Part shown: positions 1 through 64,000 of the stretch, one piece after another
Position numbering within the stretch: position 1 is the first letter of the stretch
Layout: the number at the start of each line of letters is the position of its first letter
Assembly (NCBI GenBank): GCA_016223145.1
Contig: JACRPN010000011.1
Location: 248,001-312,000 of the forward strand
DNA length: 64,000 bases
Origin: Armatimonadota bacterium
Lineage (GTDB): Bacteria > Armatimonadota > Fimbriimonadia > Fimbriimonadales > Fimbriimonadaceae
Direction: 5' to 3'
Translations under genes and position numbers: made by a program
The notes under the pieces: generated by a model
Told to the model about the DNA's origin: nothing
The model's input: only the letters and a program-made list of their open reading frames with translations
The model's database searches: none

Positions 1-1698
1 GTTCTAGTGCTAAATTGGTTAAGGTCACCTTGAAGCGACTTTAGCGCTCTCACCTTCTTCTGCTCGACTTCCCATGCCGCCTTGCGCGCTACAAGCGCAT
101 GCTGAAGAGCTTCGTGGCGCCCAACCCGAGCTTCCTGATCCTTTGAGACCAAACGTCCTTTATCTTTCGAGTCTTGACCAATTGCCTTTTCGAGTTCTTC
201 AATCTTCTTTGTAAGTTCGGGGATGGAAAACTTCAGTCTCCACTGCTCAAGTAACTGGTCTGTAAGGCGACTCAGTTCCGACTCATGACGCGTGCGCTGT
301 TCGTTTATCCCAGAACAGCGCACAGCAAAGAGCTCCTCAAAGTCGTCCGCTCCCTCTCTGTCCGGCTCAGGATGGGAGACGAAGATCACCCTCTTTATCT
401 CATCCAGCAGACGATCGGAAACGCCTTCAGACGAACAGGTCGTCCACGAACTGCTGAGAGAGGTATTGCACACGTCCGTCTTCGTACCCTTCGTCCGCCT
501 CGAAGCTGGAGAGACTCCCACTGGTCTCCTCCTGGCTCTCCCACTTGACGGTAACGGCGGACTTGGTGAGGAAGCTCTTGGCGCGACGAATGAAGGAACG
601 TTCATTTACGTGAGCACTCATGGAGTACGATCCAACAGCCATGAAGTCGGCTAGCGCGGTCTTTCCAGACCCACGTGCTCCGATGATCGCAACCAATCCA
701 GGGTTGAGCGGAAGCTCATTGGGGATCATCCACGGGACATTGGTTACGCGAAGACTAGTGATTGTCTGTCCGACCAGACCGCCTCGTGGAGGTACGGAAC
801 CGATGAAGGCGCGTTCTTCGGGTTCAATGCAGGCCTGTCTCAAGGACTCGAAAGTTACGTCGCCCTTGATCCAACACAATCTGCCCTCGTCGGGAACCCC
901 CAACTTGTCCACGGAATGCGCGTCGCAACCATGTATACAAGGCTTCAGAGAGCGGTACCTCTTGATCACCTGATCGGCGGACAGCACTCCCTTTCCTGAC
1001 CAGAAGAGGGCATCCTTGGGGTTACCCGAGAAAATCAGCTGCGACGCTGACTCAATGTTTATTCTCAGCGCCTCAAAGGCATGATCCGGCGTCGCCACGC
1101 CTGAGGTCCCGTCATTCGTTGACACAGCGGCACCGATGAGCAGGTTCTGCTGAGCCCAACTGCTCTTCTTCAGCTCATCTTCAAGTGCTGGCAGCGAGAG
1201 CTTGAACTGATTGACGCCAACGAAGAGCGCTTTGGCTTCGTCTGCAACAGAGGAATCGACAGATTTGCCTAACTTGACGAGCTCAGAGCGAGAACAGGCG
1301 TAATCATCGCCTTTGTAGCGAAACTTAAGGCGACCAAGAAATCGCTTGATCTCGGCAACGTGGTTTGGGTCATCAGGGGAGAACAGGAGATGAACGTTCA
1401 CGCCCTTTCCCTTGACTGTCCCGATATCGAGCCTGGCCTCAACATTGGGGAAGAGCATGTCAACCTCAGGCAGCTTGCCCTCCTGTTTCTTCTTGACAAG
1501 CTCTTCATAAAGCTCGATCGACAGGTAATCGGTCACGCCCAAGGCGCGAATTGGGGGATCGCAAGACGCGATCGCTTTGCAGTAGTCATCCAGACTCGTT
1601 GCGCCAAACTGGTCATTGAGAATCGTCCCTGGCGCGTGCACATGCGGTTCCCATCTGTGCCACAGCGACCCCGCAGGATTCATCGTACGGGTCGTCAT
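1..1698 (-). pseudogene. TrlF-family PHP/AAA-like ATPase, frameshifted and cut by the window edge
   Basis: The N-terminal part has a PHP-type metal motif (HVHAPGT, residues 19-25) after a GS-W-RW stretch, as in TrlF-family proteins that join a PHP phosphoesterase to an SMC/ABC-like ATPase. Walker A is GARGSGKT near residue 340. The frame closes at 427 just after QQFVDDL. The next reading frame continues without a break from about 437 to base 1 with a plausible sequence (SEGVSDRLLDEIKRV, then a charged coiled coil). A 2-base deletion or 1-base insertion near 430-437 explains this. The start at 1698 is chosen because its ATG overlaps the stop of an upstream frame (ATGA); an ATG at 1764 is possible. 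Role by family: island-borne, probably DNA- or RNA-directed ATPase/phosphoesterase. Confidence 0.75.
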
Positions 1699-1961
1699 GC
1701 CGGCTCCGGCGAAGCCTGCTTCGACAGGTCCACAATCGACTTGAACGCAACATCCAACCAACATTGGGGAGCCATTGGGGCGATATGCTCGCGAAAGTTC
1801 CCGAGCGCCGAGTCGTTCACTTGACTGAAGGGCGAGGAGTCACGCATCAGGTTCAACTCTACCAAAATCTGGCTTGCCGTGCAATTGGCAACCCCGCCTC
1901 GACCTATTGTAGGCTGGCCGGATTCGAATGTGTCGGCGCTGACAACGAGAGTCTGTCCATG
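1695..1961 (-). pseudogene. Open frame fragment coupled to the TrlF-like gene
   Basis: An open frame of about 90 codons runs into the TrlF-like start with an ATGA stop/start overlap. It reads like real protein (contains QTLVVSADTFESG and ends DLSKQASPEPA). No ATG or GTG start with a ribosome site was found before the upstream in-frame stop near 1976, so it is probably the 3' end of a decayed gene. No family was recognised. Limits are approximate. Confidence 0.35.
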
Positions 1962-2044
1962 GTCTGCTACCAGGGCACCGCGTCACGCCTCGTCTTACCG
2001 AATGAGGACCCTTGCAGTGCAAGGGTCCAACAGGTGGGGGACGC

Positions 2045-2227
2045 TCAACTCAGAACTAGCTCGGCCAAGGCGTCCATGTCCGGAATCGACTCCACTATGA
2101 ACTCCTCGGGCGTTTGGCCGCTCTCGAAGGCGTCGTAGAACGGCATGTCGGGCAGGTCGTAGATCGACATGAGATAGGTGCCGAGACAGAGCTCGTTGAC
2201 CTCCTGCATCCATCGTTGGAATGTCAT
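2045..2227 (-). CDS. Small acidic protein following ArdC
   Basis: Encodes 60 residues, MTFQRWMQEV at the start and a strongly acidic second half (ESIPDMDALAELVLS at the end). Its ATG overlaps the TGA of ardC (ATGA), so the two are translationally coupled. Small acidic proteins of this general look occur on conjugative elements; I recall a resemblance to DUF5419-type proteins but cannot verify it. A longer in-frame extension upstream is rejected because it overlaps ardC in another frame. Confidence 0.6.
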   Translation of the reverse strand: MTFQRWMQEVNELCLGTYLMSIYDLPDMPFYDAFESGQTPEEFIVESIPDMDALAELVLS

Positions 2228-3192
2228 GGCGACACCTCGGACTCTTGGGTGGCCCCTGAGGTTGTTGCGTTGTCGGCGTCCAGCTGCCCTTGGATGTAGT
2301 TGGCTGCTCTCTGAGCCTGGCCCGAAGCCGCGATGACCGCTCGGGGATCTCCCTCGAGAGCTTGCAGCCATCCGTGGATGTAACCCGCAGCGTTCTCCAG
2401 GTTCGAGTTGTCAATGCCGACCTCAGCGCAAACAAAGGCCGAAGTCAGCTCGGCGATCAGCTCCTCGCGGCTGTAGTCGCAGGAGCCGAACACGATCTGA
2501 CCGGTCACGCCCGAACGGTTGAGCCTCGTCTCATGGCCAGTCGAGTGGCCGAGCTCATGAAAGAGCGTCGAGTAGTAGGCTTCTGGAGACTCAAAGTCCT
2601 GGATCTTCGGTACCCGAACCAGGTCTTGAGGAGGAAAGTAGGCTGCGAGCGATCCGCCTTCTACGATCTTGGGCGGGCTAGGCATTCGGAGGATGACCTT
2701 CTCTGCCGACTCGATGCGGGCTTTGAGCTCGGCATGCCAGTCGTCGAGGACCGGCAAGTCCAAGCCAGCGCATTGCTCGGCGTTGAAGACCGGGTAGTAG
2801 CGAAGCAGAGGAATCGAGACCTTTTGTTTCTGGTATCTGTCGTCCTCCTTCTCGACCTCGAGCCGCTTCCAGAAGACGGCGATCGAAGAGTGCTCGCCCT
2901 GCCGCACGTGACCACCCAACTCGTTGGCCTGCCGAAGCGTCAACCAACGGTGGTCGGAGTACGGAGTCAGCGATAGGAGAAGAAGGTTGATGCCGTGGTA
3001 CGGCCGTTTGCTGACGGCGTTGCAGGGCAGCTGATCGTGACCTCTCCATGGCTTGCGCCAAGGAACAACGCCGGCCTGGAGCGCCTGGACGATCCGGTCG
3101 GTGATGATGGTGTAGGCATTTCGGTGCTCAGACTTCAGTTGGCGAGCATGGTTTCGCCTCGTCTGAGCTGATGCTGTAAAGTGCGATGACAA
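2224..3192 (-). CDS. ardC: ArdC-type antirestriction protein (ssDNA-binding domain plus zincin metallopeptidase)
   Basis: A 322-aa protein with the ArdC layout: an N-terminal ssDNA-binding region (about 20-130, with the hallmark GVVPWRKPW) and a zincin-like peptidase domain with HELGHSTGH at 212-220 and a downstream glutamate in EELIAELTSAF. ArdC proteins travel with conjugative DNA and protect incoming single strands from host defence. The start is TTG at 3192, supported by an AAGGAGG ribosome site six bases upstream. It is coupled to the small acidic gene after it. It marks this region as part of a transferable element. Confidence 0.9.
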   Translation of the reverse strand: MSSHFTASAQTRRNHARQLKSEHRNAYTIITDRIVQALQAGVVPWRKPWRGHDQLPCNAVSKRPYHGINLLLLSLTPYSDHRWLTLRQANELGGHVRQGEHSSIAVFWKRLEVEKEDDRYQKQKVSIPLLRYYPVFNAEQCAGLDLPVLDDWHAELKARIESAEKVILRMPSPPKIVEGGSLAAYFPPQDLVRVPKIQDFESPEAYYSTLFHELGHSTGHETRLNRSGVTGQIVFGSCDYSREELIAELTSAFVCAEVGIDNSNLENAAGYIHGWLQALEGDPRAVIAASGQAQRAANYIQGQLDADNATTSGATQESEVSP

Positions 3193-3198
3193 GGAAGG

Positions 3199-3205
3199 CC
3201 TCCTT
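3199..3205 (-). promoter_or_regulatory. Ribosome binding site fixing the ardC TTG start
   Basis: AAGGAGG on the minus strand, six bases before TTG at 3192-3190. It lies inside the palindrome AAGGAGGCCTTCCTT. Confidence 0.7.
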
Positions 3206-3356
3206 GCGGGCTGCCGGTGAGCAGTCCGTCATCGCCACGCTCTCAAACCGGGTCGGATGGTGCAAATAGCGTTCGCGCCGCAAAACAACCAGGCCATAGG
3301 TATCCTGCTTTCAAATGGACAGAAGCGTCAGGAATTCTGGTTGTCCGATCCGGTCG

Positions 3357-3713
3357 ATGCAGTCGACCGGCCAGCTCGATCTTGAGAAGGTGGGCTTTGT
3401 TGCTGTCAACTACATCACCTGCCAGCCGAGCTATACCGAGCGCTTCGAGTGCCTCTTCTGCTCGCGCGCCAAGATGATTGACCAGATGCCCGGCTTTCTC
3501 GGCATGCAGGTGCTTCGTGCCGACGGGCAGGAGGAGCCCTACCTCATCGTCAGCTACTGGGCCGCCAGATCGAGCTTCGATGCATGGGTCGGCTCGCCGG
3601 AGTTCCTCGAAGGCCACAAGCGCGGCTTCGAGGACATCCGCAAGGCCAAAGAGGCCGGCGAAGATTCTCCCATGTCCTCCCGCTTCGTCACCTATTCCGT
3701 TGTGGCACGTTGA
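3357..3713 (+). CDS. Antibiotic-biosynthesis-monooxygenase / IsdG-like protein
   Basis: About 118 aa. The region from GFVAVNYITCQPSY to the end matches the dimeric ferredoxin-like ABM fold: a central MPGFLGMQVLR segment, then YLIVSYW and a W-SPEFLEGHKRGFEDIRKAK segment typical of the HmoA/IsdG heme-monooxygenase-like branch. The catalytic mechanism cannot be assigned from sequence alone. The start is uncertain: ATG 3357 is used, but GTG 3390 lies closer to the usual family start and the leader is unusual, so the 5' end may be altered. It sits alone, transcribed away from ardC. Confidence 0.75.
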   Translation: MQSTGQLDLEKVGFVAVNYITCQPSYTERFECLFCSRAKMIDQMPGFLGMQVLRADGQEEPYLIVSYWAARSSFDAWVGSPEFLEGHKRGFEDIRKAKEAGEDSPMSSRFVTYSVVAR

Positions 3714-3848
3714 CGAACGGGGCCAATCTCTGAGGCAAGGGGAACGACCGCCGGAGCGACCCCCGCAAGCGTTTCAGACGCCCGAAGCACTTCAGGAAAG
3801 GACACACATGAAGTGCCACTGGCCGGCCGAAACGACGGGGACCTAAAC

Positions 3849-4034
3849 TCACTTCTTTTTTGGCGGAGGGTCCTTCTTGACAGGAGCGTCATGTCCCCCT
3901 CCGCTCTTGACTATAGGCTTGACGCCGCCAGGTTTCTGAACGGGAGGCTGGTGTCCGCCTTCGCTTAAAGGGACTTTCTTGCCCTTCGTGCTTTCGGTGA
4001 GTCGAACGGTGTGCTCAGCCTTTCTTTCCGCCAC
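3849..4034 (-). CDS. Small low-complexity basic protein
   Basis: About 61 residues from a GTG at 4034, rich in Lys, Pro and Gly, with paired GGH motifs (SEGGHQPPVQKPGG, then KSGGGHDAPVKK) and a PPPKKK end. It overlaps the end of the Gly/Ser-rich gene upstream. It is probably the last member of a three-gene unit headed by the 258-aa membrane protein. No function is recognised; the start codon is a guess. Confidence 0.4.
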   Translation of the reverse strand: MAERKAEHTVRLTESTKGKKVPLSEGGHQPPVQKPGGVKPIVKSGGGHDAPVKKDPPPKKK

Positions 4035-4152
4035 CCTTTCCTCCAGAGCCGCCGCTGGCGTTGCTGCCACCAGTCCTGCGAACCGGAGACGAACTGCCCC
4101 CGCTGCTCTTGGTTCCCGAACCCTTCGAGCCACTTCCACCCTTAGTTGCCAT
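4015..4152 (-). CDS. Small Gly/Ser/Lys-rich protein
   Basis: A 45-residue protein (MATKGGSGSKGSG at the start, GGKGGGKKG at the end) that is almost entirely Gly, Ser, Lys and Thr. Its ATG overlaps the last codons of the membrane protein upstream (the shared string includes ATGGCAACTAA), implying coupling. Its composition suggests an unstructured, positively charged peptide. No family recognised. Confidence 0.45.
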   Translation of the reverse strand: MATKGGSGSKGSGTKSSGGSSSPVRRTGGSNASGGSGGKGGGKKG

Positions 4153-4918
4153 CCGTCTTCTCCTTCTTCTCGGCGTCAGAGGGCTTCTTCGCCTTACCAT
4201 TACCTGTGGCCTTCTTTTGCGAGCCGTTGACCGCCCGACCATGTCCACCGCTACTCTCCGTTCGCCTCATCCCGCCTCCACCGGCTCCGGTTTTCTTCAT
4301 TTCAACACCCGTTGCTGACTCTATCTTATCAGGTGTACTCACCTTAAGGTCCTGCTTCCATGGGATTTCGGCGAGAGACACGAAGAGAAGGACAATGCCG
4401 ACAACGACCGCGGTCGCCGAGAGCACATTGAAGCAGTCGGCCAACACGCACCACGGGTTCTTCCTCCAGCGACTCGCGTTCTTTCGTTCGGGATGCTCTT
4501 GGGGCATGCCGAGTTCCTCGCGACGTTCGTCGTCAAGATTGTCAACAAAGCGGTGGTGCGAACGCTGAGCAAAGAACATGCTCAGCAGCGAGCAAAGGAG
4601 GGTGCAGCTAAGGACAAGCCAGGCGCTCTGAAAAAGCAGTCGGGCTCCAGAGTCCGCCTTATCTGCCACCTTCTCAAGAAATGCGAGAGACGTCCCCAAG
4701 GCTGCCGATGTGATGGTTATTAGACTCTTGTCAAAGAGATCTGCGAGCTGACTTTCTCTGGCTATCAGCTGGCTGCGCTCGCCCAAATAGCGATCTTCAG
4801 CAACTCTCTCTTCCTCTTTAGGCACCTTGGTTGGCTCTTTGAGCCAGTTCTCAAGCGATGTTTCGGGATCGGTGATGTTGACACCGGTTTCTTGGGAGAA
4901 CTGCTCTTCCTGGTTCAA
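4142..4918 (-). CDS. Island membrane protein with charged low-complexity tail
   Basis: A 258-aa protein. An acidic, coiled N-terminal part (to about residue 60) precedes hydrophobic segments (ITITSAALGTSLAFL; SAWLVLSCTLLCSLLSMFF), then a charged loop, then another segment (NVLSATAVVVGIVLLFVSLAEI). The last 70 residues are a Lys/Gly/Ser-rich cytoplasmic-looking tail. The layout resembles a family of unknown membrane proteins I associate with plasmids and islands (helical ERxxLIxxE segment before the first membrane span); that link is recall, not a search. A purine-rich ribosome site (GGAGGGGGCAAG) lies just before the start. Confidence 0.6.
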   Translation of the reverse strand: MNQEEQFSQETGVNITDPETSLENWLKEPTKVPKEEERVAEDRYLGERSQLIARESQLADLFDKSLITITSAALGTSLAFLEKVADKADSGARLLFQSAWLVLSCTLLCSLLSMFFAQRSHHRFVDNLDDERREELGMPQEHPERKNASRWRKNPWCVLADCFNVLSATAVVVGIVLLFVSLAEIPWKQDLKVSTPDKIESATGVEMKKTGAGGGGMRRTESSGGHGRAVNGSQKKATGNGKAKKPSDAEKKEKTDGN

Positions 4919-5004
4919 TTCTTGCCCCCTCCTTCTGCTTAAGTTACCCCGGAACCGTCACATTTTTGGACGCGTCCGGGCCTTGGACGGAGACTTGGCG
5001 GTGA

Positions 5005-5298
5005 TCACGGCGAGTACAGCCGAAGCACGAAATACAGCCCGAGCAAGACTATGGCTGTCGCGGCTAGGACGGTGAGCAACCACCTCAATCGGGCTTCCGG
5101 TGATCGATACGCTCCTCGACCCCAATCAAGCTTGGCCGCGCAACCAGCACAGACGATCCTCATACCGTAGTGTCGACGATGGCTGCTCTGGCGCCGCCGG
5201 GCGTAAAGCGTCCAGAAGGACTCGCCGACGTAGACCTGTCGGCGTTGTCTGAGCTCTGTCCCTGTGATCGGTCTACCGCACCGATAGCAACTTGCCAT
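5005..5298 (-). CDS. Zinc-ribbon, single-span membrane protein
   Basis: About 97 aa from an internal ATG. The N-terminus has a CYRCG knuckle and a CAGCAAK knuckle about 40 residues later, a four-cysteine zinc ribbon. A C-terminal span (WLLTVLAATAIVLLGLYFVL) ends two or three residues from the stop, suggesting a tail-anchored protein with the ribbon in the cytoplasm. Upstream in-frame ATGs give a cysteine-containing extension without features, so the shorter form is preferred. Function unknown. Confidence 0.55.
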   Translation of the reverse strand: MASCYRCGRPITGTELRQRRQVYVGESFWTLYARRRQSSHRRHYGMRIVCAGCAAKLDWGRGAYRSPEARLRWLLTVLAATAIVLLGLYFVLRLYSP

Positions 5299-5584
5299 TG
5301 CTTGGACGTTGCAGCAGTATTTGTCGATAACAATTGGAGTCGCATAGGCGAAACGGCACCCTACGGCAGACAAAGCCGCGGCCATCCTCAACCACGGCGC
5401 TCTACGGGAAGCAGTGACCTCGGCCGCTACGCGCAAAGCGACAGAAACTGAGCCGACGAGGCCGTGATGCCGGCTGCAGTTTCCATCCTCTCCGGCCTTC
5501 TCACACTCAGTGCAGCCTCCTTGAAGGCGGGAGTCGCGGTAAGATCAAGTGGCTGAGCCGGCTGCTCGCAAGGTGCCCAACAAG

Positions 5585-6088
5585 ATGAAAGACTTCCTTG
5601 ACAAAGTCTCATCATACAATCTGTTCAACTTCCTTCTTCCAGGAGCCGTGATGGCTTATATGATGGATTCCATGACCCGCTACTCGATAATGCCGCATGA
5701 TCTGTTCGTGGGGTTCTTCGTCTATTACTTTGTCGGACTTGTGATAAGTCGTGTCGGCTCACTAGTAATTGAGCCAGTCTTCAAGAGGCTTTCAATAGTC
5801 ACCTTCGCAGACTATCGGTCGTTCGTGCAGGCGTCGAAGACCGACGAGAAGATCTCTCTGCTTTCTGAAGTAAATAACACGTACCGAACCTTGACAGCAC
5901 TGTTTCTTGTTTTCGGGTTAGTGAAGCTCTGGGAGTATGTTGAGCCACGAGTGCCGCTGGCATCCAGCTATGGGCCAAGCTTGCTCCTGATCGGGCTTTT
6001 CGTCATGTTTGCGATCGCGTATAGAAGGCAGACGTCCTTTATCAAGCGAAGGGTGGAAGCAAGTACCCAAGCTACACAGGACTGTTGA
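5585..6088 (+). CDS. Small multi-span membrane protein, candidate defence partner
   Basis: About 167 aa from ATG 5585 (a GTG at 5549 would add 12 residues). It begins with the recognisable pattern MKDFLDKVSSYNLFNFLLPG, followed by spans near 25-45, 55-75, 110-130 and 140-160. I have an impression of this N-terminal SSYNLFN-LLPG motif in small membrane proteins near restriction or nuclease genes, but cannot confirm it. Its stop lies two bases from the stop of the convergent MBL-fold gene, a very tight tail-to-tail arrangement. Confidence 0.6.
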   Translation: MKDFLDKVSSYNLFNFLLPGAVMAYMMDSMTRYSIMPHDLFVGFFVYYFVGLVISRVGSLVIEPVFKRLSIVTFADYRSFVQASKTDEKISLLSEVNNTYRTLTALFLVFGLVKLWEYVEPRVPLASSYGPSLLLIGLFVMFAIAYRRQTSFIKRRVEASTQATQDC

Positions 6089-6090
6089 GC

Positions 6091-7164
6091 TCAGTCATCG
6101 GTTTCGTCAACATCCGCGTAGAAGGGGACGGGAATCACTGCGGACCAGCCAGATCGCATCTGCCAAGCACCATGACAAACGGTCTGTCCACAGGTCTTGG
6201 AAACTGTCGCGCCGCGCCTGTTAAACGCGTTGGTGACACGACGAGAAGGATGCTTCGGCTCTCCCGATCTTGGGACAGACACCATTGCCGTGAAGCGCTT
6301 CTGTGTGTCTCCTACAATGGGGCCAACCAGTCGATTCAGGATCGTGGGACCGACATTTCGCTTGCTTCCATGATGCGGGATCTGCACAAAGTCAAAGTCA
6401 CCGAGGGTGATCCTTGCCCGGTCGCAGATGTCACACACGGCCGTGAGAGCTGGCACTCCAGCGTCGCCCGTCAGCAGCATCTTCTTTTTGTCTAAGTACA
6501 GGAGAGTGACCACGCTGGAGTTGTTCTCGGGGCCAGTCCCCTCAACAGGGTCGACCAATTCATCGGCATCCCAAGTCTCCTTGAACCAGCTTGCGGCGCT
6601 CTTGAAGGTGTCCTTCAGCGCCACGCCGAGGGATGCGGCTTGGGGGGTGGATGTGAAAAGTGGAAGCAGAGCTTGATAGTCAGGGAGCGTTGGGCCCAGG
6701 ATGGTGACGAACGGCGAGGATGTTTCTGCGCCTGTAAAGGGCTCGACAATCGGGATCTCGTGTTCGAGGGACAGCTCGTATAGATCGTGGATGCCCTGAA
6801 GGCCCTGCTTGATCCGCTCACTAAGACTGGTCGCAGTAATCCTGCCATCGTGGAACAGATGAAGAATATCGTCGGAGTGTTCCCATGGCAAATGCATCAT
6901 TAGCAGATTAACGTCAAGCTGTTCCAAGACGAAGGAAAGACCTGCCGAATGGTCGACGTGCGGGTGGGTACAGATGACCAGGTCGACAGTCTCAGTCTCG
7001 TAGAACTCCCTGATATGGTCAACCAACATCTGGCCGGTTGCTTTTGTCCCTCCGTCTATGACTCCGACGAATTGGCCAATGTCGTCGGCCCAGTACCGAA
7101 AGCAGATGGCATCGCCGCCCTTGGAATCGTCACCTACTGGAAGAAAATCGAGTTGATAGGTCAC
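6091..7164 (-). CDS. Metallo-beta-lactamase-fold hydrolase (ComEC C-domain-like)
   Basis: A 357-aa protein with the MBL signature THPHVDH at 66-72, a later LLTGDAG motif and a QIPHHGS motif, the set seen in the hydrolase domain of ComEC-like proteins. It has no signal peptide or membrane segment, so it should be cytoplasmic. The start is GTG at 7164. Members of this branch are predicted nucleases or phosphodiesterases. It converges on the small membrane-protein gene and is followed upstream by an HNH nuclease, a context that suggests defence; this is inference. Confidence 0.8.
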   Translation of the reverse strand: MTYQLDFLPVGDDSKGGDAICFRYWADDIGQFVGVIDGGTKATGQMLVDHIREFYETETVDLVICTHPHVDHSAGLSFVLEQLDVNLLMMHLPWEHSDDILHLFHDGRITATSLSERIKQGLQGIHDLYELSLEHEIPIVEPFTGAETSSPFVTILGPTLPDYQALLPLFTSTPQAASLGVALKDTFKSAASWFKETWDADELVDPVEGTGPENNSSVVTLLYLDKKKMLLTGDAGVPALTAVCDICDRARITLGDFDFVQIPHHGSKRNVGPTILNRLVGPIVGDTQKRFTAMVSVPRSGEPKHPSRRVTNAFNRRGATVSKTCGQTVCHGAWQMRSGWSAVIPVPFYADVDETDD

Positions 7165-7428
7165 AGGTCACCAGTGCCACCGATTTTACTATGTTCCCCG
7201 GGCAGAGAACCTCTTCTCGTTGCCAAGTTGCGATGAAGATAGCGCGCTTCTTCAAGCCGACTCCCACAGAACGCTCCGAAGCCAGCAATGCTCACCGATC
7301 GGCTGCGTTAGGAATCTGTTGCCGACTTTGCCAGAGGGTCCAATTGTCAGCTGAGAACGTGTATGCAAGTCGAGCCGATGTGTCCATTGCTCGGAGATCT
7401 GAGGAGACACGTCCCTATTTCAGGCGGG

Positions 7429-8178
7429 TCAGATGAGCTCCTTTCTCTGGAGCTTCTGAAGCGCGCTGATAACCCACTTGTGATGACGACGTAGCTGCTC
7501 CACGTAGTTGCGGTCCAGACGGTACTTTTCAGCCAGGTCGACGCCGATGTGCTCGTAGAGCGACAATTCGCCGTGCGGCTTGAGCCCATCGTGACACGCC
7601 GTACATAAAGTGATGAGGTTCTCGGCTTCGGTTAGGCCTCCAGTGCTCCAGGGCGTGATGTGATGGACCTCCAGCTCGACCTGAACGTCGTGACACGGCC
7701 GTTGGCCGCAGATCATGCACCTCATGGAGTCTCGCTTCAGCACGTCCATCCGCGATCTTCGTGTGGGCGCTCGGTGAAGGAGGCTTGGGTCAACGGAGCT
7801 CGCGGTCACGTATCCCTTCGTGGTGAGAGTTGCGACTGCACCGCCTTCGATCTCGGCCGGGAAGTGATCCTGGGCGATGCGGCTCTCGATCAGAGCATGG
7901 CCACCCCAAAGCTGCCAGATCCTGAACTCATCTTCCGAATTGACAATGACTGGCGGCTCGCCTATTCGCTTGAGCACAGAGCGCATCTTCTCCGGCTCGA
8001 CGAGGGAAGCCGCTCTGATCTCAAGCCTTGGTTTCCCTTCCGTGAATCCGGTCCAGTGGCTCTGCCAGGAGAGCGTGCTCGGTCCGCCCTCATTGCCAAG
8101 CAGCGAGAACTGATAATAATCGCCGTCCTTGGTCGGCTCTTGTAGATACATCCTGGCTAGTTGGGTGTCGAAATCCAT
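7429..8178 (-). CDS. HNH endonuclease
   Basis: A 249-aa protein with an N-terminal domain of unknown type (1-135) and a C-terminal HNH domain: zinc cysteines at 154/157 and 192/195, catalytic HH at 172-173, Asn188 and His196. It follows the usual CxxC-HHI-N-CxxCH order. It probably cuts DNA non-specifically or at a site read by the N-terminal domain. It diverges from the Xre-type regulator, with a 127-base gap between them that could hold shared control sites. Confidence 0.85.
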   Translation of the reverse strand: MDFDTQLARMYLQEPTKDGDYYQFSLLGNEGGPSTLSWQSHWTGFTEGKPRLEIRAASLVEPEKMRSVLKRIGEPPVIVNSEDEFRIWQLWGGHALIESRIAQDHFPAEIEGGAVATLTTKGYVTASSVDPSLLHRAPTRRSRMDVLKRDSMRCMICGQRPCHDVQVELEVHHITPWSTGGLTEAENLITLCTACHDGLKPHGELSLYEHIGVDLAEKYRLDRNYVEQLRRHHKWVISALQKLQRKELI

Positions 8179-8305
8179 CTTTGTTCAAACAACTATCTCG
8201 AATTCGTGAAGCTTGAGCCACGAAGCTGCCGGCAAACTCAAATGCAGTTGCTTCCGTGCCACTACATTTGCGCCGTTTGTGGTAGCGATTACGCTGCGAT
8301 CAGAG

Positions 8306-8764
8306 ATGTCCAATCCCGATCGCAGCGCAACTGCGTCCACAAAATGCCACAACCGGATCCTGGCCATCATGGCTCATGTGCCGAGATACAGCTTTCGCGG
8401 CACCTCCCGCCTGGCCGCTGATGCCGGCGTTTCTAAGTCAACGATCAGCCACCTGGCGCGGGGGCTGAATAACCCCTTGTACATCACGGTGCGCCAAGTC
8501 GTCAAGTGCCTGGAGTTCCAGCTTGGCCACGTGCTGCACTGCGATGAGGTCGTATCGCTCGACGGCAAGTACTCGACTTCATCGGTCTGCCAGCTCTGCG
8601 GTTTCATCTGCGGCCGTAAGGGCTGTCTGCCAGATTCGGTCTACGAAGAGGATGGCTCACGCAAGAGGGGCTTTGAGAGCCTGGTTCCTGGTACTTGGAC
8701 GGGAGACGTGGATGAGTTCAAGAAGTCGGCAGTAAGCGAGTCTGAGGACCCGGGAACAGAATGA
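8306..8764 (+). CDS. Xre-like helix-turn-helix protein with zinc knuckle
   Basis: About 152 aa. A helix-turn-helix is clear in RLAADAGVSKSTISHLARG, followed by a conserved NPLYITVRQVVKCLE helix as in Cro/C1-type regulators. C-terminal of it is CQLCGFICGRKGC, a possible zinc knuckle. It is the first gene of an operon in which each gene overlaps the next (ATGA at 8761), so it probably autoregulates the operon and perhaps the divergent HNH gene. An upstream ATG at 8213 is less likely. Confidence 0.7.
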   Translation: MSNPDRSATASTKCHNRILAIMAHVPRYSFRGTSRLAADAGVSKSTISHLARGLNNPLYITVRQVVKCLEFQLGHVLHCDEVVSLDGKYSTSSVCQLCGFICGRKGCLPDSVYEEDGSRKRGFESLVPGTWTGDVDEFKKSAVSESEDPGTE

Positions 8765-9501
8765 GATTCTTAGGGCGACAGCCGCAAAACAGAAGCTGCA
8801 GCAGCAGCGGCCGCAACAGCAACAGCGCATTTAATACTCTGATGGCCAAAATGCAGAGTTTGAGCTTCCGGCCGTTCCAAATATGCGTCCTGCTTTGGCT
8901 GGGCGCCAAGGGCTTTGGGAATATACGCCCACTGGGGCGCCATCACCAGAAAGGTCGAAGATCCCGAGGTGGCGCCGACTTCCTTGCCAAGGTTCCGGGT
9001 TCAAACGTTGGGGTGGCCATTCAGATCAGGCACTGGAAGACTCCGGTCCAGCGCAGGGCGGTTGATGAGCTCTGGGGGTTCATGCTCAGAAACGGCGTGC
9101 CCTCGGGCCTGATCGTCACGAACTCGAGCTTCATGAAAAGTGCCCCGAAGGCCGTTCCAGAATTTGCTGGTCGGCCGATCCAGTTGGTGTCATGCCGCGA
9201 TCTCTGCTCTTCAATGGCCTCACTGGAACTGGGACTTCGCAAGCAAGGCCAGCAGTGGATTCTCGACGAGTCGTTCTTTCGGTCTGTAGACCAGCTCTGT
9301 TTCGCCTCAACACTCGGGAGCGGCTCTGCTTGCGCAAGATCGGCGAGAATTCTGGCTGCAAAGTGTCACCTGCCAGACCTGGGTGGTGAAGCCGGCTGCC
9401 CTGACAACCGACCGTCCAGCTTGACTGCCTGGATGGTGCTCGCCGCTGCCATCTTGGTGGTCGGCCTCGTCTTCTGGCTGAAGCTTGGAGTACGGCCATG
9501 A
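8761..9501 (+). CDS. Mrr-type restriction endonuclease-like protein with C-terminal membrane anchor
   Basis: A 246-aa protein. Residues about 35-150 resemble the Mrr_cat (PD-D/ExK) nuclease domain: GAKGFGNI...GGADFLAKV supplies the acidic residue, VAIQIRHWKTPV the core strand and RRAVDELWGF the following helix, then a GLIVTNSSFMKSA strand. The usual Lys of QxK is Arg here (QIR), which may weaken catalysis. A cysteine-containing middle leads to a single membrane span (AWMVLAAAILVVGLVFWL) near the C-terminus. It lies between the regulator and the replication genes, overlapped by four bases on both sides. Confidence 0.65.
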   Translation: MRFLGRQPQNRSCSSSGRNSNSAFNTLMAKMQSLSFRPFQICVLLWLGAKGFGNIRPLGRHHQKGRRSRGGADFLAKVPGSNVGVAIQIRHWKTPVQRRAVDELWGFMLRNGVPSGLIVTNSSFMKSAPKAVPEFAGRPIQLVSCRDLCSSMASLELGLRKQGQQWILDESFFRSVDQLCFASTLGSGSACARSARILAAKCHLPDLGGEAGCPDNRPSSLTAWMVLAAAILVVGLVFWLKLGVRP

Positions 9502-9794
9502 CCGACCTCAGCCCGATTAGCGAGATTCAGCCTGGCTTTCGCCGCGTAGGCCGTGGCAGGAAGCCCACCCCAGACGATGACTCGCTGAGCGAGAGGGATC
9601 AGCTCGTCCTGGAATTGGTTCACTTCGGCATCAGCCTGCGAAAAGCCGAGAGCCTGGTGAGTGGCTTCCCAGAAGACCTGATTCGTAAGCAGCTTCGGTG
9701 GCTGCCCATGAGAGCCGCCAGAAGGCCGGCATCGCTGCTGATCGCTTCCATCGAGCACGACTATGACGCCCCAGCCTATGCCAATGATGAGTAA
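9498..9794 (+). CDS. Small replication-associated protein
   Basis: A 98-aa protein whose C-terminal half has the pattern FGISLRKAESLVSGFPEDLI followed by QLRWLPMRAARRPASLLIASIE. That pattern is common in C-terminal modules of plasmid or phage replication-initiation proteins, where it forms a helical domain. The start codon overlaps the Mrr-like gene and the stop overlaps the next gene. It is probably a co-factor of the winged-helix protein downstream. Confidence 0.55.
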   Translation: MTDLSPISEIQPGFRRVGRGRKPTPDDDSLSERDQLVLELVHFGISLRKAESLVSGFPEDLIRKQLRWLPMRAARRPASLLIASIEHDYDAPAYANDE

Positions 9795-10302
9795 AGAGGT
9801 CAGTCCAATTCAAGGCACGACCCCGGTCTCGAACCTCTTGCTGGACAAGATCATGCCCAGGCTCCGGGACACCGAAATTCGCATCTTGCTTGTAGTGTCT
9901 CGGCAGACGGTCGGCTGGCTTCAGGCTGACGGCACCCGAAAGAAGGCCGATTGGCTGTCCCACTTCCAACTCAAACGCAAAACCGGCCGGTCCAGCGCCG
10001 CCATCAGCAAAGCCATTGACGTACTGGTCAGAGCCAAGTTAATAGTTGTTCGGGATTCGTTCGGTGTCCCGCTGATGAGCGCCCGCGCCCGGCGGCAGTC
10101 CCACTCCCGTTTGTGCTTCAGTCTCAACGCCGATTTTGGGCGAATTCGCATATACAGAAAGGCTTCACATGCACGAAAGCAGATTTCAAAAAGAAGGAAC
10201 GACAAAACAAAGTTATACAAAGACAAACAACAGCACGGTAAGAGAAGGGAGCATTCCTCAGGGCAAGCGTTCGGAGAGGTTGTCAAGCGAGAGCAGCCCT
10301 AA
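9787..10302 (+). CDS. Phage-O-like winged-helix replication initiator
   Basis: About 171 aa. The N-terminal 90 residues (PVSNLLLDKIMPRLRDTEIRILLVVSRQTVGW ... ISKAIDVLVRAKLIVV, shown in part) have the layout of the phage replication protein O winged-helix domain. A very basic tail follows. It probably binds the origin of the mobile element. The start at 9787 overlaps the stop of the 98-aa gene. Confidence 0.65.
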   Translation: MSKEVSPIQGTTPVSNLLLDKIMPRLRDTEIRILLVVSRQTVGWLQADGTRKKADWLSHFQLKRKTGRSSAAISKAIDVLVRAKLIVVRDSFGVPLMSARARRQSHSRLCFSLNADFGRIRIYRKASHARKQISKRRNDKTKLYKDKQQHGKRREHSSGQAFGEVVKREQP

Positions 10303-10595
10303 TGGACGGAACGGCGGTGGCGACTGCCAGGCCGATCCTGCGGTCCATACATCTCTCGCTTGAGAAGGGCATTGCCCCATGTTCCGGGCTTCTCGATCTC
10401 TCGGCCGAACTCAAAGAGAACCCTCTTTCGCTGACAAGCGGCGTAGAGCAGGCAGGTGTGCAAGAACCGCGAATCAAAGCTGAAGGAGTCCAAACTGACC
10501 TTGATAGGCTCCTTTCCGGCTTGCTGAACAAGGTCAACGAATTCTGGAGCCCGTCGCTCGACTTCCTCGGCCATGTGAAGCGGAATCTCAATCAT
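10299..10595 (-). CDS. Hypothetical protein
   Basis: About 98 aa from an internal ATG (a longer form to 10727 is open). It has an amphipathic start (IPLHMAEEVERRAPEFVDLVQQAG) and the segment FDSRFLHTCLLYAACQRKRVLFEFG, which read as protein. It is antisense to nothing else convincing and ends against the replication gene. No family recognised. Confidence 0.4.
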   Translation of the reverse strand: MIEIPLHMAEEVERRAPEFVDLVQQAGKEPIKVSLDSFSFDSRFLHTCLLYAACQRKRVLFEFGREIEKPGTWGNALLKREMYGPQDRPGSRHRRSVH

Positions 10596-10671
10596 GACCG
10601 GAATGTAGCAAATCCCTTCGGGTCGGGCAAGCACTCTCAAAGACGCGCGGCCCTGCTCGCCTTCGATTGAG

Positions 10672-10848
10672 ATGGCCCTACCTCTTCCCAACGGCGAGGA
10701 CGTGAAGGCTTTCCAGGACTTGTACAAAGCGAAGTTCTCTTTAGAATTGTCTAGCGAAGAAGCCTATGAGGTGGCTAGAAAGGTAATTGGAATCGTATAT
10801 GTCCAACGAAGATATCCGGTACTTCCTCTATGCAAGGAAGAGCTCTGA
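10672..10848 (+). CDS. Small protein upstream of serine recombinase 1
   Basis: A 58-aa protein (MALPLPNGEDVKAFQDLYKA at the start) that overlaps the start of the recombinase gene by 50 bases in another frame. It contains the segment LSSEEAYEVARKVIGIVYV. A second small protein before the other recombinase has a similar segment. Such short genes often precede site-specific recombinases in islands; they may be recombination directionality factors or accessory proteins, but that is inference. Confidence 0.6.
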   Translation: MALPLPNGEDVKAFQDLYKAKFSLELSSEEAYEVARKVIGIVYVQRRYPVLPLCKEEL

Positions 10849-12454
10849 AGGTGAGGACAGGCAGATCCAGAGCATCCCTGACCAGGTTTCCATCTTCACG
10901 CGCATCGCTGAGAAAGAGAAGCTGATTCTTGTTGACGTGCTCACGGAGTCCAAGTCCGCTAAGACACCTGACAACCGGGACGTCTTTGCGTCGATGGTTA
11001 GGCGCATCGAAGCTGGGGAAGCTAACGGCATCCTAACCTGGAACGCCAACCGGCTCTTTCGCAACCCTGTCGATGGCGGCAAGATCCGCTGGCTGCTCCA
11101 AGAGGGCATCATCCAATCGATCCGGACCATTGACCGGGAGTTCAGGCCGAGTGACAACTCCCTGCTCCTAGCTGTTGAGGAAGCAAGCGCCACTCAACAG
11201 GTCCGGGAACTCAGCGTCAACGTCCGCCGCGGCCTTCACGAGAAAGCCGCCAGGGGTTGCTGGCCGACTCAGGCCAAGCCCGGATACCGAAACGCTATCC
11301 GGATCGTCGAGGGCAAGGAGATTCGGAGCATCGAGCCTGATCCTGAGCGATTCGCCCTGCTCAGAAAAGCCTGGGACCTGATGCTCACCGGGGCCTACTC
11401 AGTGCCCCAGGTTTTGGCCGAACTGAACGGCTGGGGCTATCGCTCATTGCCAACACGCGGGGGCGGCGGGTGCAAGCCTATGACTAGGTCGGCGATCTAT
11501 CGGCTCTTTGACAGTCCGTTCTATTCCGGGAGGTTCTTCTATGGCGGCGATTGGCGCACCGGCACCTACAAGCCGATGATCACCCAGGACGAGTTCAACC
11601 GTGTCCAGGATCTTATCAAGGGCACGAACCGGATTCCTCGCCAGAAACAGCGCTTCGCCTACACTGGCCTCATTCGCTGTGGCGTCTGTGGTTGCCAGAT
11701 CACCGCTGAAAGGAAGGTCAAGCACTACTGGACCACCGGCCGAACCGTCGAATACGTCTACTATCGTTGCACTGGCAGGCGGGGCTGTCCGCTCAGAAGC
11801 GTTTCGGAGGAGTACCTGACGCGGCGCATCTTCGGCTTGCTCAGCACCTGGCGCATCGACGACGATGCCAGAACCCTCGCTGAACGGGCGATCGAGCGGG
11901 AAGAACAAGCCAGTTACGTCTCGGCCGGAACAGTCCGGCAGACAAAGGAAGCGACCAGGCAAGACTTAGAGCGGCGGCTCAACTCCTTGTACGTCATGCG
12001 GGAGAATGAGGAGATCTCTTCCGAGGAGTTCGTTCAGAGAAAGAAACGGTACGCGGATGAACTCGGCAGCATCGATCAAGCTATCGCCCGGACAGGCGAC
12101 CTGGGGGCCAACAATGCCCGTGCCGTTCGTCAGGCCGTCCAGTACCTGAACGACGCGCCGCCCAAGTTCCCGAACGCGTCGCTTGACGAAAAACGCGAGA
12201 TCGCTTCGGTTCTCGCGGCCTCCTACGTTCTCACTCTGGGAAAGTTCTCGATCAGGCCAGACCCAACATTGCTCAAAGTGGCGACGTTAGAACCCCTCAA
12301 AACGGGTTCTCATCAGGTTGGAGGAAGTGGTTCAGACCCCGAAAGTCCCAGTCAGCGGAGAGGGTGGGACGCTATTAGAAGCCTGTTGACAGGTTCGGAG
12401 CTTAGTTTCGAGTATCGAACAACCCGGACCTTCGCTGGTGAGGAGGCCGCATGA
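10799..12454 (+). CDS. Large serine recombinase 1
   Basis: About 551 aa in family order: resolvase catalytic domain (nucleophile Ser15 in YARKS), recombinase DNA-binding domain (about 145-275), zinc ribbon (Cys294, 297, 299, 324, 330), a coiled coil (about 365-420) and a Ser/Gly-rich tail. Such enzymes catalyse strand exchange between att sites through a 5'-phosphoserine link. The start is the ATG at 10799; an upstream TTG at 10787 would add four residues. It may be the integrase of a nested or earlier element, since a second one lies at the tRNA end. Confidence 0.92.
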   Translation: MSNEDIRYFLYARKSSEGEDRQIQSIPDQVSIFTRIAEKEKLILVDVLTESKSAKTPDNRDVFASMVRRIEAGEANGILTWNANRLFRNPVDGGKIRWLLQEGIIQSIRTIDREFRPSDNSLLLAVEEASATQQVRELSVNVRRGLHEKAARGCWPTQAKPGYRNAIRIVEGKEIRSIEPDPERFALLRKAWDLMLTGAYSVPQVLAELNGWGYRSLPTRGGGGCKPMTRSAIYRLFDSPFYSGRFFYGGDWRTGTYKPMITQDEFNRVQDLIKGTNRIPRQKQRFAYTGLIRCGVCGCQITAERKVKHYWTTGRTVEYVYYRCTGRRGCPLRSVSEEYLTRRIFGLLSTWRIDDDARTLAERAIEREEQASYVSAGTVRQTKEATRQDLERRLNSLYVMRENEEISSEEFVQRKKRYADELGSIDQAIARTGDLGANNARAVRQAVQYLNDAPPKFPNASLDEKREIASVLAASYVLTLGKFSIRPDPTLLKVATLEPLKTGSHQVGGSGSDPESPSQRRGWDAIRSLLTGSELSFEYRTTRTFAGEEAA

Positions 12455-12563
12455 GCGCCCATGCAGTTGAAGCCGTAGCACAAGATCGCCCGCCGTGCAA
12501 ATCCCGTTGCATGCAGTCCGCGTTAGTCGACAGCGCTGACCAATCACAGGAGACTGTTGGGCA

Positions 12564-13007
12564 ATGAGCAAAGATCGTTTCATCCAATTCAAGCGTGACT
12601 ACTACGCCATGACCGGCACGATGGCCCGTCTCGGCATGGAGAAAATGGCAAAGTCCGGCATCTATCCTCTGCGCCTGCCGATTGGCTATCGCCGAGTCTA
12701 TGAAGATGGGGGTGAACGGATCGAAATCGATCAAGTGACGGCACCGTTAGTTCGGCTTGCTTTCAAGCTGGCCGGTCAAAAACGTTCTTCTTTGACGAAG
12801 ATCCTCGCCGTGGTGCGGGCAAGGGGGCTGAATGGCCATTCCCGGACACCAATCACCCGAAGCGCCCTGCACCGAATGCTGACGAATGGGTTCTACGCTG
12901 GGGTTCTCCACCGGAAAGGGGAGAGCTTGGAGGGAGCGCACGCGCAGCTAGTTAGCGGTGGAGCCTTCCGGAGCGTCCAAGACGAGCTGTCGCGCCGGAG
13001 GAAGTGA
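12564..13007 (+). CDS. Free-standing recombinase-domain protein (no catalytic domain)
   Basis: A 147-aa protein that matches only the middle DNA-binding domain of large serine recombinases: GIYPLRLPIGYRRVYEDGG, then a helical part and the RSALHRMLTNGFYAGVLHRKG motif. There is no resolvase domain and no zinc ribbon. It has its own ATG and an AGGAG ribosome site about ten bases upstream, so it looks like an expressed gene rather than a fragment. It could bind att sites as an accessory or inhibitor. Decay of a full recombinase is the alternative. Confidence 0.6.
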   Translation: MSKDRFIQFKRDYYAMTGTMARLGMEKMAKSGIYPLRLPIGYRRVYEDGGERIEIDQVTAPLVRLAFKLAGQKRSSLTKILAVVRARGLNGHSRTPITRSALHRMLTNGFYAGVLHRKGESLEGAHAQLVSGGAFRSVQDELSRRRK

Positions 13008-13216
13008 CCAGCGGTCCGGTTCGCGGAGTATACGGGGCAGCAGGTGATCCGGTCCCATAGGTTTCGACAAGATAAACAAAGCGCTGCCTTGACCGACGAT
13101 CCTATCGAACGTAAGCTCTTGGTATGGTCGGATCTGTCTTTCGTCGACTTCGGGGCCTCGCCCAGGCTACAAATTGGCTGAAAACAGCTCGCGTGCAACT
13201 GAGACCCGACCTTTTA

Positions 13217-13222
13217 AGGCTA
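13217..13222 (+). promoter_or_regulatory. Possible -10 element before the purE-like pair
   Basis: TATACT lies 27 bases before the ATG at 13249, within a 240-base gene-free stretch (13008-13248). No good -35 is seen, so support is weak. Nothing else was recognised in that stretch. Confidence 0.3.
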
Positions 13223-13248
13223 TACTCCGTCTCAATCTCTAAGCCAGG

Positions 13249-13965
13249 ATGGCAAAAGCGAAGAACATGAGCAAACCGCCCCGAGACCCACGCCGCCAGG
13301 AAGAAAGTCGACCTACGCCTGCACCTGATCAAGATCCGGGTGCAGATTCGGAAGGGACCCAAGCACTGGATATTTCGCTACTTGAAGTCTTGGGACCAAA
13401 ACAGAAGGGATCTCGGAAGAGACTCAGGGCTCTTAAGCCTACGGTGGCCGTGATCATGGGCAGCTCAAGTGACCTTGGCATCATGGAAGCAGCTACGTCG
13501 ATCTTGGAGCGCTTTGACGTGCCGTACGACACTGAGATCATCAGCGCCCACAGGACGCCAACACGAGTGCTTGAGTTCGCTTCTACCGCGCGAGAAAATG
13601 GTTTCAGGGTGATCATTGCTGGGGCGGGCGGCGCTGCACATCTCCCCGGCATGGTGGCTGCACACACGACACTTCCTGTCATTGGGGTCCCCGTACCAAC
13701 CCGCAATCTAGGCGGTCAAGATTCCCTATACTCGATCGTACAAATGCCGGCCGGCGTTCCAGTTGCAACGGTCTCGATCGGCGGTGCTGAGAATGCGGCA
13801 ATTCTCGCGCTCCAAATTTTAAGCACCTCCAATAAGCGAATTGCAGACAAGCTAAGGACTTTTAAGGAACAACTGGTAAACAAAGTGTGGAAGATGAATG
13901 AGGACCTTAAGGCGCAACGCGAAGGTCGCTCGGATCCAGATAGTGGTTCACAGAAAGCGATATAA
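13249..13965 (+). CDS. PurE-like N5-CAIR mutase with N-terminal extension, active-site residues present
   Basis: A 238-aa protein. A disordered, Pro/Arg/Asp-rich extension of about 65 residues precedes a full PurE fold: [28 protein letters not shown], the [11 protein letters not shown] strand and the [14 protein letters not shown] segment. The catalytic residues of class I PurE are all there, so it could interconvert N5-CAIR and CAIR. Its place in a mobile island beside a degenerate paralogue, and the extension, argue for a role other than housekeeping purine synthesis. The next gene starts five bases after its stop. Confidence 0.85.
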
Positions 13966-13969
13966 TACC

Positions 13970-14416
13970 GTGTCGCCAAATGCAAGAGTTGGAATCGTCA
14001 CCTGCTATGAAGGTGACTTTGCGCACATGAGTCCTGCGATCGATCTTCTCGACAAGTTTGAAGTGTCGTTCGAGATCGTTGCCATCGATCCGATTGGAGT
14101 TCCTGAACGGGCTACTCAGTACGCTGAGTCAGCTCGTGAACGAGGATTGAAGTTTATATTGGCTGGTACCGGCGATGCCCCGAATCTGCCGCTGATCCTC
14201 GCGAGCCATACGACCTTGCCAGTTCTCGGTGTGCCCTTGCCTTGCCACTTCATAGAAAGCGGTAACCCTTCTTACTCGATGGTCCCGAGTTCTAGTCGCG
14301 CTCCAGTTGCGTCAGTCTCCTCCGGCGATGCCCATAGCGCAGCGCTTGTAGCGCTAAGAGCTCTTGCTATTGAGGATGAGGAGCTTAGCGCGAAGTTAGA
14401 CGAGCTTCACGACTGA
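13970..14416 (+). CDS. Degenerate PurE paralogue (predicted pseudoenzyme)
   Basis: About 148 aa from GTG 13970. The PurE scaffold is kept (ASHTTLPVLGVPLP, then SYSMVPSSSRAPVASVSSG and the C-terminal helix), but each catalytic motif is changed: GSxSD is CYEGD, SAHRTP is IDPIGVP, and the AHLPG histidine is lost (DAPNLPL). It forms an operon with the intact copy. It may form mixed octamers with it or bind a nucleotide without catalysis; both are inference. An upstream start inside purE 1 is rejected as overlapping. Confidence 0.75.
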   Translation: MSPNARVGIVTCYEGDFAHMSPAIDLLDKFEVSFEIVAIDPIGVPERATQYAESARERGLKFILAGTGDAPNLPLILASHTTLPVLGVPLPCHFIESGNPSYSMVPSSSRAPVASVSSGDAHSAALVALRALAIEDEELSAKLDELHD

Positions 14417-15376
14417 CAAGAGCAGACACGAATTCGCAGAGGAATTCGTCCCATCAACCCTAGGCACATGGCTCGGGGAGGTTGTGCCGATAGCGACTGA
14501 AAAGCTATTGGTCTGCCCCTGGTCTGCCCCCATTCCTGAAGACAACTTAGGAATAGTCCTCCGTTGATATTGACACGGCGTAGCCCGACCGGAGTCTGCA
14601 ATCCGCGTCCCGACGGTCCAGGACATGGCGGCCACTGCCGGAGGCAGGTAGGCAAGCGACGAATGCGGCCTTTGCTCGTTGTAGAACCGGCGAAACACCG
14701 CCAGCTTCACCTGAGCCTCGGCCAGGTTGTGAAACACTTCGACGTCCAGAAGTTCCGCCCGAAGCCTGGAAACGAAGCTCTCGGCATGGCCGTTCTGCCA
14801 GGGCGAGCCCGGTTTGATGAAGCGGCTCTCGGTCCCCGACTGCGACAGAAACACGGCAAGGCTCCTCGAGATGAACTCCGAGCCGTTGTCGCTTCTTAAG
14901 AACTTCGGAGCGCCGCGGCTTTCGAACAGAGCCTTCAGCACGGACTGCACCCTCAAGGATTTGAAGCTCGTCGCCACCTCAAGAGCAAGGCACTCCCTCG
15001 TGAACTCGTCGACGATCCCCAGAGCCTTGAGCTTGGTTCCGTTCAGGCAGGCATCGAAACAAAAGTCCAGGCACCAGACCTCGTTGGGAGCTTCGGGGGC
15101 CAAGGGAACCTGACTGCCGGTCCGCTTCTTGCGATACCGCTTCATCCTGCCCAGCCTTTCTTCCTTCCAGATCCGGTGGACCCTCTTGACGTTCAGAGGC
15201 TCGAACTGGCCCTTCACGAAGGCGTGGGCCATCCGGTACCCCATGTTCGGCCGCCAGACCTTCTTCAGGGCTTCTCTGAGCTCTGTGCAGCGGTCAGGCG
15301 CCGGCTCTCGGTACGGCCCAGCGCTCGATATCCCCACAATCCGGCAGGCTCTTCGGGCCGTCACACCCCGCTCCAT
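14396..15376 (-). CDS. IS3-family transposase OrfB (DDE integrase)
   Basis: Catalytic DDE residues are Asp104 (CLDF), Asp163 (RSDNGSEF) and Glu199 (NGHAESF). The rve-type domain is followed by the YNEQRPHSSL motif typical of IS3 OrfB. Its ATG overlaps the OrfA stop (TGATG). The frame runs through the left inverted end at 14520 and stops 124 bases beyond it, so about 40 C-terminal residues come from flanking DNA and overlap the end of the purE paralogue on the other strand. Confidence 0.93.
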   Translation of the reverse strand: MERGVTARRACRIVGISSAGPYREPAPDRCTELREALKKVWRPNMGYRMAHAFVKGQFEPLNVKRVHRIWKEERLGRMKRYRKKRTGSQVPLAPEAPNEVWCLDFCFDACLNGTKLKALGIVDEFTRECLALEVATSFKSLRVQSVLKALFESRGAPKFLRSDNGSEFISRSLAVFLSQSGTESRFIKPGSPWQNGHAESFVSRLRAELLDVEVFHNLAEAQVKLAVFRRFYNEQRPHSSLAYLPPAVAAMSWTVGTRIADSGRATPCQYQRRTIPKLSSGMGADQGQTNSFSVAIGTTSPSHVPRVDGTNSSANSCLLLSVVKLV

Positions 15377-15743
15377 CAGAAACCTCGCTCCCGCGACGGG
15401 TTCGGGAGCGCGAGCCCGTTTTTTCGGAACAGCGCCTTCACCGCGTCGATCTCAAGATCCCGCTCGGCCAGCAGCTTCTTGAGCTGGGCGTTCTCCTTCT
15501 CCAGGTCTCTGAGCTGGCGTAGGTCGTCGGTCTGGAGCCCCGCGTACTTGCGCTTCCAGATGTAGAAGGTGTTGACGCTCACCCCGTGGTCCTTGCAGAT
15601 CTGAGCCTGCGTCTTTTGGCCGGAGCTGGCCTCTTGCAAGATCCGAACGATCTGCTCCTCGCTGAATTTCGACTTCCTCATGGTTCCTCCCAAGGGCCGG
15701 GAGGACTACTCTTTCAGCGTCTTCCGATTTGGGGGGCAGCCCA
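14520..15743 (-). mobile_element. IS3-family insertion sequence
   Basis: A 1.22-kb element with two transposase frames and imperfect inverted ends: 14520-14562 reads TGGTCTGCCCCC inward and 15743-15700 reads TGGGCTGCCCCC inward on the other strand. Both arms share GAAGAC and end in TAGTCCTCC. No clear target duplication was seen (CCCC against GGGC). It lies between the purE-like pair and the RHS locus. Confidence 0.85.
15376..15681 (-). CDS. IS3-family transposase OrfA (helix-turn-helix)
   Basis: About 101 aa. It starts MRKSKFSEEQIVRILQEA and has a helix-turn-helix (AQICKDHGVSVNTFYIWKRK) followed by a leucine-rich coiled coil (LRDLEKENAQLKKLLAERDLE), as in IS3 OrfA. It binds the element's ends and pairs with OrfB. 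Confidence 0.92.
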   Translation of the reverse strand: MRKSKFSEEQIVRILQEASSGQKTQAQICKDHGVSVNTFYIWKRKYAGLQTDDLRQLRDLEKENAQLKKLLAERDLEIDAVKALFRKNGLALPNPSRERGF

Positions 15744-15832
15744 GGGCGGCTCACAAGCAGGCAAGCCTCCGGAGTTAAGGTTATTGATAAGTGGGAACAT
15801 GTCAGTGCCACATTCCCTTTGTGAACAGAAAG

Positions 15833-16708
15833 CTATGTTCTGCCTGGTCGGTCAGCCAACAATCTCAGGATGCCAGCCTTCTTGCCTTCCGGACCCGAAG
15901 CGATCTCTACATAGTCCGCTGGTGTAGAACCATTTAGATCGCGTGCCTTTATGTCTGAACCCAATCTGACTAGGGCTCTTATGGCGTCGCCGTCAAGATT
16001 CCTACAAGCAAGCATCAACGGAGTGACTAACTGCCAGTTCCTAACATCAGGAGTTCCTGATCGCTCCAATACAAACCGAACACACGGTCCCACGAACCGC
16101 CAATTCGGCGAGAGACCACCTCCTCGTACTAGCTCATGGGCAATCGTATTTCCCTCGCTATCCCTCACTAGGGTAGCGGCACCGAATCTGGCAAGCATGC
16201 GAACTACTGACACGGACCCACGACCGTACCACAACGGAGTCAAACCATCTACGTCAACAGCGTCAACTACCGCCCCACGCTGTAGCAGGAGTGATAGCGC
16301 ACTGCAATTCCCTGACAGAGCCGCATAGTGCAAGGGAGTCCGACCCTCGACGTCCGCACATTTGGAGTCGGCACCACAATCAAGGAGCACTTGCATCTGC
16401 TCAGTTGTGCCATGCCAACTTGCAAAGTGAAGCGCCGTCAATCCGTTGCAATCCTGAATCCCAACTTGAGTCTTGTTCAAAAACTGTGAGAGGATGCGTA
16501 ACTGTGTAGCCTTCTTTGAGCCTAACACTGCCAAATGAACAAGAGTGTGGCCATCTGTGTCCTGCTGAGAAAGTACTTTGCGGTTCGATTCAATGGCACG
16601 AACCAGCCGGTCCTTCTCCCAATTAACCATAGAGCTCAATTGAGCATCGACACCTAACGTTGCTTGACCAGCAGCGCAAAGAACGAGACTTAGCAACATC
16701 AATGACAT
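15833..16708 (-). CDS. Secreted ankyrin-repeat protein, partner of RHS tip 2
   Basis: A 291-aa protein with a signal peptide (MSLMLLSLVLCAAGQATLG) and about six ankyrin repeats from residue 50 on, with DGHTLVHLAVLG, NGLTALHFASWHG and GRTPLHYAALSG as the clearest. It begins three bases after the stop of RHS tip 2. Ankyrin proteins next to polymorphic toxins often act as immunity proteins, so a periplasmic immunity role is proposed by context only. Confidence 0.75.
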   Translation of the reverse strand: MSLMLLSLVLCAAGQATLGVDAQLSSMVNWEKDRLVRAIESNRKVLSQQDTDGHTLVHLAVLGSKKATQLRILSQFLNKTQVGIQDCNGLTALHFASWHGTTEQMQVLLDCGADSKCADVEGRTPLHYAALSGNCSALSLLLQRGAVVDAVDVDGLTPLWYGRGSVSVVRMLARFGAATLVRDSEGNTIAHELVRGGGLSPNWRFVGPCVRFVLERSGTPDVRNWQLVTPLMLACRNLDGDAIRALVRLGSDIKARDLNGSTPADYVEIASGPEGKKAGILRLLADRPGRT

Positions 16709-16711
16709 TTG

Positions 16712-17704
16712 TCAACTCCAAGGATCAGTATCGGGGCATTCATTGCCAGGCTTTGATGTCCACTTGAATCTTTTGAACGGATCCGGATAATTCCAGCTAG
16801 CTAGTACTATCTTGCCCTTGGCAGTCTGACAACAGGAGTAGCCAATGTTGTACCATCGCACCTGCTTACCTTCGTTCAATGTAACTCCCGACCGCTTAAT
16901 CAAAGTTCCATTCTGGTCATCGTATTGAAATCCGTGCTCCCTAGGCTTGAACCCACGATAATACGCAACTCTAGACTTCCACTCAAAGTGGGCAAATGTG
17001 CAGTCTGCTCGACCGTCATATCTCCAAGCATCTATAGGGGCAGGATATGGATGAGGGTCCTCCTTAGGGGGAACATATCTTCTGCCAGTAAACTCCCATG
17101 CCTCCCAGAACTCGTCATCCATCTTTACAATTAGATCTGGGTTCGTATCATCACAAACTCTCGACTGCTTGTGCATTGGTCGACATTTGCAAACTCGAAT
17201 CGATACTTTCAAGTGCTGCACGATAGCGCCAGGGCCAGAGTATTTGCCGTCTGTCGGAAGCTTCCAGTAGAGAGACCACTCAACTCCTCCACATTGGAAT
17301 CCGTCTTCCTTATGGTCCGTGGCCCAGACTTCTTCCGGACTTGGTCCTTGCCCCATGGGCCCAATTGGATTTCCCATAGCCATTGTGCGCGAATACGGCG
17401 ATAAAGGAGCTAGCATAACGCCTGCGGTTTGAGAATAGGTCCGGGACTGCCACCAAGATAGCTGAAACGGCGTGGTCCTTACCTGATTGCAACCGTTCCA
17501 TTGAAATGTAGGATCGGGTCCATTGCCGGTCTTCGCGATTCGCCCGCCATATGGCTTGTAACGGTAAGTATTTTCCACAGCTTGTGCCTGGTCGACGGTA
17601 GCGGTGACAGATCCCAAGGAGTCGCTCAGATAATCCGTAAATGAGCCTCCAGTCTCTTGACCGGTGATCACTCCATCCTCAGTGAAGTAGTTCGTTGTGG
17701 CCAT
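16712..17704 (-). CDS. Orphan RHS tip module 2
   Basis: A 330-aa protein. Residues 1-53 match the conserved end of RHS proteins (NYFTEDGVITGQETGG, DSLGSVTATVDQ, YRYKPYGG). The rest is a variable, cysteine-rich domain (CKCRPMHKQSRVC; SCCQTAKGK; a WYNIGYSCC stretch) with no family I recognise. The ATG overlaps a TAA (TAATG). It has no full RHS core before it, only a short decayed core fragment at about 17,700-17,800, so it is an orphan cassette of the kind that can recombine into a complete RHS gene. Confidence 0.75.
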   Translation of the reverse strand: MATTNYFTEDGVITGQETGGSFTDYLSDSLGSVTATVDQAQAVENTYRYKPYGGRIAKTGNGPDPTFQWNGCNQVRTTPFQLSWWQSRTYSQTAGVMLAPLSPYSRTMAMGNPIGPMGQGPSPEEVWATDHKEDGFQCGGVEWSLYWKLPTDGKYSGPGAIVQHLKVSIRVCKCRPMHKQSRVCDDTNPDLIVKMDDEFWEAWEFTGRRYVPPKEDPHPYPAPIDAWRYDGRADCTFAHFEWKSRVAYYRGFKPREHGFQYDDQNGTLIKRSGVTLNEGKQVRWYNIGYSCCQTAKGKIVLASWNYPDPFKRFKWTSKPGNECPDTDPWS

Positions 17705-17707
17705 TAG

Positions 17708-17800
17708 GCTTTTCCCGGCAAGCAGTCCTCACCATCCCAAACCTGCCTCGTATGTAGCATCACCCGGTACCCTCACCCGCGTCTTGCCGTCGGCGTTGTA
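17708..17800 (-). pseudogene. Decayed copy of the RHS core end
   Basis: This stretch aligns with the end of the RHS core gene: YNADGKTRVRV matches YDGDGKKRVEL in reading, and GTTTGGGATGGTGAGGACT matches GTTTGGGATGGCGAGGACT in bases. It sits exactly where the core ends in the full locus, just before tip 2, and carries stop codons. It is the left-over homology expected of displaced RHS cassettes. Confidence 0.6.
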
Positions 17801-18653
17801 CTAATAGCTCACAAACAGGCCGTTGATTGCTCTTAGCACCTGCGCTTCGTGTCACCGCCAAACCACGAGGTTGTTGACAGTCGAGAACACACTGCCACCA
17901 ATCGAACTTGCCATAGCTTTTGGCGAGCATCTGCCTGTAACGAGCCTCAGCACGCATATCACCTTCTTCAGCGGCACGTTGTGTTAACCACACAAGAGCT
18001 CGCATCGACGGTAAGGTTTGTCGCATCTGGAATAGCTCGAAGACTCTCTCGACCTCTCTCTTACGTAGAGCGACTGGACTTGCCAACGCGTATAGGTACC
18101 TCAGATAACCGTAACAGCGATCAGACTGGGAACTCTCTTTTTGGAACTCTGCTGACGCTAATGCGCGCGCGCAAGCAAGTCTTGAAGACCGCAAGAGATC
18201 CTCCGTCTGCGCATTACTCTCTCCGGAGGCTGATAAAGCCCCTACGACCCTTGATTGACTGTAATAGGTGAGTGCGACTCCTAACTTAGTCCATTTGGAC
18301 CAGTTCTCGCTCCACTGTTGTCTTCCGGATAGAAGTTCGTTGATCGGAGTGTATTTTGTTGCAGTTAGCAACTCCGTAGCATAAGCCATAGCCTCGGTCG
18401 TGTTGAAGGCAAAAGCGACCGGGTTCCTGTGAGGAATGGTGTCCACGAGCACATCGACCCAGATAAACCGGAATGGGACATTACCTGAGTGTCCGGGATA
18501 GCGTACAAGTGGAGTCCTGTCAGGTGCGTTGGTGCCCCCTGTTTGCAGCTTGCTGGTAAGTCGCGATTGAACATACAGAGCGCACTTTGAGTGAGAGGCC
18601 GAATCACGGCAAGGGGAGTGGACCAAGATCGTCAGCAACACGATAGCAATCAT
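17760..18653 (-). CDS. Secreted protein of unknown family, partner of RHS tip 1
   Basis: A 297-aa protein with a signal-peptide-like N-terminus (MIAIVLLTILVHSPC). The body is helical, with paired motifs such as ALVWLTQRAAEEGDMRAEARYRQMLAKSYG that look like Sel1/TPR-type helices. It begins nine bases after tip 1 stops. Its last 20 or so residues (from CELLVQRRRQ) are an out-of-frame reading of RHS core sequence, so the true C-terminus has been replaced by recombination. An immunity or accessory role for tip 1 is inferred from position. Confidence 0.6.
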   Translation of the reverse strand: MIAIVLLTILVHSPCRDSASHSKCALYVQSRLTSKLQTGGTNAPDRTPLVRYPGHSGNVPFRFIWVDVLVDTIPHRNPVAFAFNTTEAMAYATELLTATKYTPINELLSGRQQWSENWSKWTKLGVALTYYSQSRVVGALSASGESNAQTEDLLRSSRLACARALASAEFQKESSQSDRCYGYLRYLYALASPVALRKREVERVFELFQMRQTLPSMRALVWLTQRAAEEGDMRAEARYRQMLAKSYGKFDWWQCVLDCQQPRGLAVTRSAGAKSNQRPVCELLVQRRRQDAGEGTG

Positions 18654-18662
18654 GATACAATG

Positions 18663-19619
18663 TTACCTAATGTTGGTTTTACACTTTCCCTGTTCGTCAA
18701 TGATTAGCGACCAATGCCAGGAAGTGCAGGAAGCTTTGGAGGCAGGTGGAGAGTTAGGCTCTGGACCACAATGGCAGCAAGTCGTAATAGTATGATCAAT
18801 GCCAATCTTACCAATGCCGGGTTCAAATAGCACGAAACCTACAGTAGCGCGCTGAAAAGTCGTAGCGCAGTCCAGGGGCACCACTTTGGGAAATGAGTAG
18901 TAGCCCAGGCAGTCTAGGCCCCGCCAATGGAAGTGATAGCCATCGTCTAAACGTCTAGGTGATTTATTGTCCTCTATGTTTGACAATAGGCAGGGCGTTG
19001 CTTGATCCCCATCAGAATGGTCCAGATAATAGTCTATTCTTCCCTTCTGCATATCCACACCGACGAAATTTGTGAATTCGGTTCCAGATAGCCACTGTGG
19101 TATTGACATTGGGCAACTGGAATCTTCACAAGTGAAATCACAATCAAACCAAAGCTCTGCTGCGCAGAGAATCTCGAGGCCGTGCTTCTTAGGTGAATAC
19201 TCAGTTTTTTCACGCTTCTCTCCGATCTTGATCTTAGGCTTGCTAGATACACACGCGCGCTGTCTCGATGAGGTGGGGTTAGTCTCTGTTGGAGTGGTTG
19301 GAGCTTGATGGGATCTAGTCAGGATGCTATCTTCAAACACGAAATACACCTGCTGCCGTCTTCTGTACACGGCTTTCGAGTGTAGGCCAGCGGCGTCGAG
19401 TATTTGGTTTTGCCAGCGAATCCTGGGCTCATCACCAACTCCTGAACTGCTGAGGGTTGCGCCGTAGGGCTTATACCGATAAGTATTGACGACGGTCTGG
19501 TTTTGGTCGACTGTCGCTGTCACTGAACCCAAGGCATCGGTTAAGAAGTCCGAGGACGTTCCTCCGGTCTCTTGGCCGGTGATGACTCCGTCTTCGGTGA
19601 AGTAGTTCGCGGTCGGCAC
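18663..19619 (-). CDS. RHS tip module 1, encoded separately from the core
   Basis: A 318-aa protein starting at a GTG directly after the TAA of the RHS core, in the same frame. Residues 1-53 are the conserved RHS end (NYFTEDGVITGQETGG, DALGSVTATVDQ, YRYKPYG) and nearly match tip 2. The remaining 265 residues differ completely from tip 2 and are cysteine-rich (LWFDCDFTCEDSSCP; TTCCHCGP). This fits a polymorphic C-terminal effector or surface domain. No catalytic motif was recognised. Confidence 0.75.
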   Translation of the reverse strand: MPTANYFTEDGVITGQETGGTSSDFLTDALGSVTATVDQNQTVVNTYRYKPYGATLSSSGVGDEPRIRWQNQILDAAGLHSKAVYRRRQQVYFVFEDSILTRSHQAPTTPTETNPTSSRQRACVSSKPKIKIGEKREKTEYSPKKHGLEILCAAELWFDCDFTCEDSSCPMSIPQWLSGTEFTNFVGVDMQKGRIDYYLDHSDGDQATPCLLSNIEDNKSPRRLDDGYHFHWRGLDCLGYYSFPKVVPLDCATTFQRATVGFVLFEPGIGKIGIDHTITTCCHCGPEPNSPPASKASCTSWHWSLIIDEQGKCKTNIR

Positions 19620-22600
19620 TTACGAGCGCTCCTGTACGTAGTCCTCGCCATCCCAAACGAGCGTTGTCCTTACGCCTCCGGTCAGCTCCACGCGCTTCTT
19701 GCCGTCGCCATCGTAGAGATACGTCACGACGCTCGAGCCGTTGTAGAGTCTGAGTCTGTTTTCCATATCATACGACATCGTTGTTCGGTCTCCGTTTGGG
19801 TCTTGGACTTCAGTCAGGTTCCCGTTGGCGCTGTAAGTATAGGTGGTCTTGTTGGCTCCGTTCACCATCGAGACCATTCGGTTGCCGGCATCATAGCTCC
19901 AAGTGGATACCGATCCCGTCTCCGAGGATGTGAGGCGGTTGTCGGACCCGTCGTACGAGTAGTCGTAGGTGTGGGCGTTGGTTCCGGCCGTGGCATCCTG
20001 GGTCAACCGGTTCTTGGCATCGTACGAATAGGTCGTCGAGGCGCCGTTGGCATCGAAGATGGACTTGCGATTGCTAGCCTCGTCGTAGGTGAAGGTGAAT
20101 CTCTGCAGGACCGCGCCTCCGCTTGTCTCGTCGATAATCGAGACGATCTGATTGGCGGCGTCATACGTGGTTCGCTTCTTGACGGCAGAGGCAAGGAGAA
20201 CCGTGGTCTTCCTGCCGGCTGCGTCGTACTGATACGTTGACTTGGACCCGTTTGGCCTCGATGCGGTCTCCAGCCTGCCGTCATCATCGTACGTGAATGT
20301 TCGGACGCCGTTGTCGGGATCGGTCAGCTTCGTCCTTTGGCCGACAGCGTCGTAGGAATAGGCTTGCCTGAGCGTCCCTGGGTCGGTCTTGCCGGACACG
20401 CGGTTCACGGCGTCATAAGCATAGGTCGTGTCGCCGGTCGAATCCTGCATGGTCGTCCGGTTACCGACAGCGTCATAGGCATAGGTGACCTTGGTTGCGT
20501 CTGCATAGTCGATGCCCGTGGCACGGCTAACGGCATCGTATGTATAGGTTGTCAGGTCTCCGGAAGGGAACTTGCGGGTGGAGCGCCTGCCAACCGCGTC
20601 GTACGTGTAGGTGGTCCGGTTACCGAGTTGGTCGACAATGGCGGAGAGCTCACTTCGATTCGTATAGACCTGCGTGATGAAGTTGCCGCGGGCGTCTACG
20701 ATCGTGGTGTTCCGGCCGTCCGCGTCGTATTGGGACGTCGTAACAAATCCCAACTGGTCCATCGTACTGACCAGACGATTGACGGCATCAAAGCTGTTCG
20801 TCACTCTGTTTCCACGGGCATCCAGGACCCCAGTTTGGTTGCCGACGGCGTCATAAGAGAAGGTGGTTCGGTAGCCGAGCGGGTTGACGACGGCCTGGAC
20901 TCTGCCGGCGTCATCGTAGACGGTCGTGGATGTGTTGCCAAGTGGATCGACGTTGGCCGTCTGTCTTCCTACAGCATCGTAGACATAGCTGGAGAGGTTG
21001 CCTAGCGGGGTGGTCGTGGTCACCGTTCGTCCCACGGCGTCGTAACCGGTCTTCCACATCTTGCCGAGGGCGTTCGTCATCGACACCTGGCGCCCTGTAG
21101 CGTCATAGCCGTAGGTCGTGAAGTTTCCGAGCGCATCTTGAACCGCCTGCGTTCTCCCGGCATTGTCAAAGATGTAGGAGATGCGGTTGCCCTTGGCATC
21201 CTGAACCGCAGTCTGCTGGCCGGCTGCGTCGTAGACATAGCTCGTCCGGTTCGCAAGGGCATCGACCGAAGCCGCGAGCCGGTTTGAATCCGAACTGAAG
21301 ACGCTTGTTGAGATGTTGCCGAGCGCATCTGTGACCGTGGTTCTGTTCCCAGCGGCATCGTACAGATAAGTCGTCAGGTTGCTTAGCGGGTCCAAGCTTG
21401 CCGAGACCTGGCCAGCCGCGTCATAGACCGTCGTCGAGCGAAAGCCGAGAGGGGTAGCCTGGGCCGTTTGTCTGCCCACGGCGTCGTAGAAGTAGTTGGA
21501 CGTATTTCCAAGTGCATCGATCGAGGACACCACGTCGTTCCTGGCATTGTAGACCGTGGTGCTGATATTGCCTCTGGCATCCTTGACCGTCTGCATCCGG
21601 CCGCTGGAGTCGTAGGTGTAACTGGTCCGGTTGCCAAGCTCATCCACGTCGGCGGTCTTCTGTTTGGCCGCGTTCATCACGATCTGCCGCGACTTGCCTA
21701 GGGCGTTGGTGACCGTGGTCAAGTAGCCCATGTTGTCGTATTCGTAGGTCGTAACGTTGCCAAGGGCGTCCTTCACCGTGGAGCGATTGCCGAACCGGTC
21801 ATAGGTGTAACTGGTGCGGTTGCCGAGAGGATCCACCTCTGCAGCCAGCAGGCAGGTGTCATAGACATAGGTCCAGCGGTTGCCCAAAGGATCGATCATC
21901 GCCGTCCGGTTGTCACCGTCGTCATAGATGTAGGTGGTCTTCCTCCCAAGAGGATCGGTCGTGGTTTCCAGCCGATTCAGGCTGTCGTAAGTGTTGGTGA
22001 CGATCCCGCCGTCCGAGTGGATGATCGAGGCGACGTTGCCAGAGGAATCGTAGTTGTAGGTGGTTCGAAGGCCACGGCCGTCAACCGATGCCGTGTTCTG
22101 GCCGTCGCCGTCGTAAACCCACTGGGTCACCCGGCCGAGGGGATCGGTTGCCCGAATGCGGTTTCGGCTTCCGTCATAGCCGAAGGTGCTCGTGTTGCCA
22201 AGCGCATCGATCTGTGTGGTCAGGTTTCCTGAGGAGTCGTACTGATAGGTCGTCAGGTTGCCGAGGGCGTCAGTCGACTTTGTGACGCGGCCCATGTAAT
22301 CAAAGGCATGGCTGCACACCGTGCCGGCCGGGACCTCTTCCTTCGTCTGAAAGCCGTTGGAATCGTAGCTGTAGGTGGAAGTGTAGCCTTCCGGATGCTG
22401 GATCTTGGAGATCCGGCCATTGGAGTCGATGACGTTTGTCGTTCGGGCTCCAGTCGGGGAGATAGCGACCGAACCGTTGTACGTGGCCGGGAAGGCGCCG
22501 CCGTACTGATACGTCCAGATTCCGGAACCGGCTGCCATCGAGGTGACTCTACGGTTCGAGTCGTACATGTAGGTCGTCCGGTAGCCGCGGGGATCCTCGA

Positions 22601-23363
22601 TGGCGTGGACCATCGTTGTGCTGCCTGTGCCGGCCAAAGAGTAGGCGTACTTGGTCGTGCAGCCCATCGGCGTGATCATCGTGGTCAGATACCGCTGGGA
22701 GTCATATTGAAACGTCCAGCGGCGTCCCGACCAGTCTTGGACCGAGTCCAGAAGAGAGGTTCCCGTGCTGGCGGCGTAGTTGAAGGTGACGACCTTGCCG
22801 CCCGGTTCCTGGATCGACTTCAAGAGCCCCGACTCGACGCCCGAGCCGTAGACGTACGTGGTCGCCAGCCCAGACGGCAGCTGCACTTTGGTGACTTCGT
22901 GCTTGGAGCCGCTCCCAGTCTGGTTCTGATAGATCATCTTGAGGCCGCTGGCGAACTCCTCCGTGAACTTGGTGCCGTCATAGATCAGCGTCGTGCCGCT
23001 GTTCATGAGTGAGTTGGCGCTGTAGGTGGTGATCCCTCCGGATGCGCCCACCTTAGTGAAGCCAAAGGCAGTCTCATCACCGCGCATGACGGTGACGATG
23101 CCGGGCGCACTGGTCTGGGACTGGATGAAGGCGTTGACGCTGGCAGAGCGGCCTTTGCCATACGGTCCATCGTTGCTGGAGAAGCTCCCGTAGAAGAAAT
23201 CGATCGCGATATTGAACTGCTTGGCTTTGAGCAGGATCTCGGGATCAATCTTGAGCTCTCCAGAAACGGGGTTGGGAACGGGTCGATAGGGATGGGTCTC
23301 GACAGGATCCGCTTTGATTCCCAGACTCTGAGCTTCGTCGAGATAGGTGTATTCGGTATTCAT
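19620..23363 (-). CDS. RHS/YD-repeat core protein
   Basis: A 1247-aa protein. Residues 1-200 are an unusual N-terminal region without a clear signal peptide; from about 200 it consists of YD repeats (Y-D-x2-G-x-x-x-x-x-x-D-x-L-G-N pattern, about 21 residues each, some 40 copies) forming the hollow beta-cage of RHS proteins. The gene ends DGEDYVQERS then TAA, with the tip encoded by the next frame. RHS cages usually enclose a C-terminal toxin; here the cage and the tip would be separate chains unless the stop is read through. The near-identical 63-base repeats are recombination-prone. Confidence 0.9.
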   Translation of the reverse strand: MNTEYTYLDEAQSLGIKADPVETHPYRPVPNPVSGELKIDPEILLKAKQFNIAIDFFYGSFSSNDGPYGKGRSASVNAFIQSQTSAPGIVTVMRGDETAFGFTKVGASGGITTYSANSLMNSGTTLIYDGTKFTEEFASGLKMIYQNQTGSGSKHEVTKVQLPSGLATTYVYGSGVESGLLKSIQEPGGKVVTFNYAASTGTSLLDSVQDWSGRRWTFQYDSQRYLTTMITPMGCTTKYAYSLAGTGSTTMVHAIEDPRGYRTTYMYDSNRRVTSMAAGSGIWTYQYGGAFPATYNGSVAISPTGARTTNVIDSNGRISKIQHPEGYTSTYSYDSNGFQTKEEVPAGTVCSHAFDYMGRVTKSTDALGNLTTYQYDSSGNLTTQIDALGNTSTFGYDGSRNRIRATDPLGRVTQWVYDGDGQNTASVDGRGLRTTYNYDSSGNVASIIHSDGGIVTNTYDSLNRLETTTDPLGRKTTYIYDDGDNRTAMIDPLGNRWTYVYDTCLLAAEVDPLGNRTSYTYDRFGNRSTVKDALGNVTTYEYDNMGYLTTVTNALGKSRQIVMNAAKQKTADVDELGNRTSYTYDSSGRMQTVKDARGNISTTVYNARNDVVSSIDALGNTSNYFYDAVGRQTAQATPLGFRSTTVYDAAGQVSASLDPLSNLTTYLYDAAGNRTTVTDALGNISTSVFSSDSNRLAASVDALANRTSYVYDAAGQQTAVQDAKGNRISYIFDNAGRTQAVQDALGNFTTYGYDATGRQVSMTNALGKMWKTGYDAVGRTVTTTTPLGNLSSYVYDAVGRQTANVDPLGNTSTTVYDDAGRVQAVVNPLGYRTTFSYDAVGNQTGVLDARGNRVTNSFDAVNRLVSTMDQLGFVTTSQYDADGRNTTIVDARGNFITQVYTNRSELSAIVDQLGNRTTYTYDAVGRRSTRKFPSGDLTTYTYDAVSRATGIDYADATKVTYAYDAVGNRTTMQDSTGDTTYAYDAVNRVSGKTDPGTLRQAYSYDAVGQRTKLTDPDNGVRTFTYDDDGRLETASRPNGSKSTYQYDAAGRKTTVLLASAVKKRTTYDAANQIVSIIDETSGGAVLQRFTFTYDEASNRKSIFDANGASTTYSYDAKNRLTQDATAGTNAHTYDYSYDGSDNRLTSSETGSVSTWSYDAGNRMVSMVNGANKTTYTYSANGNLTEVQDPNGDRTTMSYDMENRLRLYNGSSVVTYLYDGDGKKRVELTGGVRTTLVWDGEDYVQERS

Positions 23364-23410
23364 GGAACGAACTCGGAAATGTTCTAGTCAGGCGTCTTGC
23401 TCCAGGATGG

Positions 23411-23668
23411 TCATTCGATGGGCCAGCAAACGGTAGGTGAAGAGCCATCCTGGCCTTTGGGGGTGTAGGAGGGCGAACTCGGCGTTGGGAGTCCGCCTGC
23501 GACGGCGCCCATGCAAACGTTTTGCAATGCAGGACCGCTCTGGTTGCCGCAGCCTCCAACCCCTTGGGAACTCGCAACCATTCCGCCGCTCCGTGATCCG
23601 GAGCCTCCCGGAGAGCACCAGACCATTCCTGCTGCCGTGGTGCAACCACCCATCCCGTTCATGTACAC
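23411..23668 (-). CDS. Small Gly/Ser/Cys-rich protein before the RHS core
   Basis: An 85-aa frame (MYMNGMGGCTTAAGMVWCSP at the start) rich in Gly, Ser and Cys, ending 47 bases before the RHS start. It follows a good promoter-like sequence, so it is likely the first frame of the RHS transcript. No family is recognised; an overlapping frame on the same strand is an alternative. Confidence 0.4.
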   Translation of the reverse strand: MYMNGMGGCTTAAGMVWCSPGGSGSRSGGMVASSQGVGGCGNQSGPALQNVCMGAVAGGLPTPSSPSYTPKGQDGSSPTVCWPIE

Positions 23669-24015
23669 ACCTCACCTACCTGCCTATCAGCTCTCTTCTG
23701 TGCCGATGGCCTTAGCCTCGAACCTAGTCAGCGGCCGATTTTCTGCGCCGCAAATATCCCAACGAAATAATACTGTGATATTACACCAGTCAATACCGCT
23801 GGGATTATTGTTTTTCCACAAACCGGATGAAATCGAGTTCAATATATACACCAAAGGATATTTGCGCGACAGGAATGCGGCCCCGCGATCCGAACCAAAC
23901 GCCCTTCCAGCAGTGGATGCCGAACGACGGGTTGGAGGGCCGAACTGACGGTCACGTGAGATCCGAACAAACTTCCGTCAAAGCTCAGAACGGTCTCGTA
24001 GGGACCAATGCCTTC
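23669..24015. other. Gene-free, AT-rich leader of the RHS locus
   Basis: This 350-base stretch between the RHS leader gene and the 409-aa membrane-protein gene is much more AT-rich than its surroundings. Apart from a promoter-like pair at 23767-23793, nothing was recognised. Confidence 0.5.
23767..23793 (-). promoter_or_regulatory. Promoter-like sequence for the RHS locus
   Basis: On the minus strand TTGACT (23793-23788) and TATTAT (23772-23767) are 15 bases apart, a near-consensus sigma-70 pair with a short spacer, about 100 bases before the small Gly-rich gene. The surrounding DNA is AT-rich. Confidence 0.45.
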
Positions 24016-25245
24016 TCAATGGTCGGCAATCAGTCGGGTGATTCTTGCTTCGACGCGAGCCGCCTGGCCGAACACACTTGAGAGCAAGATGAAGCCCTGC
24101 TCCTCAGGCTCGACGTAGATCTGGCCAGGCTCAACCTCAGATTCTGAATCTCCTCCTGAACGATAGATGCAATAATCCTCGGCCCCAGACGGCAGCCTCT
24201 CGCCATCAGCGTCGTAGGGCACGATGTCGGCAAATGCCGCGTTCACCGCTTCGTCACTGGTGTTTTTCCAGTCGATCAGGACCATTTGAGCCGCCTGGCC
24301 GTTGGCGGGGAGTTTGTAAGGGACAATGCGGGTGCGAACCACCTCTCCACACAGTTGACGGGGTTTGGGACGGCGAGCGAACTTACGAGTGATCTCTGCG
24401 ACTGCTCCTTCGGTTCGAGACTCTTGAAACTGGACGTAGTACTCTCCCTTGAGTTTGCCAAGTCTTGCCAGGTTCAAGCCACACGAAACCAACGTTCGCC
24501 GCTTGGCGTAGCGAATCAGCTCCGGTTTGTCCTTGAGCCAAATACCAATCCTGAGGAAGTGCTCCTCGTACTGGGCCCAGAGCGCAAACAGGTAGAGGGT
24601 TGGCAAGCTCAAGAAGGTCAGCGTCGGTGCAAGAAGAAACTGCTTGGCTGTGGCCCAAGTCAAAAGATCGCCAAACCCCAGATAGAGCTGCCGAAATGCA
24701 AAGACTGCGAGAGCAAAACCGATCCCCGTCAGAAGTAGTCGAAGCGGCCGTCTCAGTACTCGATGCTTCGGGTAATGGTCGGCCACAACACTCATGGAAG
24801 CAACCAGGCTGACAGCGGGAACCAAGAACAGTTCCCACCCAAGCGAAAGGACGTAGGTGTTGGTGATGAAACCGATAGCGGCAGTGAACCCCAGGCTCTG
24901 CCACACGAGATCCCAAAACAACCGAGGGTTCTCTCTCGCCTTCAGCACCTGAAAGACCGAGACACAAGCGACCGTCAAGAACCAGACTATCGAATCCTTG
25001 AGGTGGGTCATCTCCCAAAGTCCGACTCTCCACAAACCCCAAACCGCCATTGCTGCGTTGGCTAAGAGCGCCAGGAAGACACCGCTGACCTTGGGGCTAA
25101 GGAAGGCTCTCAGAAGGGGCTTGACGTGCGACCTTGCCACCATGGCCGCGAAAACGAGGAAGACACTTCCCCAGATGAGCAAGGCGATGTCGCGATTATT
25201 CAGGGACTGCCACAAATCAAGCATCGTAGACACTACGTATCGCAT
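24016..25245 (-). CDS. Island membrane protein of unknown function
   Basis: A 409-aa protein with a LWQSLNNRDIALLIW start, about seven membrane spans in the first 240 residues and a soluble C-terminal domain (about 245-409) ending in a beta-rich part (VEPGQIYVEPEEQGFILLSS). I have an impression of a widespread unknown family with this LxNREIA-type N-terminus near mobile or defence genes, but cannot name it. An alternative start is the ATG at 25224, which begins the conserved stretch more closely. Confidence 0.65.
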   Translation of the reverse strand: MRYVVSTMLDLWQSLNNRDIALLIWGSVFLVFAAMVARSHVKPLLRAFLSPKVSGVFLALLANAAMAVWGLWRVGLWEMTHLKDSIVWFLTVACVSVFQVLKARENPRLFWDLVWQSLGFTAAIGFITNTYVLSLGWELFLVPAVSLVASMSVVADHYPKHRVLRRPLRLLLTGIGFALAVFAFRQLYLGFGDLLTWATAKQFLLAPTLTFLSLPTLYLFALWAQYEEHFLRIGIWLKDKPELIRYAKRRTLVSCGLNLARLGKLKGEYYVQFQESRTEGAVAEITRKFARRPKPRQLCGEVVRTRIVPYKLPANGQAAQMVLIDWKNTSDEAVNAAFADIVPYDADGERLPSGAEDYCIYRSGGDSESEVEPGQIYVEPEEQGFILLSSVFGQAARVEARITRLIADH

Positions 25246-25856
25246 ACCGAGCCGGATGCAAACTCGATCAGCCAGGTGCTCCCTGTTCGAGCAGCGGGTA
25301 GAGCAGCCTTGCTTGAACCGGGCAGGTTCACCGCCAGTCTGGTCCCCAAGCTGACTTTATCTGTTCTTCGAACGATATCCTTTCTCATGCCGATAGCTGG
25401 GCCCGGGAGGGGGCCGAGATCTTCTGATTCTCGCCTGCTGTTCCAGAAAGCGGCTGTCCTGGGCATTAGGAGGATTGGGTTGAGCGGAAGAGACGTTTTG
25501 GACAGGTAGCTCCAGCGGCTCTGCTCCAGAGAGAACGAAACCAAGCCGTCCCAGATTCTTGCGTATTTGCTCAAGAACGGCGTCCTAGGCCAGGGCCAGT
25601 TACATTCCTCCCGTACGATGGTCTCAGTGATCGGCCCTGGCACCAATAGTCCACACACGGAGCAGGCTCGCCACATTGAGGTGGGCCGTTGAATCACGGT
25701 TCCACCGAACGTGGCGCCTTGGTGGCCGGAGTGGCACCGGTGTCGGCACGCCCTATCCGTGCTCGCCTCAGAGCACCCAACGAGCGAAAGGAGAGCCCGG
25801 AGCGACCCGTCTTCGATCAAGAGAGTGGCCGGACCGCCGTGACTTCAGCCGGTTCG
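25246..25856. other. 610-base stretch without a confident gene
   Basis: Several short open frames exist on both strands. The most protein-like is on the minus strand (about 25,370-25,590, including EQIRKNLGRLGFVLSGAEP and a Gln/Arg/Pro-rich end), but it has no start codon, so it may be a gene remnant. Nothing else was recognised. Confidence 0.4.
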
Positions 25857-25979
25857 ATGTCAGAGATCTGGTCGAAGCGCATGGGTCGGCTTGTCTCCGA
25901 TGAGGATGCCAAGCTGTTCTCGGCTCGCGTCCTACATTTGGTCGAGATCTTCGTCAGGATCGAACAGAGAAAGACGTAG
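25857..25979 (+). CDS. Small protein upstream of serine recombinase 2
   Basis: A 40-aa frame (MSEIWSKRMGRLVSDEDAKL at the start) ending 12 bases before the recombinase ATG. Its segment VSDEDAKLFSARVLHLVEIFV resembles LSSEEAYEVARKVIGIVYV in the small protein before recombinase 1, both in spacing and in hydrophobic pattern. It could be a directionality or accessory factor; this is inference. Confidence 0.5.
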   Translation: MSEIWSKRMGRLVSDEDAKLFSARVLHLVEIFVRIEQRKT

Positions 25980-25991
25980 AATATAGTCTCC

Positions 25992-27530
25992 ATGTCGTAC
26001 GGTCGCCGCTCAGCCAAAAGGACCATCCTGGTCCAAGAATCCCCCAAGGCCGGGACGGCAGTCCTTTACGCCCGGGTCTCGACTAAAGAGCAGGAACAGG
26101 AGGGGTATTCGCTCCAAGCACAACTTGGCCTCCTGCGCCGCTATGCCCAGCAACACGGTCTGGAAGTCAAATGCGAGTTCATCGAAGCCGAGACGGCCAA
26201 GGAAGCTGGCCGGGAGAGATTCCAGGTGATGCTCGCGTTCGTCCGAGCTAAGGGCGTTGGGGCCATCCTCTGCGAGAAGGTTGACCGTCTGTACCGCAAT
26301 CTCAAAGACAGGGTCCTGGTTGGCGATCTTGCTGTTGAGCTTCACTTCGTCAAAGAAGGGACCGTCCTTTCGAAGGCCTCCAAGAGCCACGAGAAGTTCG
26401 TCCACGACATCAAACTGGTGGTGGCCAAGAACTACATCGACAACCTTTCGGAGGAGACAAGGAAGGGGATGGAAGAGAAGGCCAAACAGGGCCTCTGGCC
26501 ATCTCACGCTCCATTTGGCTACGTCAACGTCATCGTCGGCTCTAGGCGCGTGATCGAGGTCGACAAAAAGCTCGCCGTCAAGATCCGCCGCTTGTTCCAG
26601 ACCTATGCGGAGGGGCAGGCGTCCTTAGCAAACCTTCGGGTGCTGGCCCGTGATATCGGTCTACGGTCCCGCAAGGGAAACGTCTTGCAGACCAGCATGA
26701 TAGCCCAGATTCTCTCCAACCCGATCTACAGCGGTCAAATACTCTGGAACGGGGTCCAAAACGACGGGACGCACGAGCCGATCGTCTCGAAAGAACTATT
26801 CGAGAAGGTTCAGGAAGTAATGCACGGCCGGAACCGTAACAAGACCGGTTTCGGGAAGCTTGACTTCACCTACAAAGGCGTCTTCACCTGTTCTCACTGC
26901 GGCTGCGCCATCACGGCAGAGAGACACAAAGGCAAATACGTCTACTACCACTGCACAGGCAAGAAGGGCCGATGCCCTGGGCAGAAGTGTATCGAAGAAA
27001 ACGTTGTCAGCGCCCAAGTCTCCAATCTTCTCAGACGCCTGCATATCGATGCGGAGATATTGGAAATGCTCCGGGACGCGCTGCAGGAGAGTTTTGAGGA
27101 ACAGCGTGCCTTTCACGACGATCAGCGAGAATCGCTGGGAAACGAAGCTAAGAGCATAGAAGGCAAGTTGGAGGCACTGTATCTGGACAAGCTCTCTGGC
27201 CAAGTCCCGATGGCGATCTTCGACAAACTCAAGCTCAAGTGGGAAAGTGAACTCGATGCTTGTCGGCTCCTCCTCTCAAGTCTCAGCAAGGCTCAAGCTT
27301 CGTATTTCGAGCTCGGCGTGACCCTTCTTGAACTAGGTTCGAACTGCCACTCCAGGTTCGAAAAGGCTACTCCAAAGGAAAAACGAGAGATACTCAGATC
27401 CCTATGTTCGAACTGCCAGTTGGAGAACGGATCGGTGCAACTTTCCTTGCAGGAGCCATTCAAAACGATGCTCCAATCAATCGAAAGTGAAGGCAGCAAC
27501 CGCGAAACTGGGAAATGGCTGGCGGACTAG
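25992..27530 (+). CDS. Large serine recombinase 2, at the tRNA boundary
   Basis: A 512-aa protein with a resolvase domain (nucleophile Ser30 in YARVS), recombinase domain (about 155-280), zinc ribbon (Cys300, 303, 305, 321, 328), coiled coil (about 350-430) and a conserved KEKREILRSLCSNC segment near the end. It is the likely integrase of the island. The last five codons (WLAD and stop) lie in the 3' end of the tRNA-Gln gene on the other strand, which suggests that the attachment site lies there. Confidence 0.92.
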   Translation: MSYGRRSAKRTILVQESPKAGTAVLYARVSTKEQEQEGYSLQAQLGLLRRYAQQHGLEVKCEFIEAETAKEAGRERFQVMLAFVRAKGVGAILCEKVDRLYRNLKDRVLVGDLAVELHFVKEGTVLSKASKSHEKFVHDIKLVVAKNYIDNLSEETRKGMEEKAKQGLWPSHAPFGYVNVIVGSRRVIEVDKKLAVKIRRLFQTYAEGQASLANLRVLARDIGLRSRKGNVLQTSMIAQILSNPIYSGQILWNGVQNDGTHEPIVSKELFEKVQEVMHGRNRNKTGFGKLDFTYKGVFTCSHCGCAITAERHKGKYVYYHCTGKKGRCPGQKCIEENVVSAQVSNLLRRLHIDAEILEMLRDALQESFEEQRAFHDDQRESLGNEAKSIEGKLEALYLDKLSGQVPMAIFDKLKLKWESELDACRLLLSSLSKAQASYFELGVTLLELGSNCHSRFEKATPKEKREILRSLCSNCQLENGSVQLSLQEPFKTMLQSIESEGSNRETGKWLAD

Positions 27531-27589
27531 GATTCGAACCTAGACTGACGGCACCAAAAACCGCTGTCCTACCATTAGACGATCCGCCA
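27516..27589 (-). tRNA. tRNA-Gln (anticodon TTG)
   Basis: A full cloverleaf: acceptor TGGCGGA/TCCGCCA, D-arm GTCTAATGGTAGGAC, anticodon stem GCGGT/GCCGT around loop TTTTGGT (anticodon TTG after T33), T-arm CTAGG TTCGAAT CCTAG, discriminator G and encoded CCA. It marks the right border of the island. Its 3' end overlaps the end of the recombinase gene on the other strand by 15 bases. Confidence 0.95.
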
Positions 27590-27627
27590 GCGCGAGCGAA
27601 GAGGATACCCGGGTACATAATTTAGGC

Positions 27628-28725
27628 ATGAGCACCGCAGCCGCTTCGCGCACCGACCGCTTCGCCCACGAGCTTGCCGAGCACGGGATTGACGCCTTTA
27701 TCGGGTGGTCGCCGGTGACGATGGGCTACCTTCACGGCTTCCACGAGGGCGGCGGCGAGCGGTTCATGGCGCTCTGCGTGTCGAAATCCGGCGCGGTGCG
27801 CTTGATCTGCCCAGCGCTTTCGGCGACCCAGGCGGGCCGTTCGGGCATTCAGGACGTGCAGTCTTGGCGTGACGGCGAGAACCCAGTGGCGATCTTCGAG
27901 CGGCTCGCGGAGGACTGGCGCCTTCGTGCGGGCATCGTCGCCGTGGACGACGAACTCCCGGCCCACATGCTCCTCGCCATGCAGGAAGCCCTGCCCGCAG
28001 CGCTTTTTCGGCCCGGCAATCGCTATCTCTCGCAAATGATGAGCGTAAAGACCGCCGACGACCTGGAACTGATGCGCCAGGCCGGGGCGATCGCCGATAG
28101 GGCGTTCCCTGTCGGCGTTGAGGCCTGCAAGGTGGGCGCAACCGAAGCCGACGTGATGGACGCCCTCAACGCTGAAATGGCGCGGCTCGGCGGCAAACCG
28201 CTTTTCTGCATCATTGCGGCCGGGCCCAACGGCGCCGAACCGCACCACCTGAGCGACGACACGGTAATCAGGGACGGCGACGTGATTGTGATGGACTTCG
28301 GTTGCACGGTCGGCGGTTTCCACAGCGACATCACGCGCACGGTCTGTGTGGGACGCGCGAGCGACGAGGCCAAGAAGGTCTACGATGTGGTCTATCGGGC
28401 CCATAAGGCAGCCAGGGACGCCATCGCGCTCGGCGTCGAGTGCCAGCAACTCGACCGCATCGCGCGCAAGGTCATCGAAGGCGCCGGTTACGGGCCCTAT
28501 TTCATGCATCGCCTCGGCCACGGCTTCGGCATGCGGGGCCACGAGGACCCGAACATCGTCGAAGGCAACGCGCACCAACTGGTCGAGGGCAACGTTTTCA
28601 GCATCGAGCCCGGCATCTATCTGCCCGGAAGGTTCGGCGTGCGCATCGAGAACATCTGCACGGTCGGCCCCGACGGCGAAATCAGCCTGAACGAAGAGCC
28701 GAGCCCTGTGCTTGTCGAGGTGTAG
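27628..28725 (+). CDS. M24-family Xaa-Pro aminopeptidase
   Basis: A 365-aa protein with the creatinase-like N-terminal domain (1-135) and the pita-bread metallopeptidase domain. Metal ligands are visible as VMDFGC, HSDITRT, HRLGHGFG, then SIEPG and the final RIEN. The HxxGHGxG motif and length fit PepP/PepQ-type enzymes that remove residues before proline, in the cytoplasm. It is the first core gene right of the tRNA. Confidence 0.9.
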   Translation: MSTAAASRTDRFAHELAEHGIDAFIGWSPVTMGYLHGFHEGGGERFMALCVSKSGAVRLICPALSATQAGRSGIQDVQSWRDGENPVAIFERLAEDWRLRAGIVAVDDELPAHMLLAMQEALPAALFRPGNRYLSQMMSVKTADDLELMRQAGAIADRAFPVGVEACKVGATEADVMDALNAEMARLGGKPLFCIIAAGPNGAEPHHLSDDTVIRDGDVIVMDFGCTVGGFHSDITRTVCVGRASDEAKKVYDVVYRAHKAARDAIALGVECQQLDRIARKVIEGAGYGPYFMHRLGHGFGMRGHEDPNIVEGNAHQLVEGNVFSIEPGIYLPGRFGVRIENICTVGPDGEISLNEEPSPVLVEV

Positions 28726-28732
28726 GTCCTGA

Positions 28733-29530
28733 TCAGACGGCGATTGCCGAACCCGATCTTGGGTTTGCCTTGGATGCGAACTCCAAGAACCCTCTCAGAA
28801 TCGCCAGACCGTCGGTATTCCCCAAGATCGCTTTCGTGGCGCGCTCGGGGTGGGGCATCATGCCCAGGACGTTGCCGGCTTCATTGAGCACGCCTGCGAT
28901 GCGTTCGATCGAGCCGTTGGGATTGGGATCGGCGAGAGGCGACAGGCTGGAAGCGAATTCGTCTCCAGGCTCTCGCGTCACGCCATCTCGATCCTCGCCT
29001 CTCGCTTCTCGCTTCTCGCCATTATAGGGGCTCCCGTAAGTGAACGCGATCCGATTTTCTCGTCTCAACATCTCCAGCGTTTCGGGATCGGCCAAATAGC
29101 GACCTTCACCATGGGCGATGGGGATGCGCAGCGGACGGTCGCATTGTTTCGTCCAAGCCGAATCCCGATTCTCTGCCGTTAGCCAGACGTCCTGACAGAG
29201 GAACTTCTGGCCGACGTTGGGCAGCAGGGCTCCTGGCAGCAAGCCCGTCTCGCACAGGATCTGGAAACCGTTGCAGACGCCGATCACCGGTTTGCCCTGG
29301 GCGGCGAGTTTGGCGACGGCCTCCATGATGTGCGAGCGAGAGGCGATGGCCCCGCAGCGCAGATAATCGCCGTAGGTGAAGCCTCCCGGCACGAAGACTC
29401 CATCGAAACCGTCCAACGAGAACTCCTCGTGCCAGGCGTATTCTGCCTCGACGCCGAGGTCGTCGCGCAGCGCCCAAATCGCGTCCTGATCGCAGTTGGA
29501 TCCGGGGAACTGGGGAACGGCGATTCTCAT
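28733..29530 (-). CDS. purQ: FGAM synthase glutaminase subunit PurQ, with an internal insertion
   Basis: A 265-aa class I glutamine amidotransferase: N-terminal [26 protein letters not shown], the nucleophile Cys in VCNGFQIL, and C-terminal MMPHPERA. It supplies ammonia to PurL for purine synthesis. It is about 35 residues longer than usual PurQ. The extra part (near residues 170-210, [13 protein letters not shown] and following) is charged and is encoded by a GAGAAGCGAGAGGCGAG-type repeat also found between core genes. PurS lies upstream in the same direction. Confidence 0.93.
28991..29022 (-). repeat. Low-complexity CTCGC-type repeat inside purQ
   Basis: The stretch CCTCGCCTCTCGCTTCTCGC and its continuation resembles the intergenic stretch at 36118-36152. 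Here it is read in frame as charged residues in PurQ. Confidence 0.6.
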
Positions 29531-29549
29531 CTCGGCACCTCAAACTGCA

Positions 29550-29633
29550 ATGCCTCCGCCTCTTCCGAGGTGGAGGCTTGAACATCCCGTGAATTAGCTG
29601 CGCCAGCCTCCACCTCAGAAGAGGCGGAGGCAT
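29550..29633. repeat. Long palindrome between purS and purQ
   Basis: Arms 29550-29577 and 29606-29633 (28 bases each, ATGCCTCCGCCTCTTC outward) are inverted copies with one mismatch around a 28-base loop. The palindrome would form a stable hairpin in the purS-purQ transcript. It may be a small transposable palindrome or a processing signal. Confidence 0.8.
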
Positions 29634-29645
29634 CAATCTTCCTAC

Positions 29646-29879
29646 TCACGCCGCCACCTCAAACCGGTAACTCTCGATGACCGGGTTGGCGAGCAGCTTG
29701 TCGCACATGTCCTTCACGCGCGCCTCGGAGTAGTCCTCCACTTGCAATTCGATCAACTTTCCAATTCGGCAATTGGACACCTCGTCAAATCCGAGCTTCT
29801 TGAGCGATCCGGCTACGGTGCGGCCGGCGGAATCGAGGAGCGAGGGCTTCAGCGTGACGTACACGCGAACGGTCACCAT
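29646..29879 (-). CDS. purS: FGAM synthase subunit PurS
   Basis: A 77-aa protein (VTVRVYVTLKPSLLDSAGRT, then the KLGFDEVSNCRIGKLIEL strand) that matches PurS in length and motifs. PurS bridges PurQ and PurL in the three-part FGAM synthase. It is followed by purQ after the palindrome; purL is not in the window. Confidence 0.95.
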   Translation of the reverse strand: MVTVRVYVTLKPSLLDSAGRTVAGSLKKLGFDEVSNCRIGKLIELQVEDYSEARVKDMCDKLLANPVIESYRFEVAA

Positions 29880-29921
29880 GCCGATAGTTTGGCAGAGATT
29901 GGGGAGGAGGGGACGAGTTGA

Positions 29922-30024
29922 AAGGTCCGAGGTCCGAGGTCTGAGGTCCGAGGCGGGAGTGCAGGGCGGTGCATTCTCCGTCCCTTCGTCCCCCTGTCCC
30001 TTCGTTCCCTCGTCCCTGTGCCCC
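29922..30024. repeat. Low-complexity direct repeats after the 605-aa gene
   Basis: Two kinds of short tandem repeat: AGGTCCGAGGTCTGAGGTCC (29922-29954) and GTCCCTTCGTCCC-type units (29979-30024). The second also occurs, on the other strand, inside the DNA methyltransferase gene. Confidence 0.6.
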
Positions 30025-30028
30025 TTCT

Positions 30029-31846
30029 TTACGCCGCCTTCGCTACATCCTCAAACGCAAGCAGGATGTCGAGTTGGCTGCGCTCTTGGAGGTTTACGAT
30101 CACCTGGTTCAGCTTCGTTCCGTAAAGGTCCACGGCTTGAGGCGACTGCACCTTCCCTCGAATGGTCGGTCGAAGCCGAGGTCCCACAAACAAGATGGTC
30201 AGCCCCTCGAGTTCGTGGTCGTGCGAAAGCGACAGCGCTCCGCCCTCGACGCCCGACCGGTAGAACGTCTTCAGGGTTCGCCGGCCCTTTTCGAATGCGT
30301 GGATCTCATCGGGACGCATGAAGACCATCCGCCTCTGGCGTCCCGACGCCATCAATCGCCGCGCTGAGTTGAGCGCTGAGTCGAGCGTCGCCGGGTCGAG
30401 CTGAACCACGATCTGGAAGCACCCGTGGCTGCTCAGGGTCTTTTCAAGAATGGCCTCGGCGACGGAATCGGGCGTCACCACGCCGGGCATGTACGTCGTG
30501 TACGGAAGCTCCATGATGAGCTGCGATGTGCCGTCAGGTCTGCACGGGAAGAACGGGTGGGAGGTGCCAAACGCAAATCCGGCGCTCCCCGGCTGCCGGC
30601 CCCCCTTGGAAGCTGAAACCCGCGCGCCCACGTGCTCGGCAAACTCGTAGAACTGGGCCCAGCCCTGCCATTGGCCGTTGCTCGGGCGCACCGTCGTGCA
30701 GGTGGGCACCGCCGCCGTGCGGGAGACGCCGACCTGTTGCATTTTCAGTTTGTCCTCGGTCCACGGAGTGTGAGCGTCGGATTGGAAGAGCAGCCCGACT
30801 TCGTGCTCCCAGGCGCGGAAGGCGCGATAGATATCGAGCGGAAACCCGGGAGCGCCCACGAGCCAGGCAGGACGGCAGCCGATCATCGTCATCGAGCGCT
30901 GGACCTTGGAGACGAGGTCGGTCCCAAAGGTCTCGGCCTCTACGCTGAGCGCGCCGGCCGCCGGCGCGCCGTTCGGCCAGTGCCAGAAGATGGGAAGGCT
31001 CGCGCCGGTGAACTCCACCGCCTCGACCACGGCCCGAACGAACATCTCTCGGATGCGGTCGGCATGGGGCTCCAGGAAGGCCGAGCAGGGCGCATTGCCA
31101 GACTGGGCGCGGTCTCGCTCGATGTCCAGGGCGATGCCGTCCTCGGCGCGCAGAATGCCGTCATCGAGACGCAAATGAGGGTCGGTCTGCGCGATAGCGT
31201 CGGTCTCCACAGACCGTCCCAAGGCCATTTGGCACAGGGTTTGGCCAACGTGAGGCGCGAGAAAGAGCGCCTTGACGCGGTTCGCCTCGACGCGAACAAA
31301 CCCGGTAAAGGCGTGATGCGAAATGCCGGTTTGGCGCTCGGCAACTCCAGTCGCTGAACCCTCGTCACCCAGGCGAGACGCCCGGGCTGCACCCTTTCCG
31401 GCATTCTCAGTGTGGGCGTCGCCCACCTTCAGCGTGGCCTTGGCGCCAGCGGGGTACCCCGTGCCGCCAAAGAAGACCGTAGACCCTCCATCAGGCCACA
31501 CGCGGTCGGGCCGAATCGGCTCCAGGTTCTCGCGAGAGAGGTGCACCCCGCTTCCCGAGAGTCCGAAGACCCCTTCAAGCCCCCACGCGGAGCCGCTGCA
31601 GACCAGCGCCTTCCCGAACCCGGTCCAACCCTGGACGGCCTCCTTTTGCGTTTCGCTCAGTCCGCCATAGCCGCAAAGCAGAAGGACGTCGAGGCCCTCC
31701 AGGTCCTGGCCGTGGAGGCTGCTCAGCCTGCGAAAGGGCACGCCCGCATGCTCCAAAACCTCTCGGTAATAGGGGGCATAGCGGTCGCCCTCTGCCAGAA
31801 AAAGGCCGACAGAGCACCATCTGAAATCGGATCCGTTAAGCGCCAC
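30029..31846 (-). CDS. Unknown large protein with glutaminase-like and deacetylase-like parts
   Basis: A 605-aa protein without signal peptide or membrane span. The first 110 residues look like a class I glutaminase-type fold (DVLLLCGYGGLSE; KALVCSGSAWGLEG). The middle contains GALSVEAETFG, an opening like polysaccharide deacetylases, and later LLFQSDAHTPWTEDKLK. The C-terminal part (about 500-605) is unknown. The assignment is tentative; a role in glycan handling is possible. It lies between purS and hisG without obvious coupling. Confidence 0.6.
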   Translation of the reverse strand: MALNGSDFRWCSVGLFLAEGDRYAPYYREVLEHAGVPFRRLSSLHGQDLEGLDVLLLCGYGGLSETQKEAVQGWTGFGKALVCSGSAWGLEGVFGLSGSGVHLSRENLEPIRPDRVWPDGGSTVFFGGTGYPAGAKATLKVGDAHTENAGKGAARASRLGDEGSATGVAERQTGISHHAFTGFVRVEANRVKALFLAPHVGQTLCQMALGRSVETDAIAQTDPHLRLDDGILRAEDGIALDIERDRAQSGNAPCSAFLEPHADRIREMFVRAVVEAVEFTGASLPIFWHWPNGAPAAGALSVEAETFGTDLVSKVQRSMTMIGCRPAWLVGAPGFPLDIYRAFRAWEHEVGLLFQSDAHTPWTEDKLKMQQVGVSRTAAVPTCTTVRPSNGQWQGWAQFYEFAEHVGARVSASKGGRQPGSAGFAFGTSHPFFPCRPDGTSQLIMELPYTTYMPGVVTPDSVAEAILEKTLSSHGCFQIVVQLDPATLDSALNSARRLMASGRQRRMVFMRPDEIHAFEKGRRTLKTFYRSGVEGGALSLSHDHELEGLTILFVGPRLRPTIRGKVQSPQAVDLYGTKLNQVIVNLQERSQLDILLAFEDVAKAA

Positions 31847-31911
31847 GGTTGACCGTATTGTCGGCTGCCCCGGGGCCCCTGTGAAGGGTGGAAAGGTATC
31901 CTTTTGAACCC

Positions 31912-32781
31912 ATGATCCTAAAGCTCGGCCTTCCGAAAGGCAGCCTCCAAGAAGCGACTTTCTCCCTCTTTCAGCGGGCGGGCTTTGCGTTCCATATCTC
32001 CTCGCGCTCGTATCAGCCGGTGGTCGACGACCCCGAGATCGAGCCCGTGCTGCTGCGCCCTCAGGAGATTCCTCAGTATGTGGCGGATGGGGTGATCGAC
32101 GCAGGATTGACCGGCCACGACTGGGTGATGGACTGCGGCGTGGACGTCCACGAGGTCTGCGAACTGCGCTATTCGAAGCTGACCTCCAACCCGATTCGGG
32201 TCGTGATGGCCGTGCACAACGACGCCCCCTATCGGACGGCTGAGGACCTTCGCGGCAAGAGGTTGGCGACGGAGTATGTGCGCCTCACCGAGAGGTTTCT
32301 TGAGGCCAAGGGTGTTGCCGCACAAGTCGAATTCAGTTGGGGCGCGTGCGAAGTCAAGGTTCCCAGCCTTGTGGATGCGATCGTCGTGAACACCGAAACG
32401 GGGTCCTCGCTGCGCGCGCACAACCTTAGGATCATCGAGACCTTGCTTACGTCCACCACGCGTCTGGTCTGCGGGCACGGCGTTTGGGCCGATTCAGACA
32501 AGCGCCACAAGCTGGAGTCGCTGGAGATTCTGCTGACTGGCGCGATGAATGCGTCCAGGTTGGTTGGCTTAAAGATGAACGTACCAATGGCGAGCAAGGA
32601 CGTGGTGCTGGGCCTGCTCCCGGCGCTGCAGAACCCGACGCTGTCGCCGCTGGCCGATTCGGAGTGGGTTGCCGCCGAGGTGATCTTGAGTGAAAAGGAG
32701 GTGCGCGACCTGATCCCTGCCCTCAAGCGCGCCGGCGCGACAGGAATCGTTGAATATCCGCTCAATAAGGTGATTTACTAG
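31912..32781 (+). CDS. hisG: ATP phosphoribosyltransferase, long form
   Basis: About 290 aa. It starts MILKLGLPKGSLQEAT and has DAGLTGHDWVMD and the PRPP loop in DAIVVNTETGSSLRAHNL. The C-terminal 75 residues (VPMASKDVVLGLLPALQNPT onward) form the ACT-like regulatory domain of long HisG, which binds histidine. It catalyses the first step of histidine synthesis. ATG 31912 is preferred over GTG 31888 because it starts at the family N-terminus. Confidence 0.93.
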   Translation: MILKLGLPKGSLQEATFSLFQRAGFAFHISSRSYQPVVDDPEIEPVLLRPQEIPQYVADGVIDAGLTGHDWVMDCGVDVHEVCELRYSKLTSNPIRVVMAVHNDAPYRTAEDLRGKRLATEYVRLTERFLEAKGVAAQVEFSWGACEVKVPSLVDAIVVNTETGSSLRAHNLRIIETLLTSTTRLVCGHGVWADSDKRHKLESLEILLTGAMNASRLVGLKMNVPMASKDVVLGLLPALQNPTLSPLADSEWVAAEVILSEKEVRDLIPALKRAGATGIVEYPLNKVIY

Positions 32782-32828
32782 GGACTCCCGTTCTGCTTGG
32801 CGCTCCTTTGTGGCTCTTCGTCTTTGCG

Positions 32829-32921
32829 AAAAGTCCCTAGGGTCGCCGGCACGGAAACGGCGGCTACTGTCTTTGCGTCTCGGCGAAAAATCCATAGGGG
32901 CGCCGGCACGGTGGTGGCGGC
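32829..32921. repeat. Two CGCCGGCACGG palindromic repeats after hisG
   Basis: Copies at 32829-32864 and 32885-32921 read roughly AAAGTCCCTAGGG-CGCCGGCACGGAAACGGCGGC. A third copy is at 36231-36267. The GCCG/CGGC arms can form a hairpin. Confidence 0.65.
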
Positions 32922-32975
32922 TAATGACTTCGCGTAAAGTCCCTTGAGCGGCAGTGCAGGACCAGCGGCAACGGA

Positions 32976-34004
32976 TCATTCCAAGACCGCCTCCAGCACC
33001 CGTTGCACCCCGGTCCGCACCGGATCGGTGGCCGGCAGGCCCGTCTCACGCTCGGTTCGTTCGATGTGCTCCCTGGCCTCTTCCTCCGAAAGACCGCCCG
33101 TATTCAGACAGATCGCAGCCGTTTTGGGGCGCGGAAATGTGCCGCAAGCCTCGGCGAGGTCCTCATAGAGGGTGGCGAGCTGCCGCAGTGGGGGAATCTT
33201 GACCCACGGCACGCGCCGCAGCGTCTCAGCCCCCGCGCGATGGCAAAGCACCAGGTGGGTTGGCATCGTGCCTCTCAGGAGGGGCAGGTTGGCGGTGCTC
33301 GCCGGATGGATGAGCGAGCCCTGGCCTTCGACGATCACCATGTCCGCGTGTTTGCCCTTCAGCACCTCGCGCTCGATGGCGCCTCCTGCGAAATCCACCC
33401 GGATCGCGTCCAGCGGCACACCCGAGCCGGTGACGACAATCCCGATCTGGCCCGTTGCGACGAACCGGGCATCCATACCCCGTTCGCGGGCCGTCTTCCA
33501 GATCTCAAGGCCGGCCGTCATCTTCCCGCAGCTCATGTCCGTGCCGATCATCAAGACGCGCGTATTCGTGAGGTTTCGAGCCTCTCCGTGGGCGATATCG
33601 AGACCGGGCGGCTCCACGCGAATGTCCCAGACAAATTGTCCCTCGCAAAGCGCCGGATACCTCGGCCCGAGAAGGTCGTGCAGCCCATTCACCAGCGACA
33701 ACCCCAGCGACACGGCCCTGTCGAGGTCGGGATACCACTCTTTGGGGATCAGCCCTCCCGGCGGCGCGATCCCAAGAACGAGTACATCGGCGCCGAGCGC
33801 GGCCGCGGCGTCGACATCCGCCACGACGGGGCAGGAGCGGGCCGAATCGGACACGTCGGCAACATCCCTGCCCGCAAATCGGGAGTCAATGACGGCAACG
33901 ATCTCGTTAGGCGAATACCGCAGGCAGCCGCTGCCCATCTTGGCGGCCATTTCTCCAATGGCGCCCTCCATGTAGAGCGCCAACTTGTGGTGCTTCTCGA
34001 TCAT
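32976..34004 (-). CDS. dgcN: DUF1611 / DgcN-type D-glutamate N-acetyltransferase-like protein
   Basis: A 342-aa protein with an N-terminal Rossmann-like part (EIVAVIDSRFAG; VLVLGIAPPGG) and a C-terminal P-loop-like domain (MIGTDMSCGKMTAGLEI; VIVEGQGSLIHPA). This matches DUF1611, whose member DgcN acetylates D-glutamate. Its start overlaps the stop of the enolase-superfamily gene upstream (ATGA), the same pairing as dgcN-dgcA, so it probably helps convert D-glutamate from peptidoglycan. Function is by family and context. Confidence 0.8.
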   Translation of the reverse strand: MIEKHHKLALYMEGAIGEMAAKMGSGCLRYSPNEIVAVIDSRFAGRDVADVSDSARSCPVVADVDAAAALGADVLVLGIAPPGGLIPKEWYPDLDRAVSLGLSLVNGLHDLLGPRYPALCEGQFVWDIRVEPPGLDIAHGEARNLTNTRVLMIGTDMSCGKMTAGLEIWKTARERGMDARFVATGQIGIVVTGSGVPLDAIRVDFAGGAIEREVLKGKHADMVIVEGQGSLIHPASTANLPLLRGTMPTHLVLCHRAGAETLRRVPWVKIPPLRQLATLYEDLAEACGTFPRPKTAAICLNTGGLSEEEAREHIERTERETGLPATDPVRTGVQRVLEAVLE

Positions 34005-35065
34005 GGCAGTCTCAGCTCCACCCCGTGCCCGGGAACCTCACGGCAGCGGACCACGCCCTCCACGAACTCCAAACCCGTGGCGGGATCGGGCGCCAGATTC
34101 AGGTGGGAATCGAGGTCGATGTGATCAAATAGCGCACCGATCGAGGCTCCAGCTCCGATCGCCACTGACGACTCGCTCATGCACCCGATCATGGTCTTGA
34201 GGCCGTGTCTGCGTGCTTCCGCCACGATCCTCAGCGCCTCGGTGATCCCCCCGCATTTCATGAGCTTGAGGTTGACACCGTCCACCCTCCCGGCAAGGCG
34301 CGCGACGTCGGAGGCCCATCGGCAGGACTCGTCCACATAGATTGGCAAAGGGCGGCTCGCGAAGAGTTCAGGAAGCTGATCCTCGGCGCCCTCGACGAGC
34401 GGCTGCTCGACGTAGTCCACGCCTCTCTCGGCGAGCCAGACGAGCATGTGCTTGGCGTCCGTCAGGCTCCACCCTCCGTTCGCATCTACCCGTAAACTCA
34501 CGTTGAAGGGAGCCGACGCCTCGCGCGAGGCAAGGAAATTGGCCTTGTCGGCCTCGATGCCCTCCGGAGATCCCAGTTTGCACTTGAGGAACTTCGCGCC
34601 GGTCCTTTCCAGAATCTCCGGTACCCGCTCGCGGATCACCTCGGGCGGGTTGATGCCAATGGTCACGCTCGTCGGGACCGATCGATTCTCCAGCCCCAGA
34701 AACGCATAGAGGGGTTTGCCAGCCTTCTTGGCGGCCAAATCCCAAAGTGCGATGTCCAGCGCGGCCATGGCTGCGGGCTCGATTCCTTCCTCTTTGGCGA
34801 GTTGCCACACGGCCTCGGGGGTCCAGCCATCCCGTTCAGCCGAACAGAACTCCTCCAACTGCCGCCGGCAGTTCAGAGGAGCGTCTTCTTCAATCCCGAT
34901 CCCGGGCGCGCCCTCGCCTAGGCCAACGATTCCTTGGTCTTCGGCAAGAACATAGACGCTTCGGCTCCCGGCGCTCACCCCTCGGCTGATGGCCAGTGGA
35001 TAGCGCTTCTTGAGCTCCACGATCTGAAAGGAGAACTTCGGCACGGCTTTGCGCTGTGTACCCAA
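34001..35065 (-). CDS. dgcA: Enolase-superfamily dipeptide epimerase / DgcA-like
   Basis: A 354-aa protein with the muconate-lactonising fold: catalytic KCK (FLKCKLGS), metal ligands in RVDANGGW, VEQPL and VDESC, and the second catalytic Lys in NLKLMKCGG. This set is typical of Ala-Glu epimerases and of DgcA, which acts on N-acetyl-D-glutamate. It is coupled with the DUF1611 gene. L-Ala-D/L-Glu epimerase activity remains an alternative. It overlaps nothing upstream; the methyltransferase diverges from it. Confidence 0.85.
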   Translation of the reverse strand: MGTQRKAVPKFSFQIVELKKRYPLAISRGVSAGSRSVYVLAEDQGIVGLGEGAPGIGIEEDAPLNCRRQLEEFCSAERDGWTPEAVWQLAKEEGIEPAAMAALDIALWDLAAKKAGKPLYAFLGLENRSVPTSVTIGINPPEVIRERVPEILERTGAKFLKCKLGSPEGIEADKANFLASREASAPFNVSLRVDANGGWSLTDAKHMLVWLAERGVDYVEQPLVEGAEDQLPELFASRPLPIYVDESCRWASDVARLAGRVDGVNLKLMKCGGITEALRIVAEARRHGLKTMIGCMSESSVAIGAGASIGALFDHIDLDSHLNLAPDPATGLEFVEGVVRCREVPGHGVELRLP

Positions 35066-35144
35066 CCTGTGGCGGCTTTCACACTAGAGAGGCGGCTCAC
35101 ACTGCATCCTGCCCCCAATCCCCTATCCTCATATCCCGGAAACC

Positions 35145-35172
35145 AAATCGTAAATCGCCAATCGTAAATCGT
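35145..35172. repeat. ATCGTAAATCG repeat, copy 1
   Basis: AAATCGTAAATCGCCAATCG and the following bases are a short tandem repeat just before the DNA methyltransferase start. A second copy lies at 38903-38930. Confidence 0.6.
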
Positions 35173-35196
35173 CTATCGCCTCGTCTTCACTATCGG

Positions 35197-36117
35197 ATGC
35201 CTCCCAATGCTCCCACCAGCCGCGTCATTCTTGGCGACGCGCGAGACCTTTCCGCCATCGACGACGGCTCGGTCCACCTCGTGGTCACATCGCCGCCTTA
35301 TTGGCAGATCAAGGACTACGGCGCCGAGGGGCAGATCGGCTACCACCAAAGTTATGAGGACTACGTCAACAGCCTGAACTTGGTGTGGGCCGAATGCGAA
35401 CGGGTGCTCCATCCTGGCTGCCGCCTTTGCATCAACGTTGGCGACCAGTTTGCCCGGGCCATTCACTACGGGCGCTACAAGCTCATCAGCATCCAAAGCG
35501 AAATCATCCGATGCTGCGAGGCGCTTGGGCTCGACTACATGGGCACGATCATCTGGCAGAAGGTGACCACCACCAAGACCACCGGCGGTGCGGCGATCAT
35601 GGGAAGCTACCCTCATCCGCGCAACGGGATGATCAAGGTGGACTATGAGCACATTCTGCTCTTCAGGAAGCTTGGCCAAGGACCTAAAGGGACGAAGGGA
35701 CAGAAGGACGCCTCGGCGCTGACGCGGGAGGAATGGAACACCTTCTTCGCGGGGCACTGGAAGATCCCGGGCGCCAGGCAGGTGCAGCATCAGGCGGTGT
35801 TCCCTGAGGAGGTCCCGCGGAGGCTGATCCGCATGTTCAGCTTCCCGGGTGAGACGGTTCTGGACCCGTTTGCGGGCAGCGGGACCACGCTCACAGCCGC
35901 AAGAGAGCTGGGCCGAAACGGCATTGGCGTGGAAATGAACGAGGCGTTTCTGCCCCTGATCACCGAACGGCTGCAAAGCGATGGGCCGGCGCTCCTGATC
36001 GAGCGACAAGAAGATGTCAGCACGGATTTCGAGCCGCGCATCGCGCGGCTTCCCTATCGGTTCCATGACCCTCACGCCTTCGACCGGGTGAATCCGAAGG
36101 CGAAGGCCAGGCCATAG
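35197..36117 (+). CDS. DNA (adenine-N6 or cytosine-N4) methyltransferase, no restriction partner
   Basis: About 306 aa in beta-class order: motif IV TSPPYW near residue 32, target-recognition region in the middle, and motif I DPFAGSGTT near 228. TSPPYW is often seen in N4-cytosine enzymes but does not prove it. No nuclease gene is adjacent, so it looks like an orphan methylase. In the middle, GPKGTKGQK is encoded by a GGGACGAAGGGAC repeat shared with intergenic DNA. ATG 35197 is chosen as the start of the conserved domain. Confidence 0.9.
   Translation: MPPNAPTSRVILGDARDLSAIDDGSVHLVVTSPPYWQIKDYGAEGQIGYHQSYEDYVNSLNLVWAECERVLHPGCRLCINVGDQFARAIHYGRYKLISIQSEIIRCCEALGLDYMGTIIWQKVTTTKTTGGAAIMGSYPHPRNGMIKVDYEHILLFRKLGQGPKGTKGQKDASALTREEWNTFFAGHWKIPGARQVQHQAVFPEEVPRRLIRMFSFPGETVLDPFAGSGTTLTAARELGRNGIGVEMNEAFLPLITERLQSDGPALLIERQEDVSTDFEPRIARLPYRFHDPHAFDRVNPKAKARP
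35680..35708 (+). repeat. GGGACGAAGGGAC repeat inside the methyltransferase
   Basis: AAAGGGACGAAGGGACAGAA is the reverse complement of the GTCCCTTCGTCCC units at 29979-30024 and is read in frame. Confidence 0.6.
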
Positions 36118-36152
36118 CCTCTCGCCCGCCACCTCTCGCCTCTCCCTTCTCG
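36118..36152. repeat. CTCTCGCC-type low-complexity repeat
   Basis: CCTCTCGCCCGCCACCTCTC and the bases after it follow the methyltransferase stop directly. It is similar to the stretch inside purQ at 28991-29022. Confidence 0.5.
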
Positions 36153-36230
36153 CCCAAGACCCTCAACCCGTAGCCGCAGGCTTCAGCCAGCGCATGCCTG
36201 TGCATGCCTTTGCGTCTATGCGCCATTGAA

Positions 36231-36336
36231 AGAAGTCCCGAGACGCGCCGGCACGGAACCGGCGGCGACGCGTTTCTGCTTCCGCCTCCCCCCCTGAGGG
36301 AGAGGCCGGAAAGCTCCGGCGAATCGGGTGAGGAGG
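36231..36336. repeat. Two repeat types side by side
   Basis: 36231-36267 is a third CGCCGGCACGG repeat. 36283-36336 is a copy of the GAGGGAGAGGCCGG...CGAATCGGGTGAGG repeat that also occurs at 37342-37394 and 50424-50477. Confidence 0.7.
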
Positions 36337-36368
36337 TGCTGCCGGAGCCTAACTGATCTATACGTCCC

Positions 36369-37118
36369 CTATCCCTTCCGGCACCAGACCATCATCTCGA
36401 TCTCATCCAGCTTGATCGGACGCTCGCCCCAATCCCCGGCTGTCCCGCCCCACACGTTCTCGACCAGAAAACCCACGTGCCGCAGCATTGCCACCAGCTC
36501 GGGCGGGATGAACAGCCGCTCGCGGATCGCCATCGTGCGCTTGCCCTCGGGCAGGTCCCACTCGTCCTGATAGGTCGCGAGCATCGTCGTTGGGTCAAAC
36601 GAGCCGTTCGCCACGTGCTCGTCGGTCATGCGGCGGATGATCGCGTAGCCGTTGAGCGCCGTCAGCACGAAGGGCGCTCCGGGCTTCAGCGCCGCGTGAA
36701 TGCTGCGGAGTATCGCCAGATCGTGCCCGACCGGCTCCTCGTCGACGTCGGCCAGCCCCAGGCCTCCCTCGCAAAGACAGATCGCTGCGTCGAAGAGCTG
36801 TTGAGATCGGAAGGTCTTGCCGTCGGCATGAACCCAGGCCACCGACACGCCCGCCTCTTCCTCGGCCCTTCGAGCTTGCGCCAGCATCCCTTCCGAGAGG
36901 TCTACACCCGTCACTTGAAAGCCCCGCTTGGCCAGCTCGACCGCATGCCGCCCCACGCCGCAGCCCATATCGAGGATCGAACTGCCGGCCGGCAAGTTGA
37001 GCCGTTCGAGCAGGAACGCCACTTCGCCGACCGTGTTCTTGGTGAATCCGTTCTGCAGATAGTGCGGCGCATGCGCATCGAAGAACGCCTGCCAACGGGT
37101 GGGGGCCTGCTCGGACAT
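36369..37118 (-). CDS. Class I SAM-dependent methyltransferase
   Basis: A 249-aa protein. The SAM-binding loop is ILDMGCGVGRHA (about 49-60), followed by VTGVDLSEGML and later FDAAICLCEGG. It looks like the small-molecule Methyltransf_11/25 type; substrate unknown. It stands alone between repeat-rich gaps, opposite in direction to both neighbours. Confidence 0.85.
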   Translation of the reverse strand: MSEQAPTRWQAFFDAHAPHYLQNGFTKNTVGEVAFLLERLNLPAGSSILDMGCGVGRHAVELAKRGFQVTGVDLSEGMLAQARRAEEEAGVSVAWVHADGKTFRSQQLFDAAICLCEGGLGLADVDEEPVGHDLAILRSIHAALKPGAPFVLTALNGYAIIRRMTDEHVANGSFDPTTMLATYQDEWDLPEGKRTMAIRERLFIPPELVAMLRHVGFLVENVWGGTAGDWGERPIKLDEIEMMVWCRKG

Positions 37119-37508
37119 GATCCCAAGATACCGGAGCCAAGCTGCGTTGAACCTGAATTACCAGGTTCTGACAGCAATTCGAAAACCGATGTCACAAAAC
37201 AGGGTGCTCGGGACAATACCTATACGAGGCTTCAAAAAGAGGCTAATTGGCTAAAGGGTTCGAAAGGAGAAATAGTCAGGAATATTGAGGGGCTGGGAGA
37301 TTTCCCGGCCCGCCTGATTTTTGGGGGTCCGTTTTTGTGGCCACCTCGCCCCTTGAGGGAGAGGTCGGTAAGCAAAGCGAACCGGGTGAGGGGTCCGCTC
37401 GCGCAAGGCAAAGGGAATCAGGACGTCGTCGACCCTCTACTGGCGGCAACTTCCTTGCTTTCAGCCTTCAGGCATCCCTGCCCACCAACGCTCCGCCATA
37501 ATCCATTC
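37119..37508. repeat. 390-base gap with one BIME-like repeat
   Basis: It holds a copy of the GAGGGAGAGGTCGG...CGAACCGGGTGAGGGG repeat at 37342-37394. The rest (for example the AT-richer part 37150-37290) shows no gene. A promoter for the sugar-transport operon is expected near its end but is not clear. Confidence 0.6.
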
Positions 37509-38771
37509 GTGAAGCGCAACGGTGCGTGGCCCTGGATTCTGCTGCTCTCTGCGCTATCGGCGCTGCCGTGCGGCTGCGGCTCCGAAGAAGCAAAGGCAAC
37601 CCTTCGCATCGCCAACTGGGGCGGCGCAGGCGACGACAGCGAGTTCCAGCGCACCATCCGAGAAATCTTTCAGGAGTTCGGAACGGCCAACCGATGCCGC
37701 GTGCTCCAGGAAGGGATCCCGGGCTCCCAAGACTACGTCAGCAAGATGCTGCTGAACTTCGTCGCGAAGTCCACGCCCGACATCATGACCGTCGACGCAT
37801 CGAGCGCCTCGGTGTTTGTGGACAACGGCGCATTGATGGACCTCAGTCCCTACCTTGCCAGGGACAAGGACATTTCGCTCGATGAGTTCTTCCCCAACGT
37901 CGTGGACATCTGCCGGCGCGGCGACAAGGTCTACGCCATCCCGGGCGACTTCACGCCCATGGTGCTCTACTACAACAAGCGCCTCTTCGACCAGGCTGGG
38001 GTGCCCTACCCCGACGGCAACTGGAACTTCGCAGAGTTCAGAGAGGCGGCGGCGAAGCTGACGATCAAAGACAAGCAGTACGGCTTCGCCTTTTCGAACT
38101 GGATGCCCGGATGGATCATGTTCCTCTGGAACAACGGCGCCGACGTTCTGAGCCCCGACGGGACCAAGGCCGGCGGCTTCATCGATTCGCCGAAAGCCGT
38201 CGAGGCGGTGACGTTTCTGCGCGATCTGGTGAACGCCGGCTACGCTCCCTCGCTGAGCGCCTCGGCAGCCACGGGCGTGGACTTCTTTGCCACGGGCCGC
38301 GCCGCGATGGGCGTCAGCGGACACTGGGCGATCACGGGCTACAAAGAGTCAAAGGACATCAAGATGTCCGAGATCGGCGTCGCGCCGCTGCCGACCAACC
38401 TGGCGAAGAGCGTGACCGTGATGTACGAAGCTGGCCTGGCGATCAGCAAGGAGGCCAAGAACCCGGACCTGGCTTGGAAGTACCTGAAGTTTTTCACCAG
38501 CTACGCCATCCAGAAGCGCTACAACAAAACCGGCATCGCGGTGGACGCCCGCAAGGACGTCGCCGCCGAGCGCGGCACAGACCCTCTGGAAAGGGCGTTT
38601 CTCGACATCGTTCCGAGCGCCCGTCCGCCGTGGGGGTCACGGGTAATGGGCTACGACTACTTGGAGACCGCAGGCACCAAGGCCATGGAGGCGATCCTCC
38701 AAGGAGCGGACCCAAAGACGGCCCTCACCGAAGCGGCAAGGAGGATCGATGCTTACTTCCAATTGCGCTAA
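37509..38771 (+). CDS. Sugar ABC transporter substrate-binding lipoprotein
   Basis: About 420 aa from GTG 37509. A lipoprotein signal (WILLLSALSALPC, lipid-modified Cys in LPCG) is followed by a family 1 solute-binding protein: LRIANWGG, PDIMTVDASSASVF, VYAIPGDFTPMVLYYNK and WNFAEFREAAAKLT. It binds a sugar or oligosaccharide and delivers it to the two permeases downstream. A much longer upstream frame is not used because it runs through the antisense methyltransferase. Confidence 0.9.
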   Translation: MKRNGAWPWILLLSALSALPCGCGSEEAKATLRIANWGGAGDDSEFQRTIREIFQEFGTANRCRVLQEGIPGSQDYVSKMLLNFVAKSTPDIMTVDASSASVFVDNGALMDLSPYLARDKDISLDEFFPNVVDICRRGDKVYAIPGDFTPMVLYYNKRLFDQAGVPYPDGNWNFAEFREAAAKLTIKDKQYGFAFSNWMPGWIMFLWNNGADVLSPDGTKAGGFIDSPKAVEAVTFLRDLVNAGYAPSLSASAATGVDFFATGRAAMGVSGHWAITGYKESKDIKMSEIGVAPLPTNLAKSVTVMYEAGLAISKEAKNPDLAWKYLKFFTSYAIQKRYNKTGIAVDARKDVAAERGTDPLERAFLDIVPSARPPWGSRVMGYDYLETAGTKAMEAILQGADPKTALTEAARRIDAYFQLR

Positions 38772-38778
38772 CTCCGAA

Positions 38779-38836
38779 GCCCCCTCCTTGTTCTTGCGCA
38801 GCGAAAATGAGGAGGGGGTTGGGGGTGGAGACTCCG
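38779..38836. repeat. CCCCCTCCT...AGGAGGGGG palindrome, copy 1
   Basis: A nine-base-pair stem with loop containing CTTGCGCAGCGAAAA, followed by TTGGGGGTGGAGACTCCG. Copy 2 (43935-44019) shares stem, loop and tail. It lies inside the operon, between binding protein and permease. Confidence 0.7.
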
Positions 38837-38902
38837 AAAACCTTGAAACCCTCTGCGTCACTGCGCCTTCTCAGCGTGCTCTGCGAGAGATCCCCAGGAG
38901 GA

Positions 38903-38930
38903 GATCGTAAATCGCAAATCGTAAATCGTC
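38903..38930. repeat. ATCGTAAATCG repeat, copy 2
   Basis: GATCGTAAATCGCAAATCGT and the bases after it end a few bases before the coding part of the first permease, where its native start would be expected. Confidence 0.6.
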
Positions 38931-38976
38931 AATTCGTGGTCCGCTGTTCGTCGCTCCGGCGGCGGCGCACCTGATC

Positions 38977-39798
38977 GTGTTCGCGCTCTTCCCGCTGCTC
39001 TACACTTTCTATCTCAGCTTCTTCAAGTGGAACCTGATCCAGGAGAGCAAGCAGTTCGTGGGGGCCGCGAACTACCGCTACAGCTTCAGCGACGGCCTGT
39101 TCTGGAACGCGATGGGCAACTCGTTTCGGTTCGCGCTGGGAAGCGTGCCGTTCGGCATGGCGGTCGCGCTTGGGGTGGCGATCCTGGTCAACCAGAAGCT
39201 GCGGGGCATCACGGTCTTCCGCACGATCTATTACATCCCGGCCATCAGTTCGGGCGTCGCCATCGCGATGCTCTGGATCTATGTCTATCTGCCCGAGACC
39301 GGTCTCATCAACTCGCTGCTCGGCATGGCGGGCATCACAAACAAGACCGACTTCCTTCAGAACCCGGGTTGGGCCATGTCGGCGCTCGTCTTCATGAGCG
39401 TATGGGTCGGGCTCGGGCCCAAGATGATCCTGTTTCTGGCGGGGCTGATGGGCATTCCGCCGGCACTCTACGAGGCCAGCGAGCTCGACGGCGCCTCCAA
39501 GTGGCAGAGCTTTTGGCACGTGACCTTGCCGATGCTCGCGCCGACCACGTTCTTCGTGATGGTCACCAGCACGATCGGCGCGTTCCAGCTTTTCACGCCG
39601 GTGTACATGATGACCAAGGGCGGCCCGCAGGACACGACCGACGTGGTCGGCTACCACATCTACATCGAGGCGTGGCAGAAGTTCCTGGTCGGCATCGCCG
39701 GGGCGAAGTCGTTTATTTTGCTTCTAGTCATCGCCATCTTCGCGTTTCTGCAGTATCGGATGATGAAAAAGCAGTTGGAGGGGTATTGGGTGGGATGA
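38977..39798 (+). CDS. Sugar ABC transporter permease (MalF/UgpA type), 5' end altered
   Basis: A 273-aa form from GTG 38977. It has six expected spans and the inner-membrane EAA loop (YEASELDGASKWQSFWHVTLP). The GTG lies inside the first span; in-frame upstream codons still read as the beginning of that span (LFVAPAAAHLIVFALFPLLY), but no ATG, GTG or TTG precedes them before a stop inside the ATCGTAAATCG repeat. The true start is therefore unclear and may have been lost to the repeat. Confidence 0.85.
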   Translation: MFALFPLLYTFYLSFFKWNLIQESKQFVGAANYRYSFSDGLFWNAMGNSFRFALGSVPFGMAVALGVAILVNQKLRGITVFRTIYYIPAISSGVAIAMLWIYVYLPETGLINSLLGMAGITNKTDFLQNPGWAMSALVFMSVWVGLGPKMILFLAGLMGIPPALYEASELDGASKWQSFWHVTLPMLAPTTFFVMVTSTIGAFQLFTPVYMMTKGGPQDTTDVVGYHIYIEAWQKFLVGIAGAKSFILLLVIAIFAFLQYRMMKKQLEGYWVG

Positions 39799-40610
39799 AG
39801 AAGCTCCTCTCCTACCTCCTCCTTATCCTCCTCGCCTTGTTCCTGGCGGCGCCGTTTGTGTGGATGATCCTCGTCTCCCTTCACCCCTCCAAGGCCCCCA
39901 TCCCCAGCGTCGACAAGATCCTCCCGGACCAGGCCCACTGGGAGAACTACCGCCTCGTGCTCTTCAACCCCGAACTCCCCGTCTTCCGGTTCTTCGTGAA
40001 CTCGGTGATCGTCACATGCGCCGTCGTCTTCGGGCAGCTTTTCGTCACCAGCCTTGCCGCGTTCGGCTTCTCACGCCTCACCTTTAGGGGCCGAGACGCC
40101 CTCTTCAACCTCTTCCTGCTCAGCCTCATGTTCGCCGGGCCCGTGATGCAGCTTCCGGTCTATCTGCTGGTCCGCTCGGCGGGATGGCTCGACACCTATT
40201 GGGCACTGATCGTGCCCGGGCTCTCCAGCGCGTTCAACGTGTTCCTGCTGCGACAATTCATGCTCGCCATCCCCAAGGAGCTCGACGAGGCCGCCCGGCT
40301 CGACGGCGCGGGCGAGTTCTTCATCTACCGCCGCCTCATCCTGCCGCTCTCCAAGACCGCGCTCGCCACCGCCGGGGCATTCACGTTCTTCGCCGTGTGG
40401 ACCGATTTCTTCTGGCCCCTGCTCGCCACCAACTCGGTCGAGATGCGCACGCTCGAGGTCGGGCTTTCCGTCTTCAAGAACAGCTACGGCGGCGCGAACT
40501 GGCCCCTCCAGATGACCGCCGCAGTCATTGTCATCACGCCCCTCCTGCTTGTGTTCCTCTTCACGCAGAGGTTCTTCGTGAAGGGGATCACGATGGGCAG
40601 CATCAAGTAG
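39795..40610 (+). CDS. Sugar ABC transporter permease (MalG/UgpE type)
   Basis: About 271 aa with six spans and an EAA loop (LDEAARLDGAGEFFIYRRLILPL). Its ATG overlaps the TGA of the first permease. With the binding protein it makes a carbohydrate importer. No ATPase gene is nearby, so a shared MsmX/UgpC-type ATPase from elsewhere is expected. Confidence 0.93.
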   Translation: MKKLLSYLLLILLALFLAAPFVWMILVSLHPSKAPIPSVDKILPDQAHWENYRLVLFNPELPVFRFFVNSVIVTCAVVFGQLFVTSLAAFGFSRLTFRGRDALFNLFLLSLMFAGPVMQLPVYLLVRSAGWLDTYWALIVPGLSSAFNVFLLRQFMLAIPKELDEAARLDGAGEFFIYRRLILPLSKTALATAGAFTFFAVWTDFFWPLLATNSVEMRTLEVGLSVFKNSYGGANWPLQMTAAVIVITPLLLVFLFTQRFFVKGITMGSIK

Positions 40611-40679
40611 GCTGCGAGGGAAAAGTCCCCGGGCGAAAACCACTCGAATAGCAAAGGCTGGAATGTACAATCCTGTCCC

Positions 40680-41498
40680 ATGAGGAATCAACTCAGCGCC
40701 GAGCAAGTGACCTCCTACCGCGAGAACGGCTACATTGTCATTGAGCACTTCCTCGATCCCGAGGAGCTCGAAGACTGGCGCACGCAGGTGGGCGAGGCTG
40801 TCGAAGATCGAAAGAGAAACAAGCCCCAGCCCAAAGAGGGCGAGCCCTGGCTCACGAACACGGCGGACGGCGTCAGCGAGTATTACCAGCAGGTCTTTCT
40901 CCAGTGCCTGAAGCTCGCCGACACCCACGCGGGAGTTCGCCGATTGATGCTCGACCCGCGGCTTGGCGAAATGGCCTCGACGCTCGCCGGCGTGGACGGC
41001 ATGCGCATCTGGCACGATCAGGCGCTCATCAAACCGCCGTTCGGAAACCCAACCGGGTGGCACCTGGACAACCCCTATTGGTCCTTCTCGAGCCGTGATT
41101 CGATCTCAATCTGGGTGGCGCTCGACGATGCGACGCTCGGCAACGGCTGCATGTGGTACGTCCCCGGCACGCACAAGACCGCGCGCTACGAGAACGCCGG
41201 CATCGGCGAGAACATGGCCGACCTCTTCAAGGTGTATCCCGAGTGGAAGGAAATCGACCCGGTGGCGTGTCCCTGCCCTGCGGGTTCGGCGGTCTTTCAC
41301 AACGGGCTTGTCGCCCACGGCGCGGGCGCCAACATGACCAACAAGCCCCGGCGCGCGATGACCTGCGCCTATATGCCGATCGGCAGCACCTACAACGGCT
41401 CGACCAACGTGCTGCCACCAGAGTACTATCGCACCCTCCAGATCGGCGACGTGCTGGATGATGACGTCGTGAACCCACTGGTGTGGAAGAAGGGGTAA
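40680..41498 (+). CDS. Phytanoyl-CoA dioxygenase (PhyH) family protein
   Basis: A 272-aa Fe(II)/2-oxoglutarate oxygenase. The iron ligands are in GWHLDNPYW (HxD) and the later VFHNGLVAHGAG; an arginine for 2-oxoglutarate follows in KPRRAMT. Substrate unknown. It follows the permease in the same direction and may process the imported compound. Bacterial members often act on small hydroxylated or glycosylated compounds. Confidence 0.88.
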   Translation: MRNQLSAEQVTSYRENGYIVIEHFLDPEELEDWRTQVGEAVEDRKRNKPQPKEGEPWLTNTADGVSEYYQQVFLQCLKLADTHAGVRRLMLDPRLGEMASTLAGVDGMRIWHDQALIKPPFGNPTGWHLDNPYWSFSSRDSISIWVALDDATLGNGCMWYVPGTHKTARYENAGIGENMADLFKVYPEWKEIDPVACPCPAGSAVFHNGLVAHGAGANMTNKPRRAMTCAYMPIGSTYNGSTNVLPPEYYRTLQIGDVLDDDVVNPLVWKKG

Positions 41499-41529
41499 TG
41501 CTCGACGGAGCGATCAGCCACAATGGGCC

Positions 41530-43932
41530 ATGATCGCGAGCCTCACCGCCCTTCTCGCCATCGCGCCCCTCCAAGCCAAGGCAGCCCCGGCCGGACCGAT
41601 CGTCCCCAAGCTGGGACTAACCATCACCAAATCGGGTTCGGCCAAGCCGGGAATCTACAATCTGGCCACGAACACCGACAACGTCGCCAAACCGGCCCTG
41701 ACGATCCAAGGCGACAACCTGGTGGTCGACTTCAAGGGTGCAACCCTGCGCGGCACTCCCGCGAGCGTCGATCCCGACAAGCGGCTCGGATTGGCGGTCC
41801 TGGTCAAAGGCAAGAACGTCACGATCAAGAACCTGAACGTGCGCGGCTACCGCTTTGGCATCCTCGCTCGCAGCGCCCCCGGAATCAAGATCCTCAACTG
41901 CGACCTCTCCTACAACTGGAAACAGCACCTGCTCTCCAACCTCGAACGCGAGGACGGCGCCGACTGGATGAGCTACCACCGCAACGAGAAGGACGAGTGG
42001 CTGCGCTACGGCTGCGCGATCTACCTGCGCAAATGCGACGGTTTCGAGGTCAAGGGCTGCACCGCTGTCGGCGGCCAGAACGGCCTGATGATGATGGAGT
42101 GCAGCGACGGCAAGGTCTGGAACAACAACTTCTCTTTCCTCTCGGGGGCAGGCGTCGCCATGTACCTATCCAGCCGCAACCAGATCATGCACAACAAGAT
42201 CGACTGGTGCGTGCGCGGCTACAGCCACGGCGTCTACAACCGGGGCCAGGACTCGACCGGCATCCTGATCTATGAACAGTCTCACCGCAACATCTTCGCC
42301 TACAACTCGGTGACTCACGGCGGCGACGGCTTCTTCCTTTGGGCCGGACAGACCACCATGGATACCGGCAAGGGCGGCTGTAACGACAACCTGCTCTATG
42401 GAAACGACTTCAGCCACTCGCCTGCGAACGGCATTGAGGCCACCTTCAGCCGGAACCTATTCATCAACAACCTGCTGCTCGAAAACTGGCACGGCATCTG
42501 GGGCGGCTTTGGCTACGAGAGCAAGACGATCGGCAACACGTTTGGCCTGAACGGCGAGGCGATTTCCTGGGAGCACGGACAGGACAACGTGATCCAGTAC
42601 AACCGCTTCTTGAGCGATGCCAGCGGAATCGGGCTTTGGCAGAATGCCACCCTTGACCCGAATTGGGGCTATGGCAAGGCCCGGGACTGCCGAAGCAGGG
42701 ATTGGCTCATCGCCGACAACTCTTTCGAGGGCATCGCCGGTTCGGTGCTGCGCATCCGCGAAACCTCGAGTGTTGCCGTGCAGGACAACGAGTTCGCACG
42801 CAATGGCCGGATATTCGAGCTCGGCGGCAAGCGGGAGGGCTTCACCTTCAAGAACAACGACGTGCGCCACCGGACGGGCGAAGAACCGGGCAACGGCATC
42901 AAGATTCAGGGCGGAACCTGGCGGACCTCCGGCCAGGGAGCGCAAGCCCCCGTGCGTCTAGTCGATGGCAACGGAACGGAATCGCCGAACGCGCCCAAGG
43001 ACCAGCCGGGATATCTGGCGCTCTTTGAGACCGACTGGTCGCCGACCGACCTCTCGTGGATGTCGGATGCTGGGCGAGCAGCAACTTCAAAGTATGCGCC
43101 GAAGCCTCTTCAAGGTGGCATGAACGCTATGCTGCCGGACGGGGCAATCCGCGGACGACGCTACATCCTGGTGGACGAATGGGGGCCGTACGATTTCAAG
43201 CGCCCGATCCTCTGGCCGCGAGGCGAGGCGCCGCAAACGGTCCAGCAGGCGGGACGAGAACCGGCCGCGTCCCGCGCTACGGCTTACCGGTTCGAGATTC
43301 TGGGCCCGAAGGGCTATTGGAAGGTGGCGCAGTCGCGCGGCGTGGGATCGCTTTCCAAGCTGGCGGGCACTGTGCCCGACATGGTGGATGTCGTGCTCGA
43401 ACCGGGCAAGGCGTCGGACATCTGGATCGAGCTGGAGTACACCGGCGCGGCGACCACAGACGTCAAAGGGAACGTGACGCCCAAGGGCAAGCCGGTTAAG
43501 TTCGGCTACCGGAAGTTCTTCGCGCCGATCGCCTGGGATACGAAGTGGTTTACCTACGACGCCAACACCCAGGAGCCGCGCAGCCAGTACGCTGCCTTCC
43601 AAGCGCTGCTGAAAGAGGGTAAACCGATCCTGACGGAGAAGTCGGACAAGCTGGACTTCACCGACGGCTACAAGGGGGCCTTGCGCGACCACTATGCGAC
43701 TTCGGCGGTCGGAACCGTTGAACTTCCTGCCGGGAAATATGTGCTGAACTGCACCAGTGACGACGGAGTGCACGTGTGGATCGACGGAAAACTGGTGATC
43801 GACCGCTGGAACTGGCACGGCCCCACGCTGGACACGGCAGAACTCGGCCCTGGCAAGCACGAGATCAGGGTAGAGCACTTCGAAATCGACGGGTATTCGA
43901 TGCTTAAGTTGGATATTCAGCCGAAGAAGTGA
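41530..43932 (+). CDS. Secreted parallel beta-helix protein with C-terminal PA14-like domain
   Basis: An 800-aa protein. A signal peptide (MIASLTALLAIAPLQAKA) precedes a right-handed beta-helix (about 100-420), with stacked turns such as NVTIKNLNVRGYRFGI and the asparagine ladders typical of polysaccharide-binding or -cutting helices. The last 95 residues resemble PA14 (DGVHVWIDGKLVIDRWNWHGPT), a carbohydrate-binding module. It probably binds or cuts a plant polysaccharide outside the cell and feeds the transporter. Confidence 0.85.
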   Translation: MIASLTALLAIAPLQAKAAPAGPIVPKLGLTITKSGSAKPGIYNLATNTDNVAKPALTIQGDNLVVDFKGATLRGTPASVDPDKRLGLAVLVKGKNVTIKNLNVRGYRFGILARSAPGIKILNCDLSYNWKQHLLSNLEREDGADWMSYHRNEKDEWLRYGCAIYLRKCDGFEVKGCTAVGGQNGLMMMECSDGKVWNNNFSFLSGAGVAMYLSSRNQIMHNKIDWCVRGYSHGVYNRGQDSTGILIYEQSHRNIFAYNSVTHGGDGFFLWAGQTTMDTGKGGCNDNLLYGNDFSHSPANGIEATFSRNLFINNLLLENWHGIWGGFGYESKTIGNTFGLNGEAISWEHGQDNVIQYNRFLSDASGIGLWQNATLDPNWGYGKARDCRSRDWLIADNSFEGIAGSVLRIRETSSVAVQDNEFARNGRIFELGGKREGFTFKNNDVRHRTGEEPGNGIKIQGGTWRTSGQGAQAPVRLVDGNGTESPNAPKDQPGYLALFETDWSPTDLSWMSDAGRAATSKYAPKPLQGGMNAMLPDGAIRGRRYILVDEWGPYDFKRPILWPRGEAPQTVQQAGREPAASRATAYRFEILGPKGYWKVAQSRGVGSLSKLAGTVPDMVDVVLEPGKASDIWIELEYTGAATTDVKGNVTPKGKPVKFGYRKFFAPIAWDTKWFTYDANTQEPRSQYAAFQALLKEGKPILTEKSDKLDFTDGYKGALRDHYATSAVGTVELPAGKYVLNCTSDDGVHVWIDGKLVIDRWNWHGPTLDTAELGPGKHEIRVEHFEIDGYSMLKLDIQPKK

Positions 43933-43934
43933 AG

Positions 43935-44019
43935 AGCCCCTCCCTTGGTTTTGCGAAGCGAAACTGCTTCCGAGTCCCGATATGTCGGGAAGGGAGGGGT
44001 TGGGGTGGGAGACTCCGGA
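43935..44019. repeat. CCCCTCCC...GGGAGGGG palindrome, copy 2
   Basis: It shares with copy 1 the loop core TTGCGAAGCGAAA and the tail TTGGGGTGGGAGACTCCGG. Placed between convergent genes it may also act as a two-way terminator. Confidence 0.7.
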
Positions 44020-44122
44020 ATCCCTATCTTCCCGGCGCGCAAGGCGAGGAGGAACGGGTAGGGGATGGAGGTTTTCGAATTCAAGCCTCCTCGCACTGCA
44101 CTCCAAGAGGAGGGGGCCCTTT

Positions 44123-45607
44123 TCACCTGCGGTAGTACACCTCGTTCGTCCTCAGCTCCTGCCTGAAGCCCTCGACCGTCGTGCCATCCCGGATCACCAC
44201 GCACTCGATACCTGCGATCTCTGCAAAGTCGCGCAAATGCTCAGAAGTCACCGCGTAGCTGTACCCCGTGTGGTGCGCTCCGCCCGCATAGAGCCAGCAG
44301 GCGCAGGCGGTCTTGAAATCGGGCTTGCATTCCCACACGGCCCTCGCCACCGGCAGCTTCGGCATTGGCTCCGGCGTACCCACCGCATTCACTTCGTTCA
44401 CGATCAGGCGGAACCGGTGCCCAAGGTCGATGAGCGAGGCGTTGAGCGCCGGGCCGGTCTGGGAATCGAACACGAGCCGCACCGGATCGGCCTTGCCGCC
44501 GATGCCCAGGGGGTGAATCTCCAGCTTGGGCTTGCCCTTGGAGATGCTCGGGCAGATCTCCAACATGTGGGCCCCGAGAACCAGCGGCCGCTTGGGGTCG
44601 AGGTGGTAGGTGTAGTCCTCCATGAAGCTCGTTCCCCCGCCCAGACCTTCACCAACGGTCTTCATGAACCGCACCAGCGCACAGGTCTTCCAGTCCCCCT
44701 CGGCGCCGAATCCAAAACCCTCGGCCATCAGCCGCTGCACCGCCAAACCCGGAAGCTGAGCCAAGCCGTGAAGGTCCTCGAAGGTGGTGGTGAAACCCTT
44801 GAAACCCCCGTCGATCAAGAACTGCTTGATGCCAAGCTCCAATCGCGCCCCGTAGCGAAGGGATTCGTGCTTCGCGCCACCCCTTCCCAGTTCGGGCTCG
44901 ACCTCGTAGGATTCGTCGTATTGGTCACATAGGTCGTCTATGGCTTGCTCACCAATCGCCTCAACCACCTCGACCAAATCGCCCACTCCAAAGCCATTAA
45001 CCGAGAACCCAAACTGGGCCTCTGCCGCCACCTTGTCGCCTTCGGTGACCGAGACCGAACGCATGTTGTCGCCGAACCGGCAGAATTTTGCGCCTTGAAG
45101 ATCGGCCCATCCGCGAGCGACTCGAGAAAACGCGCCGAGTCGCTCTTGCACCTCGGGATCCGACCAGTGGCCGACGACGATCTTCCGAGCCACCCCCAGC
45201 CGCGTGTGCAGGTGCCCGGCTTCGCGATCGCCATGCGCAGCCTGATTCAGGTTCATGAAGTCCATGTCGATCGTGGCCCAGGGCAGATCGCGGTTGAACT
45301 GGGTATGCAGGTGGGCGATGGGTTTCTGAAGCTGTGAGAGACCGCCGATCCACATCTTTGCGGGCGAAAAGGTGTGCATCCAAAGGACAAGCCCTGCGCA
45401 GGAAGGGTCCGAATTGGCGGCAAGGCAAAGCTCCCGGATCGCGGGCGGATCGGTGAGCACGGGCTTGAACTCGATTGGCAATGGGATGGCCTTGGTGTCG
45501 TTCAGCTCGTTGGCGATCGCTTGGGAGTTGGAGGCGACCTGCTTGAGCGTTTCCGGGCCATAAAGGTGCTGCGAGCCGGTGACGAACCAAAGGGCATGAT
45601 TGGACAT
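44123..45607 (-). CDS. araA: L-arabinose isomerase
   Basis: About 494 aa starting [17 protein letters not shown]; a start seven codons earlier is possible. It matches AraA throughout: [14 protein letters not shown], the metal-site segments including [13 protein letters not shown] and [11 protein letters not shown], and [17 protein letters not shown] near the end. It converts L-arabinose to L-ribulose in the cytoplasm. It converges on the beta-helix gene and supports an arabinose-rich glycan as the substrate of the cluster. Confidence 0.95.
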
Positions 45608-45659
45608 GGCTGTCCGAAGGTTACTCATAAGGACCGACTTTTGGGGCGAAGAGCCGGAA

Positions 45660-46583
45660 CTACGAACTTCGCTCGACCGTGCTCGTCGCCAGATGCGTCA
45701 GCATTGGAGAGGCCAGTCCAACCTCAACAAGCGCTGCCAAACTCCGCTCCACGGCCCCTTTGGCGGCTTCGGAAGATGACTTCAGCCCATGGACTGAAGG
45801 ATAGGTGGCTTTCTTGCGGTCGCGGTCGCTGCCCGCTGCCTTCCCAAGCTCCTCAGCGGTAGACGTCTCGTTTAGGATGTCGTCCGCAATCTGGAATGCC
45901 AGGCCGATCTCAAACCCGAAGTGCTCCAGCGCCAGACACTGTTGGCCGGTTCCCCCTCCCAGCAGGGCCCCGATCCGACACGAAGCCGCGATTAGTGCCG
46001 CGGTCTTCTTGCGGTGGATCTCATCAACAACGGCCCCGGATACCTCTCGCCCTTCAGATAGCACGTCGAGCACCTCGCCGCCAACGAGCCCGCTAGAACC
46101 GGAAGCCGATGCCAGCAGGCGTGTGGCCTGGGCGCAGGCCTCAGATTGACTGGACGCCTTCGAGATCACCTCGAACGCCAAGGCAAAAAGCGCATCTCCC
46201 GCCAGCACAGCGATCGCCTCGCCGAATTTTACGTGGCACGTTGGCTTGCCCCGCCGCAGGTCGTCATCGTCGATGCAAGGCAGGTCGTCGTGGACCAGCG
46301 AAAAGGCGTGGACCATCTCGATGGCGCAGCCCCCATCAAGGGCCGCCTCGGGCGTCGCACCGACAGCCTCAGCGCTCGCCAGACAAAGCAATGGCCTCAA
46401 TCGCTTGCCCGGCGCCAGGCAGGCGTAGCGCATCGCCTGATGCAGCTCGGTCGGCGGCGCCGATTCCTTGGGGAGCCAGTCCGAGAGCCGGGCGTCGATC
46501 TGTTCGCGCCATGCATCCAGCGTTTGTGGAATGTCCACGAGTTCCACGAAGTGTACCGAGGCGTTGGTAAACTCGCCCGACAT
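45660..46583 (-). CDS. ispA: Short-chain polyprenyl diphosphate synthase
   Basis: A 307-aa prenyl synthase with the first Asp-rich motif in [19 protein letters not shown] and the second in [18 protein letters not shown] and the FQIADD block are typical. It makes farnesyl or geranylgeranyl diphosphate. The ATG at 46583 overlaps, on the opposite strand, the ATG of the DUF1015 gene; internal GTGs about 12 and 15 codons in could be the true start. Confidence 0.92.
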
Positions 46584-47856
46584 GGCCGAGATTCGACCTT
46601 TCCAGGGCTTGCGCTACTCCAAGAAAGCCGGCGACATTGCGTCCCTCATTGCTCCGCCCTACGACGTGCTTTCTCCGGCGGACCGCGAGCGCTACGCCGC
46701 CAAGGACCCGCACAACGTGGTGATGCTCACGCTTCCCGAGCAGCTTCCGGACGACCGCAGCAAGTTCGTCAAATACGCGCGGAGTTCCGCTCGCTTGGCA
46801 GAGTGGCGGCGCGACGGCACGCTGGAACTCGAAACCAGACCCGCTTTCTACCGGTATCGGCAGACCTTTTCCATCCCCGGCGAACCCGGCAAACTCGAGC
46901 GCACCGCCGTCATCGCCCTCCTCAAGACTGAGCCCTACGAGAAGGGCGTGGTGCTCCCGCATGAGCAGACCTTCCCGAAGCACAAGGAGGACCGCCTCCG
47001 TGTGCTGGAGGCGACTCGAGCCCACCTGGAATGCATCTATGGACTGTGTGAGGACTCTGGTTCCTATCAGGCGGCCATCGAAAGCGCTCCGGCAATACCG
47101 CTAGCCACCCTAGATTCTGAAGATGGTGTCCATCAGGTGCTCGAAGGCATCGACGATCCGGACGCCTGCTCGGAGTTGGCCAAGCTGATGGCAGATCGCC
47201 GGATCTGGATCGCCGACGGCCACCATCGCTACGAAACGGCCTGCGCCTTTCGCGAAGCGCTGGGACCCAAAGACGGCCCTGTCGCCGAGGACTACATGAT
47301 GATGGCGATCAGCAGCATCAGCGATCCGGGCCTCGTCATCCTTCCCACGCATAGGATCGTTCCCAAGATGCCAATGGGCACGGCGGAGCTCAAGACTGCG
47401 CTCTCGAACCGCTTCAATGTGCGCACGATGTCGAATGCCGAGTTGATGGCACAGCTCAAGAAGCTCAATGCCCCCGATACGCGCGTTTTCGGTATCGTCC
47501 TCCCGGGAGGCACGGGACTCCTGCTCACCTTGGAACGCCCCGAGGACGCCCTCGATTGGATGACGGGGGGCGACAGCCCGAGGCTCAAAATGCTCGACGT
47601 CAGCATCCTTCACCGGGTGATCTTCGAGCAGGTGCTCGGGCTCATCGGCCTCGACTTCTTCAGCTATACCCGCGACCCCGACGAGGCCCTGCGCGAAGGC
47701 AGCAGGCCGGGCGCTGCAGCCTTCCTCATGAACCCGCCAAGCGCCGAGGACATGACCGAGATCGCGGTGGGCGGCGAAAAGATGCCCCAGAAAAGCACGT
47801 ATTACTTCCCGAAACTGCTCTCCGGGCTGGTCCTTTGGTCCCTCGGTGACTTTTAG
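46582..47856 (+). CDS. DUF1015 family protein
   Basis: About 424 aa. It starts [18 protein letters not shown], with IAPPYDVLSPADRERYAAKDPHN (shown in part), LPHEQTFPKHKEDRL and IADGHHRYETA, the signature blocks of DUF1015 (SerK-like). SerK, an archaeal ADP-dependent serine kinase, belongs to a related family, so kinase activity is possible but unproven. It faces the prenyl synthase head to head with overlapping start codons. Confidence 0.9.
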   Translation: MAEIRPFQGLRYSKKAGDIASLIAPPYDVLSPADRERYAAKDPHNVVMLTLPEQLPDDRSKFVKYARSSARLAEWRRDGTLELETRPAFYRYRQTFSIPGEPGKLERTAVIALLKTEPYEKGVVLPHEQTFPKHKEDRLRVLEATRAHLECIYGLCEDSGSYQAAIESAPAIPLATLDSEDGVHQVLEGIDDPDACSELAKLMADRRIWIADGHHRYETACAFREALGPKDGPVAEDYMMMAISSISDPGLVILPTHRIVPKMPMGTAELKTALSNRFNVRTMSNAELMAQLKKLNAPDTRVFGIVLPGGTGLLLTLERPEDALDWMTGGDSPRLKMLDVSILHRVIFEQVLGLIGLDFFSYTRDPDEALREGSRPGAAAFLMNPPSAEDMTEIAVGGEKMPQKSTYYFPKLLSGLVLWSLGDF

Positions 47857-47886
47857 GCGGTTATCCTAAACGCCAAAGAAGTACCG

Positions 47887-48693
47887 ATGAAGGTCCGTCT
47901 CCTTGGAACTGCAGCAGCGGAAGGCATCCCGGCCTTTCTATCCAGCACGCGCGTTAGCGACTATGCCCGCGAGCACGGTGGAAAGGACGTTCGCACGCGC
48001 TCCGGCGCCCTTATCGACGGCTGCCTCAAGATCGACCTTCCACCCGACACGCTCCTGCATATCCACCGTGATCGCCTCGACGCGCGCGACTGGTGCGCGA
48101 TGCTGATCACCCACAGCGACGATGACCACTTCGCGATCAAGGAAATCCAATACGGCCTGTATCCCTTCAGCGCAGAGAACCACCTGACCTTCGCCATCTA
48201 TGCCAACGAAACGATCTGCCACATGCTCGCCTGCGAGTACCCGAACTGGCCCATCGAAGTCGTCGAGACGCACAGTTTCCAGACCTTTCAGCACGGGTCC
48301 TACACCATCACGCCGATCCGCAGCCACCACAAAGAGGACGAGGACAGCCAGAACTTCCTGATCGAAAGGGACGGAAAGGTGCTCCTCTACGGCACGGACA
48401 CCGGCATCTGGCAAGAGCCGACCTGGGAGTTCCTGAAGGGTTGGAAGCTAGATGCTCTAGTGATTGAATGCACGGAAGGGCTGAACTCTACTTCCTACTG
48501 GGGCCACTTGGATGCCGACGAGACCCTCGCTGTAGTTGCCCGCTTGCGAGAAATGGGCTGCGTCACGCCGGAGACCTTTATCACAACCACTCATCACAGC
48601 CACAACGGTAACGCCACGCATGCGGAGCTCGAAGCATTCTTCAACCCGCACGGAATCAACGTGGGCTACGACGGGATGGAGTTTGAGGTTTAG
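47887..48693 (+). CDS. PhnP-like MBL-fold hydrolase
   Basis: A 268-aa cytoplasmic protein starting [17 protein letters not shown]. Metal ligands are in [12 protein letters not shown] and later [21 protein letters not shown] and THHSHNG. Layout and length fit the PhnP/RNase Z-like phosphodiesterase branch. It follows the DUF1015 gene by 30 bases and may be co-transcribed with it. Confidence 0.85.
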
Positions 48694-49736
48694 CTTTCCG
48701 CCTCAAACAAGTTCGGTGAACTAGCGACCGCCTTGTTCGGCATCGCTACACCCAAATGCTTGTACGCCATCGGCGTCGCGCATCTTCCTCTCGGCGTCCT
48801 TTGAATCAGCCCTTGCTGCATCAAATAGGGCTCATAGACGTCCTCGATCGTGCCCGAATCCTCGCCGGTGCTCGCGGCAAGCGTCTCCAGCCCCACGGGT
48901 CCCCCGCTGTACTTTTCGATGATCACCGAAAGCAGCGTTCGATCAATGCGGTCAAGGCCCAGATCGTCGACCTCCAGCGCCGTCAGCGCCTTTCGCACCG
49001 TTTCGATCTGGATCGAATCGTGGCCGTCCACCTGCGCAAAATCCCGCACCCGGCGCAAGAGGCGGTTGGCGATGCGAGGCGTACCCCGCGAGCGCCGCGC
49101 GATCTCCCTGGCGCCCTGCTCCTCGATCTTGTAGCCCAGTATCCCCGCGGATCGGCACACAATCGCGAACAGCGCCTCCGCGTCATAAAACGGGAAGTGC
49201 GTGACGATGCCAAAGCGGTCGCGCAGCGGTCCCGTCAGCAGGCCCTGCCTTGTCGTCGCGCCGATGACCGTGAACCGCTGCAGATCAAGCCGGATCGAGC
49301 GCGCTGCGGGACCTTTGCCGATCATGATGTCGACCTTGAACTCCTCCATAGCGGGATAGAGCATCTCCTCGACCGTCCGGTTGAGCCGATGCACCTCGTC
49401 GATGAAGAGAACCGCGCCCTCTTCCAGGTTCGTGAGGATGCCAGCCAGGTCTCCTGGCCGCTCGAACGCGGGACCGCTGGTTACGTGGAGCGTCGCCCCC
49501 ATCTCGGTGGCCACGATGTGGGCGATGGTGGTTTTGCCCAGCCCGGGAGGTCCGTAGAGCAGCAGATGGTCCAGCGGCTCGGCCCGGTCCCGGGCGGCCT
49601 TCAGAAAGATGCCCAGATTCCCCTTGATCTTCTCCTGGCCAATGAACTCGTCCAAACGTCGAGGGCGGAGCGACGTCTCCACCTGGCGATCGCCAGCAAT
49701 CTGCTCGGCCACGATGTCCTCGTTTTGCCGGTTCAC
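48690..49736 (-). CDS. ruvB: Holliday junction branch-migration ATPase RuvB
   Basis: A 348-aa protein: the N-terminal [18 protein letters not shown], Walker [10 protein letters not shown], Walker [11 protein letters not shown], sensor [19 protein letters not shown], and a C-terminal winged helix ([10 protein letters not shown]). It is the hexameric motor that moves Holliday junctions with RuvA. Its start overlaps the ruvA stop by four bases. Confidence 0.97.
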
Positions 49737-50335
49737 TTGGAGAGCCCCCTGAGAGCGACCTTAAGTTGCTCCTCGACGCTTTCCGCTTGGTCCCGAGCAT
49801 CCTGGGCCGCGCTTTCGGCCTCCTGCCGCCGGTATCCAAGCATGAGCAACGCTTCGACCAGCGTGTCCTCCTTGCCGGCGCGAATAGCCGCCTTGGGCAG
49901 CATCGCCCGCTCCAGTTTGCGGTGGAGGCTCTCCTGGGCGATCTTCTCTTTGAGTTCGAGGATGATGCGGTCGGCTAGCTTCGGCCCTACGCCCGGGGCT
50001 CGAGTCAAGGTCTTGGCGTCTTGCGACAGGATCGACGCAGTTACCGTTTCTTCCCCAAGCTGCCCGATCAGGGCAAGGGCACTTTTGGGGCCGCAGCCGT
50101 TGACCTCCGTGAGGAGATCGAAAAGCCTTCGCTCATGAGCCGTCAGGAAGCCATAGAGCGTGATCGAATCCTCGCGCACCACCGTGCGAATCGTGAGATC
50201 GACGAACTCTCCCACAGGGGGAAGCTGAAAAGCTACAGACTCCGGCAGGAGCACCTCATAGCCGACACCGCCGGCATCGACAACCGCGATGGCGCCCTGA
50301 ACGTCCAGCAACTCCCCTCGAAGGCGTCCGATCAT
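49733..50335 (-). CDS. ruvA: Holliday junction DNA helicase RuvA
   Basis: A 200-aa protein with [10 protein letters not shown], the OB-fold ([11 protein letters not shown]), two helix-hairpin-helix units ([30 protein letters not shown]) and the C-terminal RuvB-binding domain. It is in an operon with ruvB. ruvC is not in the window. Confidence 0.97.
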
Positions 50336-50648
50336 GGCCCGTTATGTTACCTCGTGTCTACGTAAATGAAGTCAATAGGGAAAGCGACTTGCGAAGGGCG
50401 AAGGGCGATTGAAGTCCAGGAACCGCCTCGCCCCCTGGGGAGAGGTCGGTGAGCTCCGGCGAACCGGGTGAGGGGGTCGGCCGATGTAGCCCAGACGCCT
50501 CGCCTGGGTATCTCCGACTGAGCCTATCGATTTCTACAGCCCAAAACTTAGCTGCCGTAGCCCAGGCGTCTCGCCTGGGTTGCCTAGCCACAGACCTGAA
50601 CCTCACCCGCAGAACTTCCGTGCGGCCCCTTCGGAGCACCGTCGCCCG
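50336..50648. repeat. 313-base gap with three repeats
   Basis: It holds a copy of the GGGGAGAGGTCGGTGAGC...CGAACCGGGTGAGG repeat (50424-50477) and two copies of GTAGCCCAGGCGTCTCGCCT followed by GGGT (50486-50509 with one change, 50557-50580), each a CCCAGGCG/CGCCTGGG-type palindrome. No gene is seen. Confidence 0.7.
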
Positions 50649-51725
50649 CTAACCCACCCTCTCAGCCTCACAGTAGAACCTCTTGTACCGCCCAATGTCC
50701 TGTCTCTCCTCGACAACGTCGGCCAGAAACCGCCCCACCCAAGGCCCAAACTTGAACCCGTGCCCACTGCATGCCGACGCATAGACCGTCTTCTCACTCA
50801 GTCGCCCGAAGCGAAAATCCTCGTCGGGCGTGTTGGTGTAAAGGCAGGTGATTACGTCTGTTACCAGGGGTTCCTCCGGCTCAAGCGGGCTGCGAACCTC
50901 GCCGAACCTCCGCTCCGCGAACGCCTCGATGCCGTCCAACGTCTCTTGCGACTCGGGGCGATCCGGATCGTCCGGGTCCCACGGAATCCGCAGGTTGTGC
51001 GCCCCAAGCTTCCAAGCCGCGCGGCCCGGCTCTGAGGGAAAGCCGTAGGCGTAGCGCGGGCCCTCCTCAATCCACACCGGCCCCTCGTGCTTGCCCTTCA
51101 CATAAGCCAGGGTCTGCACGGTCACGGCCACGTCCAGCTTGACAAACTTGCCGACCCACGGCCCCGCACAGAGCACCACTCGGTCAAAGGTCTTCTCCAG
51201 CTTTTCCAGAGACGTGACTTTTTGCCTCACGATCCACGCCCCCACAGCCTCCGCGAGAGCCAGCGAGGTTTGCACCGATTTGCCCGCGTTCACCCATCCG
51301 GCTTCGGGCGTGAAGATGCCGATTTCGTCCTCTGTGAGGATTAAGCCGGGCAGCTTCTGGGCGGAAGCGAGTGGGTCGAGCACTTCATGGGGAACATCGA
51401 GCGCTTTGAGAGCCTCGACCACCGCCAAAAGGCTCGGGTCCGCCTGGTTTCCAAAGTAAAGGAGCCCGCACTCATGGAGGAGCCTCAGGTCGCTGTGGGC
51501 GTCGAGCTCGGCCCACATTGGATAGGCCTCTTGCATGATCGCCGTGTAGAAGGCATCGGGATAGGCCTTGCGCACGATGCGCGATTGACCGTGGGAACTG
51601 CCCTTTGTATGGCCCGGCTCGAACTGCTCGAACACCGTGACCTCATGTCCGCGCTCGGCCAGATGCCGCGCCGCGCTGGCGCCGGCAATGCCCGCCCCGA
51701 CGACTGCAACCCGCATGCCGCTCAT
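50649..51725 (-). CDS. FAD-dependent oxidoreductase, monomeric sarcosine oxidase-like
   Basis: About 358 aa from ATG 51725, starting MSGMRVAVVGAGIAGASAARHL with the dinucleotide-binding GAGIAG motif, then HGQSRIVRKAY, VVLCAGPWVGK and the C-terminal ACSGHGFKFGPWVG with the residues around the flavin. This is typical of the SoxA/MTOX branch that oxidises N-methyl amino acids. Codons upstream of this start are open but overlap fabZ in antisense and are not used. Confidence 0.9.
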   Translation of the reverse strand: MSGMRVAVVGAGIAGASAARHLAERGHEVTVFEQFEPGHTKGSSHGQSRIVRKAYPDAFYTAIMQEAYPMWAELDAHSDLRLLHECGLLYFGNQADPSLLAVVEALKALDVPHEVLDPLASAQKLPGLILTEDEIGIFTPEAGWVNAGKSVQTSLALAEAVGAWIVRQKVTSLEKLEKTFDRVVLCAGPWVGKFVKLDVAVTVQTLAYVKGKHEGPVWIEEGPRYAYGFPSEPGRAAWKLGAHNLRIPWDPDDPDRPESQETLDGIEAFAERRFGEVRSPLEPEEPLVTDVITCLYTNTPDEDFRFGRLSEKTVYASACSGHGFKFGPWVGRFLADVVEERQDIGRYKRFYCEAERVG

Positions 51726-51923
51726 TTGGCTATTGTGCGGCATTGGCCCGCCTGCCCCTTTCCCCCGCCCCTCATCTCCTACCTGGGCCCTCCCCTGTGG
51801 AGAGGTGGCGTTGTCATGAAGAGATGAAGGGATGAGGGGCAATGGAGGAGATGAAGAGATGGGGGAAAGGGGACCAGAGTTTTCCCGGAGTCTCACCATG
51901 CCCAGCCGAGTACACTTACCCAG

Positions 51924-52373
51924 ATGGCGAATACCCCCGAAGGTGGACGCGAGATCCGCATCGAAGAGATCATGGAGTTCTTGCCGCATCGGTACCCGAT
52001 GCTGCTGGTGGACCGAGTTTACGATGTCATCCACGGCAAGTCGTGCAAGGGCATCAAGAATGTCACGATGAACGAGCAGTTCTTCGGCGGGCACTTTCCC
52101 GGAAAGCCGGTGATGCCCGGTGTGCTGATCATCGAAGCCATGGCGCAGGCAGGCGCCGTCCTGCTCCTGACCGACCCCTCCAACGCGGGCAGAATCCCTC
52201 TCATCGGGAGCATCGACAACGTCCGTTTCTCCCGTCCTGTCGTACCTGGGGACCAACTGGTGACCGAGATCGAGCTTCAGTGGTTCAGGGCGATGATCGG
52301 ATGTTTCAAAGCGACGGGGTTCGTCGACGGCCAGCAAGTTGCCACGATGGAAATGAAGTTCAAACTCACCTAG
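51924..52373 (+). CDS. fabZ: 3-hydroxyacyl-ACP dehydratase FabZ
   Basis: A 149-aa hot-dog protein with MEFLPHRYPMLLVDRV (catalytic His), FFGGHFPGKPVMPGVLIIEAMAQ (shown in part, catalytic Glu) and VPGDQL. It provides the unsaturated acyl-ACP in fatty acid synthesis and the 3-hydroxyacyl pool for lipid A. It is followed by lpxA and lpxB in one operon. Confidence 0.96.
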   Translation: MANTPEGGREIRIEEIMEFLPHRYPMLLVDRVYDVIHGKSCKGIKNVTMNEQFFGGHFPGKPVMPGVLIIEAMAQAGAVLLLTDPSNAGRIPLIGSIDNVRFSRPVVPGDQLVTEIELQWFRAMIGCFKATGFVDGQQVATMEMKFKLT

Positions 52374-52396
52374 CGGGCTGGGGCTGAAGGAACCCG

Positions 52397-53185
52397 ATGT
52401 CGAAGATTCATCCCCTGTCTTTTGTCGATCCGAAAGCGGAACTGGCTGCCGATGTGTCGGTCGGCCCGTTCTGCCACGTCGAGGCAGGTGTGGTGGTTGG
52501 CGAGGAATGCACGCTCGATTCCCATGTCACGATCAAAGGGAACACGACGATCGGCGCGCGCAACTGGTTTGGCCAGGGCGCGGTGATTGGCGGCGACCCA
52601 CAAGACCGGAAGTTTCGCGGAGAGCCGACCTACCTTCGCATTGGCAACGACAACGTGTTTCGGGAGTACGTGACCATTCACCGGGCCACGGGCGAGGGAA
52701 ACGAGACCGTGGTCGAAAACGACTGCTACTTGATGGCGTATGTCCACCTGGGGCACAACGACCACGTCCACAACCACGTCACGATGGCCAACTCTGTCCA
52801 GTGCAGTGGCCACGTGACGGTAGAGGAAAACGCCACGGTTGGGGGCATGGTGGGTATCCATCAGTTCGTGCGGGTGGGCAAGGTGGCGATGGTGGGCGGA
52901 TTCGGCAAGATCACGCGCGATGTGCCTCCCTATACCCTGCTCGACAGCGAGCGCGAGCAGGTGGTGGATATCAACGCCGTGGGCCTTCGGCGATACGGTG
53001 TTTCACAAGAAGCGCGCTTAGCACTTCACAAATCGTGCAGACTTCTGTTTAAATCAGAGTTAGGTCTATCGAACGCACTCGCAGCAGTGCGATCGGAGGT
53101 GCCGATGACCCCTGAAGTCGAATACATGATCCAGTTCCTGGAGAGGCTCTATCGCGGAAAGAACGGCCGCGGCGACCAGATTTGA
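52397..53185 (+). CDS. lpxA: UDP-N-acetylglucosamine acyltransferase
   Basis: A 262-aa left-handed beta-helix protein. It begins IHPLSFVDPKAELAADVSVG and has GGDPQDRKFRGEPT, HDHVHNHVT-type turns and the catalytic His in MAYVHLGHNDHVHNH. The C-terminal helix bundle is LRRYGVSQEARLALHK. It adds the first acyl chain of lipid A. Confidence 0.95.
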   Translation: MSKIHPLSFVDPKAELAADVSVGPFCHVEAGVVVGEECTLDSHVTIKGNTTIGARNWFGQGAVIGGDPQDRKFRGEPTYLRIGNDNVFREYVTIHRATGEGNETVVENDCYLMAYVHLGHNDHVHNHVTMANSVQCSGHVTVEENATVGGMVGIHQFVRVGKVAMVGGFGKITRDVPPYTLLDSEREQVVDINAVGLRRYGVSQEARLALHKSCRLLFKSELGLSNALAAVRSEVPMTPEVEYMIQFLERLYRGKNGRGDQI

Positions 53186-54354
53186 GAGTCTTTCTATCGG
53201 CTGGCGAGGCGAGCGGGGACGCCTACGCGGCGGCCCTGGTTAGGGAGATGCGCTCTCATGCGCAAGGTGCCGACTTGCGCTTCGAGGGAATCGGGGGAAG
53301 ACGCTCAAAGGAAGCTGGCGTGTCCCTGGCAGCCGATTCCTCCTCATGGGGCGTGATTGGGATCGCCCAGGCTGTCAAGGTTTTTCCGCGCTGCTGGAGG
53401 GGTCTCCGCGCCGCCAAGAAGGCAATCTCCGGAGATGAGCCAGGGCTCTTCGTTCCCATCGACTTCGGGTTCTTCAACTGCAAGCTGGCGCGATATGCGA
53501 AAAGCCGCGGATGGAAGGTGCTCTACTTCATTCCGCCCGGCTCGTGGCGGCGAGACCGCCAGGGCCAGGACCTTCCCAAGATTTGCGACGAGATCGTCAC
53601 ACCGTTCTATTGGTCTTGCGATCTGCTAAGGAAGATGGGCGCGAAGGCGCACTGCTTCGGGCACCCGGCGCGGCAACTTGTGCGAGAGCGCGAAGAGGAG
53701 CTGATCAAGGCGGGCCAGGAGGATCGGCTCAACATCGCCGTGCTTCCGGGCAGCAGGGGGTCAGAGATCGATTTGCTCCTGCCCGTGATTGCCGAGGCGT
53801 TGAAAGATGAAATGCGCACAGCGGAATTCGCCGTGGCGCCCAATTTCTCGGCAGATTTCCTTAGGTCGAAGTGGCTCAAGCTTCGGCCGGAGCGAACAGG
53901 CGACCTTTTCACCGAAGATGACACCTATGGCGTCCTCTATCGGGCGCGAGCGGCGATCGTATGCAGCGGGACGGCAACGCTGGAGGCCGCGCTCTGCGTT
54001 TGCCCGCACATCGTGCTCTATCGGGTCAGCCCTGGAGTGGCGCTCCAGGCAAAGCTGGCGGGGCTCAAGTTCGAGTTCATTTCGCAGCCGAACATCCTGC
54101 TGGGAAAAGAGGCTGTGCCCGAGCTCATTCAGGATAACGCGACTGCCGCAAACGTGCGTGCGCATCTCGACAAGCTGCTGACCGAGGGCGAGGAGCGCAG
54201 GCAGCAGATCTGGAGCTTCATGGAGCTCGACAAATTCCTCGGCCCCACGGACGCCATCACCCACACAGCCTGCGTCGCGCTGGGGATGCTGGGCATCGGG
54301 GCCGACCGCAAGCCAGAGCAGAGCGAGGCCGTAAGAACGACGGCAAAGGCATAG
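53182..54354 (+). CDS. lpxB: Lipid A disaccharide synthase
   Basis: A 390-aa GT19 glycosyltransferase: FLSAGEASGDAYAAALV, GIGGRRSKEAGV, the PGSWRRDRQGQDLPKICDEI block, VLPGSRGSEIDLLLPVI and CSGTATLEAAL. The start is TTG 53182, overlapping the lpxA TGA. It joins two glucosamine units to form the lipid A backbone at the inner membrane, which shows that the host makes an outer membrane with lipopolysaccharide. Confidence 0.94.
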   Translation: MRVFLSAGEASGDAYAAALVREMRSHAQGADLRFEGIGGRRSKEAGVSLAADSSSWGVIGIAQAVKVFPRCWRGLRAAKKAISGDEPGLFVPIDFGFFNCKLARYAKSRGWKVLYFIPPGSWRRDRQGQDLPKICDEIVTPFYWSCDLLRKMGAKAHCFGHPARQLVREREEELIKAGQEDRLNIAVLPGSRGSEIDLLLPVIAEALKDEMRTAEFAVAPNFSADFLRSKWLKLRPERTGDLFTEDDTYGVLYRARAAIVCSGTATLEAALCVCPHIVLYRVSPGVALQAKLAGLKFEFISQPNILLGKEAVPELIQDNATAANVRAHLDKLLTEGEERRQQIWSFMELDKFLGPTDAITHTACVALGMLGIGADRKPEQSEAVRTTAKA

Positions 54355-54676
54355 CTGATCGTTGAGCATTGAGCGCCTCTCAAAGGTCTGCCCGGGAGAC
54401 CCAGCGGGGCGAGACAAGGAAGCGAAGGGGGAGGCCTCGGACCCTCGGCGCGTGCGATGACAAGCCCTGACGGGGCGCGCCTCCGGCTTTTGGGATGCGC
54501 TCAAGTCGGAACGCGGACATTTGATCTGCAGACCAGCCGGCGAACATCCCGATTCGCTGTCCCAACTTGTACTCTTTTGCCGCGACAGTAGAACGGGCCC
54601 AAGCTGAGCGCAGGTTGCTCATCCACGGTTCATATCCGCAGTCGCTGGGGAAAAGTCATAGGTCCCTCCGCGCAAA
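54355..54676. other. Gap after lpxB
   Basis: No gene or clear terminator was recognised in this stretch; short open frames on both strands lack support. Confidence 0.4.
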
Positions 54677-54682
54677 GGTGGG

Positions 54683-54688
54683 TATAAT
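54683..54688 (+). promoter_or_regulatory. -10 element of a candidate small RNA
   Basis: A perfect TATAAT, with transcription expected to start near 54695. No convincing -35 was found. Confidence 0.5.
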
Positions 54689-54693
54689 CCTCC

Positions 54694-54761
54694 CTGGAGT
54701 CACCAAGGATTGGTGGAAACGGAGGTCGGAGCAGGGATGCTCCCTCCTTTTTTGTTTTTTT
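54694..54761 (+). ncRNA. Candidate small RNA with GGA-loop hairpins and terminator
   Basis: About 65 nt. Hairpin 1 is CACCAA-GGA-TTGGTG (54701-54715). A linker with ACGGA follows. Hairpin 2 is GGAGCA-GGGA-TGCTCC (54728-54743), extended by GGAG/CTCC (54721-54724, 54744-54747) and followed by a long T tract (54748-54761), a textbook intrinsic terminator. A TATAAT lies just upstream. Repeated ANGGA motifs, two of them in hairpin loops, recall CsrA/RsmA-binding RNAs. No known riboswitch class was recognised and no frame follows directly. Confidence 0.55.
54748..54761 (+). terminator. T tract of the small-RNA terminator
   Basis: TTTTTTGTTTTTTT directly after the second, GC-rich hairpin. Confidence 0.7.
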
Positions 54762-54896
54762 GGGGTCCTCAGGTCGCGGGTTTGGGGGCAAATTGGGGTC
54801 GTTTTCCCCGTCCACCGTCCTCACGCCTGTCCCAAGGCCGCACGTGCCAGCGCCAATGGGCCTGGGCAAGAGTTCATTGCTTGCGTCGCGGACTGA

Positions 54897-54938
54897 AGCC
54901 CGCCCTCCCTGAAAAGGCGGGGTAAATCCCGCCCTCCA
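54897..54938. repeat. CCCGCCCT/AGGCGGGG palindromic repeat
   Basis: GCCCGCCCTCCCTGAAAAGG and then CGGGGTAAATCCCGCCCTCC. Arms CCCGCC and GGCGGG can pair. The remainder of 54762-55289 has no recognised gene. Confidence 0.5.
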
Positions 54939-55289
54939 TCCGCATACCACTAGCCGTCGGCCGCCTCCCCGTCTTTCCGACTCATCTCCACCTCCTCTGC
55001 TCGCACGTCCCCCGCCCGAAGCAAGAAGGCCATCCACCCATCGCGAGCGCCAACACCGTATTCCTCCGTACCTTCCGTGACTGGATAGGCGGAATCTCAT
55101 CCCCTGTGAGCCTCCCCCGGTTCACGCTGGATGCTCGATCCCCGAAGGCCCCTCGCACTCCATTCTGTCTCTCGCTGCCCACTTTCATCGTGGCCCGCGA
55201 TCTCACGCTGCAACCCCTGACGGATGCCTGAGGTTTTGGTCCGAGCTCCCCGATAAACCTACTGGGATTGAGTCCGTGGAGCCTAATGT

Positions 55290-56111
55290 ATGTATGAACT
55301 GTACTGGGGCTTGCAAGAGCCGCCGTTCAATTTGACGCCCGATCCGCGCTTTCTCTACATGAGCCAAGGCCATGAAGACGCGCTGATGATGTTGCACTAC
55401 GCCATCTTGCGAAACAAGGGCGCAGCGCAGCTCACCGGCGATATCGGCCTTGGCAAAACCACGATCAGTCGAAAGCTCCTCGACCTCCTCGACCCCCTGC
55501 GATTCCGCGTTGTGCTCATCGTCAATCCTATCTTGACGCCGACTCAAATCCTCCAAGAAACGCTTCACCAGCTTGGCCACGAGACTTCCTCCCGAAACCG
55601 GCAGATCTTGGTTCAGGAGCTTCATGACGTCTTGATCCAGCACTACGAGCGAGGGCAGCAAGTCGTGCTCATGATCGACGAGGCGCACCTGGTCCGCAAC
55701 ACCCAGACCCTTGAAGAACTCCGGCTGCTTCTGAACTGCCAACTCAACGATCAGTTTCTCATCACGCTGCTCCTTTTGGGACAGCTTGAAATGAAGGCAA
55801 AGCTCCAAAAAGTACCAGCGTTCCAACAGCGCATGGCCATCAGATGCAATCTCACGCCTATGGATGTGCAGGAGACGGGGGAACTGGTGCTCTTCAGGCT
55901 CCGGACCGCGGGATACGGCGGCGAGGCCAACCTCTTTTCGCCAGACGCGATCTATGAGATCCATCAGGCCTCGCAGGGCACGCCCCGCGTGATCTGCCAA
56001 CTCGCCGACAACGCACTCATGGTCGGCATGGCCCGAAAGTCCAAGATCGTCGACGGCTTCCTGATGCACGACGTCATCAACGAGTACTTCGGAAAGGAGG
56101 AAGCCGCTTGA
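55290..56111 (+). CDS. ExeA/GspA-like AAA ATPase
   Basis: A 273-aa protein starting MYELYWGLQEPPFNLTPDPR, with Walker A TGDIGLGKTT (about 49-57), Walker B VVLMIDEAH and GTPRVICQLADNAL. It lacks the C-terminal peptidoglycan-binding domain of full ExeA. ExeA-type ATPases help secretins pass the cell wall, consistent with its place at the head of a secretin operon. A GGAG site lies upstream of the ATG. Confidence 0.88.
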   Translation: MYELYWGLQEPPFNLTPDPRFLYMSQGHEDALMMLHYAILRNKGAAQLTGDIGLGKTTISRKLLDLLDPLRFRVVLIVNPILTPTQILQETLHQLGHETSSRNRQILVQELHDVLIQHYERGQQVVLMIDEAHLVRNTQTLEELRLLLNCQLNDQFLITLLLLGQLEMKAKLQKVPAFQQRMAIRCNLTPMDVQETGELVLFRLRTAGYGGEANLFSPDAIYEIHQASQGTPRVICQLADNALMVGMARKSKIVDGFLMHDVINEYFGKEEAA

Positions 56112-56581
56112 ATCTGGCCGACGCCATCCGAGGAGCAGCGAGTTTTCGCGCTGCATTGAACCACGAGGAAACCATGAATCTCGACCCCACGAACGCGCCG
56201 ACAGAAGCTACGCCAGTGGAATCAACGGACGTCCCTCAGGCCTTCGCGCCAAAGCTGGATGCCGCGGATACCGCGGCCTCGCCGACTGCCTTAGCGCAAG
56301 GCATGGGCGTGGGCCATCTCGTTCGGTTGGAGCTCTATCTCTCGCCCGAACAGATGAAGGGCCTGTTCTCAGCTGTCGTCGGATCGCAGCACACCGTGCT
56401 CACCACTCGCGAGGCCTCCGCCCTGCTGAGGGTGAACCCGCAGTCGCTGGAAAAGATGGCCGCCGAGGGGACCGTGCCGGCGGTTTCGATCGACGGCAGA
56501 TGGCGCTTTTCCAAATCCGCAATCGAGGAATGGCTTTCACTCCAGAGCATGAACATGGGAGGCAAGCGAAATGTCGCTTAA
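56108..56581 (+). CDS. Excisionase/MerR-type helix-turn-helix protein in the pilus operon
   Basis: A 157-aa protein with a disordered N-terminal half and a C-terminal helix-turn-helix of the excisionase family (VLTTREASALLRVNPQSLEKM, then GRWRFSKSAIEEWLS). A TTG at 56108 overlaps the ATPase stop; ATG 56174 is an alternative start. It overlaps pilM by 11 bases. It is probably a regulator of the operon or a DNA-linked partner. Confidence 0.75.
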   Translation: MNLADAIRGAASFRAALNHEETMNLDPTNAPTEATPVESTDVPQAFAPKLDAADTAASPTALAQGMGVGHLVRLELYLSPEQMKGLFSAVVGSQHTVLTTREASALLRVNPQSLEKMAAEGTVPAVSIDGRWRFSKSAIEEWLSLQSMNMGGKRNVA

Positions 56582-57668
56582 TCTGTTCCGACGCAAACCC
56601 ACGGTCGGCATCGACATCGGGCAGTTTGCCATTCGCGTGGCCGAGGTCGCCCCAACCTCGACGGGATGGGAGCTGCAGCGCTACGGTTGGGTCGAGACAC
56701 CCAAGGACACCGTGCGCGATGGCGTCGTATTGGACCCTCAATCGGTCGGGCTCGCGATCAAGCGGGCGGTGCGCGAGAGCCATGTCCAATCCAGCGCTGC
56801 GTCACTCGCGGTAGGGGGCGGATCGGTCATCGTGCGCGCCGTGAACATGCCGCAGATGTCGGAAGCCACCTTGCGCAAGTCCATCCGTTTTGAGGCCGGC
56901 CGTTATGTGCCGACTTCCATCGAAGACAGCTTTATCGAATTCGAGATTCTGGGCGATTCCGCGGACGGCCAGATGCGCGTGCTGATGGTCGCGGCGCCCA
57001 AGGACATCGTCAACAGCCGGGTGCAAGCCTGCGAATTCGCGGGCCTCGAGCCCGAGTCGGTCGACGTCGAGGTCTTCGCAGCTTACCGCGCGCTCATCGA
57101 AGCCAGAGCCCAATATCAGGAGGCTGACAAGACGCTGGTGCTTGTGGACGTCGGCTTCTCCAAGACCAACCTGGCGGTGGTACGGCACGGCGAGTTCGCC
57201 ATGACGCGGTCGCTCCCCCACGGAGGCAACCTGCTGTCCGAAGCCCTCATGAAGTACTTCAAGCTCTCGGTAGAAGAGGCCGAGGAGGGCAAATCCCAGC
57301 TTGATCTTTCGGTCCTGGCGAAGGACCATGGCCCTCAAGAGAACCCGCCCTTAAGGGTGGTTCAGCCGCACGTCGACGATCTGATCCGCGAAATCCGCCG
57401 TTCGCTCAACTACTTCCAGTCGCAGCTTGCGGAAGAGGAGGGCTCGAAGAACGTGGACATGATCGTGCTGACTGGCGGCGGCTCCAAGTTGGCGGGCCTC
57501 GCGGAATACGCCTCCAGCAAGCTGAAGGTCCCTACCGAGGCTGCGGGTGTGCTCGGCGTCGCCGGCGTTGGCGAGAACGTGGTTTTGACCGGAGCGGGCA
57601 ACGAGGCGGCGGTCGCCGTCGGGCTTGCGATGCGTTCGTACTCGTCGGTTTCGGCCAAAGCCGCATAA
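56571..57668 (+). CDS. pilM: Type IV pilus assembly protein PilM
   Basis: A 365-aa actin-like ATPase: LFRRKPTVGIDIGQFAIRV (phosphate 1), MPQMSEATLRKSIRFEA, LVLVDVGFSKTNLAVV (phosphate 2) and MIVLTGGGSKLAGLAEY (adenosine motif). It forms the cytoplasmic ring and binds PilN. It is in operon order pilM-N-O-P-Q. Confidence 0.94.
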   Translation: MSLNLFRRKPTVGIDIGQFAIRVAEVAPTSTGWELQRYGWVETPKDTVRDGVVLDPQSVGLAIKRAVRESHVQSSAASLAVGGGSVIVRAVNMPQMSEATLRKSIRFEAGRYVPTSIEDSFIEFEILGDSADGQMRVLMVAAPKDIVNSRVQACEFAGLEPESVDVEVFAAYRALIEARAQYQEADKTLVLVDVGFSKTNLAVVRHGEFAMTRSLPHGGNLLSEALMKYFKLSVEEAEEGKSQLDLSVLAKDHGPQENPPLRVVQPHVDDLIREIRRSLNYFQSQLAEEEGSKNVDMIVLTGGGSKLAGLAEYASSKLKVPTEAAGVLGVAGVGENVVLTGAGNEAAVAVGLAMRSYSSVSAKAA

Positions 57669-57684
57669 GGAAAGGAAGACAGAA

Positions 57685-58287
57685 ATGCCTCTCATCAACC
57701 TAATCGAAGAGCAGCGACAGGAAGCCAAGCGCCTTGAATCCAAGGTCAGGATGGCGTTCCTCACCTTTGTCGGGGCGGCCGGGCTGTCTGCAGTAGGGTT
57801 CGGATTCATGCTCTTTAAGGCGGAATCGGCTGCAGGCGACGTCGCCAAGCTCAAGGCAGACGCGCTGAAGCTCAAGCCCTTGACCAGCGAGATCAAAGAG
57901 AACCAGAAGGTCCTGGCGGAGCTGACGCCGCGCCTCAAGACGTTGGAGGACGCACAGGCCATCAGCGCTCGATGGGACCGGATCCTGGCCCACCTTGCAC
58001 GCAACACCCCGTCGCCACTGTGGCTGACCGATATGCGCGCGAGCTTCAACGACCCGACAAAGCCCGTTCAAACGAACTTCATCGGACTCTCGGACGGCCT
58101 TGAGCCGGTGGGCGAGTTCATCATGCGCCTTCAAGCTTGCGCAGACCTGGAGAACGTGAACCTCAAGTTCGCCCAGGAGAAGGTCGTGTCGGATGGCAAG
58201 GGCATCGAGTTCGCCATTGACGCGGCCGTGGCGGGGACGGCAGAAGAGAAGCCCAAGAAGGCCAAGAAGGAGGAAGGTTCCGCGTGA
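57685..58287 (+). CDS. pilN: Type IV pilus assembly protein PilN
   Basis: About 200 aa starting MPLINLIEEQRQEAKRLESK; the short cytoplasmic INLI motif binds PilM. One membrane span (AFLTFVGAAGLSAVGFGFML), a coiled coil and a ferredoxin-like periplasmic part follow, with a Lys/Glu-rich tail. ATG 57685 is preferred, after a GGAAAGGAAG ribosome site. Confidence 0.9.
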   Translation: MPLINLIEEQRQEAKRLESKVRMAFLTFVGAAGLSAVGFGFMLFKAESAAGDVAKLKADALKLKPLTSEIKENQKVLAELTPRLKTLEDAQAISARWDRILAHLARNTPSPLWLTDMRASFNDPTKPVQTNFIGLSDGLEPVGEFIMRLQACADLENVNLKFAQEKVVSDGKGIEFAIDAAVAGTAEEKPKKAKKEEGSA

Positions 58288-59003
58288 AAAAGAAAACTCC
58301 GAAACCCACGATTTGGCTTGTACTGACGGCCCTGGTGGCCTTTGTCGGCGCGGGCGGCATGTACATGCAGTACAGCTCCCTCACCGCCGCACAAGTCGAG
58401 CGGGACAAGCTCAAGAAGGAAGTCAAGCGGCCGTATCAAGTTCAAGAGGAACTGGACGAGACCAAGAGGCAGGTTGAAGAGGGTCAGAAGCAACTTGAGC
58501 ATCTTGAGAAGTCGGTGCCGGCGTTTGCCTACGTTCCAACGCTTCTTAAGGAGTTGGAGTCGTTTGGCCGCGCCCACGGCCTTGAAGTCTTCGGCGTTCG
58601 CCCGATTCCCAAGCAAGAGAGCGCCAAAGACAAGAAGGCCGGCAAGCAGAAGAAGCAGCCCTACGTGGAGCTCGTGATCGAGGTCAAGGGCCGCGGCACG
58701 TTCAAGGCCGCGTCGGAGTTCGTGACGGCTCTGCAAACCTTCCCGAAGATCGTTGCGGCGCGTGCCGTCAGCCTGAAACCTAAGAACGAGCCGGGCCTGA
58801 ACTCGGACGTGCTGGACATGACGATCGAGCTCAAAACGTACCTGTTCCGCCCCTCGAAAGACGAGCTTTCGGCGCTCGCCGATGAGTTCAAGAAGTCATC
58901 GTCTCAGGGCGCGGGGGCCGAGATTCAGGAGCCCCATCCGTCCGTAGCCAACGGGCGCGCGCCGCTTGAGGCGAAGCAAGGAGCGAATCCGAATGGACGC
59001 TAA
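58284..59003 (+). CDS. pilO: Type IV pilus assembly protein PilO
   Basis: A 239-aa protein with a GTG start overlapping the pilN stop. It has one N-terminal span (IWLVLTALVAFVGAGGMYM), a coiled coil (about 35-75) and a ferredoxin-like domain (VELVIEVKGRGTFKAASEF). It pairs with PilN in the inner-membrane platform. Confidence 0.88.
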   Translation: MKKKTPKPTIWLVLTALVAFVGAGGMYMQYSSLTAAQVERDKLKKEVKRPYQVQEELDETKRQVEEGQKQLEHLEKSVPAFAYVPTLLKELESFGRAHGLEVFGVRPIPKQESAKDKKAGKQKKQPYVELVIEVKGRGTFKAASEFVTALQTFPKIVAARAVSLKPKNEPGLNSDVLDMTIELKTYLFRPSKDELSALADEFKKSSSQGAGAEIQEPHPSVANGRAPLEAKQGANPNGR

Positions 59004-59679
59004 CAAGAAAAAGACGATGGTGCTCGGAGCCCTTGGCGTGGCTCTGCTCGCGGTCGGCGCTTTCCAATTCGTGGGGAGTGGCGAGCCCGCGAAGAAGGAC
59101 AGAGCCGACAAGAAGCAGTCAACAGCGGCGGCGCTCTATGAGGATGGCGACGCCACCGCAAAGCTGAAGAACTTGGTGGCCAACAACCAGATTTCCGAGG
59201 ACAATCCGGCAAGCCTGGTCTACAACATCCCGCTTAACCAGCGCGATCCCTTTGCCAGGTCGGGCTCCATGCCGCCCGTTCAGCAAGGGAATCCGCCCGC
59301 CCAGCCAGAACCGGCAAAATCGACGACTCCAAAGCCTCCGATCTTGGGTGGCAACCCGCCTCTCGGCGGTTCGATGCCGCCGTTTCCGGTTCCTGGTGCA
59401 GGCCAAGCCGGACTTCCTGGCGCGGATGGCGTGGGCGTTCGCCCCGGCGATCCGCTGCGCCAGCCTGATGAATTCGCCTTTACGGCGGTTGGCCTCATTG
59501 AGGGGACCCATCCCGCCGTGGTCTTCGCCGATGGCTCGGGAAACCAGAAGCTGGTTCCCGTCGGAGGCGAGATCGGCCCAGACTCGACCCTGGCCAAGAT
59601 TTCAAAGAACAAGGTGTACGTGAAACATCACAAGAAGATGTTGACCTTTATCGTTGGAGGAACCCCCAATGCTCAATAA
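58993..59679 (+). CDS. PilP-like lipoprotein-type pilus protein (no lipobox)
   Basis: About 228 aa. One N-terminal span (TMVLGALGVALLAVGAFQFV), a Pro/Gly-rich linker (about 90-150) and a small beta domain (FTAVGLIEGTHPAVVFADGS; LVPVGGEIG). Position between pilO and pilQ and the beta-domain pattern fit PilP, which links the platform to the secretin. No cysteine for lipidation is seen, so the N-terminus acts as a membrane anchor. Confidence 0.75.
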   Translation: MDANKKKTMVLGALGVALLAVGAFQFVGSGEPAKKDRADKKQSTAAALYEDGDATAKLKNLVANNQISEDNPASLVYNIPLNQRDPFARSGSMPPVQQGNPPAQPEPAKSTTPKPPILGGNPPLGGSMPPFPVPGAGQAGLPGADGVGVRPGDPLRQPDEFAFTAVGLIEGTHPAVVFADGSGNQKLVPVGGEIGPDSTLAKISKNKVYVKHHKKMLTFIVGGTPNAQ

Positions 59680-62509
59680 GCCTAAAATCCTAATTGCGGG
59701 TGCTTTGGCGCTTGTCCTGTCGGCTTCCGCCGCCGCACAGGGCTTGCTCGAAGCCGTAAAGCCCGCGTTCGCCAATGGCGGCCATTCGCTGACAGTCAGC
59801 GGCGACGGGCTCAGCGAGCCGAAGGTGGCATCCACCAACGGCGGCAAGACCTGGAAGTTCACCTTCTCTGGAAAGCTGAAAGGCAAAGCCGGCTATACGC
59901 GAACCCGCGAAGCCGGACTTCGCTACTTCACCTACGGCTGGCAGAACGCCAAGCCGCCCTCGGTCTTCGTGTGCCTCTACTTCACGGCTGCCGAGGAACC
60001 CAAGGCCACCGAGACGGCCGACGGCTGGACGATCAGTTGGGGAGACGAGAGCGCCGATTGGATCGGCCAAGCGGCATCCTCGACCCAGAAGGCCGCCGCA
60101 ACGGCTGCGGTCGAGCAATCGCCCGATCCGACGCCCGCCGCAAAGGGCCCGAAGATCACCATCGACGTGAGTTCAAAAGCACCGGCTGCAAAGCCGATGA
60201 AGACGATCAAGCCCATGGGAACGCCCGCGAACCGCACGGTCTCCTTCCCGGAGTCGGTTCCGCCGCTGGACTTCTCCAAGCGCGTGATTCCCGGCGAGGC
60301 TGGAATCGCCCCGGCGCCTAAGCCCGCCGACCCCATGCAGTTCAAGGTCAACCTGACCTTTGTCGCCACGGATGTCGTGCAAATCCTGCGCGCCTTGGCC
60401 CAGCAGGCCGAGGTCAACATCGTCACTTCCCCCGAAGTGGCCGGCAAGATCACGGTCGCGCTGAACCAGGTGACGGTGCAGAGCGCGCTCGACCTTGTTT
60501 CGGCGATGGCGAACCTCCGCTATGCGCGAATGGGCAATGCGTTCATCGTTACGTCGAGCTCCAAGTTTGCCTCGGCGATGCAGCAGATCAAGGGTGGCGC
60601 GGACACTCCCAGCGAGTCCCGTGTAATCAACTTGATGAGCGGTGAGGGCAACCAGATCAAGCTTTCGGTGCTGAAGGCGATCCCACAGGAGACCATGTCG
60701 GGCCACTATGACCTGGTTCTTCCCAGCGAAAAGGTCGCCATCTCCCAGACCCAGAACCAGGCCTCCTCCGAGGTCGGCGCCGCCGGCGACGACAAGGCCA
60801 AGGGTGGACAAGGCGGAAGTCTGCCCACGGGGCAAGGCACGCAAGGCGCAGCGAGCACCGCGCTTCAAACCGTTTCGAACGACAACGGAAACGGTCCGAC
60901 CCAGGCCAATAAGGACCCGTATCTGGTGCTTGTTGGCACTCCGGACCGGCTCACCGAAGTGGAGACCATGGTGCGCGACCTCGACGCGAAGATCCTTCGC
61001 GCCGCGCGCCTCGGCGTGTCCGCCAACATCGGTACCCGCGTCGTCCCGATCTACAGCATGCAGACGTTCCGCATCCGCGAAGCCGTGAAGGCGCTCGTGG
61101 ACCGGGACCCCAGCAAAGACTCCTACAACATCACCGAGACCCAGGTCACCCCGGTACCCGGCATGGCGGCTTTCCAAAGCATGCTCATGATCTCCGGTCC
61201 TATCGAAGCCCTGGACCTCGTGGCCGAGTTCGCTCGATCGTTCGACAGAGCGATCTGCGAAGGCAACGACATCATGTATCCCGAGAGCCAGCAAGACGCT
61301 CGCCAGAGCGTCGAAGTGGTCGAGCTCAAGTTCGTCGAGCCGTTTGAGGTGGCCTATGAGTGCCAGCAGCGCGTGCACGGGCTCCGTGCCTCGCTCCTGC
61401 CTGGACCCGTGGACCCGCTGATGTCCGGCGGCACGTTCCATCGCAAAAAGGACCCTGAACTCTGGGAGCGCAATGAAGCCAAGGGCTCGCGTGTCTTTGG
61501 AGACGGCGGCGTATCGGCCAGCAGCACGGTCAGCAAGTCGGGCGGTTCCGGTGGCGGCGAAGGCGGCTCCGGAGGTTCCGGTGGATCGGGCGGAACCAAG
61601 TCGGGCGGCTCCGGAAACATCACGAGCGGCCAGCAGGGCGCTTCGATGGCCGGGCGCGAAATGGGCTACGAGCCGATGAAGATCATGCTTCACGGAACGT
61701 CTCAACAGATCGCGGCTGCCAAGAAGCTCATCGAGATGATGGACCTGCCGCCCAAGGTGGTTGCCATCGAGATGCGCGTCATGTCGCTCACCAAGGAAGA
61801 AGCGCTTCGCATGGGCCTCGACTGGAGCCTGCTCACGGGCGGCACGGTGAAGACCCTGCGCTTCAACAACGGCACGGGCGACACGGCGGCAAGCCCCGGC
61901 AACATCAGCGGGACGCTGGGATGGGCCGGAGGAGGCTCCTCCGACGTGCTCGGCACGCTCGACAAGCTCGCGGGCACCAACAAGATGCTCGCACGGCCGA
62001 ACCTGCTCGCCCTTCACGGCAAGCCGACGAGCCTCTTCATCGGCGACCGCATCCAGTACATCAAGACGATCCAAGCCTCACAGAACGGTACGACGATCAC
62101 GGTCGGCGAGCTCAATGTGGGCGTGGAGTTCAACGTGGTGGCGCGGGTCGGCGCGGGTGGAAACCTGATGCTCGACCTGAACCCGAGCCTTTCAATTCTG
62201 AAGGGCTTCACTCCGGTGCCCGGCGGTGGAAACTTGCCCCAGACCACGGAGCGCTACTCGCAGAGCCAGGTCGTCATGAAGAGCGGCGAGACCCTTGCCA
62301 TCGGCGGTCTGATCCAGGATGAGGATCGGAAGTCGGTCGGCGGTGTGCCGATCTTGAGCCAGATCCCGCTGATCGGCCAACTGTTCAGCAGGACTGACAA
62401 CAAGCGGACCCGTTCAGAGGTGGTGTTCTTCTTGACGGCGAAAGAGGTCGATTACAACGAGCGTGCAAACGCCGCGAATCCGACCAGCATTAAGCCTGAT
62501 CTGAAGTAG
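59669..62509 (+). CDS. pilQ: Type IV pilus secretin PilQ
   Basis: About 946 aa: signal peptide (ILIAGALALVLSASAAA), an AMIN-like domain, N0/STN and NolW-type domains (about 225-480), a Gly/Ser-rich loop near 625-650 and the secretin domain (ARPNLLALHGKPTSLFIGDR, GETLAIGGLIQDEDRKSVGG, VPILSQIPLIGQLFS). It forms the outer-membrane pore for the pilus. GGAGG at 59656-59660 supports ATG 59669. Confidence 0.95.
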   Translation: MLNKPKILIAGALALVLSASAAAQGLLEAVKPAFANGGHSLTVSGDGLSEPKVASTNGGKTWKFTFSGKLKGKAGYTRTREAGLRYFTYGWQNAKPPSVFVCLYFTAAEEPKATETADGWTISWGDESADWIGQAASSTQKAAATAAVEQSPDPTPAAKGPKITIDVSSKAPAAKPMKTIKPMGTPANRTVSFPESVPPLDFSKRVIPGEAGIAPAPKPADPMQFKVNLTFVATDVVQILRALAQQAEVNIVTSPEVAGKITVALNQVTVQSALDLVSAMANLRYARMGNAFIVTSSSKFASAMQQIKGGADTPSESRVINLMSGEGNQIKLSVLKAIPQETMSGHYDLVLPSEKVAISQTQNQASSEVGAAGDDKAKGGQGGSLPTGQGTQGAASTALQTVSNDNGNGPTQANKDPYLVLVGTPDRLTEVETMVRDLDAKILRAARLGVSANIGTRVVPIYSMQTFRIREAVKALVDRDPSKDSYNITETQVTPVPGMAAFQSMLMISGPIEALDLVAEFARSFDRAICEGNDIMYPESQQDARQSVEVVELKFVEPFEVAYECQQRVHGLRASLLPGPVDPLMSGGTFHRKKDPELWERNEAKGSRVFGDGGVSASSTVSKSGGSGGGEGGSGGSGGSGGTKSGGSGNITSGQQGASMAGREMGYEPMKIMLHGTSQQIAAAKKLIEMMDLPPKVVAIEMRVMSLTKEEALRMGLDWSLLTGGTVKTLRFNNGTGDTAASPGNISGTLGWAGGGSSDVLGTLDKLAGTNKMLARPNLLALHGKPTSLFIGDRIQYIKTIQASQNGTTITVGELNVGVEFNVVARVGAGGNLMLDLNPSLSILKGFTPVPGGGNLPQTTERYSQSQVVMKSGETLAIGGLIQDEDRKSVGGVPILSQIPLIGQLFSRTDNKRTRSEVVFFLTAKEVDYNERANAANPTSIKPDLK

Positions 62510-62540
62510 ACCGGCGTAACGTCGGCATGATAGTCGAAGC

Positions 62541-62580
62541 AGAGAGGCCGCCGGCGCCAATAGCGCCGGCGGCCTCTCTT
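62541..62580 (+). terminator. Terminator of the pilus operon
   Basis: A perfect 17-base-pair inverted repeat (arms 62541-62557 and 62563-62579, AGAGAGGCCGCCGGCGC) with a CAATA loop, 31 bases after pilQ. Only a short T run follows. Confidence 0.8.
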
Positions 62581-62687
62581 GCTGTCCGATCCCCTGGTTC
62601 GTTGTTGAGGGCTTCTGGCCGGGGGGGGCCTAAAGACGTTCTTCGCACCTGGATCGAACCCAAACGGCCTTGATCGATGAATCGGAA

Positions 62688-63116
62688 CTACCTAAACGTG
62701 AAGACAGCCAATATGAGCGAAACCAGCGCGAAGACGGTTGCTACCTTGCCGGCGGCCTGGAGTTTTGGAAGAGCAGACGGCCCTTGTGTTCTTACCAAGC
62801 GCTGTAGGCGGTGGATGATGGCGACCGTAACTGTTAGGCACACAACGGCACCTAATTTGTACCAAAACGTCGAAGGGAGCATTGTGAAGCCTTGCCACTT
62901 TGTGAACACGAGGGCGATGCCTGTGACCCAAAGAACGCCGAGGCCGGCAGTACCGACTGTAGACATCATTGGCGGGAACTTGCCCAGGATGGCTCTGTCC
63001 ATTGCTTCGACACGTGACATCAAGACACTCATTACGATGTTGGCTATGGAGACGGCGTACCCCATTGCCATTCCGATGAAGTGCATGACGACCAGAATCT
63101 TGATCACTACGTCCAA
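62688..63116 (-). CDS. Small integral membrane protein
   Basis: About 142 aa with four spans (MHFIGMAMGYAVSIANIVMS; TAGLGVLWVTGIALVF; KLGAVVCLTVTVAII; VATVFALVSLILAVF). The TTG at 63116 is chosen because GGAGGGAG lies seven bases upstream; a GTG at 63107 is an alternative. Conserved His in the first span and layout recall four-helix CopD/DUF2269-like proteins, not certain. Confidence 0.65.
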   Translation of the reverse strand: MDVVIKILVVMHFIGMAMGYAVSIANIVMSVLMSRVEAMDRAILGKFPPMMSTVGTAGLGVLWVTGIALVFTKWQGFTMLPSTFWYKLGAVVCLTVTVAIIHRLQRLVRTQGPSALPKLQAAGKVATVFALVSLILAVFTFR

Positions 63117-63399
63117 GTTGTCTCCCTCCCTGCGGTGACCGGATGCCCGATTCCTCGCTGGATGAAGAGCATAGTGGATCACCCTTCGCGACGGCAACCC
63201 AGACCGCTGAAAGTAGGTCTTTGTGCCCCAATGCTCTCGTATGGTGGCGACTCGCAGGCCTGGCGCCGCAGGTCTTTGCAGAGAAATGAGAATGGAGAAC
63301 CCGGGCTCTGAACTCGTGTTCTCTAAACCCATCGTTCGGACCACGACTGTGAATCGATTGCCCGTTCAGGAGCTACCATCCCCCTTATCCGTGGCTTGG

Positions 63400-64000
63400 T
63401 CACTTTGCCCGAACTGGCATCACGACCCCCATCCTGAAGTCGTATTGCCACGGCACCTTGTCCGGGTCTCCCGCCGCGGGGTCGGCTCCGCACAGCCCCT
63501 TCCAAAGCTCGGAGGTCGTGACCTCACATTCCCGGATATCGGCCAAATCGCAATCCTGCTCGAAGTAGGCTCGGACCGCCGCCAAATCACCCTTTTGAAG
63601 GGCCAGCATCGCGGTTGCCAGGCGCGCACGCGGCCTCGCAAGCGCCTCTGGGCTCAGCTTGCCAAGGAACGCCTCGAGCAGTAGCAGTGAACGGGCGCCC
63701 AAGAACAGCCAGAGGATTTCGTCCATCAGCTTTGGCTCCTCGCCAAGCAGTTCGAACGCGGTCTCGTAGCGTTTGGAAGCGCTCGGCGCATCGCCCTCTA
63801 GGACATCGAGTACCGCAAGATTTCGAACTGCCCAGCCGTTAGGCTGCGCCGCGTAGCTTCGATCCCACGCAGCGCGGGCGGCAACTCGGTCACCCAACTG
63901 AAAGTGCACAACCCCCAATTGGAGCCATGCCCAGGCATCTTTGGGATCCCGGCGCACGGCGGTCTGCAGCACGGGTCGCCACTCGGGCCCGACGAAATCG
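63400..64000 (-). CDS. TPR-repeat protein, 5' end outside the window
   Basis: At least 200 residues; the frame stays open to the window edge (FVGPEWRPVLQTAVRRDPKD). TPR units are clear (AWLQLGVVHFQLGDRVAARA, then AVRNLAVLDVLEGDAPSASK). The pattern resembles the C-terminal TPR part of DUF5107 proteins, a link made from memory. Function unknown. Confidence 0.65.
   Translation of the reverse strand, partial: DFVGPEWRPVLQTAVRRDPKDAWAWLQLGVVHFQLGDRVAARAAWDRSYAAQPNGWAVRNLAVLDVLEGDAPSASKRYETAFELLGEEPKLMDEILWLFLGARSLLLLEAFLGKLSPEALARPRARLATAMLALQKGDLAAVRAYFEQDCDLADIRECEVTTSELWKGLCGADPAAGDPDKVPWQYDFRMGVVMPVRAK

What the first reader, a model, noticed from the sequence alone, without database searches (positions are those of the whole stretch)
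16708..19622. RHS tips encoded as separate genes, each with its own secreted partner
Two tip proteins share their first 53 residues (up to YRYKPYG) and then differ completely. Both are preceded directly by TAA (TAAGTG and TAATG), so the split from the core is conserved. Each is followed within ten bases by a gene with a signal peptide (297-aa protein; ankyrin protein). This looks like an RHS system with exchangeable, separately translated tips and periplasmic partners, possibly toxin and immunity.
Basis: partly seen in the sequence, partly recalled or inferred. Interest (0 to 1): 0.7.

Follow-up and report, generated by a model that had tools for sequence, protein, structure and literature searches.

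The report
Rhs toxin tips encoded as separate genes
In a class of little-studied Armatimonadota bacteria the toxic end of a large capsule-like competition protein is often made as a separate small protein, whose gene starts exactly where the capsule gene stops and is followed by its own, usually exported, presumed antidote, so that one capsule could be loaded with different toxins.

Summary
The Rhs core (19620-23363, -) ends at TAA; a tip starts at once (GTG), with an exported partner 9 nt on; a second tip/partner pair follows. It is not local. In 75 distinct junctions from related genomes the core stops and the tip starts within -1 to +6 nt (72/75), in all three frame relations, usually with a Shine-Dalgarno motif. 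About 28 full-length cores are split and 8 fused; in other phyla the frame runs through. The tip begins with the Rhs lid/autoprotease domain (TIGR03696), so the split lies about 580 residues downstream of the Tc B/C split. Toxin parts are cysteine-rich (median 7.7% vs 1.3%), many with zinc-peptidase or PLA2 motifs; partners are mostly exported and co-vary with toxins. Unlike enterobacterial displaced tips, these have start sites. Also new: 34 of 38 cores are preceded by a degenerate NifU/IscU-like gene and a Gly/Cys-rich small gene. Best reading: a two-chain Rhs toxin with exchangeable, separately translated lid-plus-toxin subunits and envelope immunity. Assembly in trans is inferred, not shown. 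Both window tips have lost the autoprotease aspartates, so they are atypical and may not release toxin normally.

The parts
23411..23668 (-). Gly/Ser/Cys-rich small ORF (85 aa) just upstream of the core; similar ORFs precede nearly every core in the class
   Evidence: likeness is in composition, position and a GxCxxG..LPxP..CP pattern, not in strong alignment
19620..23363 (-). Rhs core (1247 aa, 27 RHS repeats), no signal peptide or PAAR seen, ends ...LVWDGEDYVQERS then TAA
19605..19640 (-). stop-start junction CAGGAGCGCTCG-TAA-GTG; GGAG 9 nt before the GTG
18663..19619 (-). tip 1 (318 aa): Rhs lid start domain (YFTEDG...YKPYG) plus unique Cys-rich part; catalytic Asp pair absent
17760..18653 (-). 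partner 1 (297 aa), hydrophobic N-terminus, putative exported immunity protein; its last ~25 codons read out of frame through the core remnant
17705..17830 (-). decayed remnant of a core end (..YNADGKTRVRV..VWDGEDCLPGKA*), ending in TAATG
16712..17704 (-). tip 2 (330 aa): same start domain, unrelated Cys-rich C-terminal part; catalytic Asp pair absent
15833..16708 (-). partner 2 (291 aa), signal-peptide-like N-terminus plus ankyrin repeats, putative immunity protein

Best explanation
A two-chain Rhs polymorphic toxin. The core gene makes most of the Rhs shell without its last strands. The next gene, translated by stop-start coupling, makes a 'tip' chain: the last shell strands and lid with the aspartyl autoprotease, followed by a toxin. 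Shown by sequence: the split, its conservation, the coupled start, the lid identity, Cys-rich toxins, and co-varying, mostly exported partners. Inferred: the tip chain joins the core non-covalently to close the shell with the toxin inside, in the way TcC joins TcB; any tip with a matching lid can load the same core; the toxins act in the envelope or periplasm of competitors and the partners are their immunity proteins. In the window the pair directly behind the core is the one most likely expressed with it. Both window tips lack the autoprotease residues, so they are atypical: decaying, or releasing the toxin in another way.
For: Core and tip align as successive parts of one Rhs protein (8qja: core to 1725, tip 1754-1879) and 39/43 tips hit TIGR03696. 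75 distinct split junctions, 72 with the start within -1 to +6 nt of the stop, frames 33/28/14, which rules out one frameshift or readthrough mechanism; in the first 61, a Shine-Dalgarno motif in 48 against 9.9% background and 3/16 at fused homologues. Catalytic Asp pair kept in 112/118 tips. Neighbouring tips in arrays share 93.5% of the lid start (median) while tips at different loci share 27.8%. Toxin Cys 7.7% vs 1.27%; partner export and co-variation. HExxH in 24/116 tips against 0.42 expected, sPLA2 motif in 5 against 0.11; weak Tlde1, PLA2 and M35 hits. 42 loci of other phyla show no stop at the junction in their main match.
Against: No protein-level evidence of assembly. Fused versions exist and interconvert with split ones, so covalent joining also works. 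Some nearly complete genomes have tips but no detected core N-terminus, and one (G015) has six tips and no RHS-repeat match, so many standalone tips may not be delivered. Both window tips lost the autoprotease residues, and their toxins and partner 1 have no relatives in 113 genomes. No T6SS sheath gene was found in 41 genomes and cores have no signal peptide, so the export route is unknown.
Confidence: 0.68

Rival explanations
1. Displaced orphan tips: the stop inactivates a once fused protein, and tips downstream are silent leftovers or a reservoir for recombination, as in Enterobacteriaceae.
For: Tip arrays with core-end remnants, AT-richer tips, a decayed remnant before window tip 2, fused cores in the class, tips in a genome without RHS-repeat matches.
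Against: The first tip right behind about 28 full-length cores is split at the same place with an ATG/GTG and usually a Shine-Dalgarno motif; standalone tips also carry starts, unlike the Serratia fragments described as lacking start sites (PMC2935791); 112/118 keep the catalytic pair.
Confidence: 0.2
2. Stop readthrough or programmed frameshifting joins core and tip into one chain.
For: In the window a single in-frame TAA separates core and tip; 14 of 75 junctions are in frame.
Against: All three frame relations occur (33/28/14), all three stop codons occur, no shared slippery site was seen by eye, and start codons with Shine-Dalgarno motifs lie at the junction.
Confidence: 0.05
3. Tip-partner pairs work without the core, as addiction or stress modules or as stored immunity genes.
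For: Standalone pairs with their own start sites occur far from cores and in a genome without RHS-repeat matches; orphan Rhs toxins of Salmonella were reported to act as toxin-antitoxin modules (PMC7043789, abstract).
Against: Tips keep the Rhs lid and autoprotease, which make sense only with a shell; Cys-rich toxins and exported partners suit the envelope rather than the cytoplasm.
Confidence: 0.07

Closest known systems
Tc (ABC) toxins, TcB/TcC, with exchangeable and orphan TcC (YenC1-3)
   Same: Rhs shell built from two polypeptides; the C chain carries the aspartyl autoprotease and a variable toxin; several C chains can share one B chain (PMC11067744)
   Different: TcC carries about 580 further shell residues upstream of the part that the tips cover (tip profile 23-132 = YenC2 582-693). 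Here the small chain is only the lid plus toxin, each pair has an adjacent, mostly exported partner, and I looked for no TcA
Rhs polymorphic toxins with displaced orphan tips (Enterobacteriaceae)
   Same: Core plus variable tips, arrays of tips with core-end remnants, AT-richer tips, adjacent immunity genes
   Different: There the active tip is fused and displaced tips lack start sites (PMC2935791). Here the first tip behind the core is itself a gene, and tips have start codons, mostly with ribosome-binding sites
T6SS Rhs effectors (RhsA, Tse5, Tse15)
   Same: Core matches these shells; same lid and catalytic Asp pair; toxin expected inside the shell
   Different: No PAAR, N-terminal plug or clade domain seen; no TssC/VipB in 41 genomes; two chains

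Membership tests
Rhs/YD-repeat polymorphic toxin | RHS repeats in the core | tested here: met
   PF05593, 27 stretches, E 4.9e-153
Rhs/YD-repeat polymorphic toxin | Rhs-associated core (lid) domain before a variable C-terminus | tested here: met
   TIGR03696 in 39/43 tips; not in window tip 1, which keeps only the first ~66 residues
Rhs/YD-repeat polymorphic toxin | C-terminal aspartyl autoprotease pair (D...DPxG) | tested here: inconclusive
   kept in 112/118 tips of the class but lost in both window tips
Rhs/YD-repeat polymorphic toxin | core and toxin in one polypeptide | tested here: not met
   split by stop plus start in the window and at 75 distinct junctions; 8 full-length fused cases
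Rhs/YD-repeat polymorphic toxin | adjacent cognate immunity gene | tested here: inconclusive
   adjacent gene after 115/125 tips; partners co-vary with toxins; protection not tested; window toxins have no relatives
Tc toxin (TcB/TcC) | shell split at the TcB/TcC boundary | tested here: not met
   the tip corresponds only to YenC2 582-693
Tc toxin (TcB/TcC) | TcA translocator and SpvB/beta-propeller N-terminus of TcB | not tested
   the Pfam scan of the core showed RHS repeats only; no search for TcA was made
T6SS Rhs effector | T6SS sheath/tube genes and PAAR or VgrG link | tested here: not met
   no PF05943 in 41 genomes including the own one; no PAAR seen in the core
IscU/NifU Fe-S scaffold (companion gene in relatives) | three cluster-binding cysteines | tested here: not met
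   PF01592 hit, but the first Cys is replaced in nearly all of 38 and the third is variable

The most novel reading that the evidence does not exclude
A class-wide, undescribed form of Rhs weapon. A lid-less core, expressed with a degenerate IscU-like adaptor or chaperone and a Gly/Cys-rich cap-like protein, is loaded in trans with interchangeable lid-plus-toxin subunits whose disulphide-rich hydrolases attack the envelope of rivals.
Probability: 0.4. Interest if true: 0.85.

Novelty: new variant of a known kind. Interest (0 to 1): 0.72.

Why it matters
If the tips load in trans, one expressed shell can carry several toxins at once without gene rearrangement, unlike the recombination-based switching known for Rhs. 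It would define the smallest piece that closes and arms an Rhs shell, a natural cut point for studying shell assembly and cargo loading, and give a source of uncharacterised envelope-acting toxins and exported immunity proteins. The conserved NifU/IscU-like companion would be an unexpected role for an iron-sulphur scaffold fold.

Tried and rejected
Readthrough and frameshifting: rejected because all three frames and all three stop codons occur. A sequencing error or lone nonsense mutation: rejected by 75 distinct junctions. Structure prediction of both window tips without an alignment gave useless models (mean pLDDT 33 and 39), so no fold search was run. Relatives of the window toxins and partner 1: none in 113 genomes. 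A T6SS sheath gene: none. Pfam on window tips: nothing over a cut-off. A first strict pattern for the autoprotease pair missed many true cases and was replaced by a looser one. Papers: searches found nothing on split Rhs tips, Armatimonadota Rhs proteins or a NifU link; subscription journals are largely absent. The class search repeated the order search because both hold the same 113 genomes.

Full report
WHAT IS THERE. On the minus strand of 15833-23668 lie, in order of transcription, a Gly/Cys-rich small ORF, an Rhs core of 1247 aa, tip 1, partner 1, a decayed core-end remnant, tip 2 and partner 2. The core ends ...VWDGEDYVQERS-TAA and tip 1 begins with the next codon, GTG, in the same frame, with GGAG 9 nt upstream. 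Tip 2 begins at TAATG, where the TAA ends a remnant of a core end that has a frameshift and stops. The tips match at 41 of 53 N-terminal residues and then differ. The core is 57-60% GC, tips and partners about 47-54%, a contrast known from Rhs loci.

IT IS NOT LOCAL. The same genome holds ten such tip matches and none is fused to a core: an array of four on contig 6, two standalone ones with their own start sites, and a second full core on contig 16 split as TAATCATG. The contig 16 tip runs into a contig end; a near copy of its start lies at an end of contig 3. In the class that holds the window genome, 62 of 113 genomes have tips; record titles of matching contigs name Armatimonadetes. I fetched about 80 loci and classified the junctions with profile searches. 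Of 75 distinct split junctions, 72 have the tip start within -1 to +6 nt of the core stop, most often as TAATG or TGATG. Frame relations are 33/28/14. In the first 61 there were 54 ATG and 7 GTG starts, and 48 had a Shine-Dalgarno 4-mer at suitable spacing, against 9.9% background and 3 of 16 at fused homologues. About 28 full-length cores are split and 8 fused. Core open frames found independently from the N-terminus also fall mostly into two groups, about 1070-1340 and about 1350-1600 aa. In 42 loci of other phyla the main match has no stop at the junction. On a tree of core end plus lid start, the other phyla form one group, and split and fused forms change into each other at least six times, so both forms probably work.

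WHAT THE TIP IS. A profile of 43 tips matches the last ~110 shell residues of Rhs and Tc proteins of known structure: YenC2 582-693, TcdB2-TccC3, and a T6SS Rhs protein (8qja) at 1754-1879, where the core matches up to 1725. TIGR03696 hits 39 of 43 tips. In RhsA this region is the aspartyl protease lid that seals the cocoon and frees the toxin (PMC8765631). The catalytic pair is kept in 112 of 118 tips; the six exceptions include both window tips. So the class makes the shell and the lid-plus-toxin as two chains, and the window pair is an atypical example.

TOXINS AND PARTNERS. Toxin parts have a median of 7.7% cysteine against 1.27% in control genes, and 114 of 116 lie above the control 95th percentile; the lid itself has none at the median. 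HExxH occurs in 24 of 116 (0.42 expected by shuffling) and the secreted-PLA2 motif CxxHDxC in 5 (0.11 expected). Weak Pfam hits include Tlde1 (two), PLA2 and M35. A gene follows within -25 to +60 nt of 115 of 125 tips. 85 of 118 partners have an N-terminal hydrophobic stretch against 41 of 168 controls; this is a crude measure, not a signal-peptide predictor. All 9 similar partner pairs are among the 52 similar toxin pairs of 6328 (p = 8e-20), although related pairs are not independent. This is what cognate immunity proteins working outside the cytoplasm should look like. Neighbouring tips in arrays share a median 93.5% of the lid start while their toxins are mostly unrelated, as expected if the lid must fit a given core; duplication or gene conversion would also produce it.

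THE REST OF THE OPERON. 34 of 38 distinct core N-termini are preceded, 575-1144 nt upstream on the same strand, by a NifU_N/IscU-like gene. All 38 such hits lie before a core or a standalone tip, and none was found in 42 loci of other phyla; only fetched loci were searched, not whole genomes. The first cluster-binding cysteine is replaced in nearly all (PG[DE]GPY), the second is usually kept, and the third varies, so it is probably not an ordinary scaffold. Between it and the core sits a Gly/Pro/Ser/Cys-rich small ORF, in four loci joined to a Hint/intein-like part. The window core has the small ORF but no NifU-like gene. Their roles are unknown; adaptor or chaperone and cap are guesses.

MECHANISM AND LIMITS. 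Most likely the core and tip chains, made in step by stop-start coupling, assemble into one closed shell around the toxin, as TcB and TcC do; orphan YenC3 loading YenB is a precedent (PMC11067744). Standalone tips with matching lids could load in trans, but some genomes carry tips with no detected core (G015 has six tips and no RHS-repeat match), so part of the arrays may be reservoirs, stored immunity or decay. The export route is unknown: no signal peptide, no PAAR seen, no T6SS sheath gene. Nothing here is shown at protein level.

KNOWN OR NEW. Rhs toxins, tip arrays and the Tc B/C split are known. New here are the position of the split, its class-wide stop-start coupling, the expressed-looking standalone tips (Serratia displaced tips were reported to lack start sites, PMC2935791), the Cys-rich repertoire with mostly exported partners, and the NifU-like companion. 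I found no description of these in the papers searched. I rate it a new variant of a known kind.

Noticed in passing
L144:~2035 (-), L149:~5152 (+), L184:~5863 (+) and 35 further hits; start positions as strand offsets: A degenerate NifU/IscU-like gene (first cluster Cys replaced, motifs PG[DE]GPY and LPEGK) precedes 34 of 38 distinct Rhs cores in the class, and twice a standalone tip; no report of such a link was found.
   Followed up: partly
L119, L120, L195, L197, between the NifU-like gene and the core; window 23411-23668 for the plain form: Gly/Pro/Ser/Cys-rich small proteins precede nearly every core; in four loci they carry a Hint/intein-like C-terminal part.
   Followed up: partly
24 tips, e.g. 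L119, L116, L134; 5 tips, e.g. L139:2108-2971(-), L142: Cys-rich tips carry HExxH zinc-peptidase motifs (24/116) or the secreted phospholipase A2 motif CxxHDxC (5/116), far above shuffled expectation.
   Followed up: partly
window 17760-17830 (-): The C-terminal ~25 codons of partner 1 run out of frame through the core-end remnant, so a recombination junction seems to have replaced the original gene end.
   Followed up: partly
window 14396-15693 (-): Two overlapping transposase-like ORFs of IS3-type arrangement lie just beyond the second partner; similar pieces occur near the tips on contigs 6 and 13 (L012, L013).
   Followed up: no
window 10787-12454 (+) and 25992-27530 (+): Two large serine-recombinase-like ORFs flank the Rhs region, possibly marking mobile DNA.
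   Followed up: no
window 13249-14416 (+): Two neighbouring PurE-like ORFs (238 and 172 aa); the second looks like a diverged partial copy of the first.
   Followed up: no
genome G015: Six tips but no RHS-repeat match at E 1e-5 in a 99% complete genome, so tips can persist without a recognisable core.
   Followed up: partly
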